Source: a virus. Taken from it: DNA of 37,965 nt. The stretch's first letter is position 1, and the number at the start of each line of letters is the position of its first letter. A program made the position numbers and the translations under genes. Below, piece by piece: positions 1 through 37,965 of this stretch. The stretch is from positions 1 to 37,965 of IMG/VR virus record IMGVR_UViG_3300021364_000066, one strand, 5' to 3'. The notes under the pieces are model-generated. The model did no database searches and was not told the origin of the DNA. It saw nothing but the letters and a program-made list of their open reading frames with translations.

Positions 1-2008
1 CCGCACCCACGTGCTGGTCAATACCCGACTCCATGACATCAGCCCCAGCTCTGTTTCTGTATGCCCTATTCAGAGCCCCAAGCATTTCACTGGGGGGGAC
101 CTCAAAATTAACCACCGCCATAGCTGGATCGTGGAGGTTGAGTATGGCTGACTTAGGCCCAGCCAGTGACCCCATGTATCCAAAGCTATTGAAGCCCTGT
201 ATCCATAGCTCGGGGGATCTGTTCACACCGATCATGTGATCTTTAATATGCTTCACTGCATAGTTAGCGCCTTCGCCATGAATGCCCTTCTTAATCAGGG
301 TGTTCTCCATGTACTTAAGCCACTGCTCTGGGCTTACATCCCCTTTCATCTTGGGCATATCAAACTGCTCAGACAGGTTGATAGCAAGGCGGTTGTTGAC
401 CACGCGGCGAAGGTCGGTCTGCAGGACAGGGAGGTAGTCGCTGGGGACAGGTGCGCCGCCTGGAAGCTGGCTGGTCTGGTCAAAGTAGAAGTTGCGGGTT
501 CTCTTCAGGGTTCCAGGGTCAACCGGCAGCTCTAGGTCATCAAACTCTGAGACTTCTATACCCTTCCGCTCCTTAGCTGCCGGAGTAAGTCGGGTGTGCA
601 AGTACTGGTTAGACAGCATTCCCTCGTTGCGAACGCCTGAGTAAGCCTCCATAGCATCAACGCTGTTACGCTTAGACCAGCGATAGTAGTTTTCAAAAGC
701 ATCAGCATCTTCTGGGCTTAGCTTCTCAGAGATGTATCGCTTGACTCTATCCATTCTAATCTTAGATGGGGCTTTCGCAGAGTCATTAGCGAAATCAAGT
801 AATAGGGCTTGGAGATGCGTGTCCTTAACATTAAGGTCAAACACCTTTTGAGCTGGCTCAACAAACTCTTTTAACTCCTGAGTAATAGACCTGACCGTTT
901 TCTCCTGAGCAATCTGATACCTACCGCCAACCTCACGACTGACATCCCACTGAAGACGGTTATCCAGACCAAAGATCTTGTCCTTGCTGAAGTTCTTAAA
1001 GCCCCTTGTTACCGCGTCTACAATTTCACCAGCGGTAGATGCGTCCCTCCAGCTCTTCTGCTGGTCCTGTAGCTGTTCGGGTGTCTTTCTATTAACAAAC
1101 GGCTTTTCATCCAACATAGAGAATTGATGCTGACCAGGACGCTTAACAATACCCATGGTCCGAGGCTGTACAGGGCCAACATCCAGCTTGCCCCTGATGT
1201 TTTCCCTACTGGTTCTAGCTTTCTCAAATGCCTCATTGACCATAGGCTGAGCCTGCATAGCCGCTCTGCTAACACTGTCTAGCTCCTCATCAGCAATCTC
1301 ATCAGCCTGAGTCTTAGCCCCCTCTTTGGTGGCTACATAGTCTTTGCTTGATCTTGTTGATCCCCAAGTCTGGGCATTGCGCATGGTGACTGCACCCAAG
1401 CCGCCACCAATAGCGCCGTTCACAACAAGCTGATTAATCTCTTTAACAAAGTCGATATAGCCCAGCTCATCCAGCCCCTCAACAAAGTCTTGGTTCTGAA
1501 CAAATTGCTTGGCTGACTCAAGATTGCGGTAGGAGTAAGGCATTGTCTCTGCCATTGCCAGTGCGCCCTGCCTACCAAATGTGCCCACCTTAGTGGCGCC
1601 TGCGCCAACAAGCCTCGAGTTAGAGATAGCAGTAGCGGCAGTACCTAAGAACTCACCTCCCATCCGAAGACCGGCGTTGTCCTTCTGCATCCTTCTGCTA
1701 TTAGCTATAAGATCTGCGGCCTGCTCTTCTGTCTCAAAGATGTCACCAATCGACCTGATCTTTGCCATCCGCTCATCGCTGAGGAATCCAAGCGTTGCGC
1801 CTTTGGCAACATCACGACCAAAGTTGACGTACTCAGAGGCAATACCCTCCTCTCTGTCAGCAATCTCACGATCAACTTCATTAATAAGGATGCCAAGACC
1901 CTTAATGTCCTTCTTATTACCTTTGTACTCAGCCTTCTTAAGCCAGCCCTCAAGATCACTCTTGCGCTTTTTAAGCTCGTCAGTACTGAAGTCAGGCAAT
2001 AGGCTCAT
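1..2008 (-). CDS. Large internal virion protein, N-terminal two thirds (gene split by the window ends)
   Basis: The reading frame opens with ATG at 2008, overlapping the stop of the upstream gene as ATGA, and stays open to base 1. Because the sequence is circular it continues at 36835-37965, giving one protein of about 999 residues. The visible part is helical and charged at the N-terminus. It then has Gly/Ala-rich hydrophobic stretches near residues 110-150 and 190-210 and a long charged region. I see no transglycosylase motif. Its place as third and largest gene after the tail tubular genes matches T7 gp16, an internal core protein ejected into the host with the DNA. The structural role is inferred from order and size. 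The first 13 bases differ slightly from the other copy, giving His instead of Asn at one codon. Confidence 0.75.
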   Translation of the reverse strand, partial: MSLLPDFSTDELKKRKSDLEGWLKKAEYKGNKKDIKGLGILINEVDREIADREEGIASEYVNFGRDVAKGATLGFLSDERMAKIRSIGDIFETEEQAADLIANSRRMQKDNAGLRMGGEFLGTAATAISNSRLVGAGATKVGTFGRQGALAMAETMPYSYRNLESAKQFVQNQDFVEGLDELGYIDFVKEINQLVVNGAIGGGLGAVTMRNAQTWGSTRSSKDYVATKEGAKTQADEIADEELDSVSRAAMQAQPMVNEAFEKARTSRENIRGKLDVGPVQPRTMGIVKRPGQHQFSMLDEKPFVNRKTPEQLQDQQKSWRDASTAGEIVDAVTRGFKNFSKDKIFGLDNRLQWDVSREVGGRYQIAQEKTVRSITQELKEFVEPAQKVFDLNVKDTHLQALLLDFANDSAKAPSKIRMDRVKRYISEKLSPEDADAFENYYRWSKRNSVDAMEAYSGVRNEGMLSNQYLHTRLTPAAKERKGIEVSEFDDLELPVDPGTLKRTRNFYFDQTSQLPGGAPVPSDYLPVLQTDLRRVVNNRLAINLSEQFDMPKMKGDVSPEQWLKYMENTLIKKGIHGEGANYAVKHIKDHMIGVNRSPELWIQGFNSFGYMGSLAGPKSAILNLHDPAMAVVNFEVPPSEMLGALNRAYRNRAGADVMESGIDQHVGA
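14..139. repeat. Terminal overlap, left copy
   Basis: These 126 bases are identical to 37840-37965. Base 13 (g) differs from 37839 (t), and 5-12 match again. The repeat lies inside a single open reading frame and has a length typical of an assembler k-mer, so it marks a circular or circularly permuted molecule of 37826 bp rather than a biological terminal repeat. Confidence 0.9.
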
Positions 2009-3843
2009 TGATCGCCCCCGTATTTCTGCCGGTATCCCTCTACGGTTTGCGCTGAAGTAGCCGATCCAGCCTCTTGGAGATAGGGGTAGGTGGCCTCAAT
2101 GCCTGCGATCATTACTTCAGAATGAGGCTTGCCAGCAGCGGCGGCAGACGCCATAGCCATATTGATGTCATCTCGCACATCGTTATCCCAGACGCCATTA
2201 AATGCCCCAGTCCACAGGAAGCCACTGCCAAACACATCTTTCTGTATTCGTTCTGCTACACCCGAATAGATCTCCATCAGCGCCTGCGTCGGCGCACCGC
2301 CCTGCTCTTTGGTGTTTATCCGCTTTGCCCAGGTCTGCACAAACTGATTCTTTGCCTGCGGGTCAGTGAGCATCTTGTAGGCCTCAATGTCTTGAGGGGA
2401 CATACCAGCGGCCTCAAGCTGAGCTACTGTCTTGGGCTTAGAATCAGCCCTTAGCGCGGCATTCTGGCTTGTATCTGCTATCAGCTCCTCAACCTTGATT
2501 CGTTGCTGAATAGCCTCGTCAAAGTCAATGGCGAACTCTGGACCATAGGCATTGGTGAACAATTTTTTGGCGTTAGCAACCTGAGTCGGGTTAGTAACGT
2601 CAATCTCTAGACTATAAGCCGCCTTGTAAGCCTGAGAGATCTGCTGTGACTCAGCCTCAGCCACCAAAATCTCGTCGCGCAGAACCGTGCTTCTTATGGT
2701 GTCATTGATCTGATCTATCTGAGCGCCGCGTAGTTGGATCTGAGAGTTAGCCAAGCCCTGGTTGATCTGCATTTGCAGCTCATCCATGCCCATGTCCCAA
2801 GCCTGCCTCTTCTCCTCTAGCTTGTACCTGTCCCTGCCTAGCTCGACCTCTGCGGTGACCGCCTTGGTGCGCTCCTTGATGTAGTCCTTGTTTGCCCTTT
2901 CTGATTTGATCTCAGCTTCAGTTTGCTCGTTCTGTAGCTCCATAGCGTCTTTACGCAACGTCTCAGTGTCGCGCTTAAAGCCCAGCTCGTAGAGCGTGTC
3001 AGCAGTCTGGGCCTCTGTATAACCAGCATTAGCCAGCGCCACAGTGATCTGAGACTCCTTGAGTTGCATTTCAATGGGGTGCATCTCAGCGGCTCGGGCA
3101 TCCTCATTACCCATAATGACTCGCTTGAACTGACCCATTGTGATGTCTTCGTTAGCAAGAGCCTTAGAGATCTCTACTCTCTGCTGCTCAAGATCCAGAC
3201 CTTCCCAGCCCTGAGCTACATCTTGCTCAATGCCGTAAATCTTGGCGTCATTGAAGCGCCTTGTCTCAGCAAGCTCGTCTTGCGCAAAGGCCATCTGAGT
3301 ATCGAACTCATAAGCGTTCTGATTAAACTGACGATTAAACTGATCGGCCTGATTCTCAATCTTCATCAGGTCTTGATCTGCGCTCTGTTGCTGAATGCCT
3401 GTTCTCGCTACCTCATTAGCTAGCTTTCCTCGAGCCAAGGATTGAGACTCAAGGATCTGCTGCACCTCTAAAGCAGGCACCTCATACTGCTGAGCTAACT
3501 TTGAGATCTTGTCTATCGCCGCATCTTTCGCTGGGCCTTCAGGCATTGTCGCAACGTTCTTCGCAGCCGCCATGATTTTGGACTGACCCTCATTTTTCCT
3601 AAGAGCCATCTTCCTTGTCTGCGCGTTCTGCATCATCGCCATGGCTTCTTCATGCCTGCCATTACGACGCAGGTACTCGCCATACGCCTGCATACTATCC
3701 GGACTGTCCATATCCAGATTAGGAGCAAACGTATCTCTAAGCGTCTGAACGTACTGCCTCCCAGGCTCACCCATCTCACCGATGGTGTCACCAATGCTGG
3801 TCAGCATTCCCGTTAGGTTGCTTGCTTGTGATGTTCCAGCCAT
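2005..3843 (-). CDS. Internal virion protein, 612 aa (T7 gp15 position)
   Basis: The protein has 612 residues and is rich in Gln, Glu, Ala and Lys. Long stretches with helical or coiled-coil periodicity run from roughly residue 60 to 420, and there is no signal peptide or membrane span. It is the second of three large genes after the tail tubular pair, where T7 carries gp15, an internal core protein that enters the periplasm during DNA ejection. The start at 3843 follows the upstream stop by three bases, and its own stop overlaps the next ATG. No catalytic motif is visible. The function is inferred from order and composition only. Confidence 0.65.
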   Translation of the reverse strand: MAGTSQASNLTGMLTSIGDTIGEMGEPGRQYVQTLRDTFAPNLDMDSPDSMQAYGEYLRRNGRHEEAMAMMQNAQTRKMALRKNEGQSKIMAAAKNVATMPEGPAKDAAIDKISKLAQQYEVPALEVQQILESQSLARGKLANEVARTGIQQQSADQDLMKIENQADQFNRQFNQNAYEFDTQMAFAQDELAETRRFNDAKIYGIEQDVAQGWEGLDLEQQRVEISKALANEDITMGQFKRVIMGNEDARAAEMHPIEMQLKESQITVALANAGYTEAQTADTLYELGFKRDTETLRKDAMELQNEQTEAEIKSERANKDYIKERTKAVTAEVELGRDRYKLEEKRQAWDMGMDELQMQINQGLANSQIQLRGAQIDQINDTIRSTVLRDEILVAEAESQQISQAYKAAYSLEIDVTNPTQVANAKKLFTNAYGPEFAIDFDEAIQQRIKVEELIADTSQNAALRADSKPKTVAQLEAAGMSPQDIEAYKMLTDPQAKNQFVQTWAKRINTKEQGGAPTQALMEIYSGVAERIQKDVFGSGFLWTGAFNGVWDNDVRDDINMAMASAAAAGKPHSEVMIAGIEATYPYLQEAGSATSAQTVEGYRQKYGGDQ

Positions 3844-3846
3844 GAC

Positions 3847-5184
3847 TTAACTCCCAAATCCAAACAGACTACCAAGGTCGCTAAAGAGGCTTCCAATTCC
3901 CGAGAACCCAGAGCCATCAGAGTTTTGCTGTCCACCCATGTTGTCTAGCAGTGAGTCGTACAGGTTGCCCATCAATTCACTAGATACTTTCTGTGCGTTG
4001 ATGTTGGCGTTAGTGCCGCCTAACAACATCTGAGCCAGATAATCCTGACCTGTAAGCTGTCCAGTCTGCGCCATAGAGCCGGTGCCCTGCGCCAACTGAA
4101 GTAGCTTCATTTGTTGCTCCATTGGCAAATAAGAAAGTCTGGTCTGATCCAGACCCAACTGACCCATTGCATTGCCAATTTGTCCCAGCATTGAACCTTG
4201 CTGTATAGCGTTGGCATTAGCCTGATTGCCTAGACCGCCAAGCTGTGCCGCGCTGTTAGCCAGAGAATTCTCTCTGTTAGCCATGTTGGCGTAGTTCTGA
4301 TTGCCCAACTGACCGTACTGAGCGCCCATCTGACCAAACATAGACCGCTCTGAGTCAGCCTGTTGCATGGCATTAACAGCCGCCTGATTAGACGCCTGTG
4401 CCCGTGCCTTTGCCATAGCCGCATCTTCAGCAGTGCCACCATAAGCACTGCCTGCAATGCCACCACGACCCATGGCGTGTTCCCTAGCCTGCTGTTGTGC
4501 CTGCTGCTGATCCAACATCGGATTCTGAATGTTCATCAACTGCTGATAGATTTCTTGCTGACGCTGTGAGGGGTCAGCAAGGGATCTGCCAATCGCTTCT
4601 TGTGCGGCACCACCTGCATAGCCCTGATTGGGATTAACATTGTTAGACTGATTTAGCTGACCCTGAGCAAACTGGTTCCAGTCCACCCCAGACTGCCCAC
4701 CTGTCTGACCAAGTGCGGCCTGAAAGGCGCTGTTCGCGCCGGACATATTGGTATTACCTGCGTCAGCATGACCGAAGTTCTGATCTACACCAAGATCAAT
4801 ACCCCCATTTGTCCCGACAGTTGAGGTGCCTAGATCAGATGTAACGCCATAGCCTTGAAACTGAGAGCCAGTATTTAAGTCTTGGCCCATCTGGCCAAGG
4901 TATTCCTGAATACCGTAGCCAAGATCACGAATGTCACCAGCGTTATCTAGTGCCCCAGCAATACTGCCAATGCCTGCCAAAGTCCCAGCGTTGTTTGAGA
5001 TTAGATCTCCAAGGCCACCAATGAAATCAAAAAACCCATTGCTTGAAGACTGAGTTGACGCCATGGTTTGCGGGGTACCCATCTTCGGCACGGCCGTCAT
5101 TGGCTGAATCATTGATGCACCTGCCTGTGGCATAACCGCCGGCGCACTCATGCTCTGCATAGCTGGATCAAATGCTTGTCTCAT
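3847..5184 (-). CDS. Internal virion protein, Gln/Asn/Gly-rich, 445 aa (T7 gp14 position)
   Basis: The protein has 445 residues and low complexity, with many Gln, Asn, Gly, Ala and Met residues. A hydrophobic stretch lies near residues 50-85 (FFDFIGGLGDLI followed by a Gly/Ala run), and a Gly/Phe-rich end resembles it. A small, low-complexity protein with membrane-seeking segments directly after tail tubular B fits the first of the ejected core proteins (gp14-like), which forms the pore in the outer membrane. The start at 5184 overlaps the tail tubular B stop as ATGA. The assignment rests on position and composition; no family motif is visible. Confidence 0.6.
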   Translation of the reverse strand: MRQAFDPAMQSMSAPAVMPQAGASMIQPMTAVPKMGTPQTMASTQSSSNGFFDFIGGLGDLISNNAGTLAGIGSIAGALDNAGDIRDLGYGIQEYLGQMGQDLNTGSQFQGYGVTSDLGTSTVGTNGGIDLGVDQNFGHADAGNTNMSGANSAFQAALGQTGGQSGVDWNQFAQGQLNQSNNVNPNQGYAGGAAQEAIGRSLADPSQRQQEIYQQLMNIQNPMLDQQQAQQQAREHAMGRGGIAGSAYGGTAEDAAMAKARAQASNQAAVNAMQQADSERSMFGQMGAQYGQLGNQNYANMANRENSLANSAAQLGGLGNQANANAIQQGSMLGQIGNAMGQLGLDQTRLSYLPMEQQMKLLQLAQGTGSMAQTGQLTGQDYLAQMLLGGTNANINAQKVSSELMGNLYDSLLDNMGGQQNSDGSGFSGIGSLFSDLGSLFGFGS

Positions 5185-6896
5185 GCTACTAACCTCCCAA
5201 CTGCGGTGTTAGCCGCGATCTCCTGTATTGAAAACCCTGTGTTTTGAACCTCGGCCGTAAGCCCAACCCTAAAGAACGTGCCCGATCCCATTGTGTTCAC
5301 CTTGTTTCTCCATACGCCAGTGTTGGGGCCTATATATTCACTCACCCCCCACTCAGCTACGTTGTATTCCGTTGACCCCTTCGGGTCTGTTTTAAAGTCA
5401 TAACTAAAATTCAGATAGCCATCAAAGCCCCACAACGCTGTAGCGTTAATCGGTATAGCCTGGGAGCTAAGTAAATAGATGATTGACTTGGAAAAGACAT
5501 CCAGCATCTGACCTCCGGATATTCCTAAAGCCATAGACTCAAACCGGAACTCGTAAGAAAACGCATCGTCGAAGCCCTCATAAGCCAAGACACCCCTGTT
5601 TTCCCTGCCGCCCAAATAAGGGATGCTTTTATTAAGCGTCTCAGCAAAATACATGGAGGCAAAGTGGCAATCAGTCCAGCGGGTTACTCTTGCTCCACCA
5701 GTGCTTGATGGCCTCTCAGTATTAAATGCATAAGCCATGCCGGTGCTTCTGAACAAAGCAACAAACAGAGCCTTGTTAGGGAAATAGCAGAGCCTTATTC
5801 CTTTCACCAGCGCGTCAGAGTCGCGCTCTATTCTCACCATCTCCATGAAGTCTCGCTTCACATTTAGTGATGGCTCAGCTACAGGATTTGATTTCTCCTG
5901 AATAACACGACCAATAGAGCGAATCCCCGTGTCATCACAGAACACCACATCTGTACCGGTATTGCAGATCGCGTCTCTTTCTACAAGGCCTACATTGGAA
6001 ATAGCATCCTGAAGAAACAACCCATTCTCACCAGCAGGATCACCGTTGCCTGCATTGCCATAGAGCAGAATAGACTGCCTGCCAAAGACAATCAGAAAGC
6101 CATTGTGAGCATGGATGTTGACGATCTCGTCATACTCAATAGGCCAGTACTCAGAAACATTGATCTTACCGCCAGTATTGAAGTCATCTTCTGGGTCTGC
6201 GCTTGCGTCATACCACTGGTCTTCCCTAAGAAGATCAGAGTAGTAGATAGTCTGATAGTCACCACCCACACCAGACACCCATAATCGGCCATAGGCAGAG
6301 ATAGCAATGTCGCCATCAATAGAAGCTATGTCTGTTGGAGGGGTATGCTCTACAGCTTGCCAAGCACCAGCCCCGTCATACTTCATAAATGGCAGGTCTT
6401 TGGCAAACAAGAACAGGTCATCTTTGAAATGAACGTACAGGGATCGCTCTAGCCCATTGCTGGTCGGCATATCGGGGAAAGTGCATTGCTTCAGGCCAGC
6501 ACCATCATTCCAGTAGAGCCGATATTCAGAAGGCTGTTCCTTGTCAAAAGCAAAGGTGTTGATCTGCTCTTCTGAGTTCCAATCTATTCTCGTAACAGGC
6601 ATAGACTCTGGAACATAGGTTCCCAAGAGTGCCGTGCAAACTACATGGTGATTAGCCTTGTCAAAAGAAGCAGAGATTGCTGTGATGTCCACATTCGGAT
6701 AACTGCCCAGCTCTCCTGCCTGAACATCCACCGACAAAGCAAACATCTCCCTAGCCGCAATCCTGCCTACCCTATCAATCACGCAGTTGTCGGCTTTAAG
6801 GGCATAGCTTAGGTCGCCACCAATAGGGTCAAACTCAGTGTTGACCCCCTGAAAGCCAACGCCTTTAATGCTGAATTGTTGGTTAGGCTGAGCCAT
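5181..6896 (-). CDS. Tail tubular protein B-like (T7 gp12 type)
   Basis: The protein has 571 residues. It opens with a short polar segment and then alternates beta-rich blocks, in the style of the T7 gp12 nozzle family: an early block on unwrapping a fixed set of values (DNCVIDRVGRIAARE near residue 37), then many Trp/Tyr-Gly strands suggesting a propeller. It directly follows the gp11-like gene, and the two make the short podovirus tail tube and nozzle. T7 gp12 is nearly 800 residues, so this is a short version. The ATG at 6896 overlaps the stop of the previous gene. Family assignment is from overall pattern and gene order. Confidence 0.72.
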   Translation of the reverse strand: MAQPNQQFSIKGVGFQGVNTEFDPIGGDLSYALKADNCVIDRVGRIAAREMFALSVDVQAGELGSYPNVDITAISASFDKANHHVVCTALLGTYVPESMPVTRIDWNSEEQINTFAFDKEQPSEYRLYWNDGAGLKQCTFPDMPTSNGLERSLYVHFKDDLFLFAKDLPFMKYDGAGAWQAVEHTPPTDIASIDGDIAISAYGRLWVSGVGGDYQTIYYSDLLREDQWYDASADPEDDFNTGGKINVSEYWPIEYDEIVNIHAHNGFLIVFGRQSILLYGNAGNGDPAGENGLFLQDAISNVGLVERDAICNTGTDVVFCDDTGIRSIGRVIQEKSNPVAEPSLNVKRDFMEMVRIERDSDALVKGIRLCYFPNKALFVALFRSTGMAYAFNTERPSSTGGARVTRWTDCHFASMYFAETLNKSIPYLGGRENRGVLAYEGFDDAFSYEFRFESMALGISGGQMLDVFSKSIIYLLSSQAIPINATALWGFDGYLNFSYDFKTDPKGSTEYNVAEWGVSEYIGPNTGVWRNKVNTMGSGTFFRVGLTAEVQNTGFSIQEIAANTAVGRLVA

Positions 6897-7531
6897 TAGA
6901 CTGCCACCGCTGTCTTCTCAGTTGGGCTGAGATTAGCGTCCAGGGCAATGGCGTCAGAAATATATTGCTGAGACATGGCAAAAAGTTCCTGTGAAGTTTG
7001 GCCTCCAACCTCTCCCCTTTCCCTAGCCGCTAATGCGAGAGCGTAATACAAGACCGGCTGGTCAGGCAGCCTTAGTTGATCCTCATCCTTTTTTAAGTCA
7101 GGCAATGTCCTGTGCCCCAAAACCTGCACTGAATAACTAGCATCAGGAATTGGCCCAAGCCTCAAAGAGATATTGCCTTCGTCGTCAGTGCCATCAAAAG
7201 CAAAGCGGTAAGGCTTGCCCGTTCCTACCTGCCCATCAATAAGCGTCTTCAAATCCCATTGATGTATATGCCACCCTTCAATAGCCACCTTGGAGATGCG
7301 AGCGCCTCCTGATGTGCCATCAAGGATATAGCTGGGAACACCCTTTTCTGTCTGAATAAGCCAGACATTACGAGTAGCATTCCACGACCACGCCAGCTCG
7401 ACATATCGCTTGGCGTCATTAACCAAGGCCTTAGCCATGTTTACAACATGGTCTGAGGACTGAATGATTGACGGCGCTTCAGGCTCTCTCAGCCGAGTTA
7501 AAACCCCATTAACTAATTCCAGATATGTCAT
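6896..7531 (-). CDS. Tail tubular protein A-like (T7 gp11 type)
   Basis: The protein has 211 residues, close to T7 gp11. The N-terminus (MTYLELVNGVLTRLREPE) and the following VNDAKRYVELAWSWNATR block near residues 37-54 are typical of the gp11 adaptor family. That family forms the ring between portal and nozzle and gates DNA exit. It lies immediately before the tail tubular B gene, and its ATG overlaps the stop of the 1054-residue gene. I am confident because both the sequence pattern and the neighbour agree. Confidence 0.82.
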   Translation of the reverse strand: MTYLELVNGVLTRLREPEAPSIIQSSDHVVNMAKALVNDAKRYVELAWSWNATRNVWLIQTEKGVPSYILDGTSGGARISKVAIEGWHIHQWDLKTLIDGQVGTGKPYRFAFDGTDDEGNISLRLGPIPDASYSVQVLGHRTLPDLKKDEDQLRLPDQPVLYYALALAARERGEVGGQTSQELFAMSQQYISDAIALDANLSPTEKTAVAV

Positions 7532-10500
7532 TGCCGTCCCTCAAATAAATCAGCAAAAAGTCTTTGGCCTATTGTAGGCTGAGATTTTGGCTTTGCTTGG
7601 AACTGATAGCCCTGCAGCAACGGCCCCCACACAGGGCGATCTCTGTCCCCAGAGCCAGACAGCATACCGCCGCCGCCATTCCCTAGACCGAATCCATTGC
7701 CAGTGCCATCTCCACTGTTATTTCCTTCGCCATCTCCATCGGAGCTTCCACCTCCAGTGTCTGTAGTGCCGTCGCCGCCATTTTCCCCATCCCCACCTTG
7801 ATCGCCGCCAGTAGTGCCACCTCCAGTGCCACCCTCAGTGTTTCCACCAGAGCCATCACTGTTTGACCCACCATTGCCAGCGTTAGAGTCAAGACCCTTA
7901 AACAAACTCCACTCTTCGTTGGTGACAGCGCCATCTTCATTGGCATCTGCGCCCTGAGCTATAGCAGACGCCTGATTTCCTTCAGCCTGCTCTCTAGACA
8001 TACCCCTCGCCATAAGCTCCTGAATACGAGCCTCATACGCCTCATTTACAGGATTAGGGGTTGGCGTGGGGTTTACAGGATCGGGGGGTGGCGTGGGATT
8101 TGGGTCTGGATTACCTGTGTTGTTGTCGTCGCCGCCATTATCAGGCGTCTGATTAGGATTTTGATTGGTGTTTGTATTGTTGTCGGTGTTCGCACCATTA
8201 GGCGTAATAGAGGTATCCCCATTGGCACTTGCAGTAATGCTCTCTACTGACTCGCCATTGTTGATCCTGTTAATGACATCAGTGATTGTTGTGCCAGCAA
8301 TCTGTGCAATTTCAGCCAACTGCTGAGGGGTATAGCCACCAACGTTAACGCCACCGGAAGAGGTGTTTGTGTCGGGATTGGGGCTTGGAGTATTTGAGCT
8401 AGTGTCAGGAGTACCCGGATCGCCTTTATCCCCAGAGCCGTCTGTGCCTCCAGGCTGATTTGAGTCAGTTGTATTCTTTGGGTCTACAGGATCTACAGGA
8501 TCTACAGGCGTCTTGTCTTCGATAGGCTCGTCGTATTTAGTGACGATGAGCTTGCCCTCAGAGTCCTGAGTGTAAGTTGTATTTGTGATCGGATCGTACC
8601 ACTCATCCGAGGTGGCGCCTGGATTATCTACACTGCCTTCGTTAAATTTATAGAGTCCCGTTTTAGGGTCAAAATCATATCGCTTCCCATCTCGACCAAA
8701 GATGGTTCCTGCATACTGACCGCTTTCGTATCCATCACGCAAGGGAACCTTGCCAAACGTAACGGGGTTGCCGTCTTGGTCGAAGTATTCGACTGAGTTA
8801 AGAGGCTCATCAATAGCTTTAGCCGCAATCATGGTCAAGTCATCTACTTGAGCAGGATCGTCAACAATATTGCCGTTAGCGTCTATCCACTGTCCGTTCA
8901 CCTTCTCGTAAGCTAGCTCGCCATTTTCATAGTAGATAGCGCCGTCAGTAGTGCTGACAGAGCCATCCTCATTAAGACCAAACTTCCACTCTAGGCCGCC
9001 CTTGTCGCCACCAAAGGCTTGGTCATAAGTAGTTCCTGTCACTGTGACTCTATTGCCGTTAGCGTCATATCCGACATAAGAACCGTCTGGACGGAATTTA
9101 ACTAGCTTCGGATCTACAGGATTGCCATTAGCATCCACATAAACCGTGTCACCCATTTCGTATCCGTATATGTTCTTGAGGTCACGGTCTGGAGTAGTAA
9201 TCTCTGAAAGGTCATTGCCATTCAGAACACCATCACCATCTTTGTCTAGGTCACTAAACTGGCCATAGCTCTTACTGTCTATACCGCCCTGACCAAACAC
9301 CTCTCCGGTGTTGATGTTCATTACAAGGCCATCACCCACAGTCTTGTAATTAGGATTAAGGAAGGGGTCTTTGATGTCAGCGTTGATGGCTTCCTGTTGC
9401 CATTCATCGTACTCATCCCACTCTTCAAGATTGTCTATCTCATCAGACTTGCCAATGTCAGACAGGAATCCTTGCAGAGCCGCAGTACCACCAGCCATAG
9501 CCGCCGCCATAGCGGCATCCTTCCAATCAATCTCGCCATCTTTAACCAACTGAGTGACCATGCTCATCCCGCCAGCCTGCAATGCCGCGCTTAATATGTC
9601 GCCGCCATTAGTAGCAAGCTCGTCACCAAAGTCAGTTACAGCAGAACCTATATCACCTATCACGCCAGAGCCTTCTAGTGCTGACTGCAACTCAGAGCCA
9701 CCGTAGGAGAGTGCCGCAGAAAGCAAAGCGTCTTCAATGCTAAGATCGCCAGTAGTCATGTACTGCGTGGCTAAGCTGATAACTCCTTTTGATGCGGCGG
9801 CTGCGGCGGCGGCGCTCATGCCTGCGGCTTGGAAAGCACCAGCAAGCAAAGGGCCAGCTACAAAACTGCCAATAGCGCCCAGTGCCACAGCGTTAATCAG
9901 CTCTACAGGGGCATCAGTCTTGTCTGCCCAGTAGTCTCTGGAGTATCCAAAGCCGTTGAAGTTGTATACATCGCCTTCGCTTTCAAACTGAGTAGGGATA
10001 CCAAGGTCGTTAACTAAAGCCATGTACTCAGGAACATCGCTCCAATTTACATACTCGCCTGACTCCTGAAGAGCCGCGATTTCCCTTGGGTCCATATCAG
10101 AGTAATCTGGAAGAGCCCCGTCATTAATCAACTGGTCTACGCCAGTGACGTACCCCCAGTACTGATCCCATGAGACCCCTTGCTCTTGCATCTGGCCCAT
10201 ATCGCCAGCGTCCCAAGCCTTCTTGATCTCAGCTTCTGTATACCAGCCAGAGCCAGTGCCGCCGTTAAATTCCTGTCCGTATGCGTTGTCTATGACAGAT
10301 TGATCTCGATGAGTGCGCTTATGCTCATCTGAAGGAGACCAGCGGTATACACGCTCGTCGTACTGCTCGTACTTCATGGCCTGCTTGTCTTCGTCCCAGC
10401 TAACAACCATCTTGTAACGAAGGCCATCATCGCCAATATAGGTGTGGTTCATGTAGCCAACGTCAACAGCGTTATCCATTCCAGAGCCTGCCCTGAAATT

Positions 10501-10692
10501 ACTGTGATGTACTAGGCTGTCAGGGTCATTTACAGCATCAGCCAAAATGCCACCGCTAAAAAGATCGGTGTCATTCAAGGAGTCGAAGTCGAAGTCTCCC
10601 TTTAGCAAACTGTTAGAGAGCAAGTCCTCGTCGTATTCTGGCTCCTGATACGGCTCAGCGGCTGACTCATAGTATGTGTTGACTACTGGCAT
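7528..10692 (-). CDS. Large virion-associated protein with EF-hand-like loops and Gly-rich tail, 1054 aa
   Basis: The order of parts is an acidic N-terminus with many Tyr and Trp (1-260), an Ala/Gly hydrophobic stretch near 262-310 including seven consecutive Ala, a second Ala-rich helical region to about 400, and an EF-hand-like loop DLDKDGDGVLNGND near 481. Then come repeated strands of the type DANGNPV/DPxTGxYKF (about 500-720), a Pro/Thr/Asp-rich linker (about 735-890), a second calcium-type loop DANEDGAVTNEEW near 915, and a long Gly/Asp/Ser tail. It sits between small fibre-like genes and tail tubular A. It could be a tail-associated or internal virion protein. No enzyme motif is visible. 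Confidence 0.6.
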   Translation of the reverse strand: MPVVNTYYESAAEPYQEPEYDEDLLSNSLLKGDFDFDSLNDTDLFSGGILADAVNDPDSLVHHSNFRAGSGMDNAVDVGYMNHTYIGDDGLRYKMVVSWDEDKQAMKYEQYDERVYRWSPSDEHKRTHRDQSVIDNAYGQEFNGGTGSGWYTEAEIKKAWDAGDMGQMQEQGVSWDQYWGYVTGVDQLINDGALPDYSDMDPREIAALQESGEYVNWSDVPEYMALVNDLGIPTQFESEGDVYNFNGFGYSRDYWADKTDAPVELINAVALGAIGSFVAGPLLAGAFQAAGMSAAAAAAASKGVISLATQYMTTGDLSIEDALLSAALSYGGSELQSALEGSGVIGDIGSAVTDFGDELATNGGDILSAALQAGGMSMVTQLVKDGEIDWKDAAMAAAMAGGTAALQGFLSDIGKSDEIDNLEEWDEYDEWQQEAINADIKDPFLNPNYKTVGDGLVMNINTGEVFGQGGIDSKSYGQFSDLDKDGDGVLNGNDLSEITTPDRDLKNIYGYEMGDTVYVDANGNPVDPKLVKFRPDGSYVGYDANGNRVTVTGTTYDQAFGGDKGGLEWKFGLNEDGSVSTTDGAIYYENGELAYEKVNGQWIDANGNIVDDPAQVDDLTMIAAKAIDEPLNSVEYFDQDGNPVTFGKVPLRDGYESGQYAGTIFGRDGKRYDFDPKTGLYKFNEGSVDNPGATSDEWYDPITNTTYTQDSEGKLIVTKYDEPIEDKTPVDPVDPVDPKNTTDSNQPGGTDGSGDKGDPGTPDTSSNTPSPNPDTNTSSGGVNVGGYTPQQLAEIAQIAGTTITDVINRINNGESVESITASANGDTSITPNGANTDNNTNTNQNPNQTPDNGGDDNNTGNPDPNPTPPPDPVNPTPTPNPVNEAYEARIQELMARGMSREQAEGNQASAIAQGADANEDGAVTNEEWSLFKGLDSNAGNGGSNSDGSGGNTEGGTGGGTTGGDQGGDGENGGDGTTDTGGGSSDGDGEGNNSGDGTGNGFGLGNGGGGMLSGSGDRDRPVWGPLLQGYQFQAKPKSQPTIGQRLFADLFEGRQ

Positions 10693-10726
10693 TTAATCTC
10701 GACTCTCTAAAGCATTTTCAAATGGA

Positions 10727-11305
10727 CTAGCCAAAGAGCTTCTTCTCCAGGTTGTCGCCTATTACTTTTCTCATTGCTTCGTTTTCAGAAGAAAAGAGGC
10801 GATTCTGATTCTTTGGCCCCCAAGCTGATCCAGCTTGACCAATCTTTGAGCCATCCCACTTAACATTACCTCGGGTATTACCTCCACCCCCGGTATTACC
10901 TCCACCTCCAGTATTGCCTCCACCTCCGGCGTTAATTGCCTGCCCATGAGATGTTTTATTTGGAGGGTTTGTGTCCCAGTCAGACCACGTTCCCTGACCG
11001 CGACCATATACATGGCTCATTATCTGATCGTTTGTATAGCCACTGTCTAGCAGGCCCCTATATCTCTGCATTGCCTCCAAGGCTTTTTGACGATTGCCTG
11101 ACGTTGCAAACTCATGGTTAACGTAGTGATAGTCACCGTTCATCACGTCATTGACCATAAACGGAAGACGTGAATAGAAGAAATTATCGTCGCCAATTAA
11201 CGATTTCAGATCGTCCAGCGACCCGCTTATCCCGCTTCCGTTCGGTCCCATTGCCTGCTGGAAGGCCTCCATAGAGGCTAGCTTTTGCTGTAACCAAGGA
11301 CTCAT
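10727..11305 (-). CDS. Unknown Gly/Asn-repeat late protein, 192 aa
   Basis: I do not recognise this protein. The first 125 residues are mixed helical and charged. They are followed by a perfect small repeat, GGGGNT three times (about residues 128-145), and a basic, Lys-rich end (DNLEKKLFG). It lies in the late operon between the lipoprotein and the 1054-residue protein, so it is probably a virion or assembly protein. The short Gly-Asn repeat would make a flexible linker. Nothing points to an enzyme. Confidence 0.55.
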   Translation of the reverse strand: MSPWLQQKLASMEAFQQAMGPNGSGISGSLDDLKSLIGDDNFFYSRLPFMVNDVMNGDYHYVNHEFATSGNRQKALEAMQRYRGLLDSGYTNDQIMSHVYGRGQGTWSDWDTNPPNKTSHGQAINAGGGGNTGGGGNTGGGGNTRGNVKWDGSKIGQAGSAWGPKNQNRLFSSENEAMRKVIGDNLEKKLFG

Positions 11306-11315
11306 TATCTACTCC

Positions 11316-12155
11316 CTATCCACACTGAGGAGGTGCCGGTGAAAATTGGGGCTTGGTGCAGTCAATTTCTGTAGGGTCGCCATCACCATCTACCGTGTAA
11401 GTGGTGTCACCAATCTGTATGTTGTACGCCAACCCTGTGCCAGCCAGATAGCTGAGCAATCCAGACAAAGTGAACTCCTGACCCTCATAGGTCACAGTTG
11501 AGTAGTCATTGTTTGTAGTGCCGTAGTCATTGTTTGTAGTGCTTACGGAGTTATCTGTTTCATTGTAGCTGTCTGAGATTGAGGTGTTGGTTGTTGTTTG
11601 CGAGCTATCAATCGTCGAGCCCGTAAGCGAGTAGTAATCACCTGCAATCGAATCACCAACATTAGCCACCGCAGCTGTACCCAGGTCAGCAACCGCCGCA
11701 ATCGCGTTAGCCGTCTGGTTTGCCTGATTGATCTGCACGTCTCTGGTTGCCTCAATTTGTCGTTTCTGGACATTGCCACTAATGACCGCCGTCCCAACAG
11801 TTGAAATAACACCCCCCGCAACCGGAGCCAAAGCCTGCGCCCACTCCAGCGCCTCGTTCCTGCTAGCCTGTAACCCGATGATTGGCGTGCTGTCTGCATT
11901 GTCATCTCCCCCAAGTCCCTGGATTGCGAGCGCCACTGTCACCGCGCCAGCTTGATCTGGATTAGCCTGCGCGACTGCCGCCAGTGCCTCATACAAAGCC
12001 TTCTTGGCTTCCGCCTCTGATAATCTCTCAGCCCTCTGCGCGTCTCGCTGAACGCGCACAATCTCAATTTGTGCTTGATTGTGCTGGGCCTTTTCTTCAA
12101 TGCTTGTGCATCCAGAAAGAATTGCTATCCCTAAGACGCAAACAGTGCTTTTCAT
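11316..12155 (-). CDS. Predicted lipoprotein in the late operon, 279 aa
   Basis: The chosen ATG at 12155 is preceded by GAGG at a suitable distance; an in-frame TTG further upstream is less likely. The N-terminus MKSTVCVLGIAILSGCTS is a classic lipoprotein signal with lipobox LSGC, so the mature protein should be lipid-anchored at Cys15. After it come a charged helix (about 20-60), Ala/Val/Gly helices (about 60-180), a Ser/Thr/Asn-rich stretch with the repeat TTNNDY (about 190-220), and a small beta-rich end with two Cys. Position inside the structural operon suggests a role in lysis (spanin-like), superinfection exclusion or virion entry. None can be chosen from sequence alone. Confidence 0.6.
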   Translation of the reverse strand: MKSTVCVLGIAILSGCTSIEEKAQHNQAQIEIVRVQRDAQRAERLSEAEAKKALYEALAAVAQANPDQAGAVTVALAIQGLGGDDNADSTPIIGLQASRNEALEWAQALAPVAGGVISTVGTAVISGNVQKRQIEATRDVQINQANQTANAIAAVADLGTAAVANVGDSIAGDYYSLTGSTIDSSQTTTNTSISDSYNETDNSVSTTNNDYGTTNNDYSTVTYEGQEFTLSGLLSYLAGTGLAYNIQIGDTTYTVDGDGDPTEIDCTKPQFSPAPPQCG

Positions 12156-12176
12156 TACGGTCAATTCCTCTTTCAA

Positions 12177-12980
12177 TTACCGCTTAAGATAAATGTACAT
12201 TCGTTCTGCCGTGCCTGTGTTAACCGCGTTGTCATCGGTTGACTCAGAATACCGACCTCGATCATCCAGCCGTATGTATTTGTATCCCCCTGCAAGCGTG
12301 TAGGCGTTACCATTACTCCTGCCTTTCTGCTTATGAGTAAGATTTCTGATGTCCGTGCCGGTACTTGAACCCATGGCGCCACACACCTCAAGCGCAATGC
12401 TATTTGGCTGACCATCAGTGATGTTAATAGGCCTGTTAAAAGAGGCCTCTTGAAATTGGAAATCATCTTCACTTGGGTTTCCAAACAGTTCTTTAGGGAA
12501 AGTCCAAGCATAGGCAAGGAAGTCGTACGGATAGTATGTGTTAGTTGAGTTGTCAGTTATGTAGTGATTCAGCGCGTTTCCGTTCGATGGAGCAATGCAC
12601 AACCCGACATTCAATTTGAAATAGTCACGAAAGGATGTCGTGGCACCCCTGAATCTATGCTTGCCGCCGGTATATCCAAAATCAAAGGTATTCTGATATG
12701 GGTCTGCGCCCCCCATATGAGCCGCCACCATTAGGTGAATATCCCCTTTTGTCACATTGCATCCAGAAATAGGCCCGCCACGCTCTGTGTAAGTCCTACC
12801 TCCATCAGTTTGCGGAGTGCCATAGCTGTAAATTACTCTTCCCGCCCATGTGTGATTGGGAGCAGTCGGGATTTCTGGCAGTGAAGGCCAGACCTTTTCA
12901 TTGCCCGCATAGACAGCCTTGACGTTAGTGCCGCCAACCTTGATTGCCTTGATCTCTTTTGTGCCAGCAAAAATACTCAT
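12177..12980 (-). CDS. Fibre-associated protein, 267 aa
   Basis: The N-terminal 32 residues (AIKVGGTNVKAVYAGNEKVWP) match a small beta module often found at the start of phage fibre or receptor-binding accessory proteins. The rest is beta-rich with many Tyr, Gly and Asn and no recognised enzyme motif. The ATG overlaps the stop of the 845-residue fibre gene, so the two are translationally coupled. That supports a role as fibre tip, fibre partner or chaperone. The identity of the C-terminal domain is unknown to me. Confidence 0.55.
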   Translation of the reverse strand: MSIFAGTKEIKAIKVGGTNVKAVYAGNEKVWPSLPEIPTAPNHTWAGRVIYSYGTPQTDGGRTYTERGGPISGCNVTKGDIHLMVAAHMGGADPYQNTFDFGYTGGKHRFRGATTSFRDYFKLNVGLCIAPSNGNALNHYITDNSTNTYYPYDFLAYAWTFPKELFGNPSEDDFQFQEASFNRPINITDGQPNSIALEVCGAMGSSTGTDIRNLTHKQKGRSNGNAYTLAGGYKYIRLDDRGRYSESTDDNAVNTGTAERMYIYLKR

Positions 12981-15514
12981 GTCAGGAAGTAAATCGTCTC
13001 CGCGTCTTTAGAACCTAAACCGTTGTACTCAGCCTCTGTCATCACTACGTTTCTTTTAGTCTCTGACTTTGTGTACGAATCTCCCTTACCAGCGTACTTA
13101 GAGTCTGACTCAGCCTTTGTGTAGCTGGCACCACTGGCGGCAAAATCACTTACCGCCTTTGTGCCTCCCCCACCAAGAAGGACAAAGAGGTCGCTAGAAC
13201 TTGCCGCCTTGAAACCGTTAGCCGATACCAGCCCCTTGATCGTTGCTCCACCGGGCGGGAATGGGTCTAACAATAGGGTGTCTCTGCCAACCCACTTAGT
13301 TCCGTTCCAGACAAGGACTTCCCCGCTTGTGCTTCCGTTGGGAAGATCGGTGCCGCCTGATGGCGGGTTATTCCACCTGTTAATGTCAGACTGACTAATC
13401 TGCTTAACATGAGTAGGTACTGTGGGGTCTGCCTCAATAAATTCGGTCAGATACCACTTATCTGTTTCGGAGCGATCAATGCTTACAACAGGCTCTGACG
13501 GTTTAGTGGCATCTACGGAAATGCCTAGCCCCTGAACAACGTCAGTCACACCTATATCTGCCATCTCACCCAGCAGATACCAGCGGTCATTCGCATAACC
13601 AATGAAGTTTCCTGCGTTTACTTCAGTACCAGCAATACCGGTCCAACTAGCCGCCGCCTTGCCTTTGGTGTTGTTGACATACAGATCGCCCTTCTCTGCC
13701 GCTGGTGCTGGCTGAGCAACATTTATTCCTCCCTTAAAATCAAGTTCAGTCTCTATAAAGTCAAAGTTATTTGCGCTCCACGATGAGCCAGTCCAAACAA
13801 GCAGATCATTCGGACTAGGGCTCGACGCGCTTACATCCGAAAGGTCATCTAGGACATGAGTGTGATTGCCCTTTGCCACCGTACTGCCGGTAGTGCCAAA
13901 GTTCTTATTGAAGGCAGTAAGTTTCGGGTTAATAACAGGCTCGTAAACACCTTCGTGGTCGTGGTTGTTTGGTGCGTAGTTGTGAGTGTGATTACCCTCA
14001 GCCACAGTGCCAGAGGTGGTGCCAAAGTTTTTATTGAAAGCAGTGTTCTTTGCAAACTTAGGCTCATACCACTTATCAACCTCAGTGCGATCAATGTTTA
14101 CAACAGGCTGAGATGGCTTATCGTCATCTACATAAATGCCTATTCCAGAACCAACATCTGTAACGCCGATTTCTGCCATGTCGCCAAGCAGGAACCATCT
14201 GTCATGAGGGTCTGCGGCATAGCCCACAAACTTACCAGCCTGCACTTCCCTGCCAGCAATGTCTCCCCAGCTTGAGCTGATCGTCCCGTTGGCATCAAAA
14301 ACGTATAGATCACCGCCTGCTGGGTTAGTAGGAGCCGCCGCAGTTGGCGCTATGCCACCCTTAAACCGGAGTGCTGTCTGGATAAACTTAAAGTCATTAG
14401 CCTCCCAAGCACTTCCATTCCAAACAATCAGGTCGTCTAGATCTGGAGAGATGGCAGTGACATCACTAAGGTCGTTTAATTTGTGATCGTGATTTTCAAA
14501 ATCACTTTTGAGGTCTTTTATGTCTGTTTTGTTTTGAGTAATTTGACCCTGAAGATTCAGGTCGGCATCTTTCCTGTCTTGAATCTCTTGGGTAATTTGA
14601 TTTTGAAGGCCGCTAACGTCATTGCCTTCAATATCTTTCAGTTCATCTATCTGGCCCTGAAGATTTTTAACATCCCCAGCATGATCTCCCCAGCCATGGG
14701 CTTCTACGCCTTTTGCAATATCGTCTTGGCAGCTTTGAGTAAGACCAACAACAGGACGATCAGGCTGGGTTTCATCGACAACAATGCAGTCACCCTCCCT
14801 TACCTGTACCACAGCGCCACTGGCTACATCACCCAACAGATACCAGCGGGCTTTTGCCTCTGAGTAACCAACCATATTGCCGACAAGCACGTTAGTGCCA
14901 GCAAGTGGCCCCCAACCAGAGTGCATTACGCCATCTGTATCGTTAATGTACAGATCGCCTTTGTTGGGATTGGCGGGAGGGGTCGCGGTAAAGTCCCACG
15001 ATCCCATGAAGTTAAGCTCTGTCTCTATGTGGAATGGCTCTGCCACCCACTTGCCACTGCCGTTATAGATTAAGAAATCATCAAGATTGGCGTTCTCAGA
15101 TTGAACGTCAGCAAGATCATTAGTAACAAGCTCATCAATGCGCGTATGCAAATCTGCATCGCCATCCTTCCTGTCTTCAATCTCCTGCTTCAGCGCATCA
15201 TCTAGATTCCCAATATCCTCTTTTATCTGAGAATCATCATATGGCTCTAGGTTATCTATCTGATCTTGGAGAGCTTGATCGCCAGCTATTCTGTCTCGAA
15301 TTTCTTTCTCTAATGCAGACTGATCGGCCTTGTCGTCCAGTAGATCGCTTAAGCCTTCAATTCCGTCAACATCAATATCGCCCGTAACGTTCTCAAAAGC
15401 TTCTTGGATAGCGCCAAACTCTTGGTCAAAGTGTAGGCCCTTGATAACTTTGTCAGGCTCTCCGCTAGCAAGGCTGTCCCTGAACTCAAAGTAATTCTTC
15501 TGTTTGTACGCCAT
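12977..15514 (-). CDS. Tail fibre with three copies of a ~130-residue module, 845 aa
   Basis: The N-terminal 130 residues are coiled-coil (heptads with DNLD/EIEDR). Three homologous modules follow at about 133-260, 345-481 and 553-689. Each runs through a LxDLSDV-like start, a NGSxxW strand, a GDLYVND strand, GxxVGYxxxRWYLLG and a closing P-VVxIDR-DKWY. A FNKNFGTT...GNHTH element occurs twice between modules 2 and 3; HxH motifs of this kind are known in trimeric phage spikes, where they bind iron. The C-terminus VVMTEAEYNGLGSKDAETIYF is a common fibre ending. The protein likely makes a trimeric receptor-binding fibre. It starts after the post-capsid terminator and needs read-through or another promoter. 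Confidence 0.78.
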   Translation of the reverse strand: MAYKQKNYFEFRDSLASGEPDKVIKGLHFDQEFGAIQEAFENVTGDIDVDGIEGLSDLLDDKADQSALEKEIRDRIAGDQALQDQIDNLEPYDDSQIKEDIGNLDDALKQEIEDRKDGDADLHTRIDELVTNDLADVQSENANLDDFLIYNGSGKWVAEPFHIETELNFMGSWDFTATPPANPNKGDLYINDTDGVMHSGWGPLAGTNVLVGNMVGYSEAKARWYLLGDVASGAVVQVREGDCIVVDETQPDRPVVGLTQSCQDDIAKGVEAHGWGDHAGDVKNLQGQIDELKDIEGNDVSGLQNQITQEIQDRKDADLNLQGQITQNKTDIKDLKSDFENHDHKLNDLSDVTAISPDLDDLIVWNGSAWEANDFKFIQTALRFKGGIAPTAAAPTNPAGGDLYVFDANGTISSSWGDIAGREVQAGKFVGYAADPHDRWFLLGDMAEIGVTDVGSGIGIYVDDDKPSQPVVNIDRTEVDKWYEPKFAKNTAFNKNFGTTSGTVAEGNHTHNYAPNNHDHEGVYEPVINPKLTAFNKNFGTTGSTVAKGNHTHVLDDLSDVSASSPSPNDLLVWTGSSWSANNFDFIETELDFKGGINVAQPAPAAEKGDLYVNNTKGKAAASWTGIAGTEVNAGNFIGYANDRWYLLGEMADIGVTDVVQGLGISVDATKPSEPVVSIDRSETDKWYLTEFIEADPTVPTHVKQISQSDINRWNNPPSGGTDLPNGSTSGEVLVWNGTKWVGRDTLLLDPFPPGGATIKGLVSANGFKAASSSDLFVLLGGGGTKAVSDFAASGASYTKAESDSKYAGKGDSYTKSETKRNVVMTEAEYNGLGSKDAETIYFLT

Positions 15515-15530
15515 CTCTAAAATCCTATAG

Positions 15531-15552
15531 AAAAGGGCCCCCGAAGAGGCCC
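15531..15552 (-). terminator. Rho-independent terminator after the major capsid gene
   Basis: On the minus strand a 7-bp stem (GGGCCTC with GGGGCCC, one G-U pair) closes a TTCG loop and is followed by TTTTCT. It begins eight bases past the capsid stop. Terminators just after the capsid gene are common in phages and let capsid be made in excess of the downstream tail genes. Confidence 0.85.
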
Positions 15553-15559
15553 GTCAGTT

Positions 15560-16471
15560 TTACGCGGCAACCCAGATAACAACGCCGTTATCTGGACGGT
15601 AGCAGTCTTCACCGTACAGAGTGTCAGCAGTCATCAGATCAGCAAGGTACTCCTGCTTGTACTGAGTCTGTGTACGCACACCCATCTGCTCAGCAATTAC
15701 CAGAGCATCAGTGTGGAACAACAGGCAGGGCTTCTCGCCAGCTGCGTTAGCGGTAAGGTTGGTAGAGACATATACGTCAACGCCGTATAGCTCACCAATC
15801 TTGCCATTCACAACGCCACGACCATTTACAAAGTCGCTAGATACATAGCGATCAATGCCCATGATGTGATTACGGGCCGCAGGTGGGATTACCAGCTTAC
15901 GGCTGTCCATAGGCACATCGGCGTCATCCAAGATCTGGATAGCATCTCGGAAGGTTTGGTCGTTAAAGTCTGCCGCCGATCCTTCTGCAGCAGGAACAAC
16001 AAGCCCACCCTCAGTTGAGTGACCTTGAACAGTCCAGCAGTCCAGGGCAGAGGCGATCAGGTCAGAATCAACCTTACGAGCCAGTGCATAACCAGCATCC
16101 TGCGTATAGAACTTACGCATAGAAGACAGTGCCTGTACTGAGGTAATGTCCTCAATCAAACGGCTGTACTCCCAGTGCTGGTCGATCAAGATCTGCTTGT
16201 TCTCAGACGCATCAGCAACCAGAGTTACCTGTGATTCCTGAAGCTTTTGGTTAGCCTCACCACGAACAGGCATAGGGATGTTGATAGTGTCACCCTTTTT
16301 GCCTGACATCTTCATAGACTTGACCAGTGGCTTCATTACGAGAGACTTCTCGTACTCAGCAATGATCTCGTCTGACCACAGCTTCGGAATAAAGCTAGCG
16401 TGGTTAGTGTTGTTAACGGTATCTCCGGTAGCCCAGCTACCAGCAGATCCGGTTCTTTGGTCAATAGCCAT
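15560..16471 (-). CDS. Major capsid protein
   Basis: The protein has 303 residues and directly follows the scaffold gene. It has the plan of short HK97-fold capsid proteins: a polar N-arm, the entry ASFIPKLWSDEIIAEYEKSLV near 26, the E-loop region GDTINIPMPVRGEA near 60-75, the spine helix region with DSDLIASALD, a KLVIPPAARNHIMG segment, and an end YKQEYLADLMTADTLYG. Translation starts at the ATG after a strong AAAGGAGA site. The gene is followed at once by a terminator. Assembly would be on the scaffold encoded just upstream. I am confident of the role from sequence and position. Confidence 0.88.
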   Translation of the reverse strand: MAIDQRTGSAGSWATGDTVNNTNHASFIPKLWSDEIIAEYEKSLVMKPLVKSMKMSGKKGDTINIPMPVRGEANQKLQESQVTLVADASENKQILIDQHWEYSRLIEDITSVQALSSMRKFYTQDAGYALARKVDSDLIASALDCWTVQGHSTEGGLVVPAAEGSAADFNDQTFRDAIQILDDADVPMDSRKLVIPPAARNHIMGIDRYVSSDFVNGRGVVNGKIGELYGVDVYVSTNLTANAAGEKPCLLFHTDALVIAEQMGVRTQTQYKQEYLADLMTADTLYGEDCYRPDNGVVIWVAA

Positions 16472-16484
16472 TTCTGGTCTCCTT

Positions 16485-16500
16485 TACTAAAAATTTACTA
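16485..16500 (-). promoter_or_regulatory. Degenerate copy of the phage operator-like motif upstream of the capsid gene
   Basis: On the minus strand the sequence TAGTAAATTTTTAGTA sits just upstream of the capsid Shine-Dalgarno site. It keeps one half of the TAGYAA-N4-TTRCTA palindrome, while the other half has one mismatch (AGTA for ACTA). A near-identical string occurs at 28792-28807. It could be a weak regulator site, an A/T-rich translation enhancer, or chance. Confidence 0.3.
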
Positions 16501-16503
16501 ACC

Positions 16504-17325
16504 CTAATCACGAACACGCCCTTCTGCGTAAGCAGCGACAATCTCTGGCTGGAGATTGTGGTATCGCTCTGGGTCAGTTTTATGTAGCTCACGAATGTCA
16601 GCCGACCGATATATTCGCCGGGAACCTCGTACGTCGGAATTGCCACGAGTTAAGCCAGTATTGGCGCTTCTCACAGCCTGTTTTTGAGCCTTTGCGCTAG
16701 CTTCTTTGGCAGATGCCTCGATCTGATTCAACTGTTTAAAGGTTGAAATCAAGTCATCAGCCTCCTCAACATCACCCATTTGATCGGCCCTTTGAAGGCG
16801 AGCAAGCCTCACAGGTGAGGATTTAATCCACTCAGCAAACTTGGGGCTGTTATAAACCTCTTTGAGGTCAGGGTGACGCTGTTGAAGCGTTGCCAAGCCC
16901 TGGGCATAGGCCATTTTGGTGGCCATTTCCTGTGCTTGACGTAACGCTGGGTGGCTTTCAATCACTCTGTTCACCGTACTGGTGGGGTCAGAGAAGAAAT
17001 CAGCCTCCGTTATAGGCTCTGGTTCCGGTTCAGAGGCTTTTGATGTATTGAGAGCCATGGCATCTAACGTAGACCTTAGATTGTGAAGCTCGCTGCCTTG
17101 CTGCCCAATCATCTGCTCCTTCTCTAGCAATATTTTGCTAAGTTCAGCCGCAGTTTTGCCACGATAGATTTCTGGAGTGTCTTCCTCGTCAGCTACTTCC
17201 TCTGCTTCTACAACATCTTCAGCAGGTTCCTCTACTCGAGGAGTCTCCTCTTCAATGTTGCCAGCAGTTTCGCCTTCTTGAAGTTCCAGTTCAGGTTGTT
17301 CGACTTCTTCAATAATCTCAGCCAT
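16504..17325 (-). CDS. Capsid scaffolding protein
   Basis: The protein has 273 residues. The N-terminal 50 are extremely Glu-rich, followed by a coiled-coil (about 55-95), a linker, a helical middle with VESHPALRQAQEMATKMAY, and a basic C-terminus with Arg clusters (RGSRRIYRS). An acidic helical body with a basic end that binds the coat protein is the usual scaffold plan, and it stands directly before the capsid gene. The start is the ATG at 17325 after ACGGAG. The 90-bp gap upstream holds a small GACCC/GGGTC hairpin (17396-17412) and a direct repeat GGAGTGTC. Confidence 0.82.
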   Translation of the reverse strand: MAEIIEEVEQPELELQEGETAGNIEEETPRVEEPAEDVVEAEEVADEEDTPEIYRGKTAAELSKILLEKEQMIGQQGSELHNLRSTLDAMALNTSKASEPEPEPITEADFFSDPTSTVNRVIESHPALRQAQEMATKMAYAQGLATLQQRHPDLKEVYNSPKFAEWIKSSPVRLARLQRADQMGDVEEADDLISTFKQLNQIEASAKEASAKAQKQAVRSANTGLTRGNSDVRGSRRIYRSADIRELHKTDPERYHNLQPEIVAAYAEGRVRD

Positions 17326-17415
17326 TACATGATCTCCGTTCCGTTAAAGGAGTGTCGGATAAAAACAGGGAGTGTCCTTTCGGTTCCCCGCGTATGACCC
17401 AACCGGCGGGTCAAT

Positions 17416-17649
17416 TCAGTTAAGCTCATAGTCATCAACCTCAGAAGATTGTCTGACGTAGCTTTCATAACCTGTAAACATTCTCAGAACAGCTAGCCGT
17501 CCTTTGTTGTAGTACAGGTCTTCAATACTGTTGCAAGCATCTACAGTGATGAGGTCAATCTGCTCTTCACACTCTTCTACAAGACGCTTCCAGCCCTGAT
17601 GCATAAACATATCCAGGGCATCTTCTATCTCTTGCTCTGATACGCTCAC
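17416..17649 (-). CDS. Small acidic late protein, 77 aa
   Basis: This 77-residue, acidic, probably all-helical protein has motifs LVEECEEQIDLI and NKGRLAVLRMFTGYE. Small proteins of this size commonly sit between portal and scaffold in podoviruses, and I cannot give this one a function. Its ATG overlaps the stop of the 60-residue gene, placing it firmly in the head operon. A role in head assembly is only inferred from position. Confidence 0.6.
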   Translation of the reverse strand: MSVSEQEIEDALDMFMHQGWKRLVEECEEQIDLITVDACNSIEDLYYNKGRLAVLRMFTGYESYVRQSSEVDDYELN

Positions 17650-17828
17650 GCGGCCTTTACCTTTGGCTTAGGGCCAGGCTTCTTTCTGTTTTCCATGTGC
17701 GTGAGCCGTTCATTAAGCTCCCTCACCTGCCTTTCTAATCTGGCAATCTGCATAGAATGATCCTGTAGATACTTAGTAGTGTTGGCTACAAGCTCATCAA
17801 ATGTTCTCTTGTCTATCATTGTTGACAT
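17646..17828 (-). CDS. Small coiled-coil late protein, 60 aa
   Basis: This 60-residue protein has a central heptad pattern (MQIARLERQVRELNERLTHM) predicting a coiled coil and a basic tail KKPGPKPKVKAA that could contact nucleic acid or an acidic partner. It begins directly after the stop of the collagen-like fibre gene. A second in-frame ATG four codons in is an alternative start. The function is unknown. It may be a small head or scaffold accessory. Confidence 0.6.
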   Translation of the reverse strand: MSTMIDKRTFDELVANTTKYLQDHSMQIARLERQVRELNERLTHMENRKKPGPKPKVKAA

Positions 17829-20249
17829 CTATGTTTCCCTCAAACATGAATACATCGAAACGATAAAATAAGAGCCGTAGGCTAATTGTGAAGACCCGTA
17901 ATGCGTTTCATGGTCAAGGTGCAGGTCAATGTAGAGACTGTTACTGGTCTTTTCCGCTCTGTTTATCTGGCACTGATAAAGCAAATTGCCAGAGACGCCT
18001 TGAATAACAAGGAAACCCATGTTGTTACCAGCGCCCACCATGCCCGACAGGTAGTGTGAAGAGGGTAGCTTCCACTTAAACCGCCTAAAGGCATTCATCC
18101 CGTCAGTGGGAGCATTGTTCTCATTCCAGAAATAGAACTGTTTGCCGTTAGTGCCGTTTGAGGTATGCAGCAGTCGCTCCGTGTGGCTTAACAGCGAACC
18201 CTTAACGCTTTCTTGGTTTGTGCCTATCGCGTTATTAACATAGCCAACGGTTGCGAGGTTGGCGGCTGAGTCTTGCTTTCCCGCGTAGTTGATGGCATCA
18301 AGGCCGGTTGAGTTGTGGTAGACATAGAGCAGATCACCATTGCTACCGGCGTTCGTCTTGCCCTTGACGGTAAAGCCAGCGCCATTGCCACTGACCTTCG
18401 TAACGACAACCTTGTTGTCCAGCAGTATCCTGTTTGAGTTGCCCTCGCATATTGTCTTGTCGCCGGTCAGCCTAATGCGACCAACTGAATGCAAGCCCTT
18501 GCCGCTCATGTCCAAGTCTTTGTTGAACTGGAACCAGCCAGTGCCACTTGTACCCTGCCAAGTGAGCGAGCCGTAAGCGTTGGCGTTGGTCTTGTTTGAG
18601 AGGGTCAGTCTAGCGGCAGAGTTGTTGTTAGCTAGGTTGCCCTCAATGAGCATCATGGCCTCACCACCTTCTAGCTTCTGCGCCTCTATCCTCGGTGCAT
18701 TGAGAGTGCCGGTCAGTTTGCCGCCGGTTAGCTTCAGGTAGCGAGCATCCAGATCAGATATGCTGATGTCTTCCTGATTGATGGCAAAGAATCGAACCTC
18801 GCAACTATCACCAATCTTGATCTCGCCAGAGGATGCCCTAAGCGATACCGATACCTCCAGCAGAGTGCCAGAGCCTAAGTCATCATCAGTCACTACATAC
18901 AGCACGTTGTCATCAGGATGCTCTAAGTCAACGACCTCTACGTAGTCACCAACCTTGACTGTACCCAATGCGTGAGTCGTTCCGTTCAAGTCCTCGTTGT
19001 TGAGTATCAGCACGTTCTCTTCAGACGTAAACGCATCCTGCAAAGCAAACTGTCCGGGACTGCGTGGGATCGCGTCCTGTAAAAGACCCACGAACTCCCA
19101 CTGGCCGTGATCTCTTTGGGCGAGCAGTGTGTTCAGCGCAAGCGCCAACTCCTGTATCTCCGCGTCCAAGATCCTGTCTGCGTTATCAACGTACTCTACA
19201 GAAGCAAAGTCCTCAGTCTTTTCATCAATGAAGTCGCTAATCATCCCGCGATTCATCAAACTCATTGGGTGGCCTGATGGACTGCCGTCATATTTAATCG
19301 ACGTTGTGTTCACAGGCGCAATGTTGTTGACCTTGATTTGCGCCGAGGCTTCCATCTCACCACCTGACAGCGGCAAGTAACCTGATAGATCGGTCTCAAT
19401 GCCGTCTATCTGATCCTGCAACGCCTGATCGCCAGCCTCTCTGGCGGCTACCTCTGCGGCAAGGGCATCATTGATTGCAGTGTCATCGTAAGGATCAAGC
19501 GCATCAATCTGACCAGTGACCCATTCCTCAGTGGCATAGCCGTCAAGGTTTACATCACCAGCCTCAATGTCATTGATGGCGTTGTAAAAGAACTCGTTAA
19601 CGTCACGCTGGTTCTTGAGGTTCTCAAGCTCCTCGGGTGTGCCAATGAACTGGCCTTTGGCATTACGAAAAGCGCCGGGGTTAACCTCAACAAGATCAGT
19701 CGTTACTGGTGTCCATGTCTTAGAGCCGTCTGATCCTTCTTTGTAAACAAGCCAGCTATCTTGCAAGTTACTGTTTGGCCTTTTGACATAGTTAGACAGG
19801 TCAATGGTTCCGCTACCGCCATCACCGCTACCACCACCACTACTGCCACCACTGCCACCACCAACCTTGTAGTGAACCTCAGCAGGTGCTTGGCCCTGTA
19901 TTAGAGGAAGCTCAATAATGTAATGCTCCCCATCAGACATATGAACGACAACAGCGCCGTCAATGTCCTGCTCGACTCTGGTGATACTTACACCGTCTTT
20001 GCCATCTTCCCCCTTAGCGCCCTTATCACCCTTCTTACCGCTATCACCCTTGGGTCCAGCCGCACCTCTGTCTCCCTTATCACCCTTTGGCCCTTGAATA
20101 CCGGGGCCACCAGGTTCTCCCTTGTCACCCTTGTCACCTTTTGGGCCTGTTATCCTTTTGACATTTCCAACCTGACTGGCCTTAATCTCTTGGCGAATAA
20201 GCTGGACAATCTCAAATAAGCTGAAGCCATTTATTTGCTGATCGCTCAC
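17829..20249 (-). CDS. Collagen-like trimeric fibre, 806 aa
   Basis: A short helical head (1-34) is followed by 18 uninterrupted G-X-Y triplets at residues 35-88, a beta segment, a Gly/Ser linker near 133-150, coiled-coil stretches, repeated ITQ/LSGG strands, and a beta-rich C-terminal domain of about 150 residues. Bacterial and phage collagen-like segments form trimeric rods, so this is likely a fibre or head decoration rod with a receptor or glycan-binding tip. Its place between portal and scaffold, away from the tail genes, is unusual for a tail fibre and leaves open that it decorates the head or neck. Its ATG overlaps the portal stop as ATGA. Confidence 0.75.
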   Translation of the reverse strand: MSDQQINGFSLFEIVQLIRQEIKASQVGNVKRITGPKGDKGDKGEPGGPGIQGPKGDKGDRGAAGPKGDSGKKGDKGAKGEDGKDGVSITRVEQDIDGAVVVHMSDGEHYIIELPLIQGQAPAEVHYKVGGGSGGSSGGGSGDGGSGTIDLSNYVKRPNSNLQDSWLVYKEGSDGSKTWTPVTTDLVEVNPGAFRNAKGQFIGTPEELENLKNQRDVNEFFYNAINDIEAGDVNLDGYATEEWVTGQIDALDPYDDTAINDALAAEVAAREAGDQALQDQIDGIETDLSGYLPLSGGEMEASAQIKVNNIAPVNTTSIKYDGSPSGHPMSLMNRGMISDFIDEKTEDFASVEYVDNADRILDAEIQELALALNTLLAQRDHGQWEFVGLLQDAIPRSPGQFALQDAFTSEENVLILNNEDLNGTTHALGTVKVGDYVEVVDLEHPDDNVLYVVTDDDLGSGTLLEVSVSLRASSGEIKIGDSCEVRFFAINQEDISISDLDARYLKLTGGKLTGTLNAPRIEAQKLEGGEAMMLIEGNLANNNSAARLTLSNKTNANAYGSLTWQGTSGTGWFQFNKDLDMSGKGLHSVGRIRLTGDKTICEGNSNRILLDNKVVVTKVSGNGAGFTVKGKTNAGSNGDLLYVYHNSTGLDAINYAGKQDSAANLATVGYVNNAIGTNQESVKGSLLSHTERLLHTSNGTNGKQFYFWNENNAPTDGMNAFRRFKWKLPSSHYLSGMVGAGNNMGFLVIQGVSGNLLYQCQINRAEKTSNSLYIDLHLDHETHYGSSQLAYGSYFIVSMYSCLRET

Positions 20250-22381
20250 TGCAACGGCTCCTCTTCAATAGTGACCTGAGATAGATCATTTTGCTGCTGA
20301 GTCATCATCTGTCGCAGAAGATCCTGATCTGCCGACTTCCTTTGCCTGTCTTGCTGAGCGCCTTCCATGGCAGACTGACGCTCTTGCTTTTCCATGGCCC
20401 ACTTGTCCTCATCCATTAGCATTCTGGCCAGGGTGACCTTCTTCTCAAAGTCATCGTCAACCTCGCCATCCTTATCCACATCGCTGTACTTCAGCATCAG
20501 CTCTTGTGGCGCAAGGTCTGCCTCGCTTATGTACTTCTGCGCTCTAGCGGCAGACTCGGTAGCTTGACCCTTAATGGCCTCGATCTGCGCCTGCTGTAGC
20601 GCCATCTGCACTTGAGCCTGTTGCTCTTGCATCTGCTGGGCTTGCGGGTTGGGCTGATTAGCTTGGTCAATGACAGCCAACAGCTCTTCCTTAGAGGTCA
20701 CATTGAGATGGCCAATAATGGCTTTGAGCATTGCCCCATGAACGGGGGATTGAGGGGGCACAACCTGCATAATCTGAGCAAGTTGTTGAACTTCGTACTC
20801 TCTAGCAATAACCCCAAGGCTTGAGACAACAGAGAAGTGATAATCCTTTGATGGATACTTCTCTGGATCAAACTGCATATACCGCCAAGCAGTTTTCTTA
20901 ATCAGAGGCTTGAAGAAGGATTCTTGGAAATTCACCAGAGTCCTTCTCTGGCGCTTCATCACAGCGCCCATCGACATTGATATGCCTGCGGCAGTTGTGT
21001 CGCTTGATGGCCCTTTCTGCATCTCTGCAGCATCAACACCGCCAGTAGCCTGCTGAACCATCATCTGCAGAGATTGAGCCTGATTAAAACTGATCTGATT
21101 GAGCTGCCCAAAGTTGAAGGGCATCAAGGCATCCTGCGGCGCACCATTGGTCAACAGCATCTTGCCGGGACGCACCTCAAACTTGTCCCCTCTTGGGATT
21201 CTTGTGGCATCTACCGCCATCATGGGGTGTGTAGTTAAGGCTAGAGCATCAATCCTTGCCCTCATTTCAGCGTCCAAAGCCTTTTGGCTCATGTAGCCCT
21301 TTTCACAAACGCCTCGACCCCAGAACCTAGATGGCACTACGTCCCATGGGAAGGCAACAATAGGCCGGTCCTTACACATATAGGGGCTGGCTTGAGCCTT
21401 AAGTATCTGGCCATCACCTACAACAACTACCGCCTCTGTATAGAGCTGATCTACCTGGTCATCAGCTAGCTCAACGCCCTCATCAAGCAAAAGGTTAGTA
21501 GGCACTAACCCGTAATATCGCTTTATATGGACTTTTGACTTGGGTTGGCTGGTGATCTCAGGGTCAGCTTCGATTTCTGTATGAGACGGGTCTTCAGTAA
21601 CCGAGACATCATCACGATAGATGCCTGATTCTTGAAGCATCTGCACATGATGAATGGATACAAACTCATCCACGCACACACCTAGCGCACTAGAAATACA
21701 GGTCGCGTTAGGGTCAATAAGGAAATTGCGCGGCTGAACAGGATTGAGCCTAACAATAGGGCGAGTTTTCTTTTCTACCCCATACTCAACTAGGTTAGTG
21801 CCCTCTGGCATCCCCTCCATTGGCTTTGTGGCAGGGATGTACTCAGTGCTGTCCTCAATAACAAGCTCCCCAATACCTGTGCCAAAGACAGCGGCATTGA
21901 TAAGGATCTCGCCAATAGCGGCTCTGTAGTTAGCTCGCTCCATATCGTGATGAAGCCGAGATCTGACTGCATGAGCCTCTTGAGCATTAACACCACCACC
22001 CTGACCCGTGGGCTGTGGGGCCACGCTTGGGTTTGGGAGTGATTGCCCTTGGGGAGCAGGGGGTGGATTCTGTGGAGCCTGCTGCTTGACACGTTGTTCA
22101 TCATCAACAATGTCAAACATAAAGGCTTGAGAAAAGCTGGCAGTCTCTATTTCTGCCACGGAGGACTCAACAGCCTGTTGCAAAGCAGGAGCAATGATCT
22201 TTGAGCGTTCACTCTGGCGCATTTTGTCAGACTCAGACCACTTGCCGCGCCACAGTCTGTAGTACTCCTCATGGGTTTTGGCGTAATTGCTCTCATAGTG
22301 GTCACGCCAATCCTGTGTGGTGGTTTCTATCCACTCACACAGCCCATGATCTATACCTAAATGCTCCAGATCTTCTTTCAT
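20246..22381 (-). CDS. Portal protein (head-tail connector)
   Basis: The protein has 711 residues, the size of P22-type portals, and lies directly after the large terminase. The N-terminal block YRLWRGKWSESDKMRQSERSK and the following APALQQAVESSVAEIE are typical of this portal family. Next come a Pro/Gln-rich insert near 105-135, the core, and a Gln-rich helical end (about 590-640) that would form the barrel. Near residue 655 a loop DVDKDGEVDDDFE looks like a calcium-binding EF-hand loop. The portal makes the dodecameric DNA channel. The ATG shares one base with the terminase stop (TAATG). Confidence 0.85.
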   Translation of the reverse strand: MKEDLEHLGIDHGLCEWIETTTQDWRDHYESNYAKTHEEYYRLWRGKWSESDKMRQSERSKIIAPALQQAVESSVAEIETASFSQAFMFDIVDDEQRVKQQAPQNPPPAPQGQSLPNPSVAPQPTGQGGGVNAQEAHAVRSRLHHDMERANYRAAIGEILINAAVFGTGIGELVIEDSTEYIPATKPMEGMPEGTNLVEYGVEKKTRPIVRLNPVQPRNFLIDPNATCISSALGVCVDEFVSIHHVQMLQESGIYRDDVSVTEDPSHTEIEADPEITSQPKSKVHIKRYYGLVPTNLLLDEGVELADDQVDQLYTEAVVVVGDGQILKAQASPYMCKDRPIVAFPWDVVPSRFWGRGVCEKGYMSQKALDAEMRARIDALALTTHPMMAVDATRIPRGDKFEVRPGKMLLTNGAPQDALMPFNFGQLNQISFNQAQSLQMMVQQATGGVDAAEMQKGPSSDTTAAGISMSMGAVMKRQRRTLVNFQESFFKPLIKKTAWRYMQFDPEKYPSKDYHFSVVSSLGVIAREYEVQQLAQIMQVVPPQSPVHGAMLKAIIGHLNVTSKEELLAVIDQANQPNPQAQQMQEQQAQVQMALQQAQIEAIKGQATESAARAQKYISEADLAPQELMLKYSDVDKDGEVDDDFEKKVTLARMLMDEDKWAMEKQERQSAMEGAQQDRQRKSADQDLLRQMMTQQQNDLSQVTIEEEPLQ

Positions 22382-23628
22382 TAATAACCTGCCACGGCGT
22401 CAAGGGCTTCCCAATCCTGTTCCAGCTCAATGCCATCCAGATAAGCCACCTGGGCAATCTGATCGCAATAGCTAAGCGCGTCTAAAAGGTCATCGTGAAC
22501 AAGAACGGATGGGAAGTTCGCCGCCTCGTCAATAAAGCGTTCGTTCCAGTCCCCTTTTTTCAAGTGAACTAGCCCGTTTTCAAATCGGCCTGCCAAGGCC
22601 CATGCAATTCTGTCAGTCTTTTTCTGATTGCCGTGGGTGAGCTGGTCAATCACAAACAATCTCGACTTTCGGCGCATCTCATCCTGCAGGGGAGACATCA
22701 CAGCCTGCTGAGCAATCCCTTTTTCTATGCCTACCCTTCTAGGGCGGTACTTCTCAACAGCCTGAAAGATCTTTTGCACAGTTTCGTCCAAAGACCACTG
22801 CCCGTAGATAATGTCTTCAACGTACCAATGGCCATGAGGGGTGACTTTTGTCACAGCAATAGCAGAATTGTCGCGTTTTTTAGCCCTCCGCTGCCCCTGC
22901 TGTTTAAAGCCTGCCAAGTCAATAGAGATGTAGTACTCACCCTCTACCTTGATCTCGTCATAAATGTCGAATTTGTCAGGATCGAAGAATCCAGAGGTTC
23001 TGGCGTCAAAGCTAGCCATAAATTCTTGCTGGAAAGAGAACGACGGCAGGGTTTGTCTGGCGTGTTCAATCTCAGCCTTGTCTACTAGGGGGTTATCAAA
23101 GCTAGTAAAGTGGAAAGATGCCCAATCAGGCCACGTTCTTCCCCCAATAAACAGGTCATAGAAGTGATTTCTGCCCTCTGGTGTGCCAATAAAGATGGCA
23201 GAGCCCTTTCTGTCAGCCAGTGCGGGTCTGAGAATAGACTCCCAGACATCAGGCTTCATAAAAGCCAGCTCATCCATGACCAAATGCTTAAGGCTTACAC
23301 CACGAAGCGTGTCAGGCCGGTCAGCACCCTTTAAGTAAATAGTGTTGCCGCCAGCTAACGTAATCTCTAGGTTGTTGACATGGGACTTTTCAATAATATC
23401 GCCAGCAATATCAAAGATAGTGGCCCACATTACGTCTCGAGCTTGCCCCTGGGTGGGGGCTACATAGAAAGTCTTCCCCTGTTTTTCATTTAGGGCATTC
23501 AAGATAAGAGAAATAGCGGCTAAATGAGACTTCCCAGTACGCCGACCAGCAGCAATCACCTTAAAGCGGGATTGATCCTCCATAACTTTCTGCTGCCAAG
23601 GCAATAAGGCTAGGTCGAGGTTAGCCAT
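22381..23628 (-). CDS. terL: Terminase large subunit (DNA packaging ATPase and nuclease)
   Basis: The protein has 415 residues. The Walker A motif is GRRTGKSH at 28-35, Walker B LVMDE at 118-122 and the coupling motif IGTPEG at 149-154. The C-terminal RNase H-like nuclease shows Asp239 in ISIDLAG, Asp255 in KRDNSAI and a late acidic pair in DLLDALSYC. This motor drives DNA into the prohead and cuts concatemers. The gene follows the small terminase by a one-base overlap and precedes the portal. The ATPase and nuclease residues all appear intact. Confidence 0.94.
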   Translation of the reverse strand: MANLDLALLPWQQKVMEDQSRFKVIAAGRRTGKSHLAAISLILNALNEKQGKTFYVAPTQGQARDVMWATIFDIAGDIIEKSHVNNLEITLAGGNTIYLKGADRPDTLRGVSLKHLVMDELAFMKPDVWESILRPALADRKGSAIFIGTPEGRNHFYDLFIGGRTWPDWASFHFTSFDNPLVDKAEIEHARQTLPSFSFQQEFMASFDARTSGFFDPDKFDIYDEIKVEGEYYISIDLAGFKQQGQRRAKKRDNSAIAVTKVTPHGHWYVEDIIYGQWSLDETVQKIFQAVEKYRPRRVGIEKGIAQQAVMSPLQDEMRRKSRLFVIDQLTHGNQKKTDRIAWALAGRFENGLVHLKKGDWNERFIDEAANFPSVLVHDDLLDALSYCDQIAQVAYLDGIELEQDWEALDAVAGY

Positions 23629-24029
23629 TACTGTATAGAGACGGTATCACCGTCCACATCCTTCTCTTTAGTGTCTACAGGAAGGCTTTGGCCTTCTACA
23701 GAGCTAACCTGCAGACCAGAAATGTTGATCTGAACAGCAGTGGATTTCTTGGAATCTAGAGAAAAGCCAGCATTGGGGAGTAAACGATCAGCTACCATCT
23801 TCATGGCCTGCATCTGACCGTCATGCTCATCATTCATTGCTATATCAAATAGCTTGTTAACAAAGTGCTTAGCCTTGTCATGGGTCAATAGCTCAGCTTT
23901 CAGAGCATGGAGCTGACGAGTTTGCTCCCTAGCAGACATCAAATGCCTGCCAGTCTCCTTTTTCTTATCAGCTATCTCCTTCCTTTTAGCCTTGCGCTTA
24001 GCGACATCGGCCTCAAGATCATATCCCAT
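23628..24029 (-). CDS. terS: Terminase small subunit
   Basis: The protein has 133 residues. A Lys-rich N-terminus with helical heptads is followed by the block FVNKLFDIAMNDEHDGQMQAM (about 62-82) and ADRLLPNAG, a pattern common in small terminases. The gene is immediately upstream of the large subunit. It recognises the packaging site and loads the motor. The ATG at 24029 has no clear Shine-Dalgarno site, and the leader from the predicted promoter is only about 26 nt and largely made of a palindromic operator. A second Met at residue 30 is a possible shorter start. Confidence 0.8.
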   Translation of the reverse strand: MGYDLEADVAKRKAKRKEIADKKKETGRHLMSAREQTRQLHALKAELLTHDKAKHFVNKLFDIAMNDEHDGQMQAMKMVADRLLPNAGFSLDSKKSTAVQINISGLQVSSVEGQSLPVDTKEKDVDGDTVSIQ

Positions 24030-24036
24030 AGCTAAT

Positions 24037-24052
24037 TAGCAACTATTTGCTA
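24037..24052. promoter_or_regulatory. Operator-like palindrome O1
   Basis: TAGCAACTATTTGCTA, a 16-bp near-perfect inverted repeat (TAGCAA / TTGCTA with a 4-bp centre). It falls at about +3 to +18 of the predicted leftward late promoter, directly before the small terminase gene. It is the first of three sites in 135 bp sharing the consensus TAGYAA-N4-TTRCTA. Confidence 0.7.
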
Positions 24053-24061
24053 GTTTCGCGC

Positions 24062-24091
24062 ACTATAAACCCCTAGTAATCAAGAATGCAA
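24062..24091 (-). promoter_or_regulatory. Predicted leftward late promoter
   Basis: On the minus strand TTGCAT (24091-24086), an 18-bp spacer and TATAGT (24067-24062) resemble a sigma-70 promoter with a good -10 and weak -35. Transcription would begin near 24055 and run into terS. A perfect TTGACA lies 16 bases further upstream (24107-24102) but lacks a good -10. The nearby operator O1 would let the phage repressor silence the late operon. Confidence 0.45.
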
Positions 24092-24100
24092 CCATCGAAT

Positions 24101-24130
24101 TTGTCAATCGAATAGCAAATGTTTGCTAAT
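24101..24130 (+). promoter_or_regulatory. Predicted rightward promoter with operator O2 inside
   Basis: TTGTCA (24101-24106), 18 bases, then GCTAAT (24125-24130). The perfect palindrome TAGCAAATGTTTGCTA (O2, 24113-24128) occupies the spacer and -10, so a bound repressor would block polymerase. The transcript would start near 24137 and could run to the terminator at 24285-24313. Confidence 0.5.
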
Positions 24131-24154
24131 TTTTCCGATTTACTTGATTTTCCC

Positions 24155-24170
24155 TAGTAAAAATATGCTA
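24155..24170. promoter_or_regulatory. Operator-like palindrome O3
   Basis: TAGTAAAAATATGCTA follows the same consensus as O1 and O2 with one imperfect centre position. It lies 42 bp from O2 and just downstream of the predicted rightward start, as expected for an auxiliary repressor site. Confidence 0.6.
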
Positions 24171-24284
24171 GTCTGGGTCGGATGGTCGGTTTTCTACCGC
24201 AGTCCAGCCGTAGAGTTCCGTTCATGTAGTACCTCAAGAGCTAGGTTCACATTAGCTTGTTGCTAATCATGCTATACGAGCAAC

Positions 24285-24313
24285 AGGGGGGGTTGTTTCC
24301 TCCCCTTTTTTTT
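24285..24313 (+). terminator. Rho-independent terminator
   Basis: AGGGG (24285-24289) pairs with CCCCT (24302-24306), followed at once by eight T (24306-24313). Seven consecutive G allow several registers. It would separate the control-region transcript from the structured RNA that follows. Confidence 0.75.
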
Positions 24314-24319
24314 CCAAAA

Positions 24320-25190
24320 ATCACCTTTTGCATATCTGAGTGGCACCTCCTACTGGAATATCCGGGACTTTCCCCACCGGGGGTATGCGCGACTAGACGT
24401 TTGAGCCGTCTGAATCGGTAAGAAGGCGCGTGAATGGACCGAAGTAACAGATGGGAGCCACCAGACACACTTAAGCACCGAAACAGTTAACAGGTTAGTA
24501 GCCACTAACATTCACGTCTTATATATTAAACCTGAGTACATTCAGCAACTAAATCAACTATCGCTGTAAGGATCTACGATCTGCAAAAGTGTCCGAATCC
24601 CCTGATGGACTACTTATGCTTAGCCGACACCACCGCCGAAATCATCTGCTTCTAAACATCTTCAGCGCATTCACACGGTCTGACTTGAAAGAGCCTACGC
24701 AGCTGACTTGGGCTAAGATCTGTGTACCGTCCAGACCACTAGATCGTAGGCACTCAACACCCACGAAGTCGGTGAATCCGTAAGTCCTGCGTTGACAACC
24801 GTCTGCTCTTAGCCGATCTCCTTGCCGCTACCGTAGCTTCCTACTGCTTCATCCCACCAATCACCACGCTAAGTGTTGTGGCATAACCCTGATCTTCCCC
24901 TTCCTTTCTAAGAATTTCTAAGCCCTGCCCGTCCTCCCAAGTCATACATCGATTGAGCGACTGGTATAGGCCGCGCACTAAACGATCTCACAGTGAGTTC
25001 TGAAGTAAACCTTGCGCCTTTTATCAACGCCTAGAACCGCCTTTATGTTGGCCCCAAGTCAGCGGGTTCTAGGCTGGACTTGAGGTTGCGCAAGGTCGGC
25101 TGGCGCCGCCCTTCGGGTGACTTCAGAACGTCACGGTGAGGCTCGTAAGTGCGGCCAATACCGGTCGCTAAATCGTGTATGACTAAGGAG
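24320..25190 (+). ncRNA. Large structured non-coding RNA, candidate (about 870 nt)
   Basis: About 870 bases without a credible gene lie between a terminator and the 101-residue gene. The 5' part has a helix 24335-24348 with 24453-24465 enclosing hairpins at 24372-24382 and 24395-24411, a 6-bp hairpin at 24494-24509, and an 11-bp interrupted hairpin at 24583-24619. The middle has long-range complementarities: 24704-24710 with 24938-24944, and 24711-24718 with 24807-24814. The 3' domain (24950-25175) is far stronger. G-U pairs at 24348-24453 and 24962-25163 favour the plus strand. Size, setting and pseudoknotted design recall the phage-borne GOLLD and ROOL RNAs, but I cannot match a consensus by eye. 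The 5' boundary and promoter are unknown. Confidence 0.6.
24950..25175 (+). ncRNA. Highly structured 3' domain of the RNA, with pseudoknot
   Basis: P1 pairs 24950-24974 with 25151-25175 in strict register: 22 Watson-Crick pairs, one G-U, and two purine mismatches. P2 pairs 24987-25006 with 25120-25140 (19 pairs, one mismatch, one bulge). P3 pairs 25009-25017 with 25088-25096 (9 pairs). P4 pairs 25029-25038 with 25065-25074 (10 pairs). The P4 loop CAAGTC (25055-25060) pairs with GACTTG just 3' of P4 (25077-25082), making an H-type pseudoknot. A TTCG-capped hairpin may form near 25110-25117. The domain ends 15 bases before the AAGGAGG site of the next gene. Confidence 0.8.
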
Positions 25191-25197
25191 GCCAGAC

Positions 25198-25503
25198 ATG
25201 GCTAAGAAAGTTCTAAGAAAGAAAGCGAAAGACCAGGTTTATGACAACACTAACCGTGGCGCTTGCTGGGTGAATCAGTACGTCACCTACGGCATCGACA
25301 AGGAGACCGGAGAGCAGAAGGTCGTCAGCCCAGAACTAACGGGCTTCATCGACGTCGAGGGCGTTGAGTACGATCTAGCGGCCTGGCCGGTGCACAGCTC
25401 TAACCCCAAGGCACCAGCGTGGTCTTTCAAAGTCACACCGCGCAAACACGCTGAAGATGAAGAAACAGAAGACTTCGTCGATGGCGTCGCCAAAGCTAAG
25501 TAG
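25198..25503 (+). CDS. Unknown protein following the structured RNA, 101 aa; OB-fold-like pattern
   Basis: The start has a near-perfect AAGGAGG at good spacing. The N-terminus is very basic (AKKVLRKKAKDQ), the middle carries TGFIDVEGVEYDLAAW and then WSFKVTPR, and the tail is acidic (DEETEDFVD). The G-x-I/V-x-x-E/D-G-x-E...W pattern resembles the SSB-like 86-residue protein at 32139-32399 (KGTVKMDGKEKNVSVW), suggesting a small nucleic-acid-binding beta protein. That resemblance is by eye. The gene lies between the RNA and a terminator, so RNA and protein may form one unit. The codons are richer in G and C than in neighbouring early genes. Confidence 0.7.
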   Translation: MAKKVLRKKAKDQVYDNTNRGACWVNQYVTYGIDKETGEQKVVSPELTGFIDVEGVEYDLAAWPVHSSNPKAPAWSFKVTPRKHAEDEETEDFVDGVAKAK

Positions 25504-25512
25504 TAACCATCA

Positions 25513-25531
25513 GGGGCTTCGGCCCCTTTTT
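25513..25531 (+). terminator. Rho-independent terminator
   Basis: GGGGC (25513-25517), TTCG loop, GCCCC (25522-25526), then five T. The flanking A and T extend the stem by one pair. It ends the unit made of the structured RNA and the 101-residue gene. Confidence 0.9.
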
Positions 25532-25561
25532 CATATCTCCAATTTAAAAGAGACAAAAGAG

Positions 25562-25714
25562 ATGAAGACACTGACTAATGCAGAACGACAAAAGAGATGG
25601 AGACAAAAGAATCGTGGAGTCTCATTAAAACTAACTCTTTCAGAAGCTAGGTGGCTTGCCGAGAACTGCAAATACCCAAGCCTACGGAACAAAATCCGAA
25701 AGCAGCTAGTTTAA
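25562..25714 (+). CDS. Small basic protein, 50 aa
   Basis: I take the ATG at 25562 because it gives the familiar start MKTLTNAERQKRWRQKNRGV, seen in many small phage and plasmid proteins; an upstream in-frame ATG would run through the terminator. It is strongly basic and probably one or two helices, with a second amphipathic part LTLSEARWLAENC. It may bind nucleic acid as a small regulator. No function is established for it here. Confidence 0.6.
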   Translation: MKTLTNAERQKRWRQKNRGVSLKLTLSEARWLAENCKYPSLRNKIRKQLV

Positions 25715-25780
25715 GACTAACAGCTAAGCCACAAAGCTAAGGTGACAAAACGCTACTGGAGATGCGGAAACACACACAAT

Positions 25781-25797
25781 CGTAAACACACTAGGAG
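25781..25797 (+). promoter_or_regulatory. Start-associated leader repeat, copy 1
   Basis: CGTAAACACACTAGGAG supplies the Shine-Dalgarno site of the gene at 25804. Closely similar strings precede the genes at 27865 and 29945. Only the TAGGAG part is explained by ribosome binding; the conserved CGTAAA part is not. Confidence 0.5.
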
Positions 25798-25803
25798 ATG
25801 CAG

Positions 25804-26019
25804 ATGGAAATTTACTACACAACACACCGCGAAATCCTCGACACCACACCAGAGGATATGCACTTCGACTTCCCCTTCCTGATACACACCGACACACACC
25901 CCAACAACATCGGCACCAAGCTACTCAAGCTGCACCCCGAAGCTGATGTTGTCTCCTTCGCCATCAAGCCTGCCCATTTCTCAGACATTGAAATCTATTC
26001 AGTAAGGAGAGGGTCATGA
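25804..26019 (+). CDS. Small early protein, 71 aa
   Basis: I choose the ATG at 25804, which is six bases after AGGAG; the ATG at 25798 abuts the ribosome site and is unlikely. The protein is acidic and His/Asp/Thr-rich (DFPFLIHTDTHPNN), with no motif I recognise. Its stop overlaps the next ATG as ATGA, so it heads a coupled string of four small genes. Confidence 0.6.
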   Translation: MEIYYTTHREILDTTPEDMHFDFPFLIHTDTHPNNIGTKLLKLHPEADVVSFAIKPAHFSDIEIYSVRRGS

Positions 26020-26270
26020 CACCAGCCATTGAGATTGTTCCATCCATTACTTGCGACATCACCATCAAATGCTGTGGATGCGGGATGAAACACAACATCC
26101 AACCCAGACTAATAGATGTCACGCGCTACTGGGATGGCGCAAAGGTACAGGACATTTGGCCCGATGAAGATGCTGATTACCGCGAAGTGATGATCGGCTA
26201 TCGAACTGGTTGGTTTATCTGTCCTGCCTGCAACGAACCCAACTCTGCCAAGGAGGTAACTGATGTCTGA
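26016..26270 (+). CDS. Small zinc-ribbon-like protein, 84 aa
   Basis: Two Cys pairs (CCGC near 19-22 and CPAC near 72-75) frame a beta-rich middle, the layout of a zinc ribbon. The protein is otherwise acidic (PDEDADYREV). It overlaps both neighbours. Small zinc ribbons in phage early operons often bind nucleic acid or host polymerase, but nothing here decides it. Confidence 0.6.
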   Translation: MTPAIEIVPSITCDITIKCCGCGMKHNIQPRLIDVTRYWDGAKVQDIWPDEDADYREVMIGYRTGWFICPACNEPNSAKEVTDV

Positions 26271-26571
26271 GACAGAAAGCAACAACCTTTGGGATGAAGA
26301 TTCATACAACTACGAAGTGGGTAGTAACTACATCCTCGAGTGTGGAGATGCAGACATGGCGATGGATGACACGCTGGATTCCAATCGCTTGTTCTGGGTA
26401 GCAGATGAGGGCTATCGACGCTGGACACCACACAAACTTAACCAGTTAGCCAGGGAATATATCAATGGTAACTGCGATAGAGACACCATCGACAAGGTTA
26501 CTGAGGCTTTCTGGGGATGCACCATGAAGGAAGCCATCACATTACTAGGCAAGGGAGAGGCTAATGTCTGA
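26263..26571 (+). CDS. Unknown acidic early protein, 102 aa
   Basis: The first half is acidic and aromatic (SETESNNLWDEDSYNYEV), while the second half is helical with DKVTEAFWGCTMKEAITLLG. I recognise no domain. The ATG sits inside the end of the zinc-ribbon gene with AAGGAGG before it, and the stop overlaps the 193-residue gene. Confidence 0.6.
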   Translation: MSETESNNLWDEDSYNYEVGSNYILECGDADMAMDDTLDSNRLFWVADEGYRRWTPHKLNQLAREYINGNCDRDTIDKVTEAFWGCTMKEAITLLGKGEANV

Positions 26572-27145
26572 CGAATACCCAATGCTTGATTGCTCTGAGT
26601 ACATACACACAGGCTGGAAGTCTGATTGCCATGAAATGAATGGAGATGAATCAACAGACACCCAAGCAATACTCATGTGTCAGCTTAGCATTCACCATAA
26701 CGACGGCGATGAGATAGGCGACTACAATTACAGTCTGCCCCATAAATACTATTACCCGCTGCCAAAGCCTGTGCCAGACGAGGAGCTATTTGCCTTACTG
26801 GCCTTAAAGCTAGACACCATCCCTTCTTGGATTGGGCATTGGTGGCACCAACTAGATGGCGTCACTCTCTACCCTAAGCACGCCAAGTTTGAACGAACCC
26901 TATGCATAGCTGACTGGTCGTTGAATCGAGAAGAAATACTGGCACTGCGAGAACACAAGCGGGTAATGCACTTGTATATGCAAGAGGCATGGCTGTTCTC
27001 TATGACCGGCGATATGTTCGGCGGGTCAATCAAGCCTCGATACTTCAATCCCCATGAGCTCAACGATGGTATGCCGGGGGGGAACCATCGTGATTTCTGG
27101 GCGCTCAAGGAACCAGCCCTCCTTACTAGAGGAGATGCAGCATAA
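26564..27145 (+). CDS. Unknown early protein, 193 aa
   Basis: The protein is Trp/Tyr/His-rich with WIGHWWHQLDG near residue 87. The C-terminal part has RYFNPHELNDGMPGGNHRDFW. It is acidic overall and has no membrane span or recognised catalytic motif. It ends the first coupled group of early genes, and a strong stem-loop follows at 27153-27233. By context it could take part in host take-over or counter-defence, but that is only inference from the neighbouring antirestriction gene. Confidence 0.55.
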   Translation: MSDEYPMLDCSEYIHTGWKSDCHEMNGDESTDTQAILMCQLSIHHNDGDEIGDYNYSLPHKYYYPLPKPVPDEELFALLALKLDTIPSWIGHWWHQLDGVTLYPKHAKFERTLCIADWSLNREEILALREHKRVMHLYMQEAWLFSMTGDMFGGSIKPRYFNPHELNDGMPGGNHRDFWALKEPALLTRGDAA

Positions 27146-27152
27146 ACACTCA

Positions 27153-27233
27153 GCTTGATCCCACACTGCGCCCCGATTGTACCTCCCAACTCTATCCCCA
27201 GGTTCGGTGGGGCGCGGGCGTGTGGCATCAAGC
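27153..27233 (+). other. Long stem-loop in the early operon
   Basis: Left arms GCTTGAT, CCACAC and GCGCCCC (27153-27174) pair with GGGGCGC, GTGTGG and ATCAAGC (27209-27233), giving 20 Watson-Crick pairs. The helix is interrupted by a C-C mismatch and a 1 x 4 internal loop. The 34-base apical part contains a further ACCT/AGGT pairing. No U-run follows, so it is not an ordinary terminator. It ends 28 bases before the next ATG. Confidence 0.75.
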
Positions 27234-27261
27234 CTCACCACTACTCACAAGGAGATGAGAT

Positions 27262-27567
27262 ATGAGAGAACAAGTTGGACACATCGCAGTTGATGCAGGA
27301 CTGTGCTGGGTTGGAGATCCCTGTTACGTCCTGCCTGATGATGCAAGCAATGCAGATCAAGTTAGAGATTGGGAAGCATTTTGCAATTCAGTAGCAAACT
27401 CACAAACAACCCAGTTTAGATTTAATCATGGTCATATTGGCTTAGGCGTTGCTGTTTCTACTGGCTGGGGTGATGGCATGTACCCAGTGTATGTGGAGTA
27501 CAGCGCAGAAGGCAGGGTGGCTAAAGTTGAAGTTGTATTCATTAACGAAGATGAGGAAGAAGAATGA
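27262..27567 (+). CDS. Conserved phage hypothetical with GDPCY and GDGxYPVYV motifs, 101 aa
   Basis: The pattern VDAGLCWVGDPCYVLPDD near the start and GWGDGMYPVYVEY near residue 68 occurs in small proteins of many phages and bacteria (DUF4241-like, as I recall). The fold should be a small beta barrel, and no activity is known to me. The start follows AAGGAGATGAGAT after the stem-loop. The tail is purely acidic (EDEEEE), and the stop overlaps the next gene. Confidence 0.6.
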   Translation: MREQVGHIAVDAGLCWVGDPCYVLPDDASNADQVRDWEAFCNSVANSQTTQFRFNHGHIGLGVAVSTGWGDGMYPVYVEYSAEGRVAKVEVVFINEDEEEE

Positions 27568-27788
27568 GTTATTACATAGCACCGCAAAGTGAATGTATCG
27601 TCGAGCTTGGCGAGTTAGTTGTTTACCGTGTTGTTGAACGACTATCTGACTTCAAGCCAGCAGAAGGCAAGCTGTATCGAGTCTTCAAATCCAAGAAAGA
27701 AATGAACGAATCCATGTATGTCCCTGTTTACAAAGGCGTCAATGGAAAGTTACGCAAGTGTAAGAAAGAGTTTGTTCTGCGCTTTTAG
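27564..27788 (+). CDS. Small basic early protein, 74 aa
   Basis: The N-terminal half is beta-rich (ECIVELGELVVYRVVERL) and the C-terminal half is basic (KLRKCKKEFVLRF). It is coupled by ATGA overlap to the preceding acidic protein, and an acidic/basic pair encoded together suggests the two might interact. I do not recognise a family. Confidence 0.55.
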   Translation: MSYYIAPQSECIVELGELVVYRVVERLSDFKPAEGKLYRVFKSKKEMNESMYVPVYKGVNGKLRKCKKEFVLRF

Positions 27789-27843
27789 TAGATTTTCAGT
27801 TAGCAATAAAGTAGTATGAAACCGTACCAAAACAGGTACAAAT

Positions 27844-27859
27844 CGTAAAAACTAGGAGG
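27844..27859 (+). promoter_or_regulatory. Start-associated leader repeat, copy 2
   Basis: CGTAAAAACTAGGAGG stands before the antirestriction gene, preceded by a GTACC/GGTAC inverted repeat (27824-27839) and a partial operator-like string at 27801-27816. It matches copies at 25781 and 29924. Confidence 0.5.
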
Positions 27860-27864
27860 AAAGT

Positions 27865-28788
27865 ATGGCAATTAATTATGCCCGTATTGTCGACCCCATC
27901 ATTGAATCCATTGAGAACGGGGTAGTTCCCTGGCGTAGAGAGTGGGCACCATCCACCTCACTGCCTCAAAACCACATCCACAAGAAGCCCTACACAGGCA
28001 CCAACATCCTGTCTTGCTGGGTTCACAGCATGAAGCATGGCTTTACTTCCAATAGGTACATGACCTTCAACCAGATTAAGGAAGCAGGACTCAGCCTTAA
28101 GTGGGAGAAGGGAGATGAACGCAGACAAGCAGTGCCTATCCTGTTTACCAAGAAGTTCACTGCCAAGGTAGATGGAGAGGATGAAGAGCGATTCACCATG
28201 CGCATCTACAACTGCTTCAACATTGAGCAAGTCGAAGGCATAACTGACCCATCTGCTGTCAAGCTGCACAACCACAACCCCGACGACATTGGCATAAGCA
28301 TCAAGCTAGCCAAGGCATTGAACGTCGAGATCGAGAGCGGAGAGCCAGCGTATGTACCTCACCGTGACGCTATCAAGATGCCTGACTTGTCTCGGTTCTC
28401 CAGTGTTAATGCCTTCTGCACTACGCTAGCGCATGAATGTGTGCACGCTACTGGTCACAAGACAAGACTAGATCGTGACCTGTCTCATCCCTTTGGCTCT
28501 GAAGAGTATGCAAAAGAGGAATTAATTGCTGAGCTAGGTGCTGCCTTCATTGCCGCTGAATGGGGTATCTCATGTCAGCTCGAGAACCACGCTAGCTACT
28601 TAGACAACTGGCTTAAAGTGCTAAAGGAAACACCACAAGCACTCATTGCCGCATCATCTCAGGCGCAGAAAGCACACCAGTACATACGGGATCAGCTTGC
28701 GGCATGGGATATACACAATGACAACGGGTTATCACTTCAAGATTTGATCTCGTATGAACCCTATCCGGAGGCCGCTGATGTTGCCTGA
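27865..28788 (+). CDS. ardC: ArdC-type antirestriction protein
   Basis: The protein has 307 residues in two parts. The N-terminal domain (about 1-130), with IVDPIIESIENGVVPWRREW and NRYMTFNQIKEAG, is the single-stranded-DNA-binding domain of ArdC/TraC-type proteins. The C-terminal part is a zincin-like metallopeptidase domain with HECVH at 190-194 and a downstream EELIAELGAAF helix (about 218-228) supplying the third ligand. ArdC proteins protect incoming DNA from host restriction. The gene has a strong ribosome site and stands in the middle of the early genes, consistent with action soon after entry. Confidence 0.88.
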   Translation: MAINYARIVDPIIESIENGVVPWRREWAPSTSLPQNHIHKKPYTGTNILSCWVHSMKHGFTSNRYMTFNQIKEAGLSLKWEKGDERRQAVPILFTKKFTAKVDGEDEERFTMRIYNCFNIEQVEGITDPSAVKLHNHNPDDIGISIKLAKALNVEIESGEPAYVPHRDAIKMPDLSRFSSVNAFCTTLAHECVHATGHKTRLDRDLSHPFGSEEYAKEELIAELGAAFIAAEWGISCQLENHASYLDNWLKVLKETPQALIAASSQAQKAHQYIRDQLAAWDIHNDNGLSLQDLISYEPYPEAADVA

Positions 28789-28954
28789 TGCTAGTAAAAA
28801 TTTAGTAGTGCATTGCGATATATGCCAAGAACAAATGAGCAAGGGAGGAGATGCCTACGTCTGCTACCCCTGCAAAAACCTCATCTATGAGTCAGATCTC
28901 TGGCGCTATGACAACCAGGTAAGGAGGGCAGCCAATGCCACCAGCGGAGATTAA
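28778..28954 (+). CDS. Small zinc-finger-like protein, 58 aa
   Basis: The ATG at 28778 is preceded by GGAGG and overlaps the end of ardC. Two Cys pairs (CDIC at 13-16, CYPC at 29-32) indicate a single zinc site, followed by a charged tail. It is coupled to ardC translation. The function is unknown. The segment 28792-28807 inside it is a degenerate copy of the operator-like motif, possibly by chance. Confidence 0.6.
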   Translation: MLPDASKNLVVHCDICQEQMSKGGDAYVCYPCKNLIYESDLWRYDNQVRRAANATSGD

Positions 28955-29180
28955 GAAGTTCCCGCTTGATTTGTACAAGGTGACGGTACGCCAGCACCTT
29001 TTTACTACTTATGTATTTCCTGCAACCAGTGAAAAAGATGCAGAGAAATACGCTGAACGCATCACCAATCAACCTGAAGAAACAGACGATGCAGTAAGCC
29101 TAATGCACAGCCAATGGACCAGTGCAGGTGAGACAGTGCGCGTCACCAAAAAAGAGGATGAATCCAATGAGAAGTTTTGA
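28935..29180 (+). CDS. Unknown early protein, 81 aa
   Basis: The start is Pro- and Lys-rich, then comes the strand pattern YKVTVRQHLFTTYVFPATSEKDAEKYAE. This resembles small beta-alpha phage proteins that sense or convert other proteins, but I recognise no family. Its ATG lies within the previous gene after AAGGAGG, and its stop overlaps the following start. Confidence 0.55.
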   Translation: MPPAEIKKFPLDLYKVTVRQHLFTTYVFPATSEKDAEKYAERITNQPEETDDAVSLMHSQWTSAGETVRVTKKEDESNEKF

Positions 29181-29373
29181 AGAACTATCAATGGCTGAAC
29201 GTGAAGCCTATATCGCAGATGCTCAACGCTACCTCCGAGCTGAGATACCTGAGCTTAAAATCCCCTTCGTCACTGCTGAATGTTACAAAGAAATTCTCGG
29301 TATAGCTGAACGGTGCGAGCAGGACAGAGACTGGATTGAAGACCGCCTGTCATTTGTAAGGAGTGGGCTATGA
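29167..29373 (+). CDS. Small helical early protein, 68 aa
   Basis: I take the ATG at 29167, after GAGG; longer in-frame starts would lie inside the previous gene. The protein is nearly all helical and charged (MRSFEELSMAEREAYIADAQ, then EILGIAERCEQDRDWIEDRL). Its stop overlaps the next ATG. Function unknown. Confidence 0.55.
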   Translation: MRSFEELSMAEREAYIADAQRYLRAEIPELKIPFVTAECYKEILGIAERCEQDRDWIEDRLSFVRSGL

Positions 29374-29597
29374 TTAAGAAGTTTATTCCCTGCGATCACA
29401 TCATCCAGTGGGAGCATCCCAAGCTGGACATCCTTGTGCAGTTCTACGTTGAGGATGGATACATCGAGGTCGAACACGTCTTTGGTTATGTCTATGGTAA
29501 GCAATGTATTGCTAGCCTCTTTCATCACGACAAACTGATTGATGATTTCCAAGCCTCGGCTGCATACGACGACCACATGGAGAGGCTGAGAGCATGA
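29370..29597 (+). CDS. Unknown early protein, 75 aa
   Basis: The protein has alternating beta strands (ILVQFYVEDGYIEVEHVFGYVYG) and a helical end (DDHMERLRA). It is acidic and His-rich with no known motif. It is coupled at both ends by ATGA-type overlaps. Confidence 0.55.
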   Translation: MIKKFIPCDHIIQWEHPKLDILVQFYVEDGYIEVEHVFGYVYGKQCIASLFHHDKLIDDFQASAAYDDHMERLRA

Positions 29598-29782
29598 GCG
29601 ATTGGATAAAAACCAAGCTAGTTGATGGCTCATGGATGGCATCAGGCACTACCGAAAGTGGTGCTTACTACGAGGTATGGAATGCGGACTGCGAGACTGA
29701 GGAAGATGCGCGAGCCCTCCTCATTTTCACTATCCGCGAAGAGCAAGCTGAAGCCAGAGCAATGGAAGCCGACTATGACTGA
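29594..29782 (+). CDS. Small acidic early protein, 62 aa
   Basis: A beta-rich N-terminus (WIKTKLVDGSWMASGTTESG) is followed by a strongly acidic helix (ETEEDARALLIFTIREEQAEA). Small acidic phage proteins can mimic DNA or bind host enzymes, but nothing specific is visible. It overlaps the next gene by eight bases. Confidence 0.55.
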   Translation: MSDWIKTKLVDGSWMASGTTESGAYYEVWNADCETEEDARALLIFTIREEQAEARAMEADYD

Positions 29783-29948
29783 GACTGTTAAAGAATTCCT
29801 GGCCCGTGGTGGTCAGATCAACAAGATTAAGACCGGTCAATCCGGTCTTGATATGTCTGCTACTTATCAGGAAAAGATAAAGCGCAGCACTAATGCCAGG
29901 GTGAAAGCTGGCAGACCCATCACCGTAAACACTAGGAGAGACAAATGA
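29775..29948 (+). CDS. Small basic early protein, 57 aa
   Basis: The start is ATG at 29775. The N-terminal stretch VKEFLARGGQINKIKTGQSG is a pattern repeated in many small phage proteins of unknown role. The rest is basic (YQEKIKRSTNARVKAGRP). The last codons contain the start-associated repeat of the next gene, and the stop overlaps its ATG. Confidence 0.6.
   Translation: MTETVKEFLARGGQINKIKTGQSGLDMSATYQEKIKRSTNARVKAGRPITVNTRRDK
29924..29938 (+). promoter_or_regulatory. Start-associated leader repeat, copy 3
   Basis: CGTAAACACTAGGAG precedes the gene at 29945 and is nearly the same as the copies at 25781 and 27844, although here it lies inside the coding end of the previous gene. Confidence 0.5.
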
Positions 29949-30136
29949 ACTTTAACTATTGCGAATACTGCTGCAGCACTATTCATCACGACGAAGATCG
30001 CAAGATGCTTCCCCGTGATTTGCCCGATGACATTCCCGACCTTGGCTACGATGACATGGCCTATCACAGCTGGTGCTTTGAACAAATGGTAGACGAAGAA
30101 CGCCATGAGATAGCACTTAAGCATGGGGAGGGATAA
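29945..30136 (+). CDS. Small acidic Cys/His protein, 63 aa
   Basis: CEYCC near residue 6 together with His and a later Cys (SWCF near 43) suggest a zinc site. The rest is very acidic (DLPDDIPDLGYDDM). It is the last gene of this early string. Function unknown. Confidence 0.55.
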   Translation: MNFNYCEYCCSTIHHDEDRKMLPRDLPDDIPDLGYDDMAYHSWCFEQMVDEERHEIALKHGEG

Positions 30137-30449
30137 ACTGGTTTAGTCCAAGGTGTTCTTAGTCACCTACGAGCAGGTTTGCCACCGCCCCTGTGGACGA
30201 AATGCGGTGCCCCTACTCCCACCTAACCACCCCCTATCCAGCCCCGCCGAAGGCGGTAACCCAACCCCCCGCTGGCACGATGCCAACTACCGTAACCACT
30301 CCCCTCTCTACGGAGCATGGAGATGCAGAAACACTGGGAGTGAACGCAGAAAATCAGCCGTAAGTCATTGATGTGTATAAGCAATAGATTGCTAATTCAC
30401 TCCCACGATCTCGGCTCTAGCCCGCATAAACACTGGGTTGTATGGCTGA
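30137..30449 (+). other. C-rich non-coding stretch with several hairpins, next to attP
   Basis: No credible gene lies in this stretch of about 310 bases. Hairpins can form at 30183-30209 (CACCGC/GCGGTG), 30244-30256 (CCGCC-GAA-GGCGG), 30273-30285 (TGGCA-CGA-TGCCA) and 30290-30313 (CCGTA/TACGG). GGGAGTGAA (30336-30344) pairs with TTCACTCCC (30396-30404), bracketing an operator-like palindrome. CACTCCC also occurs at 30297-30303, which could compete for the same partner. It may be a second structured RNA, an attP arm region for integrase and accessory proteins, or both. Confidence 0.45.
30379..30394. promoter_or_regulatory. Operator-like palindrome O4
   Basis: AAGCAATAGATTGCTA matches the TAGYAA-N4-TTRCTA consensus except for the first base. 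It lies 56 bp from the predicted attP core and inside a loop closed by a 9-bp inverted repeat. It may be a repressor site or an integrase arm site. Confidence 0.45.
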
Positions 30450-30494
30450 CTACGAAACCGAAGGTCGCAGGTTCGACTCCTGCATTCCGCGCCA
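30450..30494 (+). other. Predicted attP core: 3' half of a tRNA gene
   Basis: The sequence reads as an anticodon loop CTACGAA (30450-30456), T stem GCAGG/CCTGC with loop TTCGACT (30467-30483), acceptor strand ATTCCGC, discriminator G and CCA (30484-30494). No matching 5' half (GCGGAAT) lies upstream, so it is not a working tRNA. A tRNA 3' half 24 bases from an integrase gene is the classic attP layout. The loop would fit tRNA-Arg (ACG), but the identity is uncertain. Integration would regenerate the host tRNA. Confidence 0.8.
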
Positions 30495-30517
30495 ACAACC
30501 ATGCGGGTTTCAAGGCG

Positions 30518-31552
30518 CTAGTGTGTAGATGCGCTACCCGAATGGGAGTGACCTTTGGGGTGAATGTAGACCGGCTCGACCCATTTCTCGAGTCGTTCGT
30601 ACACAGCCTGCGCTCTCTTTGATCGGTGCCCTGCCCATCCATCCTTCATATCTGTCAGCCCTTTGGCCTTCAGATCGTGGATAGTCCAGTCAGTTTTGTA
30701 GCCCTTCTTTTTCATTCGAGATTTCATTCTAGTCTGGGCGCTGTCCCATGCTGAGGTGGTTACCTGAACACCGTCCCTGTTCCTGACAATGTAATCACAG
30801 ACGCCATAACCTGGCAGTGACTTGGACATCTCAACTATCTCGCTAATCCTTTCAGCTACCGTGTATTCTGATTGGCTGCGCTTTGTCCGATTAACTCTGA
30901 CTGCACCCTCCACCATCTCTGAATACTTCATGTTGAGCACCTCATCTCTCCGTGCCCGACACCAGTAAGCCAGCTCCATAGCTATGAACTGCCACTTTTG
31001 CGCACACTCAAGCCCCTCCTCGTACTCGTTGTCATAGACATAACGAGTCTTGCTCTCCTCTTTGTTTGGTTTGACACCAATGCAAGGGTTAGGGGGAATG
31101 ATGTGCCGCTCTTCAGCCCAGTTCCATGCTGTCTGCAGGAACGAGATATGGCGGTTGGCAGTGACGGGGGCTGGGTACTTATCTAAATACCGCCTGATGG
31201 TGCGCTTGAAGACAGAGCTCAGCTTTGCATCCAAGAAACCTGGCTGAAAATTACGCATCTGCTTAACGTACCCCAGCCTATCTTTCTGTGTACGCTCGGC
31301 ATTGGCCTTGAACTGGGCGCTCTGGCAGAACTCCTCTAACAGCCAGCCAATAGTGTGAGCCTCTTGCTGTTCTAGTTTGTGGTAAGCAATCCAGATCTCA
31401 GCCTCAGTGGCATCATCATCACCGAGCTTGGTTCTGTCTCCGTACTTGTTCTTGCCGTTGATGTATCCAACATAGGGACGGTGGATATATCCCCGCCCCT
31501 TCTCATAGGTTACATACTTAGGTAAATTGATACTCTTCCTTTGTTTCGGCAA
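30518..31552 (-). CDS. int: Tyrosine-family integrase
   Basis: The protein has 344 residues. The N-terminal part (about 65-150) is the core-binding helical domain, and the catalytic domain follows. Box I is CRARRDEVLNM with Arg201 and Glu204, a Lys lies near 224, box II is IHDLKAKG (His292, Lys295 in the place of the usual Arg), then GH at 308-309 and the nucleophile Tyr318 in AVYER. It should recombine the tRNA-derived attP beside its 3' end with the host tRNA. The start at 31552 overlaps the small gene upstream by 35 bases. It is the last gene of the leftward operon that begins with the repressor. Confidence 0.9.
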   Translation of the reverse strand: MPKQRKSINLPKYVTYEKGRGYIHRPYVGYINGKNKYGDRTKLGDDDATEAEIWIAYHKLEQQEAHTIGWLLEEFCQSAQFKANAERTQKDRLGYVKQMRNFQPGFLDAKLSSVFKRTIRRYLDKYPAPVTANRHISFLQTAWNWAEERHIIPPNPCIGVKPNKEESKTRYVYDNEYEEGLECAQKWQFIAMELAYWCRARRDEVLNMKYSEMVEGAVRVNRTKRSQSEYTVAERISEIVEMSKSLPGYGVCDYIVRNRDGVQVTTSAWDSAQTRMKSRMKKKGYKTDWTIHDLKAKGLTDMKDGWAGHRSKRAQAVYERLEKWVEPVYIHPKGHSHSGSASTH

Positions 31553-31721
31553 CTTCCTTCACTCCATAATCATCTAACAGCCGCTTGGGAACCATCGGCA
31601 ACCCACGCCCATCAGTTAGATACTGGATGTTGTTTTCTCTCAGCACGCTTAAGATCTTGGGTCGCTGTTTGGCACTGAAGATAGATTGCAGATCTTCAAA
31701 CAAATAAAAACCTTCTTTCAT
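31518..31721 (-). CDS. Excisionase-like / DUF4224-like small protein, 67 aa
   Basis: The protein LFEDLQSIFSAKQRPKILSVLRENNIQYLTDGRGLPMVPKRLL has the pattern of small proteins found directly upstream of phage integrases (DUF4224-type): a helix-turn-helix-like unit with a basic wing. It probably acts as recombination directionality factor or integrase partner. The ATG shares one base with the HNH gene stop (TAATG), and its end overlaps int. Confidence 0.65.
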   Translation of the reverse strand: MKEGFYLFEDLQSIFSAKQRPKILSVLRENNIQYLTDGRGLPMVPKRLLDDYGVKEVAETKEEYQFT

Positions 31722-32137
31722 TAGTCTATACCTTTAGAAAAAAAGAGTGATTCTTTGGCATGGAGCTGGTGGTGGCAGGCTGGACACAGCCATGTCACAT
31801 CTAACGGCTTGGTGTAGTCATGATGGTGAGCGTGTAGCTTTGTATCTTCACCACATAACTCGCAAGATTTAGGGCTTTTTAAGTTGTAATGCACTGCACT
31901 GTGAGCGCGGTGCTTCTCTCTGTTCTTAGCCCTGTATTCCCGCTGGTATTCAGCACTCTGCCTGTTGCCCCTAGCCCTGTCATAAGCACGGTAATGGAGA
32001 ATGTTGTCCTCCCTATTGCGTATGACATCCTTCTTAGCGCAGGCCTTGCACTTGTTCAGATGCCCGTCAGCCATACCCTTGTGCCTGTAGTATTCAGTAA
32101 GGGGCTTTTCAGCCCCGCATTTAAAACAGGCTTTCAT
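31721..32137 (-). CDS. HNH-type endonuclease-like protein, 138 aa
   Basis: The start is ATG at 32137, just past the stop of the SSB-like gene. The N-terminal zinc site has CFKCG and CKAC. The C-terminal half holds CELCGEDTKLHAHHHDY, then WLCPACHHQLH, which is an HNH fold with zinc-binding Cys pairs and the catalytic His. Such proteins resolve or nick DNA in phage recombination or packaging, or are homing nucleases. Its place inside a recombination operon, coupled to its neighbours, favours a phage housekeeping role. Confidence 0.72.
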   Translation of the reverse strand: MKACFKCGAEKPLTEYYRHKGMADGHLNKCKACAKKDVIRNREDNILHYRAYDRARGNRQSAEYQREYRAKNREKHRAHSAVHYNLKSPKSCELCGEDTKLHAHHHDYTKPLDVTWLCPACHHQLHAKESLFFSKGID

Positions 32138-32138
32138 C

Positions 32139-32399
32139 CTAAAATGGGATCGTATCGTCTGGGGCGAACTGCTTGCCCTGTTGCTGGCCTTGACCCTCCC
32201 AAGTATCAAGCACGCCAGACAAAAACATCGTGCCCTTCTCCATCTTTCCCTTACCACTGGCTTGCCTAATCCAGACAGAGACATTCTTTTCTTTGCCATC
32301 CATCTTTACCGTGCCCTTGTACACAGGGTGATCGCCCCCCTGCTCGTACTTCTCGTTTTTAAATAAAACGATGCTGTTGCTATCGTCATAGTCGCTCAT
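32139..32399 (-). CDS. SSB-like protein with canonical acidic tip, 86 aa
   Basis: A short beta-rich body (HPVYKGTVKMDGKEKNVSVW, then KGTMFLSGVLDTW) ends in a Gln/Gly linker and the tip PDDTIPF, matching the DDDIPF tail by which bacterial SSBs recruit partners. At 86 residues it is half the size of normal SSB. It probably coats single strands made for the adjacent ERF-type annealase. Its ATG overlaps the ERF stop. The OB-fold is inferred. Confidence 0.7.
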   Translation of the reverse strand: MSDYDDSNSIVLFKNEKYEQGGDHPVYKGTVKMDGKEKNVSVWIRQASGKGKMEKGTMFLSGVLDTWEGQGQQQGKQFAPDDTIPF

Positions 32400-33016
32400 G
32401 CGGCCTCCTCTTTCATTTTCTTAATACACTTGGCTAGGTCACCATCCGCCTGCATTAGCCTGCGCTCCTCAGTTGTCCAGATCCCGCCCTTACTGGGCGC
32501 TCTCCACAGGGCAGTGACCACATCCCTCTCCATGTCTGCGTAGTAACCAGCCGCAGTCATCAGATCATCGTTGGCGATAGCTGCCTTGATCTGGTAGATC
32601 TCCTCAAGGTTCTCGCGTACCGCATTAGCATGAGCAACCAAGAAGTCATGTTCCTCGCTACCATTATTTTGCTGAGCAATAGCGCCAGCCACTTCATCAG
32701 CACTGGCAATCTCAGTGCCAGCCATACCAAAAAATGCAAGCGCCCTACCTACAGCAGATGTCTCGCAGTTCTCAGTTGCACTGGTCTGATTAATCTTCGA
32801 TGCTCGGCGGTGCTCCTCGGCAATACCGCTTGATACCTGCCGCCCACTAGCATCGGTAATCGTTGCCCGACAAACCACTGTTGCCTCATCAATAGAAAGA
32901 ATCTCAGTGTGTACACCGTAGTCTGGGTGTGCTGCCCTGAAATCATTGATGCGTCGAGCTACCGTCAGATACTCCTTGCCGTGGATATTGACCACCCCAT
33001 TGTCTTTTTTAGCCAT
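32396..33016 (-). CDS. erf: ERF-family single-strand annealing recombinase
   Basis: The protein has 206 residues. The signature QTSATENCETSAVGRALAFF at 77-96 and the preceding strand-rich domain with VVCRATITDASGRQVSSG are diagnostic of ERF/Sak-like annealases. These proteins anneal complementary strands and recircularise or concatenate phage DNA. The C-terminal part is helical and charged. The start follows AAGG; a half operator string (TAGCAAA on the minus strand) overlaps the leader. Confidence 0.88.
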   Translation of the reverse strand: MAKKDNGVVNIHGKEYLTVARRINDFRAAHPDYGVHTEILSIDEATVVCRATITDASGRQVSSGIAEEHRRASKINQTSATENCETSAVGRALAFFGMAGTEIASADEVAGAIAQQNNGSEEHDFLVAHANAVRENLEEIYQIKAAIANDDLMTAAGYYADMERDVVTALWRAPSKGGIWTTEERRLMQADGDLAKCIKKMKEEAA

Positions 33017-33051
33017 AATGCTTACCTTATTTGCTAGGGTTAGACGTAGTT

Positions 33052-33071
33052 ATGGCACAGTTTCGTGCCAT
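33052..33071. promoter_or_regulatory. Inverted repeat between repressor and erf
   Basis: ATGGCAC (33052-33058) and GTGCCAT (33065-33071), separated by six bases, form a perfect inverted repeat. No U-run follows on either strand, so it is more likely a protein site or attenuating hairpin than a terminator. It lies between the repressor stop and the erf start. Confidence 0.45.
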
Positions 33072-33107
33072 TAATGGGTGAGTTTAGTAGATTTTTAGTT
33101 GGTTTGT

Positions 33108-33440
33108 CTACTCTTCTGCCGTCATTGACTCGACGATGGTTTGTATAGACTTGAGCTGTTCTGGCTTGAGCATCAGCATCTTGTCAAGCAATCGGCCAAT
33201 GCGCGCCGACCTCCCTAATTGGTCTGCAGTCAGGCCATCTCCCATCATTACCCTGGCATCTAACCCCAGCGCGTTAGCGATAGCCTCGGCAGTTGTCACT
33301 GTCGGCTTTGTTCTGTTTGCCTTTACCACCCAAATTGTTTTCTGACTAATCCCTGACTTGGTAGCAAGGGCGTTAGTTGTTATTGATTCAGCCTCCATAT
33401 AAGTATGCAGGTTTTGACAATAGTTTGTTGCAAATCTCAT
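33108..33440 (-). CDS. Helix-turn-helix phage repressor, 110 aa
   Basis: An XRE-type DNA-binding domain (about 18-60) shows NALATKSGISQKTIWVVKANRT and then TVTTAEAIANALGL. The C-terminal helix (LLDKMLMLKPEQLKSIQTIV) could dimerise. No LexA-like protease domain is present. It stands divergent from the rightward replication genes, has a good GGAG, and its promoter overlaps operator O5. It is the best candidate to bind the TAGYAA-N4-TTRCTA palindromes. The same leftward transcript should continue into erf, SSB-like, HNH, excisionase-like and int. Confidence 0.85.
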   Translation of the reverse strand: MRFATNYCQNLHTYMEAESITTNALATKSGISQKTIWVVKANRTKPTVTTAEAIANALGLDARVMMGDGLTADQLGRSARIGRLLDKMLMLKPEQLKSIQTIVESMTAEE

Positions 33441-33467
33441 AGCCTTTACTCCAATGAAAGACTGGTT

Positions 33468-33483
33468 TAGTATATTTTTACTA
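33468..33483. promoter_or_regulatory. Operator-like palindrome O5 in the divergent control region
   Basis: TAGTATATTTTTACTA conforms to the consensus except for one inner base. It covers the -10 of the repressor promoter and lies 45 bp before the first rightward gene, as expected for an autoregulated lysis-lysogeny switch. Confidence 0.65.
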
Positions 33484-33498
33484 CTTTTCCCCAGACAA
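33469..33498 (-). promoter_or_regulatory. Predicted repressor/recombination-operon promoter
   Basis: On the minus strand TTGTCT (33498-33493), 18 bases, and TATACT (33474-33469). Transcription would begin near 33462 and reach the repressor ATG after about 22 nt. The -10 is inside palindrome O5. I see no equally good rightward promoter here. Confidence 0.6.
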
Positions 33499-33528
33499 TA
33501 GAGATTAACACAGAGGTTATAGCAACAT

Positions 33529-33714
33529 ATGTTTAATAAGACCGAGATTGACCATGTTTTATGGCTAGTTAATGAGCGGATGCACGCTCTTTCGCAGAAA
33601 AAAGAGACGGATTCATTTGACTCTTCTGGATTAGAGTATTCCCAACTGTTAGATCTTGAGCAAAAACTGCACTCAATGCTGGAGCAGTTTTCTCAGCAGT
33701 CAGCAAATATTTAG
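33529..33714 (+). CDS. First rightward gene, unknown helical protein, 61 aa
   Basis: It sits where Cro usually lies, but shows no helix-turn-helix. It is helical with a probable coiled coil (YSQLLDLEQKLHSMLEQFS). The start has AGAGG eleven bases upstream. It may be an antirepressor-like or dimerising partner. Function unknown. Confidence 0.6.
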   Translation: MFNKTEIDHVLWLVNERMHALSQKKETDSFDSSGLEYSQLLDLEQKLHSMLEQFSQQSANI

Positions 33715-33715
33715 T

Positions 33716-34186
33716 ATGGAGCAGAAAGAACTCAACGATGTCTTGTTTGCTGCGGACTACACGCTGAAGTTTTATGGCAAGCCTATGGAAAAACTTCATA
33801 GGCAGGTGTGGTCTAGGACGGTACTAGATAGCGGATACAGCTCTTTTCAGTGGGCAGAAGCCCTCCGTGAATGGCCCTCTATTGGCAAGTTTGCGCCCCG
33901 CCCTTCTGAGATCCTCGACCAGCTCAACCTCAAGCGAGAGAACAAACCCCGCTCTAACGCAACACCAGAACCCCTGACTACTGATTGCCCTGAGCCCATA
34001 GCCAAGGCATGGCGCTACTGGATACCCATCTTCTGGGGCCAATCCCTCCCATTTGAGAGCGAGGAGATAGATGACTCAGAGGCTGAGGCATGGCTACTGC
34101 TAGTTAATGAAGAAGCCAAGCGCACCAACACCCCTGAGTCTATCCCTGAGAAATTTAGGATTGAGCAGATATGGAACGCTGGTTAG
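33716..34186 (+). CDS. Probable replication protein (helicase-loader-like), 156 aa
   Basis: I use the ATG at 33716, one base past the previous stop. The segment FQWAEALREWPSIGKFAPRPSEILDQL (about 43-69) resembles the helical block of lambda P-type replication proteins that bring the host helicase to the phage origin. The position, second in the rightward operon next to recombination genes, agrees. A Pro-rich linker and an acidic helical end follow. No separate phage helicase or primase is seen, so host replication proteins would be needed. The assignment is tentative. Confidence 0.45.
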   Translation: MEQKELNDVLFAADYTLKFYGKPMEKLHRQVWSRTVLDSGYSSFQWAEALREWPSIGKFAPRPSEILDQLNLKRENKPRSNATPEPLTTDCPEPIAKAWRYWIPIFWGQSLPFESEEIDDSEAEAWLLLVNEEAKRTNTPESIPEKFRIEQIWNAG

Positions 34187-34587
34187 TACAGAACAAAAAA
34201 CAGGCTGAGTTTTTCAGCAAGTTTGTTCTTGAAGAAGCTGAAGCTGGAAGAGAAAGGCTCTATACCCTAGTCCGCGCTAATAGATCTAACAAACAGAACA
34301 ACACTCTGCATCTTTTGCTTCGACGCATGGCTCAAGATCTGAATGACGCAGGGTTTGAGATCCCTCATCCCTTCAAAGAAGGGCTTGAAATTCCCTACAC
34401 CGAACACTCAGTTAAAGAGTTGATCTGGATACCCATCATTGAAGCCATGTTTGGTGTGAGATCCAGCACCGAGCTTGACCCAGCCCAGTTCTCTGAGGCT
34501 ATGACTACTCTGGTTGACGCAGTTAATCGAAACACAGGCGTATATGTGCCCATCCCCACACAGGAGCTCACCAATGGCCCGTCCTAG
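34171..34587 (+). CDS. NinB-like recombination-associated protein, 138 aa
   Basis: The protein RANRSNKQNNTLHLLLRRMAQDLND near residues 34-58 matches the R-S-x-x-Q-N motif of NinB-like and related phage proteins, followed by VKELIWIPIIEAMFG and SSTELDPAQFSEAMTTLVDAVNR. This family accompanies annealase and nuclease genes in lambdoid phages. The start overlaps the previous gene. The family call is by pattern, with moderate confidence. Confidence 0.55.
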   Translation: MERWLVQNKKQAEFFSKFVLEEAEAGRERLYTLVRANRSNKQNNTLHLLLRRMAQDLNDAGFEIPHPFKEGLEIPYTEHSVKELIWIPIIEAMFGVRSSTELDPAQFSEAMTTLVDAVNRNTGVYVPIPTQELTNGPS

Positions 34588-34699
34588 CAAAAAATCAGTA
34601 ACGGAATACCAACCCATAGCCCGAGATTCGGAGGCTCTGTGGGCCTTTGTGGCGGTCTTGGCGCTAACTCTGATTATGCACTTGGTGGAGTATCACTGA
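34574..34699 (+). CDS. Small one-span membrane protein, 41 aa
   Basis: The ATG at 34574 has GGAG at good spacing. A basic N-terminus (MARPSKKS) is followed by a single hydrophobic helix (LWAFVAVLALTLIMHL) ending in EYH. The layout suggests a one-span inner-membrane protein. It might be a holin-like, exclusion or host-modulating peptide. It overlaps both neighbours, which supports it as a real gene. Confidence 0.55.
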   Translation: MARPSKKSVTEYQPIARDSEALWAFVAVLALTLIMHLVEYH

Positions 34700-35082
34700 T
34701 GGCTGTGAAAAGAGAAGCCTGCGATGCGTGGTTTTCTAAGTGCGTAAGGCATAGGGATCAGCACCGCTGTCAGTATTGTTTTAACGAAGGAACTGACTGC
34801 GCCCACATTTATGGTCGCGCCAGGAAATCTGTCCGCTGGAGCATGGACAACGCCGTAACTCTCTGCCGCTACCACCACCAGTGGTTCGGCTCCAACCCTG
34901 TCGCCTTCACTGATTGGCTCACCAAGCTCTATGGCGAAGGCCACATGGACATTCTCAGGGAGAAAGCCAACTCCCTTCTAAAGACTAACAAAGCCCTACG
35001 CAAAGAGATCTCAGACCACTACAGGGCTGAGCTTCGTGCTGCTGAGGCCGACCCCAACTACGAAATTGTGAGCTACAACTAA
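34699..35082 (+). CDS. HNH/NinG-like nuclease, 127 aa
   Basis: I use the ATG at 34699, one base from the stop of the membrane-protein gene and after GGTGGAG. The pattern CQYCFNEGTDCAHIYGRARKS, then DNAVTLCRYHHQWF, is an HNH-type zinc nuclease of the NinG/Rap group, which cleaves branched DNA during phage recombination. The C-terminal helix is charged. Its neighbours, the NinB-like gene and the small protein that follows, form a typical nin-type cassette. Confidence 0.7.
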   Translation: MAVKREACDAWFSKCVRHRDQHRCQYCFNEGTDCAHIYGRARKSVRWSMDNAVTLCRYHHQWFGSNPVAFTDWLTKLYGEGHMDILREKANSLLKTNKALRKEISDHYRAELRAAEADPNYEIVSYN

Positions 35083-35420
35083 TGAACAGGCGTGATGAAA
35101 TGGCTGAGCAATGTGCCGCCTTCCACCGCCAGCACCCCGAGGTCTGGGATCTGTTTGTTCAGTTCACCAATGAAATGATCCGCAAGGGCTTTAAGAACTA
35201 CAGCGTTAACGCCATATTTGAGCGGATCAGGTGGGAGAAAGATGCTGGTGGTGACGGCACCGAGTCATTCAAGCTAAACAATAACTACCGCGCGCTATAC
35301 GCCAGGAGATTTATGAAGATGTACCCCCAGCACGAAGGCTTCTTTAGAACAAGGGAGCAGACCAGCGAAGACAAGCCAGCTACTGGCTTACCCGAGCTGA
35401 CTCCTGCTGCCTATAGTTAG
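35082..35420 (+). CDS. Conserved small phage protein, 112 aa
   Basis: FHRQHPEVWDLFVQFTNEMIRKG, YSVNAIFERIRWE, FKLNNNYRALYARRFMKMYP and GFFRTR make a pattern shared by small proteins of many temperate phages, usually late in the replication cassette. No activity is known to me. It starts on the last base of the HNH gene. Confidence 0.65.
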   Translation: MNRRDEMAEQCAAFHRQHPEVWDLFVQFTNEMIRKGFKNYSVNAIFERIRWEKDAGGDGTESFKLNNNYRALYARRFMKMYPQHEGFFRTREQTSEDKPATGLPELTPAAYS

Positions 35421-35434
35421 CAAATTTTTTCCAC

Positions 35435-35608
35435 ATGGAACAATCAGACGGGCAAGACAAGACGTGGTTCTTCTTAGGAGAAGACAACGACATCATCTTC
35501 TCGCTCACCCTTGAGTGGCAGAAAGGGTACACCCCACCAGCAGAGCTAGTGGAATTAATTGAGTTATACAGCCAAGGCTACCGAAAACAGGATAAGGAGA
35601 AAAAATGA
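35435..35608 (+). CDS. Small unknown protein, 57 aa
   Basis: The frame opens at ATG 35435 and ends in ATGA overlap with the next gene, which is the normal coupling in this operon. Residues WFFLGEDNDIIFSLTLEWQKG look like beta strands, and the helical end is LVELIELYSQGYRKQ. The ribosome site is poor; a half operator string (TAGCAAA, 35418-35424) lies just upstream. Confidence 0.5.
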   Translation: MEQSDGQDKTWFFLGEDNDIIFSLTLEWQKGYTPPAELVELIELYSQGYRKQDKEKK

Positions 35609-35862
35609 GCAAAGCAACAATAGATCAGCTACTTCACTTTATATGCTGCAAAGAGCATGAGCATAGGGAAAGCCATGACGAGTGCGTTCAGTATTACAAC
35701 GAGCAATTAGAAAAATGTATTGACCACATTGATGATTTAAACAGATACATAATTAAACTTCAGAAATTGGTCGTAGATAAAGAAGGAGTAGTAGACGCTA
35801 CTGATTGTCCATACCTAGACACAAGCGATATAAAACCAGTACGAGTAGTGGCCTACCGATAA
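35605..35862 (+). CDS. Small Cys/His-rich coiled-coil protein, 85 aa
   Basis: The N-terminus is Cys/His-rich (FICCKEHEHRESHDEC), followed by a coiled coil (LEKCIDHIDDLNRYIIKLQKLV). It is the last rightward gene and converges on the end of the late operon with only eight bases between. No terminator is visible. Function unknown. Confidence 0.55.
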   Translation: MSKATIDQLLHFICCKEHEHRESHDECVQYYNEQLEKCIDHIDDLNRYIIKLQKLVVDKEGVVDATDCPYLDTSDIKPVRVVAYR

Positions 35863-35870
35863 TAGACTAA

Positions 35871-36095
35871 CTACTTCCGCTTAGGGCCATAACCCCTGCC
35901 ATGTCCTACTGAGGATTTGGCGGGGGACTTACCGTCTCTTCGAGTTCGATCCCATGCGCCATTCTTGGGTGGGGTGATGTTGTGGTGAACTGCCACAATC
36001 TTGTCCCCTCCCCGCTTCTTCTTAGCTCTGGCAGCAGAGGCTGAGTCAGCAATAATCCCTGTGTTCCTTCCCTCAAAGAAGTATCTATTAGGCAT
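35871..36095 (-). CDS. Last late gene, very basic protein, 74 aa
   Basis: Lys and Arg make up about a quarter of the protein, with a Lys/Arg cluster (RAKKKRGG) and a Gly/Arg/Lys tail (GHGRGYGPKRK). It is likely a nucleic-acid-binding protein of the virion or an assembly factor. It follows the 244-residue gene with an eight-base gap. Function unknown. Confidence 0.55.
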   Translation of the reverse strand: MPNRYFFEGRNTGIIADSASAARAKKKRGGDKIVAVHHNITPPKNGAWDRTRRDGKSPAKSSVGHGRGYGPKRK

Positions 36096-36103
36096 GGTAT
36101 CTC

Positions 36104-36838
36104 CTACGGCATCATGTCGAGCGCGGCAAACATCCGCGTTCTAGCGTTAGGGTCTTCTGTGCTGCGGTTAACTGTCTCAAGGTAAGTAGTCAGGCCGTCA
36201 GGAAATAGCACCTGGGCGGGGCTACCCTTCAGCCTACGCTCTACATCCCTCATCCCCATGGTGATATTGTTCAACATCCCACTGCGAGGAGCACTAATCA
36301 TCCCGCTATCTTTAACCTGCGGGTTAGCCAGAGCAGATGTCGAGCCACCAATCCCGGCAATTGGCAGGATTGCTTTATAAATATCAGCCAACGGCTTAGG
36401 GTTGCCTTTCTTGTAAGCGATTTCTGCGTCAGTCAGTGCCGCCTTCTGCTCTGGTGACAGCTTTTCCTTAACACTAAATCGCTTTACACCATCCGGATCA
36501 GCGCCATTCACCGCACTAATCACGGCATTATCGTCCATGAGCTTTTGCTCTTTACCTGTTTTTAACCTGCGATCCTGATTAGCACTGCGGGTTTGAGCAT
36601 CCCCCAAAGTGATGTCACCATCTGCAACCTGATGCGCAAGACCAGGATTAATATCCATTTCCTCAACCATGATCTTGGCCTGCTGATCCTTCAACATTTG
36701 AGGCTGCTTCAGCACCATCTGGTCAGCCACCTCCCTTGATACACCAAGGGTTTTCTCCAGCTCTCTAGCAATCTTCACGGTATCGCCAGGGTGCTTCTGA
36801 AAGGCTTTTTCTATTGCCAAGATAACTTGCTTCTTCAT
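36104..36838 (-). CDS. Late protein after the large internal virion protein, 244 aa
   Basis: The N-terminal half is charged and helical (IARELEKTLGVSREVADQMV). In the middle is a short hydrophobic Gly-rich stretch (IYKAILPIAGIGGSTSALA, about 150-168), and the C-terminal third contains GMRDVERRLKG. It is coupled to the 999-residue gene by ATGA overlap. It may be a further ejected protein or a partner of it; such a hydrophobic Gly stretch could act in membrane contact. Confidence 0.55.
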   Translation of the reverse strand: MKKQVILAIEKAFQKHPGDTVKIARELEKTLGVSREVADQMVLKQPQMLKDQQAKIMVEEMDINPGLAHQVADGDITLGDAQTRSANQDRRLKTGKEQKLMDDNAVISAVNGADPDGVKRFSVKEKLSPEQKAALTDAEIAYKKGNPKPLADIYKAILPIAGIGGSTSALANPQVKDSGMISAPRSGMLNNITMGMRDVERRLKGSPAQVLFPDGLTTYLETVNRSTEDPNARTRMFAALDMMP

Positions 36839-37965
36839 CTTTCTATCTGCTTTAACATCCCAACTTTCTGCAACACCATCTCTTGGGGGTCTTTAACTAC
36901 GGGCCTGATGTCTACATTGCCGAACGTGGCCCCTTCTACATTCTGAGCCACGTTCTCAATCATGTTCTGGGTAAACTGAACTGGCTGCTTGACCAACGGG
37001 AACTGCGCTATGGGGTACAACGGGCCTTGCTCTCCGCTAAGGGTGTCAACAATGTCCTTACCTGTCTCAAACGGAATATCTACAGCGATAGGCACAAGGC
37101 TCTCAGCAAAAGCTCGCAGTACGCCAACCTCATTAATCCTGCCCCACTGGTAATCATTGAGGCCAAGGGTGTTAACCGAGGCCGTAGACAGCATCTGATC
37201 TGCCATGCCCATGAAAACCCCGCTTAGATCCCAGTTGCCATCCCCAAACAACCACTGTCGGGACTCATTAAGCAGGCCAAACGAACTGCCCACCACTGCG
37301 GCATACATACCCAGGTACTTGTAAGCCTCTTTGGGGTTGCCCTTCCTAAAGTTCTCGACCACCTTCCACATCAGGATGCCTTGCTGCTTGCTGGCAAAGC
37401 CCCGCAATGCCCACATTGGGCGCAGGTTAGGATTCCTCGCCCATGCAGAGCTACGACCAGAGGCAGAGATCAACTGCTGCTGACCCAGCGCGGCAAAGGC
37501 CAAGTCCTCAACTAACTCAAAGTCCTTACCCTGATACTTTTTAAAGTCTGCTCCGTTCTTTTTGAGTGCGACAGTCAGCCTATTCATATCTGTGGGCTTA
37601 AGATAAAAGCCCCAGTTCTGATTGATCTTGCCGGTCTTGGCCTCTCTGACTAACTGCTCGAGAATCACGTTGAGTGTGGCGTTCTTGGAATAAATATCAG
37701 TACGCTGAAACTGAGACCACTTCATCATCTTGTCAGTGAGCTCGCGGGTGCTGTCAGCCCACCACTTCTGGCTAAAGCCTGGGCTAGTTTCCATGCGAGT
37801 GACCTGATTGGTGTGAGTGTTTAAAAACTCACCCACGTTCTGGTCAATACCCGACTCCATGACATCAGCCCCAGCTCTGTTTCTGTATGCCCTATTCAGA
37901 GCCCCAAGCATTTCACTGGGGGGGACCTCAAAATTAACCACCGCCATAGCTGGATCGTGGAGGTT
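36835..37965 (-). CDS. Large internal virion protein, C-terminal third (gene split by the window ends)
   Basis: The frame is open to the window end at 37965 and joins the part at 1-2008, so residues from about 624 onward lie here. The Met at 37947 is residue 630 of the joined protein and not a true start. The region includes WALRGFASKQQGILMW and a hydrophobic Gly/Val helix (LGMYAAVVGSSFGLL, about residues 841-855 overall), followed by further helices. The end MVLQKVGMLKQIER overlaps the next gene. Its role as ejected core protein is inferred from size and order. Confidence 0.75.
   Translation of the reverse strand, partial: NLHDPAMAVVNFEVPPSEMLGALNRAYRNRAGADVMESGIDQNVGEFLNTHTNQVTRMETSPGFSQKWWADSTRELTDKMMKWSQFQRTDIYSKNATLNVILEQLVREAKTGKINQNWGFYLKPTDMNRLTVALKKNGADFKKYQGKDFELVEDLAFAALGQQQLISASGRSSAWARNPNLRPMWALRGFASKQQGILMWKVVENFRKGNPKEAYKYLGMYAAVVGSSFGLLNESRQWLFGDGNWDLSGVFMGMADQMLSTASVNTLGLNDYQWGRINEVGVLRAFAESLVPIAVDIPFETGKDIVDTLSGEQGPLYPIAQFPLVKQPVQFTQNMIENVAQNVEGATFGNVDIRPVVKDPQEMVLQKVGMLKQIER
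37840..37965. repeat. Terminal overlap, right copy
   Basis: Identical to 14-139. Joining the two copies removes the duplicate and gives one continuous reading frame for the 999-residue protein. Confidence 0.9.

Follow-up and report, generated by a model that had tools for sequence, protein, structure and literature searches.

In trp-type attenuators, an upstream RNA competes with one half of a terminator for pairing, and T4 gene 32 is under autogenous control via a short pseudoknot leader. The phage locus described here resembles the former in that an upstream RNA and a terminator half would likewise compete, with translation able to decide between them; it differs in that the competing strand is a gene-length antisense about 900 nt upstream, with pairing that spans the whole coding sequence. 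Like T4 gene 32, it concerns the mRNA of a putative ssDNA-binding protein with a structured leader, but the short pseudoknot is replaced by a gene-long hairpin, and binding by the protein is hypothetical. Template switching is a documented mechanism by which hairpins are made and maintained (PMC8794818; PMC8604942), and the resulting quasipalindromes share with this locus inverted arms that are homogenised within a genome and columns that have changed together; here, however, the arms are ~400 nt long and contain a whole gene, and islands of the left arm keep their own letters. GOLLD and ROOL are likewise large structured RNAs, some of them in phage genomes, but they have their own Rfam models and assemble into ornate homo-oligomers (PMC12286853), whereas this locus yields one rod with a coding sequence inside and no Rfam match. 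The cabRNA of staphylococcal phages is also structured and lies near the terminase genes, and it activates a CBASS cyclase to which it binds (PMC10686824); it comprises ~400 nt from inside terS/terL, whereas the present structure is a gene-length rod between terS and the early genes. No precedent for a gene-length attenuator, or for a gene-length phage hairpin of this kind, was found in the open-licence literature searched.

The window, that is, the whole stretch of 37,965 nt that was analysed, is an IMG/VR virus contig (IMGVR_UViG_3300021364_000066) that also encodes an integrase and a repressor-like HTH protein. Its terminase is less than 45% identical to named phages among the matches listed; the large subunit lies at 22381-23628 (minus strand), and the likely small subunit (23628-24029, minus strand) was assigned by position only, with no family match. 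The small subunit is followed by 1.17 kb without a gene and then by rightward early genes from 25198. Operator-like inverted TTAGCAA/TTGCTAA sites lie at 24034-24052, 24113-24131 and 24252-24268, between the two divergent operons. An upstream leader terminator (24285-24308, plus strand) occupies the same place in three related contigs (L002, L004 and L005). The only sigma-70-like match in 23900-26000 is a promoter-like TAGCCA-17-TATATT on the plus strand at 24499-24527, just before the rod; a match of this kind is no more frequent than expected by chance, and its TATATA block is kept in the same three contigs.

Self-comparison of the window identified one long inverted repeat, an imperfect palindrome of ~960 nt at 24578-25537. 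The outer arms are 77% alike over 437 aligned columns (left arm against the reverse complement of 25120-25537), and the minimum free energy (MFE) structure, at about -502 to -507 kcal/mol, has 327 pairs in one rod without branches; the left arm, core and right arm folded singly give -87, -90 and -122 kcal/mol, respectively. An assembly artefact was ruled out because the arms are only ~77% alike and the same palindrome is present in two other IMG/VR records. The right arm (25157-25537, plus strand) comprises the end of a 5'UTR, a Shine-Dalgarno sequence, a coding sequence and a terminator; the left arm (24578-24971) is an antisense, non-coding copy of this gene arm, broken in all minus-strand frames; and the core (24972-25156) consists of the gene's 5'UTR and its inverted copy, with boundaries that coincide with that 5'UTR. 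Mismatches between the arms are not confined to synonymous sites, being spread evenly over codon positions at 19/22/20. This arrangement indicates that the palindrome arose by inverted duplication of the gene together with its 5'UTR and terminator, which would have left a dead antisense copy directly upstream of an early gene. By sequence and folding, any rightward transcript from upstream would carry both copies and form a predicted rod of ~327 bp capped by the core.

The initial annotation had described 24950-25175 as a strongly structured RNA domain of 226 nt. Its fold is strong and clearly beyond chance, at -122.3 kcal/mol on the plus strand against -75.6 +/- 4.6 for 200 dinucleotide shuffles (z -10.07; 0/200 as good), and the nested inner helices were recovered as described. 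The proposed boundary did not hold: pairing runs unbroken outward to 24578 and 25537, and the domain does not stand alone but is the apex of the gene-length palindrome. The closing helix exists as a 25-pair outer stack (5+12+8), but as a mid-rod stretch rather than an end. Both strands of the proposed pseudoknot are present (CAAGUC in the innermost loop, GACUUG downstream), but one of its six pairs is lost in L005 and none covaries. A U-G pair in the closing helix had been read as pointing to the plus strand, an argument contradicted by the minus strand of the domain, which folds equally well (z -10.63), and by the whole palindrome, whose plus strand in the window has more A.C mismatches than G.U (30 vs 12; p 0.008); on the plus strand of the L005 palindrome the two do not differ (14 vs 11). 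The grounds for a plus-strand function of 24950-25175 are weak, and its G-U pairs give no support. As the annotation had found by eye, the structure matches no tRNA, tmRNA, RNase P or group I intron: searches with Rfam 15, whose families include GOLLD, ROOL, HEARO, OLE, group I/II introns, RNase P and tmRNA, gave no match at the gathering threshold in the window and none up to E 2 in the locus (L001) and four relatives (L002, L007, L014 and L015), and ARAGORN found no tRNA or tmRNA gene in the window. A retron or DGR was rejected as well, with no RT among ~28 of the larger proteins scanned and arm differences that are not confined to A.

Two IMG/VR contigs, L002 and L005, carry the same palindrome with letters identical to each other, and a third, L004, ends within the left arm; the palindrome comparison rests on two independent sequences, the window and L002/L005. 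An inverted repeat of this size was found in none of the unrelated contigs (first-search loci plus 14 fetched later; 833 kb in total, overlaps included), and no relatives were found in bacterial genomes. A related contig, L060, contains a 101-bp inverted repeat pair of 83% identity, ~4 kb apart (1219-1318 and 5279-5378). The core is strongly kept in the second phage lineage: 7 of 185 positions differ between the window and L005, against a pS of 0.33 in the adjacent gene and 0.63 in TerL. Matches of an 18-mer of the core to L084, L086 and L087 were set aside as three chance matches.

Outside the core, the left arms of the two genomes are 75% alike and the right arms 88%. Left-right identity is 81.4 and 84.4% within a genome and 72.6 and 75.9% between genomes, a within-genome excess of 6.6 points (CI 3.9-9.6; gap-free columns), so that the arms are more alike within than between genomes, as in quasipalindromes. 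Moreover, 21 columns have changed in both arms together, against ~2 expected. This excess and these co-changes argue that the arms are not evolving independently, and independent evolution was ruled out with a dlnL of about 33. Separate recent duplications in each lineage were ruled out, since the two genomes have 25 identical mismatches, indels and a stop codon in common: codon 3 of the left-arm copy is TAG (complement of CTA at 24918-24920) in both lineages, so the copy was dead before they split. In the covariation check that the initial annotation had proposed, the co-changes lie in the outer arms only; no covariation is visible inside the core because its sequence, across the two independent sequences, hardly varies.

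The left arm is not uniform. Four islands of 11-27 nt are invariant and retain shared differences from the right arm, whereas the arm elsewhere has diverged by 25-40% between genomes. The longest identical stretch between the left arms is a 27-nt run, CCGAATCCCCTGATGGACTACTTATGC (24593-24619, plus strand), which exceeds all permutations (0/5000), keeps in each of the two genomes four letters that differ from the right arm, and forms a candidate antiterminator-like strand predicted to pair with 25507-25528. Another island, TCTGCTCTTAG at 24802-24812, resembles lambda boxA (CGCTCTTA); it is present in both left arms and not in the right arm.

The gene of the right arm (25198-25503, plus strand) encodes a 101-aa protein with a weak resemblance to phage ssDNA-binding proteins (phrog_18154, single strand DNA binding protein, E 1.7e-4); its AlphaFold model, with a pLDDT of 54, is too weak for a fold search. 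The protein is 87% identical in L083, and a dN/dS of 0.17 indicates that 25198-25503 evolves as a real protein gene. It showed no extra synonymous constraint, with a pS of 0.33 against 0.25-0.50 in most near neighbours. Its Shine-Dalgarno sequence, AAGGAGG (25184-25190, plus strand), pairs in part with left-arm 24934-24940 when the rod forms: its unpaired probability is 0.29 with the left arm and 0.68 without it in the window, and 0.16 and 0.56 in L005, so that it is predicted to be largely hidden in both genomes, by differing letters. The intrinsic terminator (25512-25532, plus strand) is predicted to lose its 5' half to the left arm once the rod forms. When the left arm is present, the hairpin pairs 0.0 of 16 terminator nucleotides; when it is absent, the figure is 11.3 (window) and 11.8 (L005). 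The antiterminator duplex reaches -26.7 against -10.3 kcal/mol.

We favour, with a probability of about 40%, a reading in which the rod acts in cis as an over-sized attenuator that hides the Shine-Dalgarno sequence and blocks the terminator. As the polymerase makes the gene strand, this strand would zip onto the antisense strand already transcribed; since transcription reaches the left arm first, the rod could zip behind the polymerase and reach the terminator before its completion, and folds of the growing transcript agree with this order. The zipped rod is predicted to hide the Shine-Dalgarno sequence and take up the 5' half of the terminator, in which state the gene would be poorly translated and transcription would continue into the early operon. 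Ribosomes, or the SSB-like protein itself, may hold the strands apart, and the gene would then be translated and the terminator would form. The broader proposal, that the retained antisense pseudogene is a built-in regulator which places the entire mRNA of an early gene in a rod of >300 bp and couples its translation to read-through of its own terminator, we consider somewhat unlikely.

The attenuator reading is favoured because the rod and the terminator are mutually exclusive in folding, in L005 as in the window, and because the terminator-blocking strand is the longest invariant run of the left arm. It is further supported by arms that stay complementary across two genomes around a nearly invariant core, by the persistence of a non-coding 400-nt arm though TerL synonymous sites differ by 63%, and by wider relatives, in which a long structured sequence likewise directly precedes the early genes. 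Several results count against it: plus-strand G.U is not favoured over A.C; the left arm outside the islands diverges near-neutrally, with 69 left-only changes that break or make pairs; and the data are fitted equally well by templating with no selection. Nor does it explain how the gene would be translated well, since the sigma-70-like scan of 23900-26000 found no promoter yielding a gene transcript without the left arm. The SSB assignment is weak as well.

The closest rival, in our view a real if doubtful prospect, is a functionless old inverted duplication in which DNA polymerase would switch template inside the imperfect palindrome, a process known to create and maintain hairpins (PMC8794818; PMC8604942), and so overwrite left-arm letters with those of the right arm. 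The reverse direction would harm the gene and hence be purged, and only the core, as 5'UTR, would be constrained. Consistent with such one-way copying, the left arm has followed ~21 of the right-arm changes and has not followed 7, whereas the 69 left-only changes are unmatched; the two models fit equally well (templating-only -485.8, selection-only -485.7). Co-changed columns tend to sit away from shared mismatches (distance 11.8 vs 8.0 expected; 93rd percentile, not significant), and the L005 left arm looks mosaic near a 12-nt deletion, which gives one possible mosaic border. On the other hand, the invariant islands keep shared differences that templating would erase, and phages tend to lose junk DNA. 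Mismatches in the window are also spaced more evenly than chance (longest perfect run 10 vs 15.7 expected, P 0.025; run-length tests P 0.017-0.025), although those in L005 are not. With two genomes, selection for pairing and right-to-left copying cannot be separated.

More distant relatives that lack the rod share with the window the motif GAGTGGCACCTCC... (24334-24360), followed at the same place by ~0.65-0.9 kb of non-coding structured sequence. An early leader RNA therefore seems to be general in the phage group, and the rod appears to be a special form of one subclade. In two relatives, a candidate new structured RNA lies between the terminase and early genes (L014:5317-5756 and L015:3250-3689, both minus strand); its GATTAAGGAAAC...GTTTCC hairpin is shared with L007 and absent from the window. 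The sequence surrounding CTGAGTGGCACCTCC and a C-rich stretch after it (often CCCCTCCGG) form a shared motif at 24334-24380 of the window and in L006, L007, L008, L010-L015, L018 and L099-L102, in most carriers directly after a leader terminator; CACCTCC is similar to the anti-Shine-Dalgarno end of 16S rRNA. L006 and L099 have in common, before the leader terminator, the sequence GAAATCC...ATGGCACAGCC...CGAGAGCAGTA...GATTGATTTG, which is not obvious in the window and has the look of a small RNA with a promoter before it and a terminator after it.

A second alternative makes the core and part of the rod one domain of a larger, structured early leader that functions as an RNA itself, with antitermination or proteins of host or phage as possible targets, and treats the gene arm as incidental. 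Conservation of the core, the upstream motif shared with relatives, and their structure at the same place, in which L014 and L015 differ by 11 compensatory and 0 broken pairs among 107 predicted, are consistent with it. We nevertheless judge it improbable: the core has no recognisable sequence likeness to the structures of L007, L014 and L015, no Rfam family matches, and the core edges coincide with the gene's 5'UTR.

Less probable still is that the palindrome works as DNA, as a cruciform, replication origin or packaging site beside the terminase genes: the apex folds equally well on both strands, a plus-strand wobble signature is absent and the location between the terminase small subunit and the early genes would suit it, but no iterons, origin protein or known pac/cos signature were noticed, and distant relatives lack the palindrome. 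That the rod is a dsRNA-like molecule sensed by host defence, or a decoy for it, has a precedent in the phage RNA from terminase genes that activates a CBASS cyclase (PMC10686824), and we consider it very improbable.

If the rod is functional, inverted gene duplication would be a route to a regulator, and the mRNA of a bacterial virus would be kept near-dsRNA across an entire coding sequence. If it is not, the locus would be a clear example from nature of how copying from arm to arm over 400 nt can imitate the covariation that usually counts as proof of RNA structure. Co-changes such as those in the outer arms can also come from DNA template switching without RNA selection. Either way, a control for template switching is needed when covariation is read from long hairpins.
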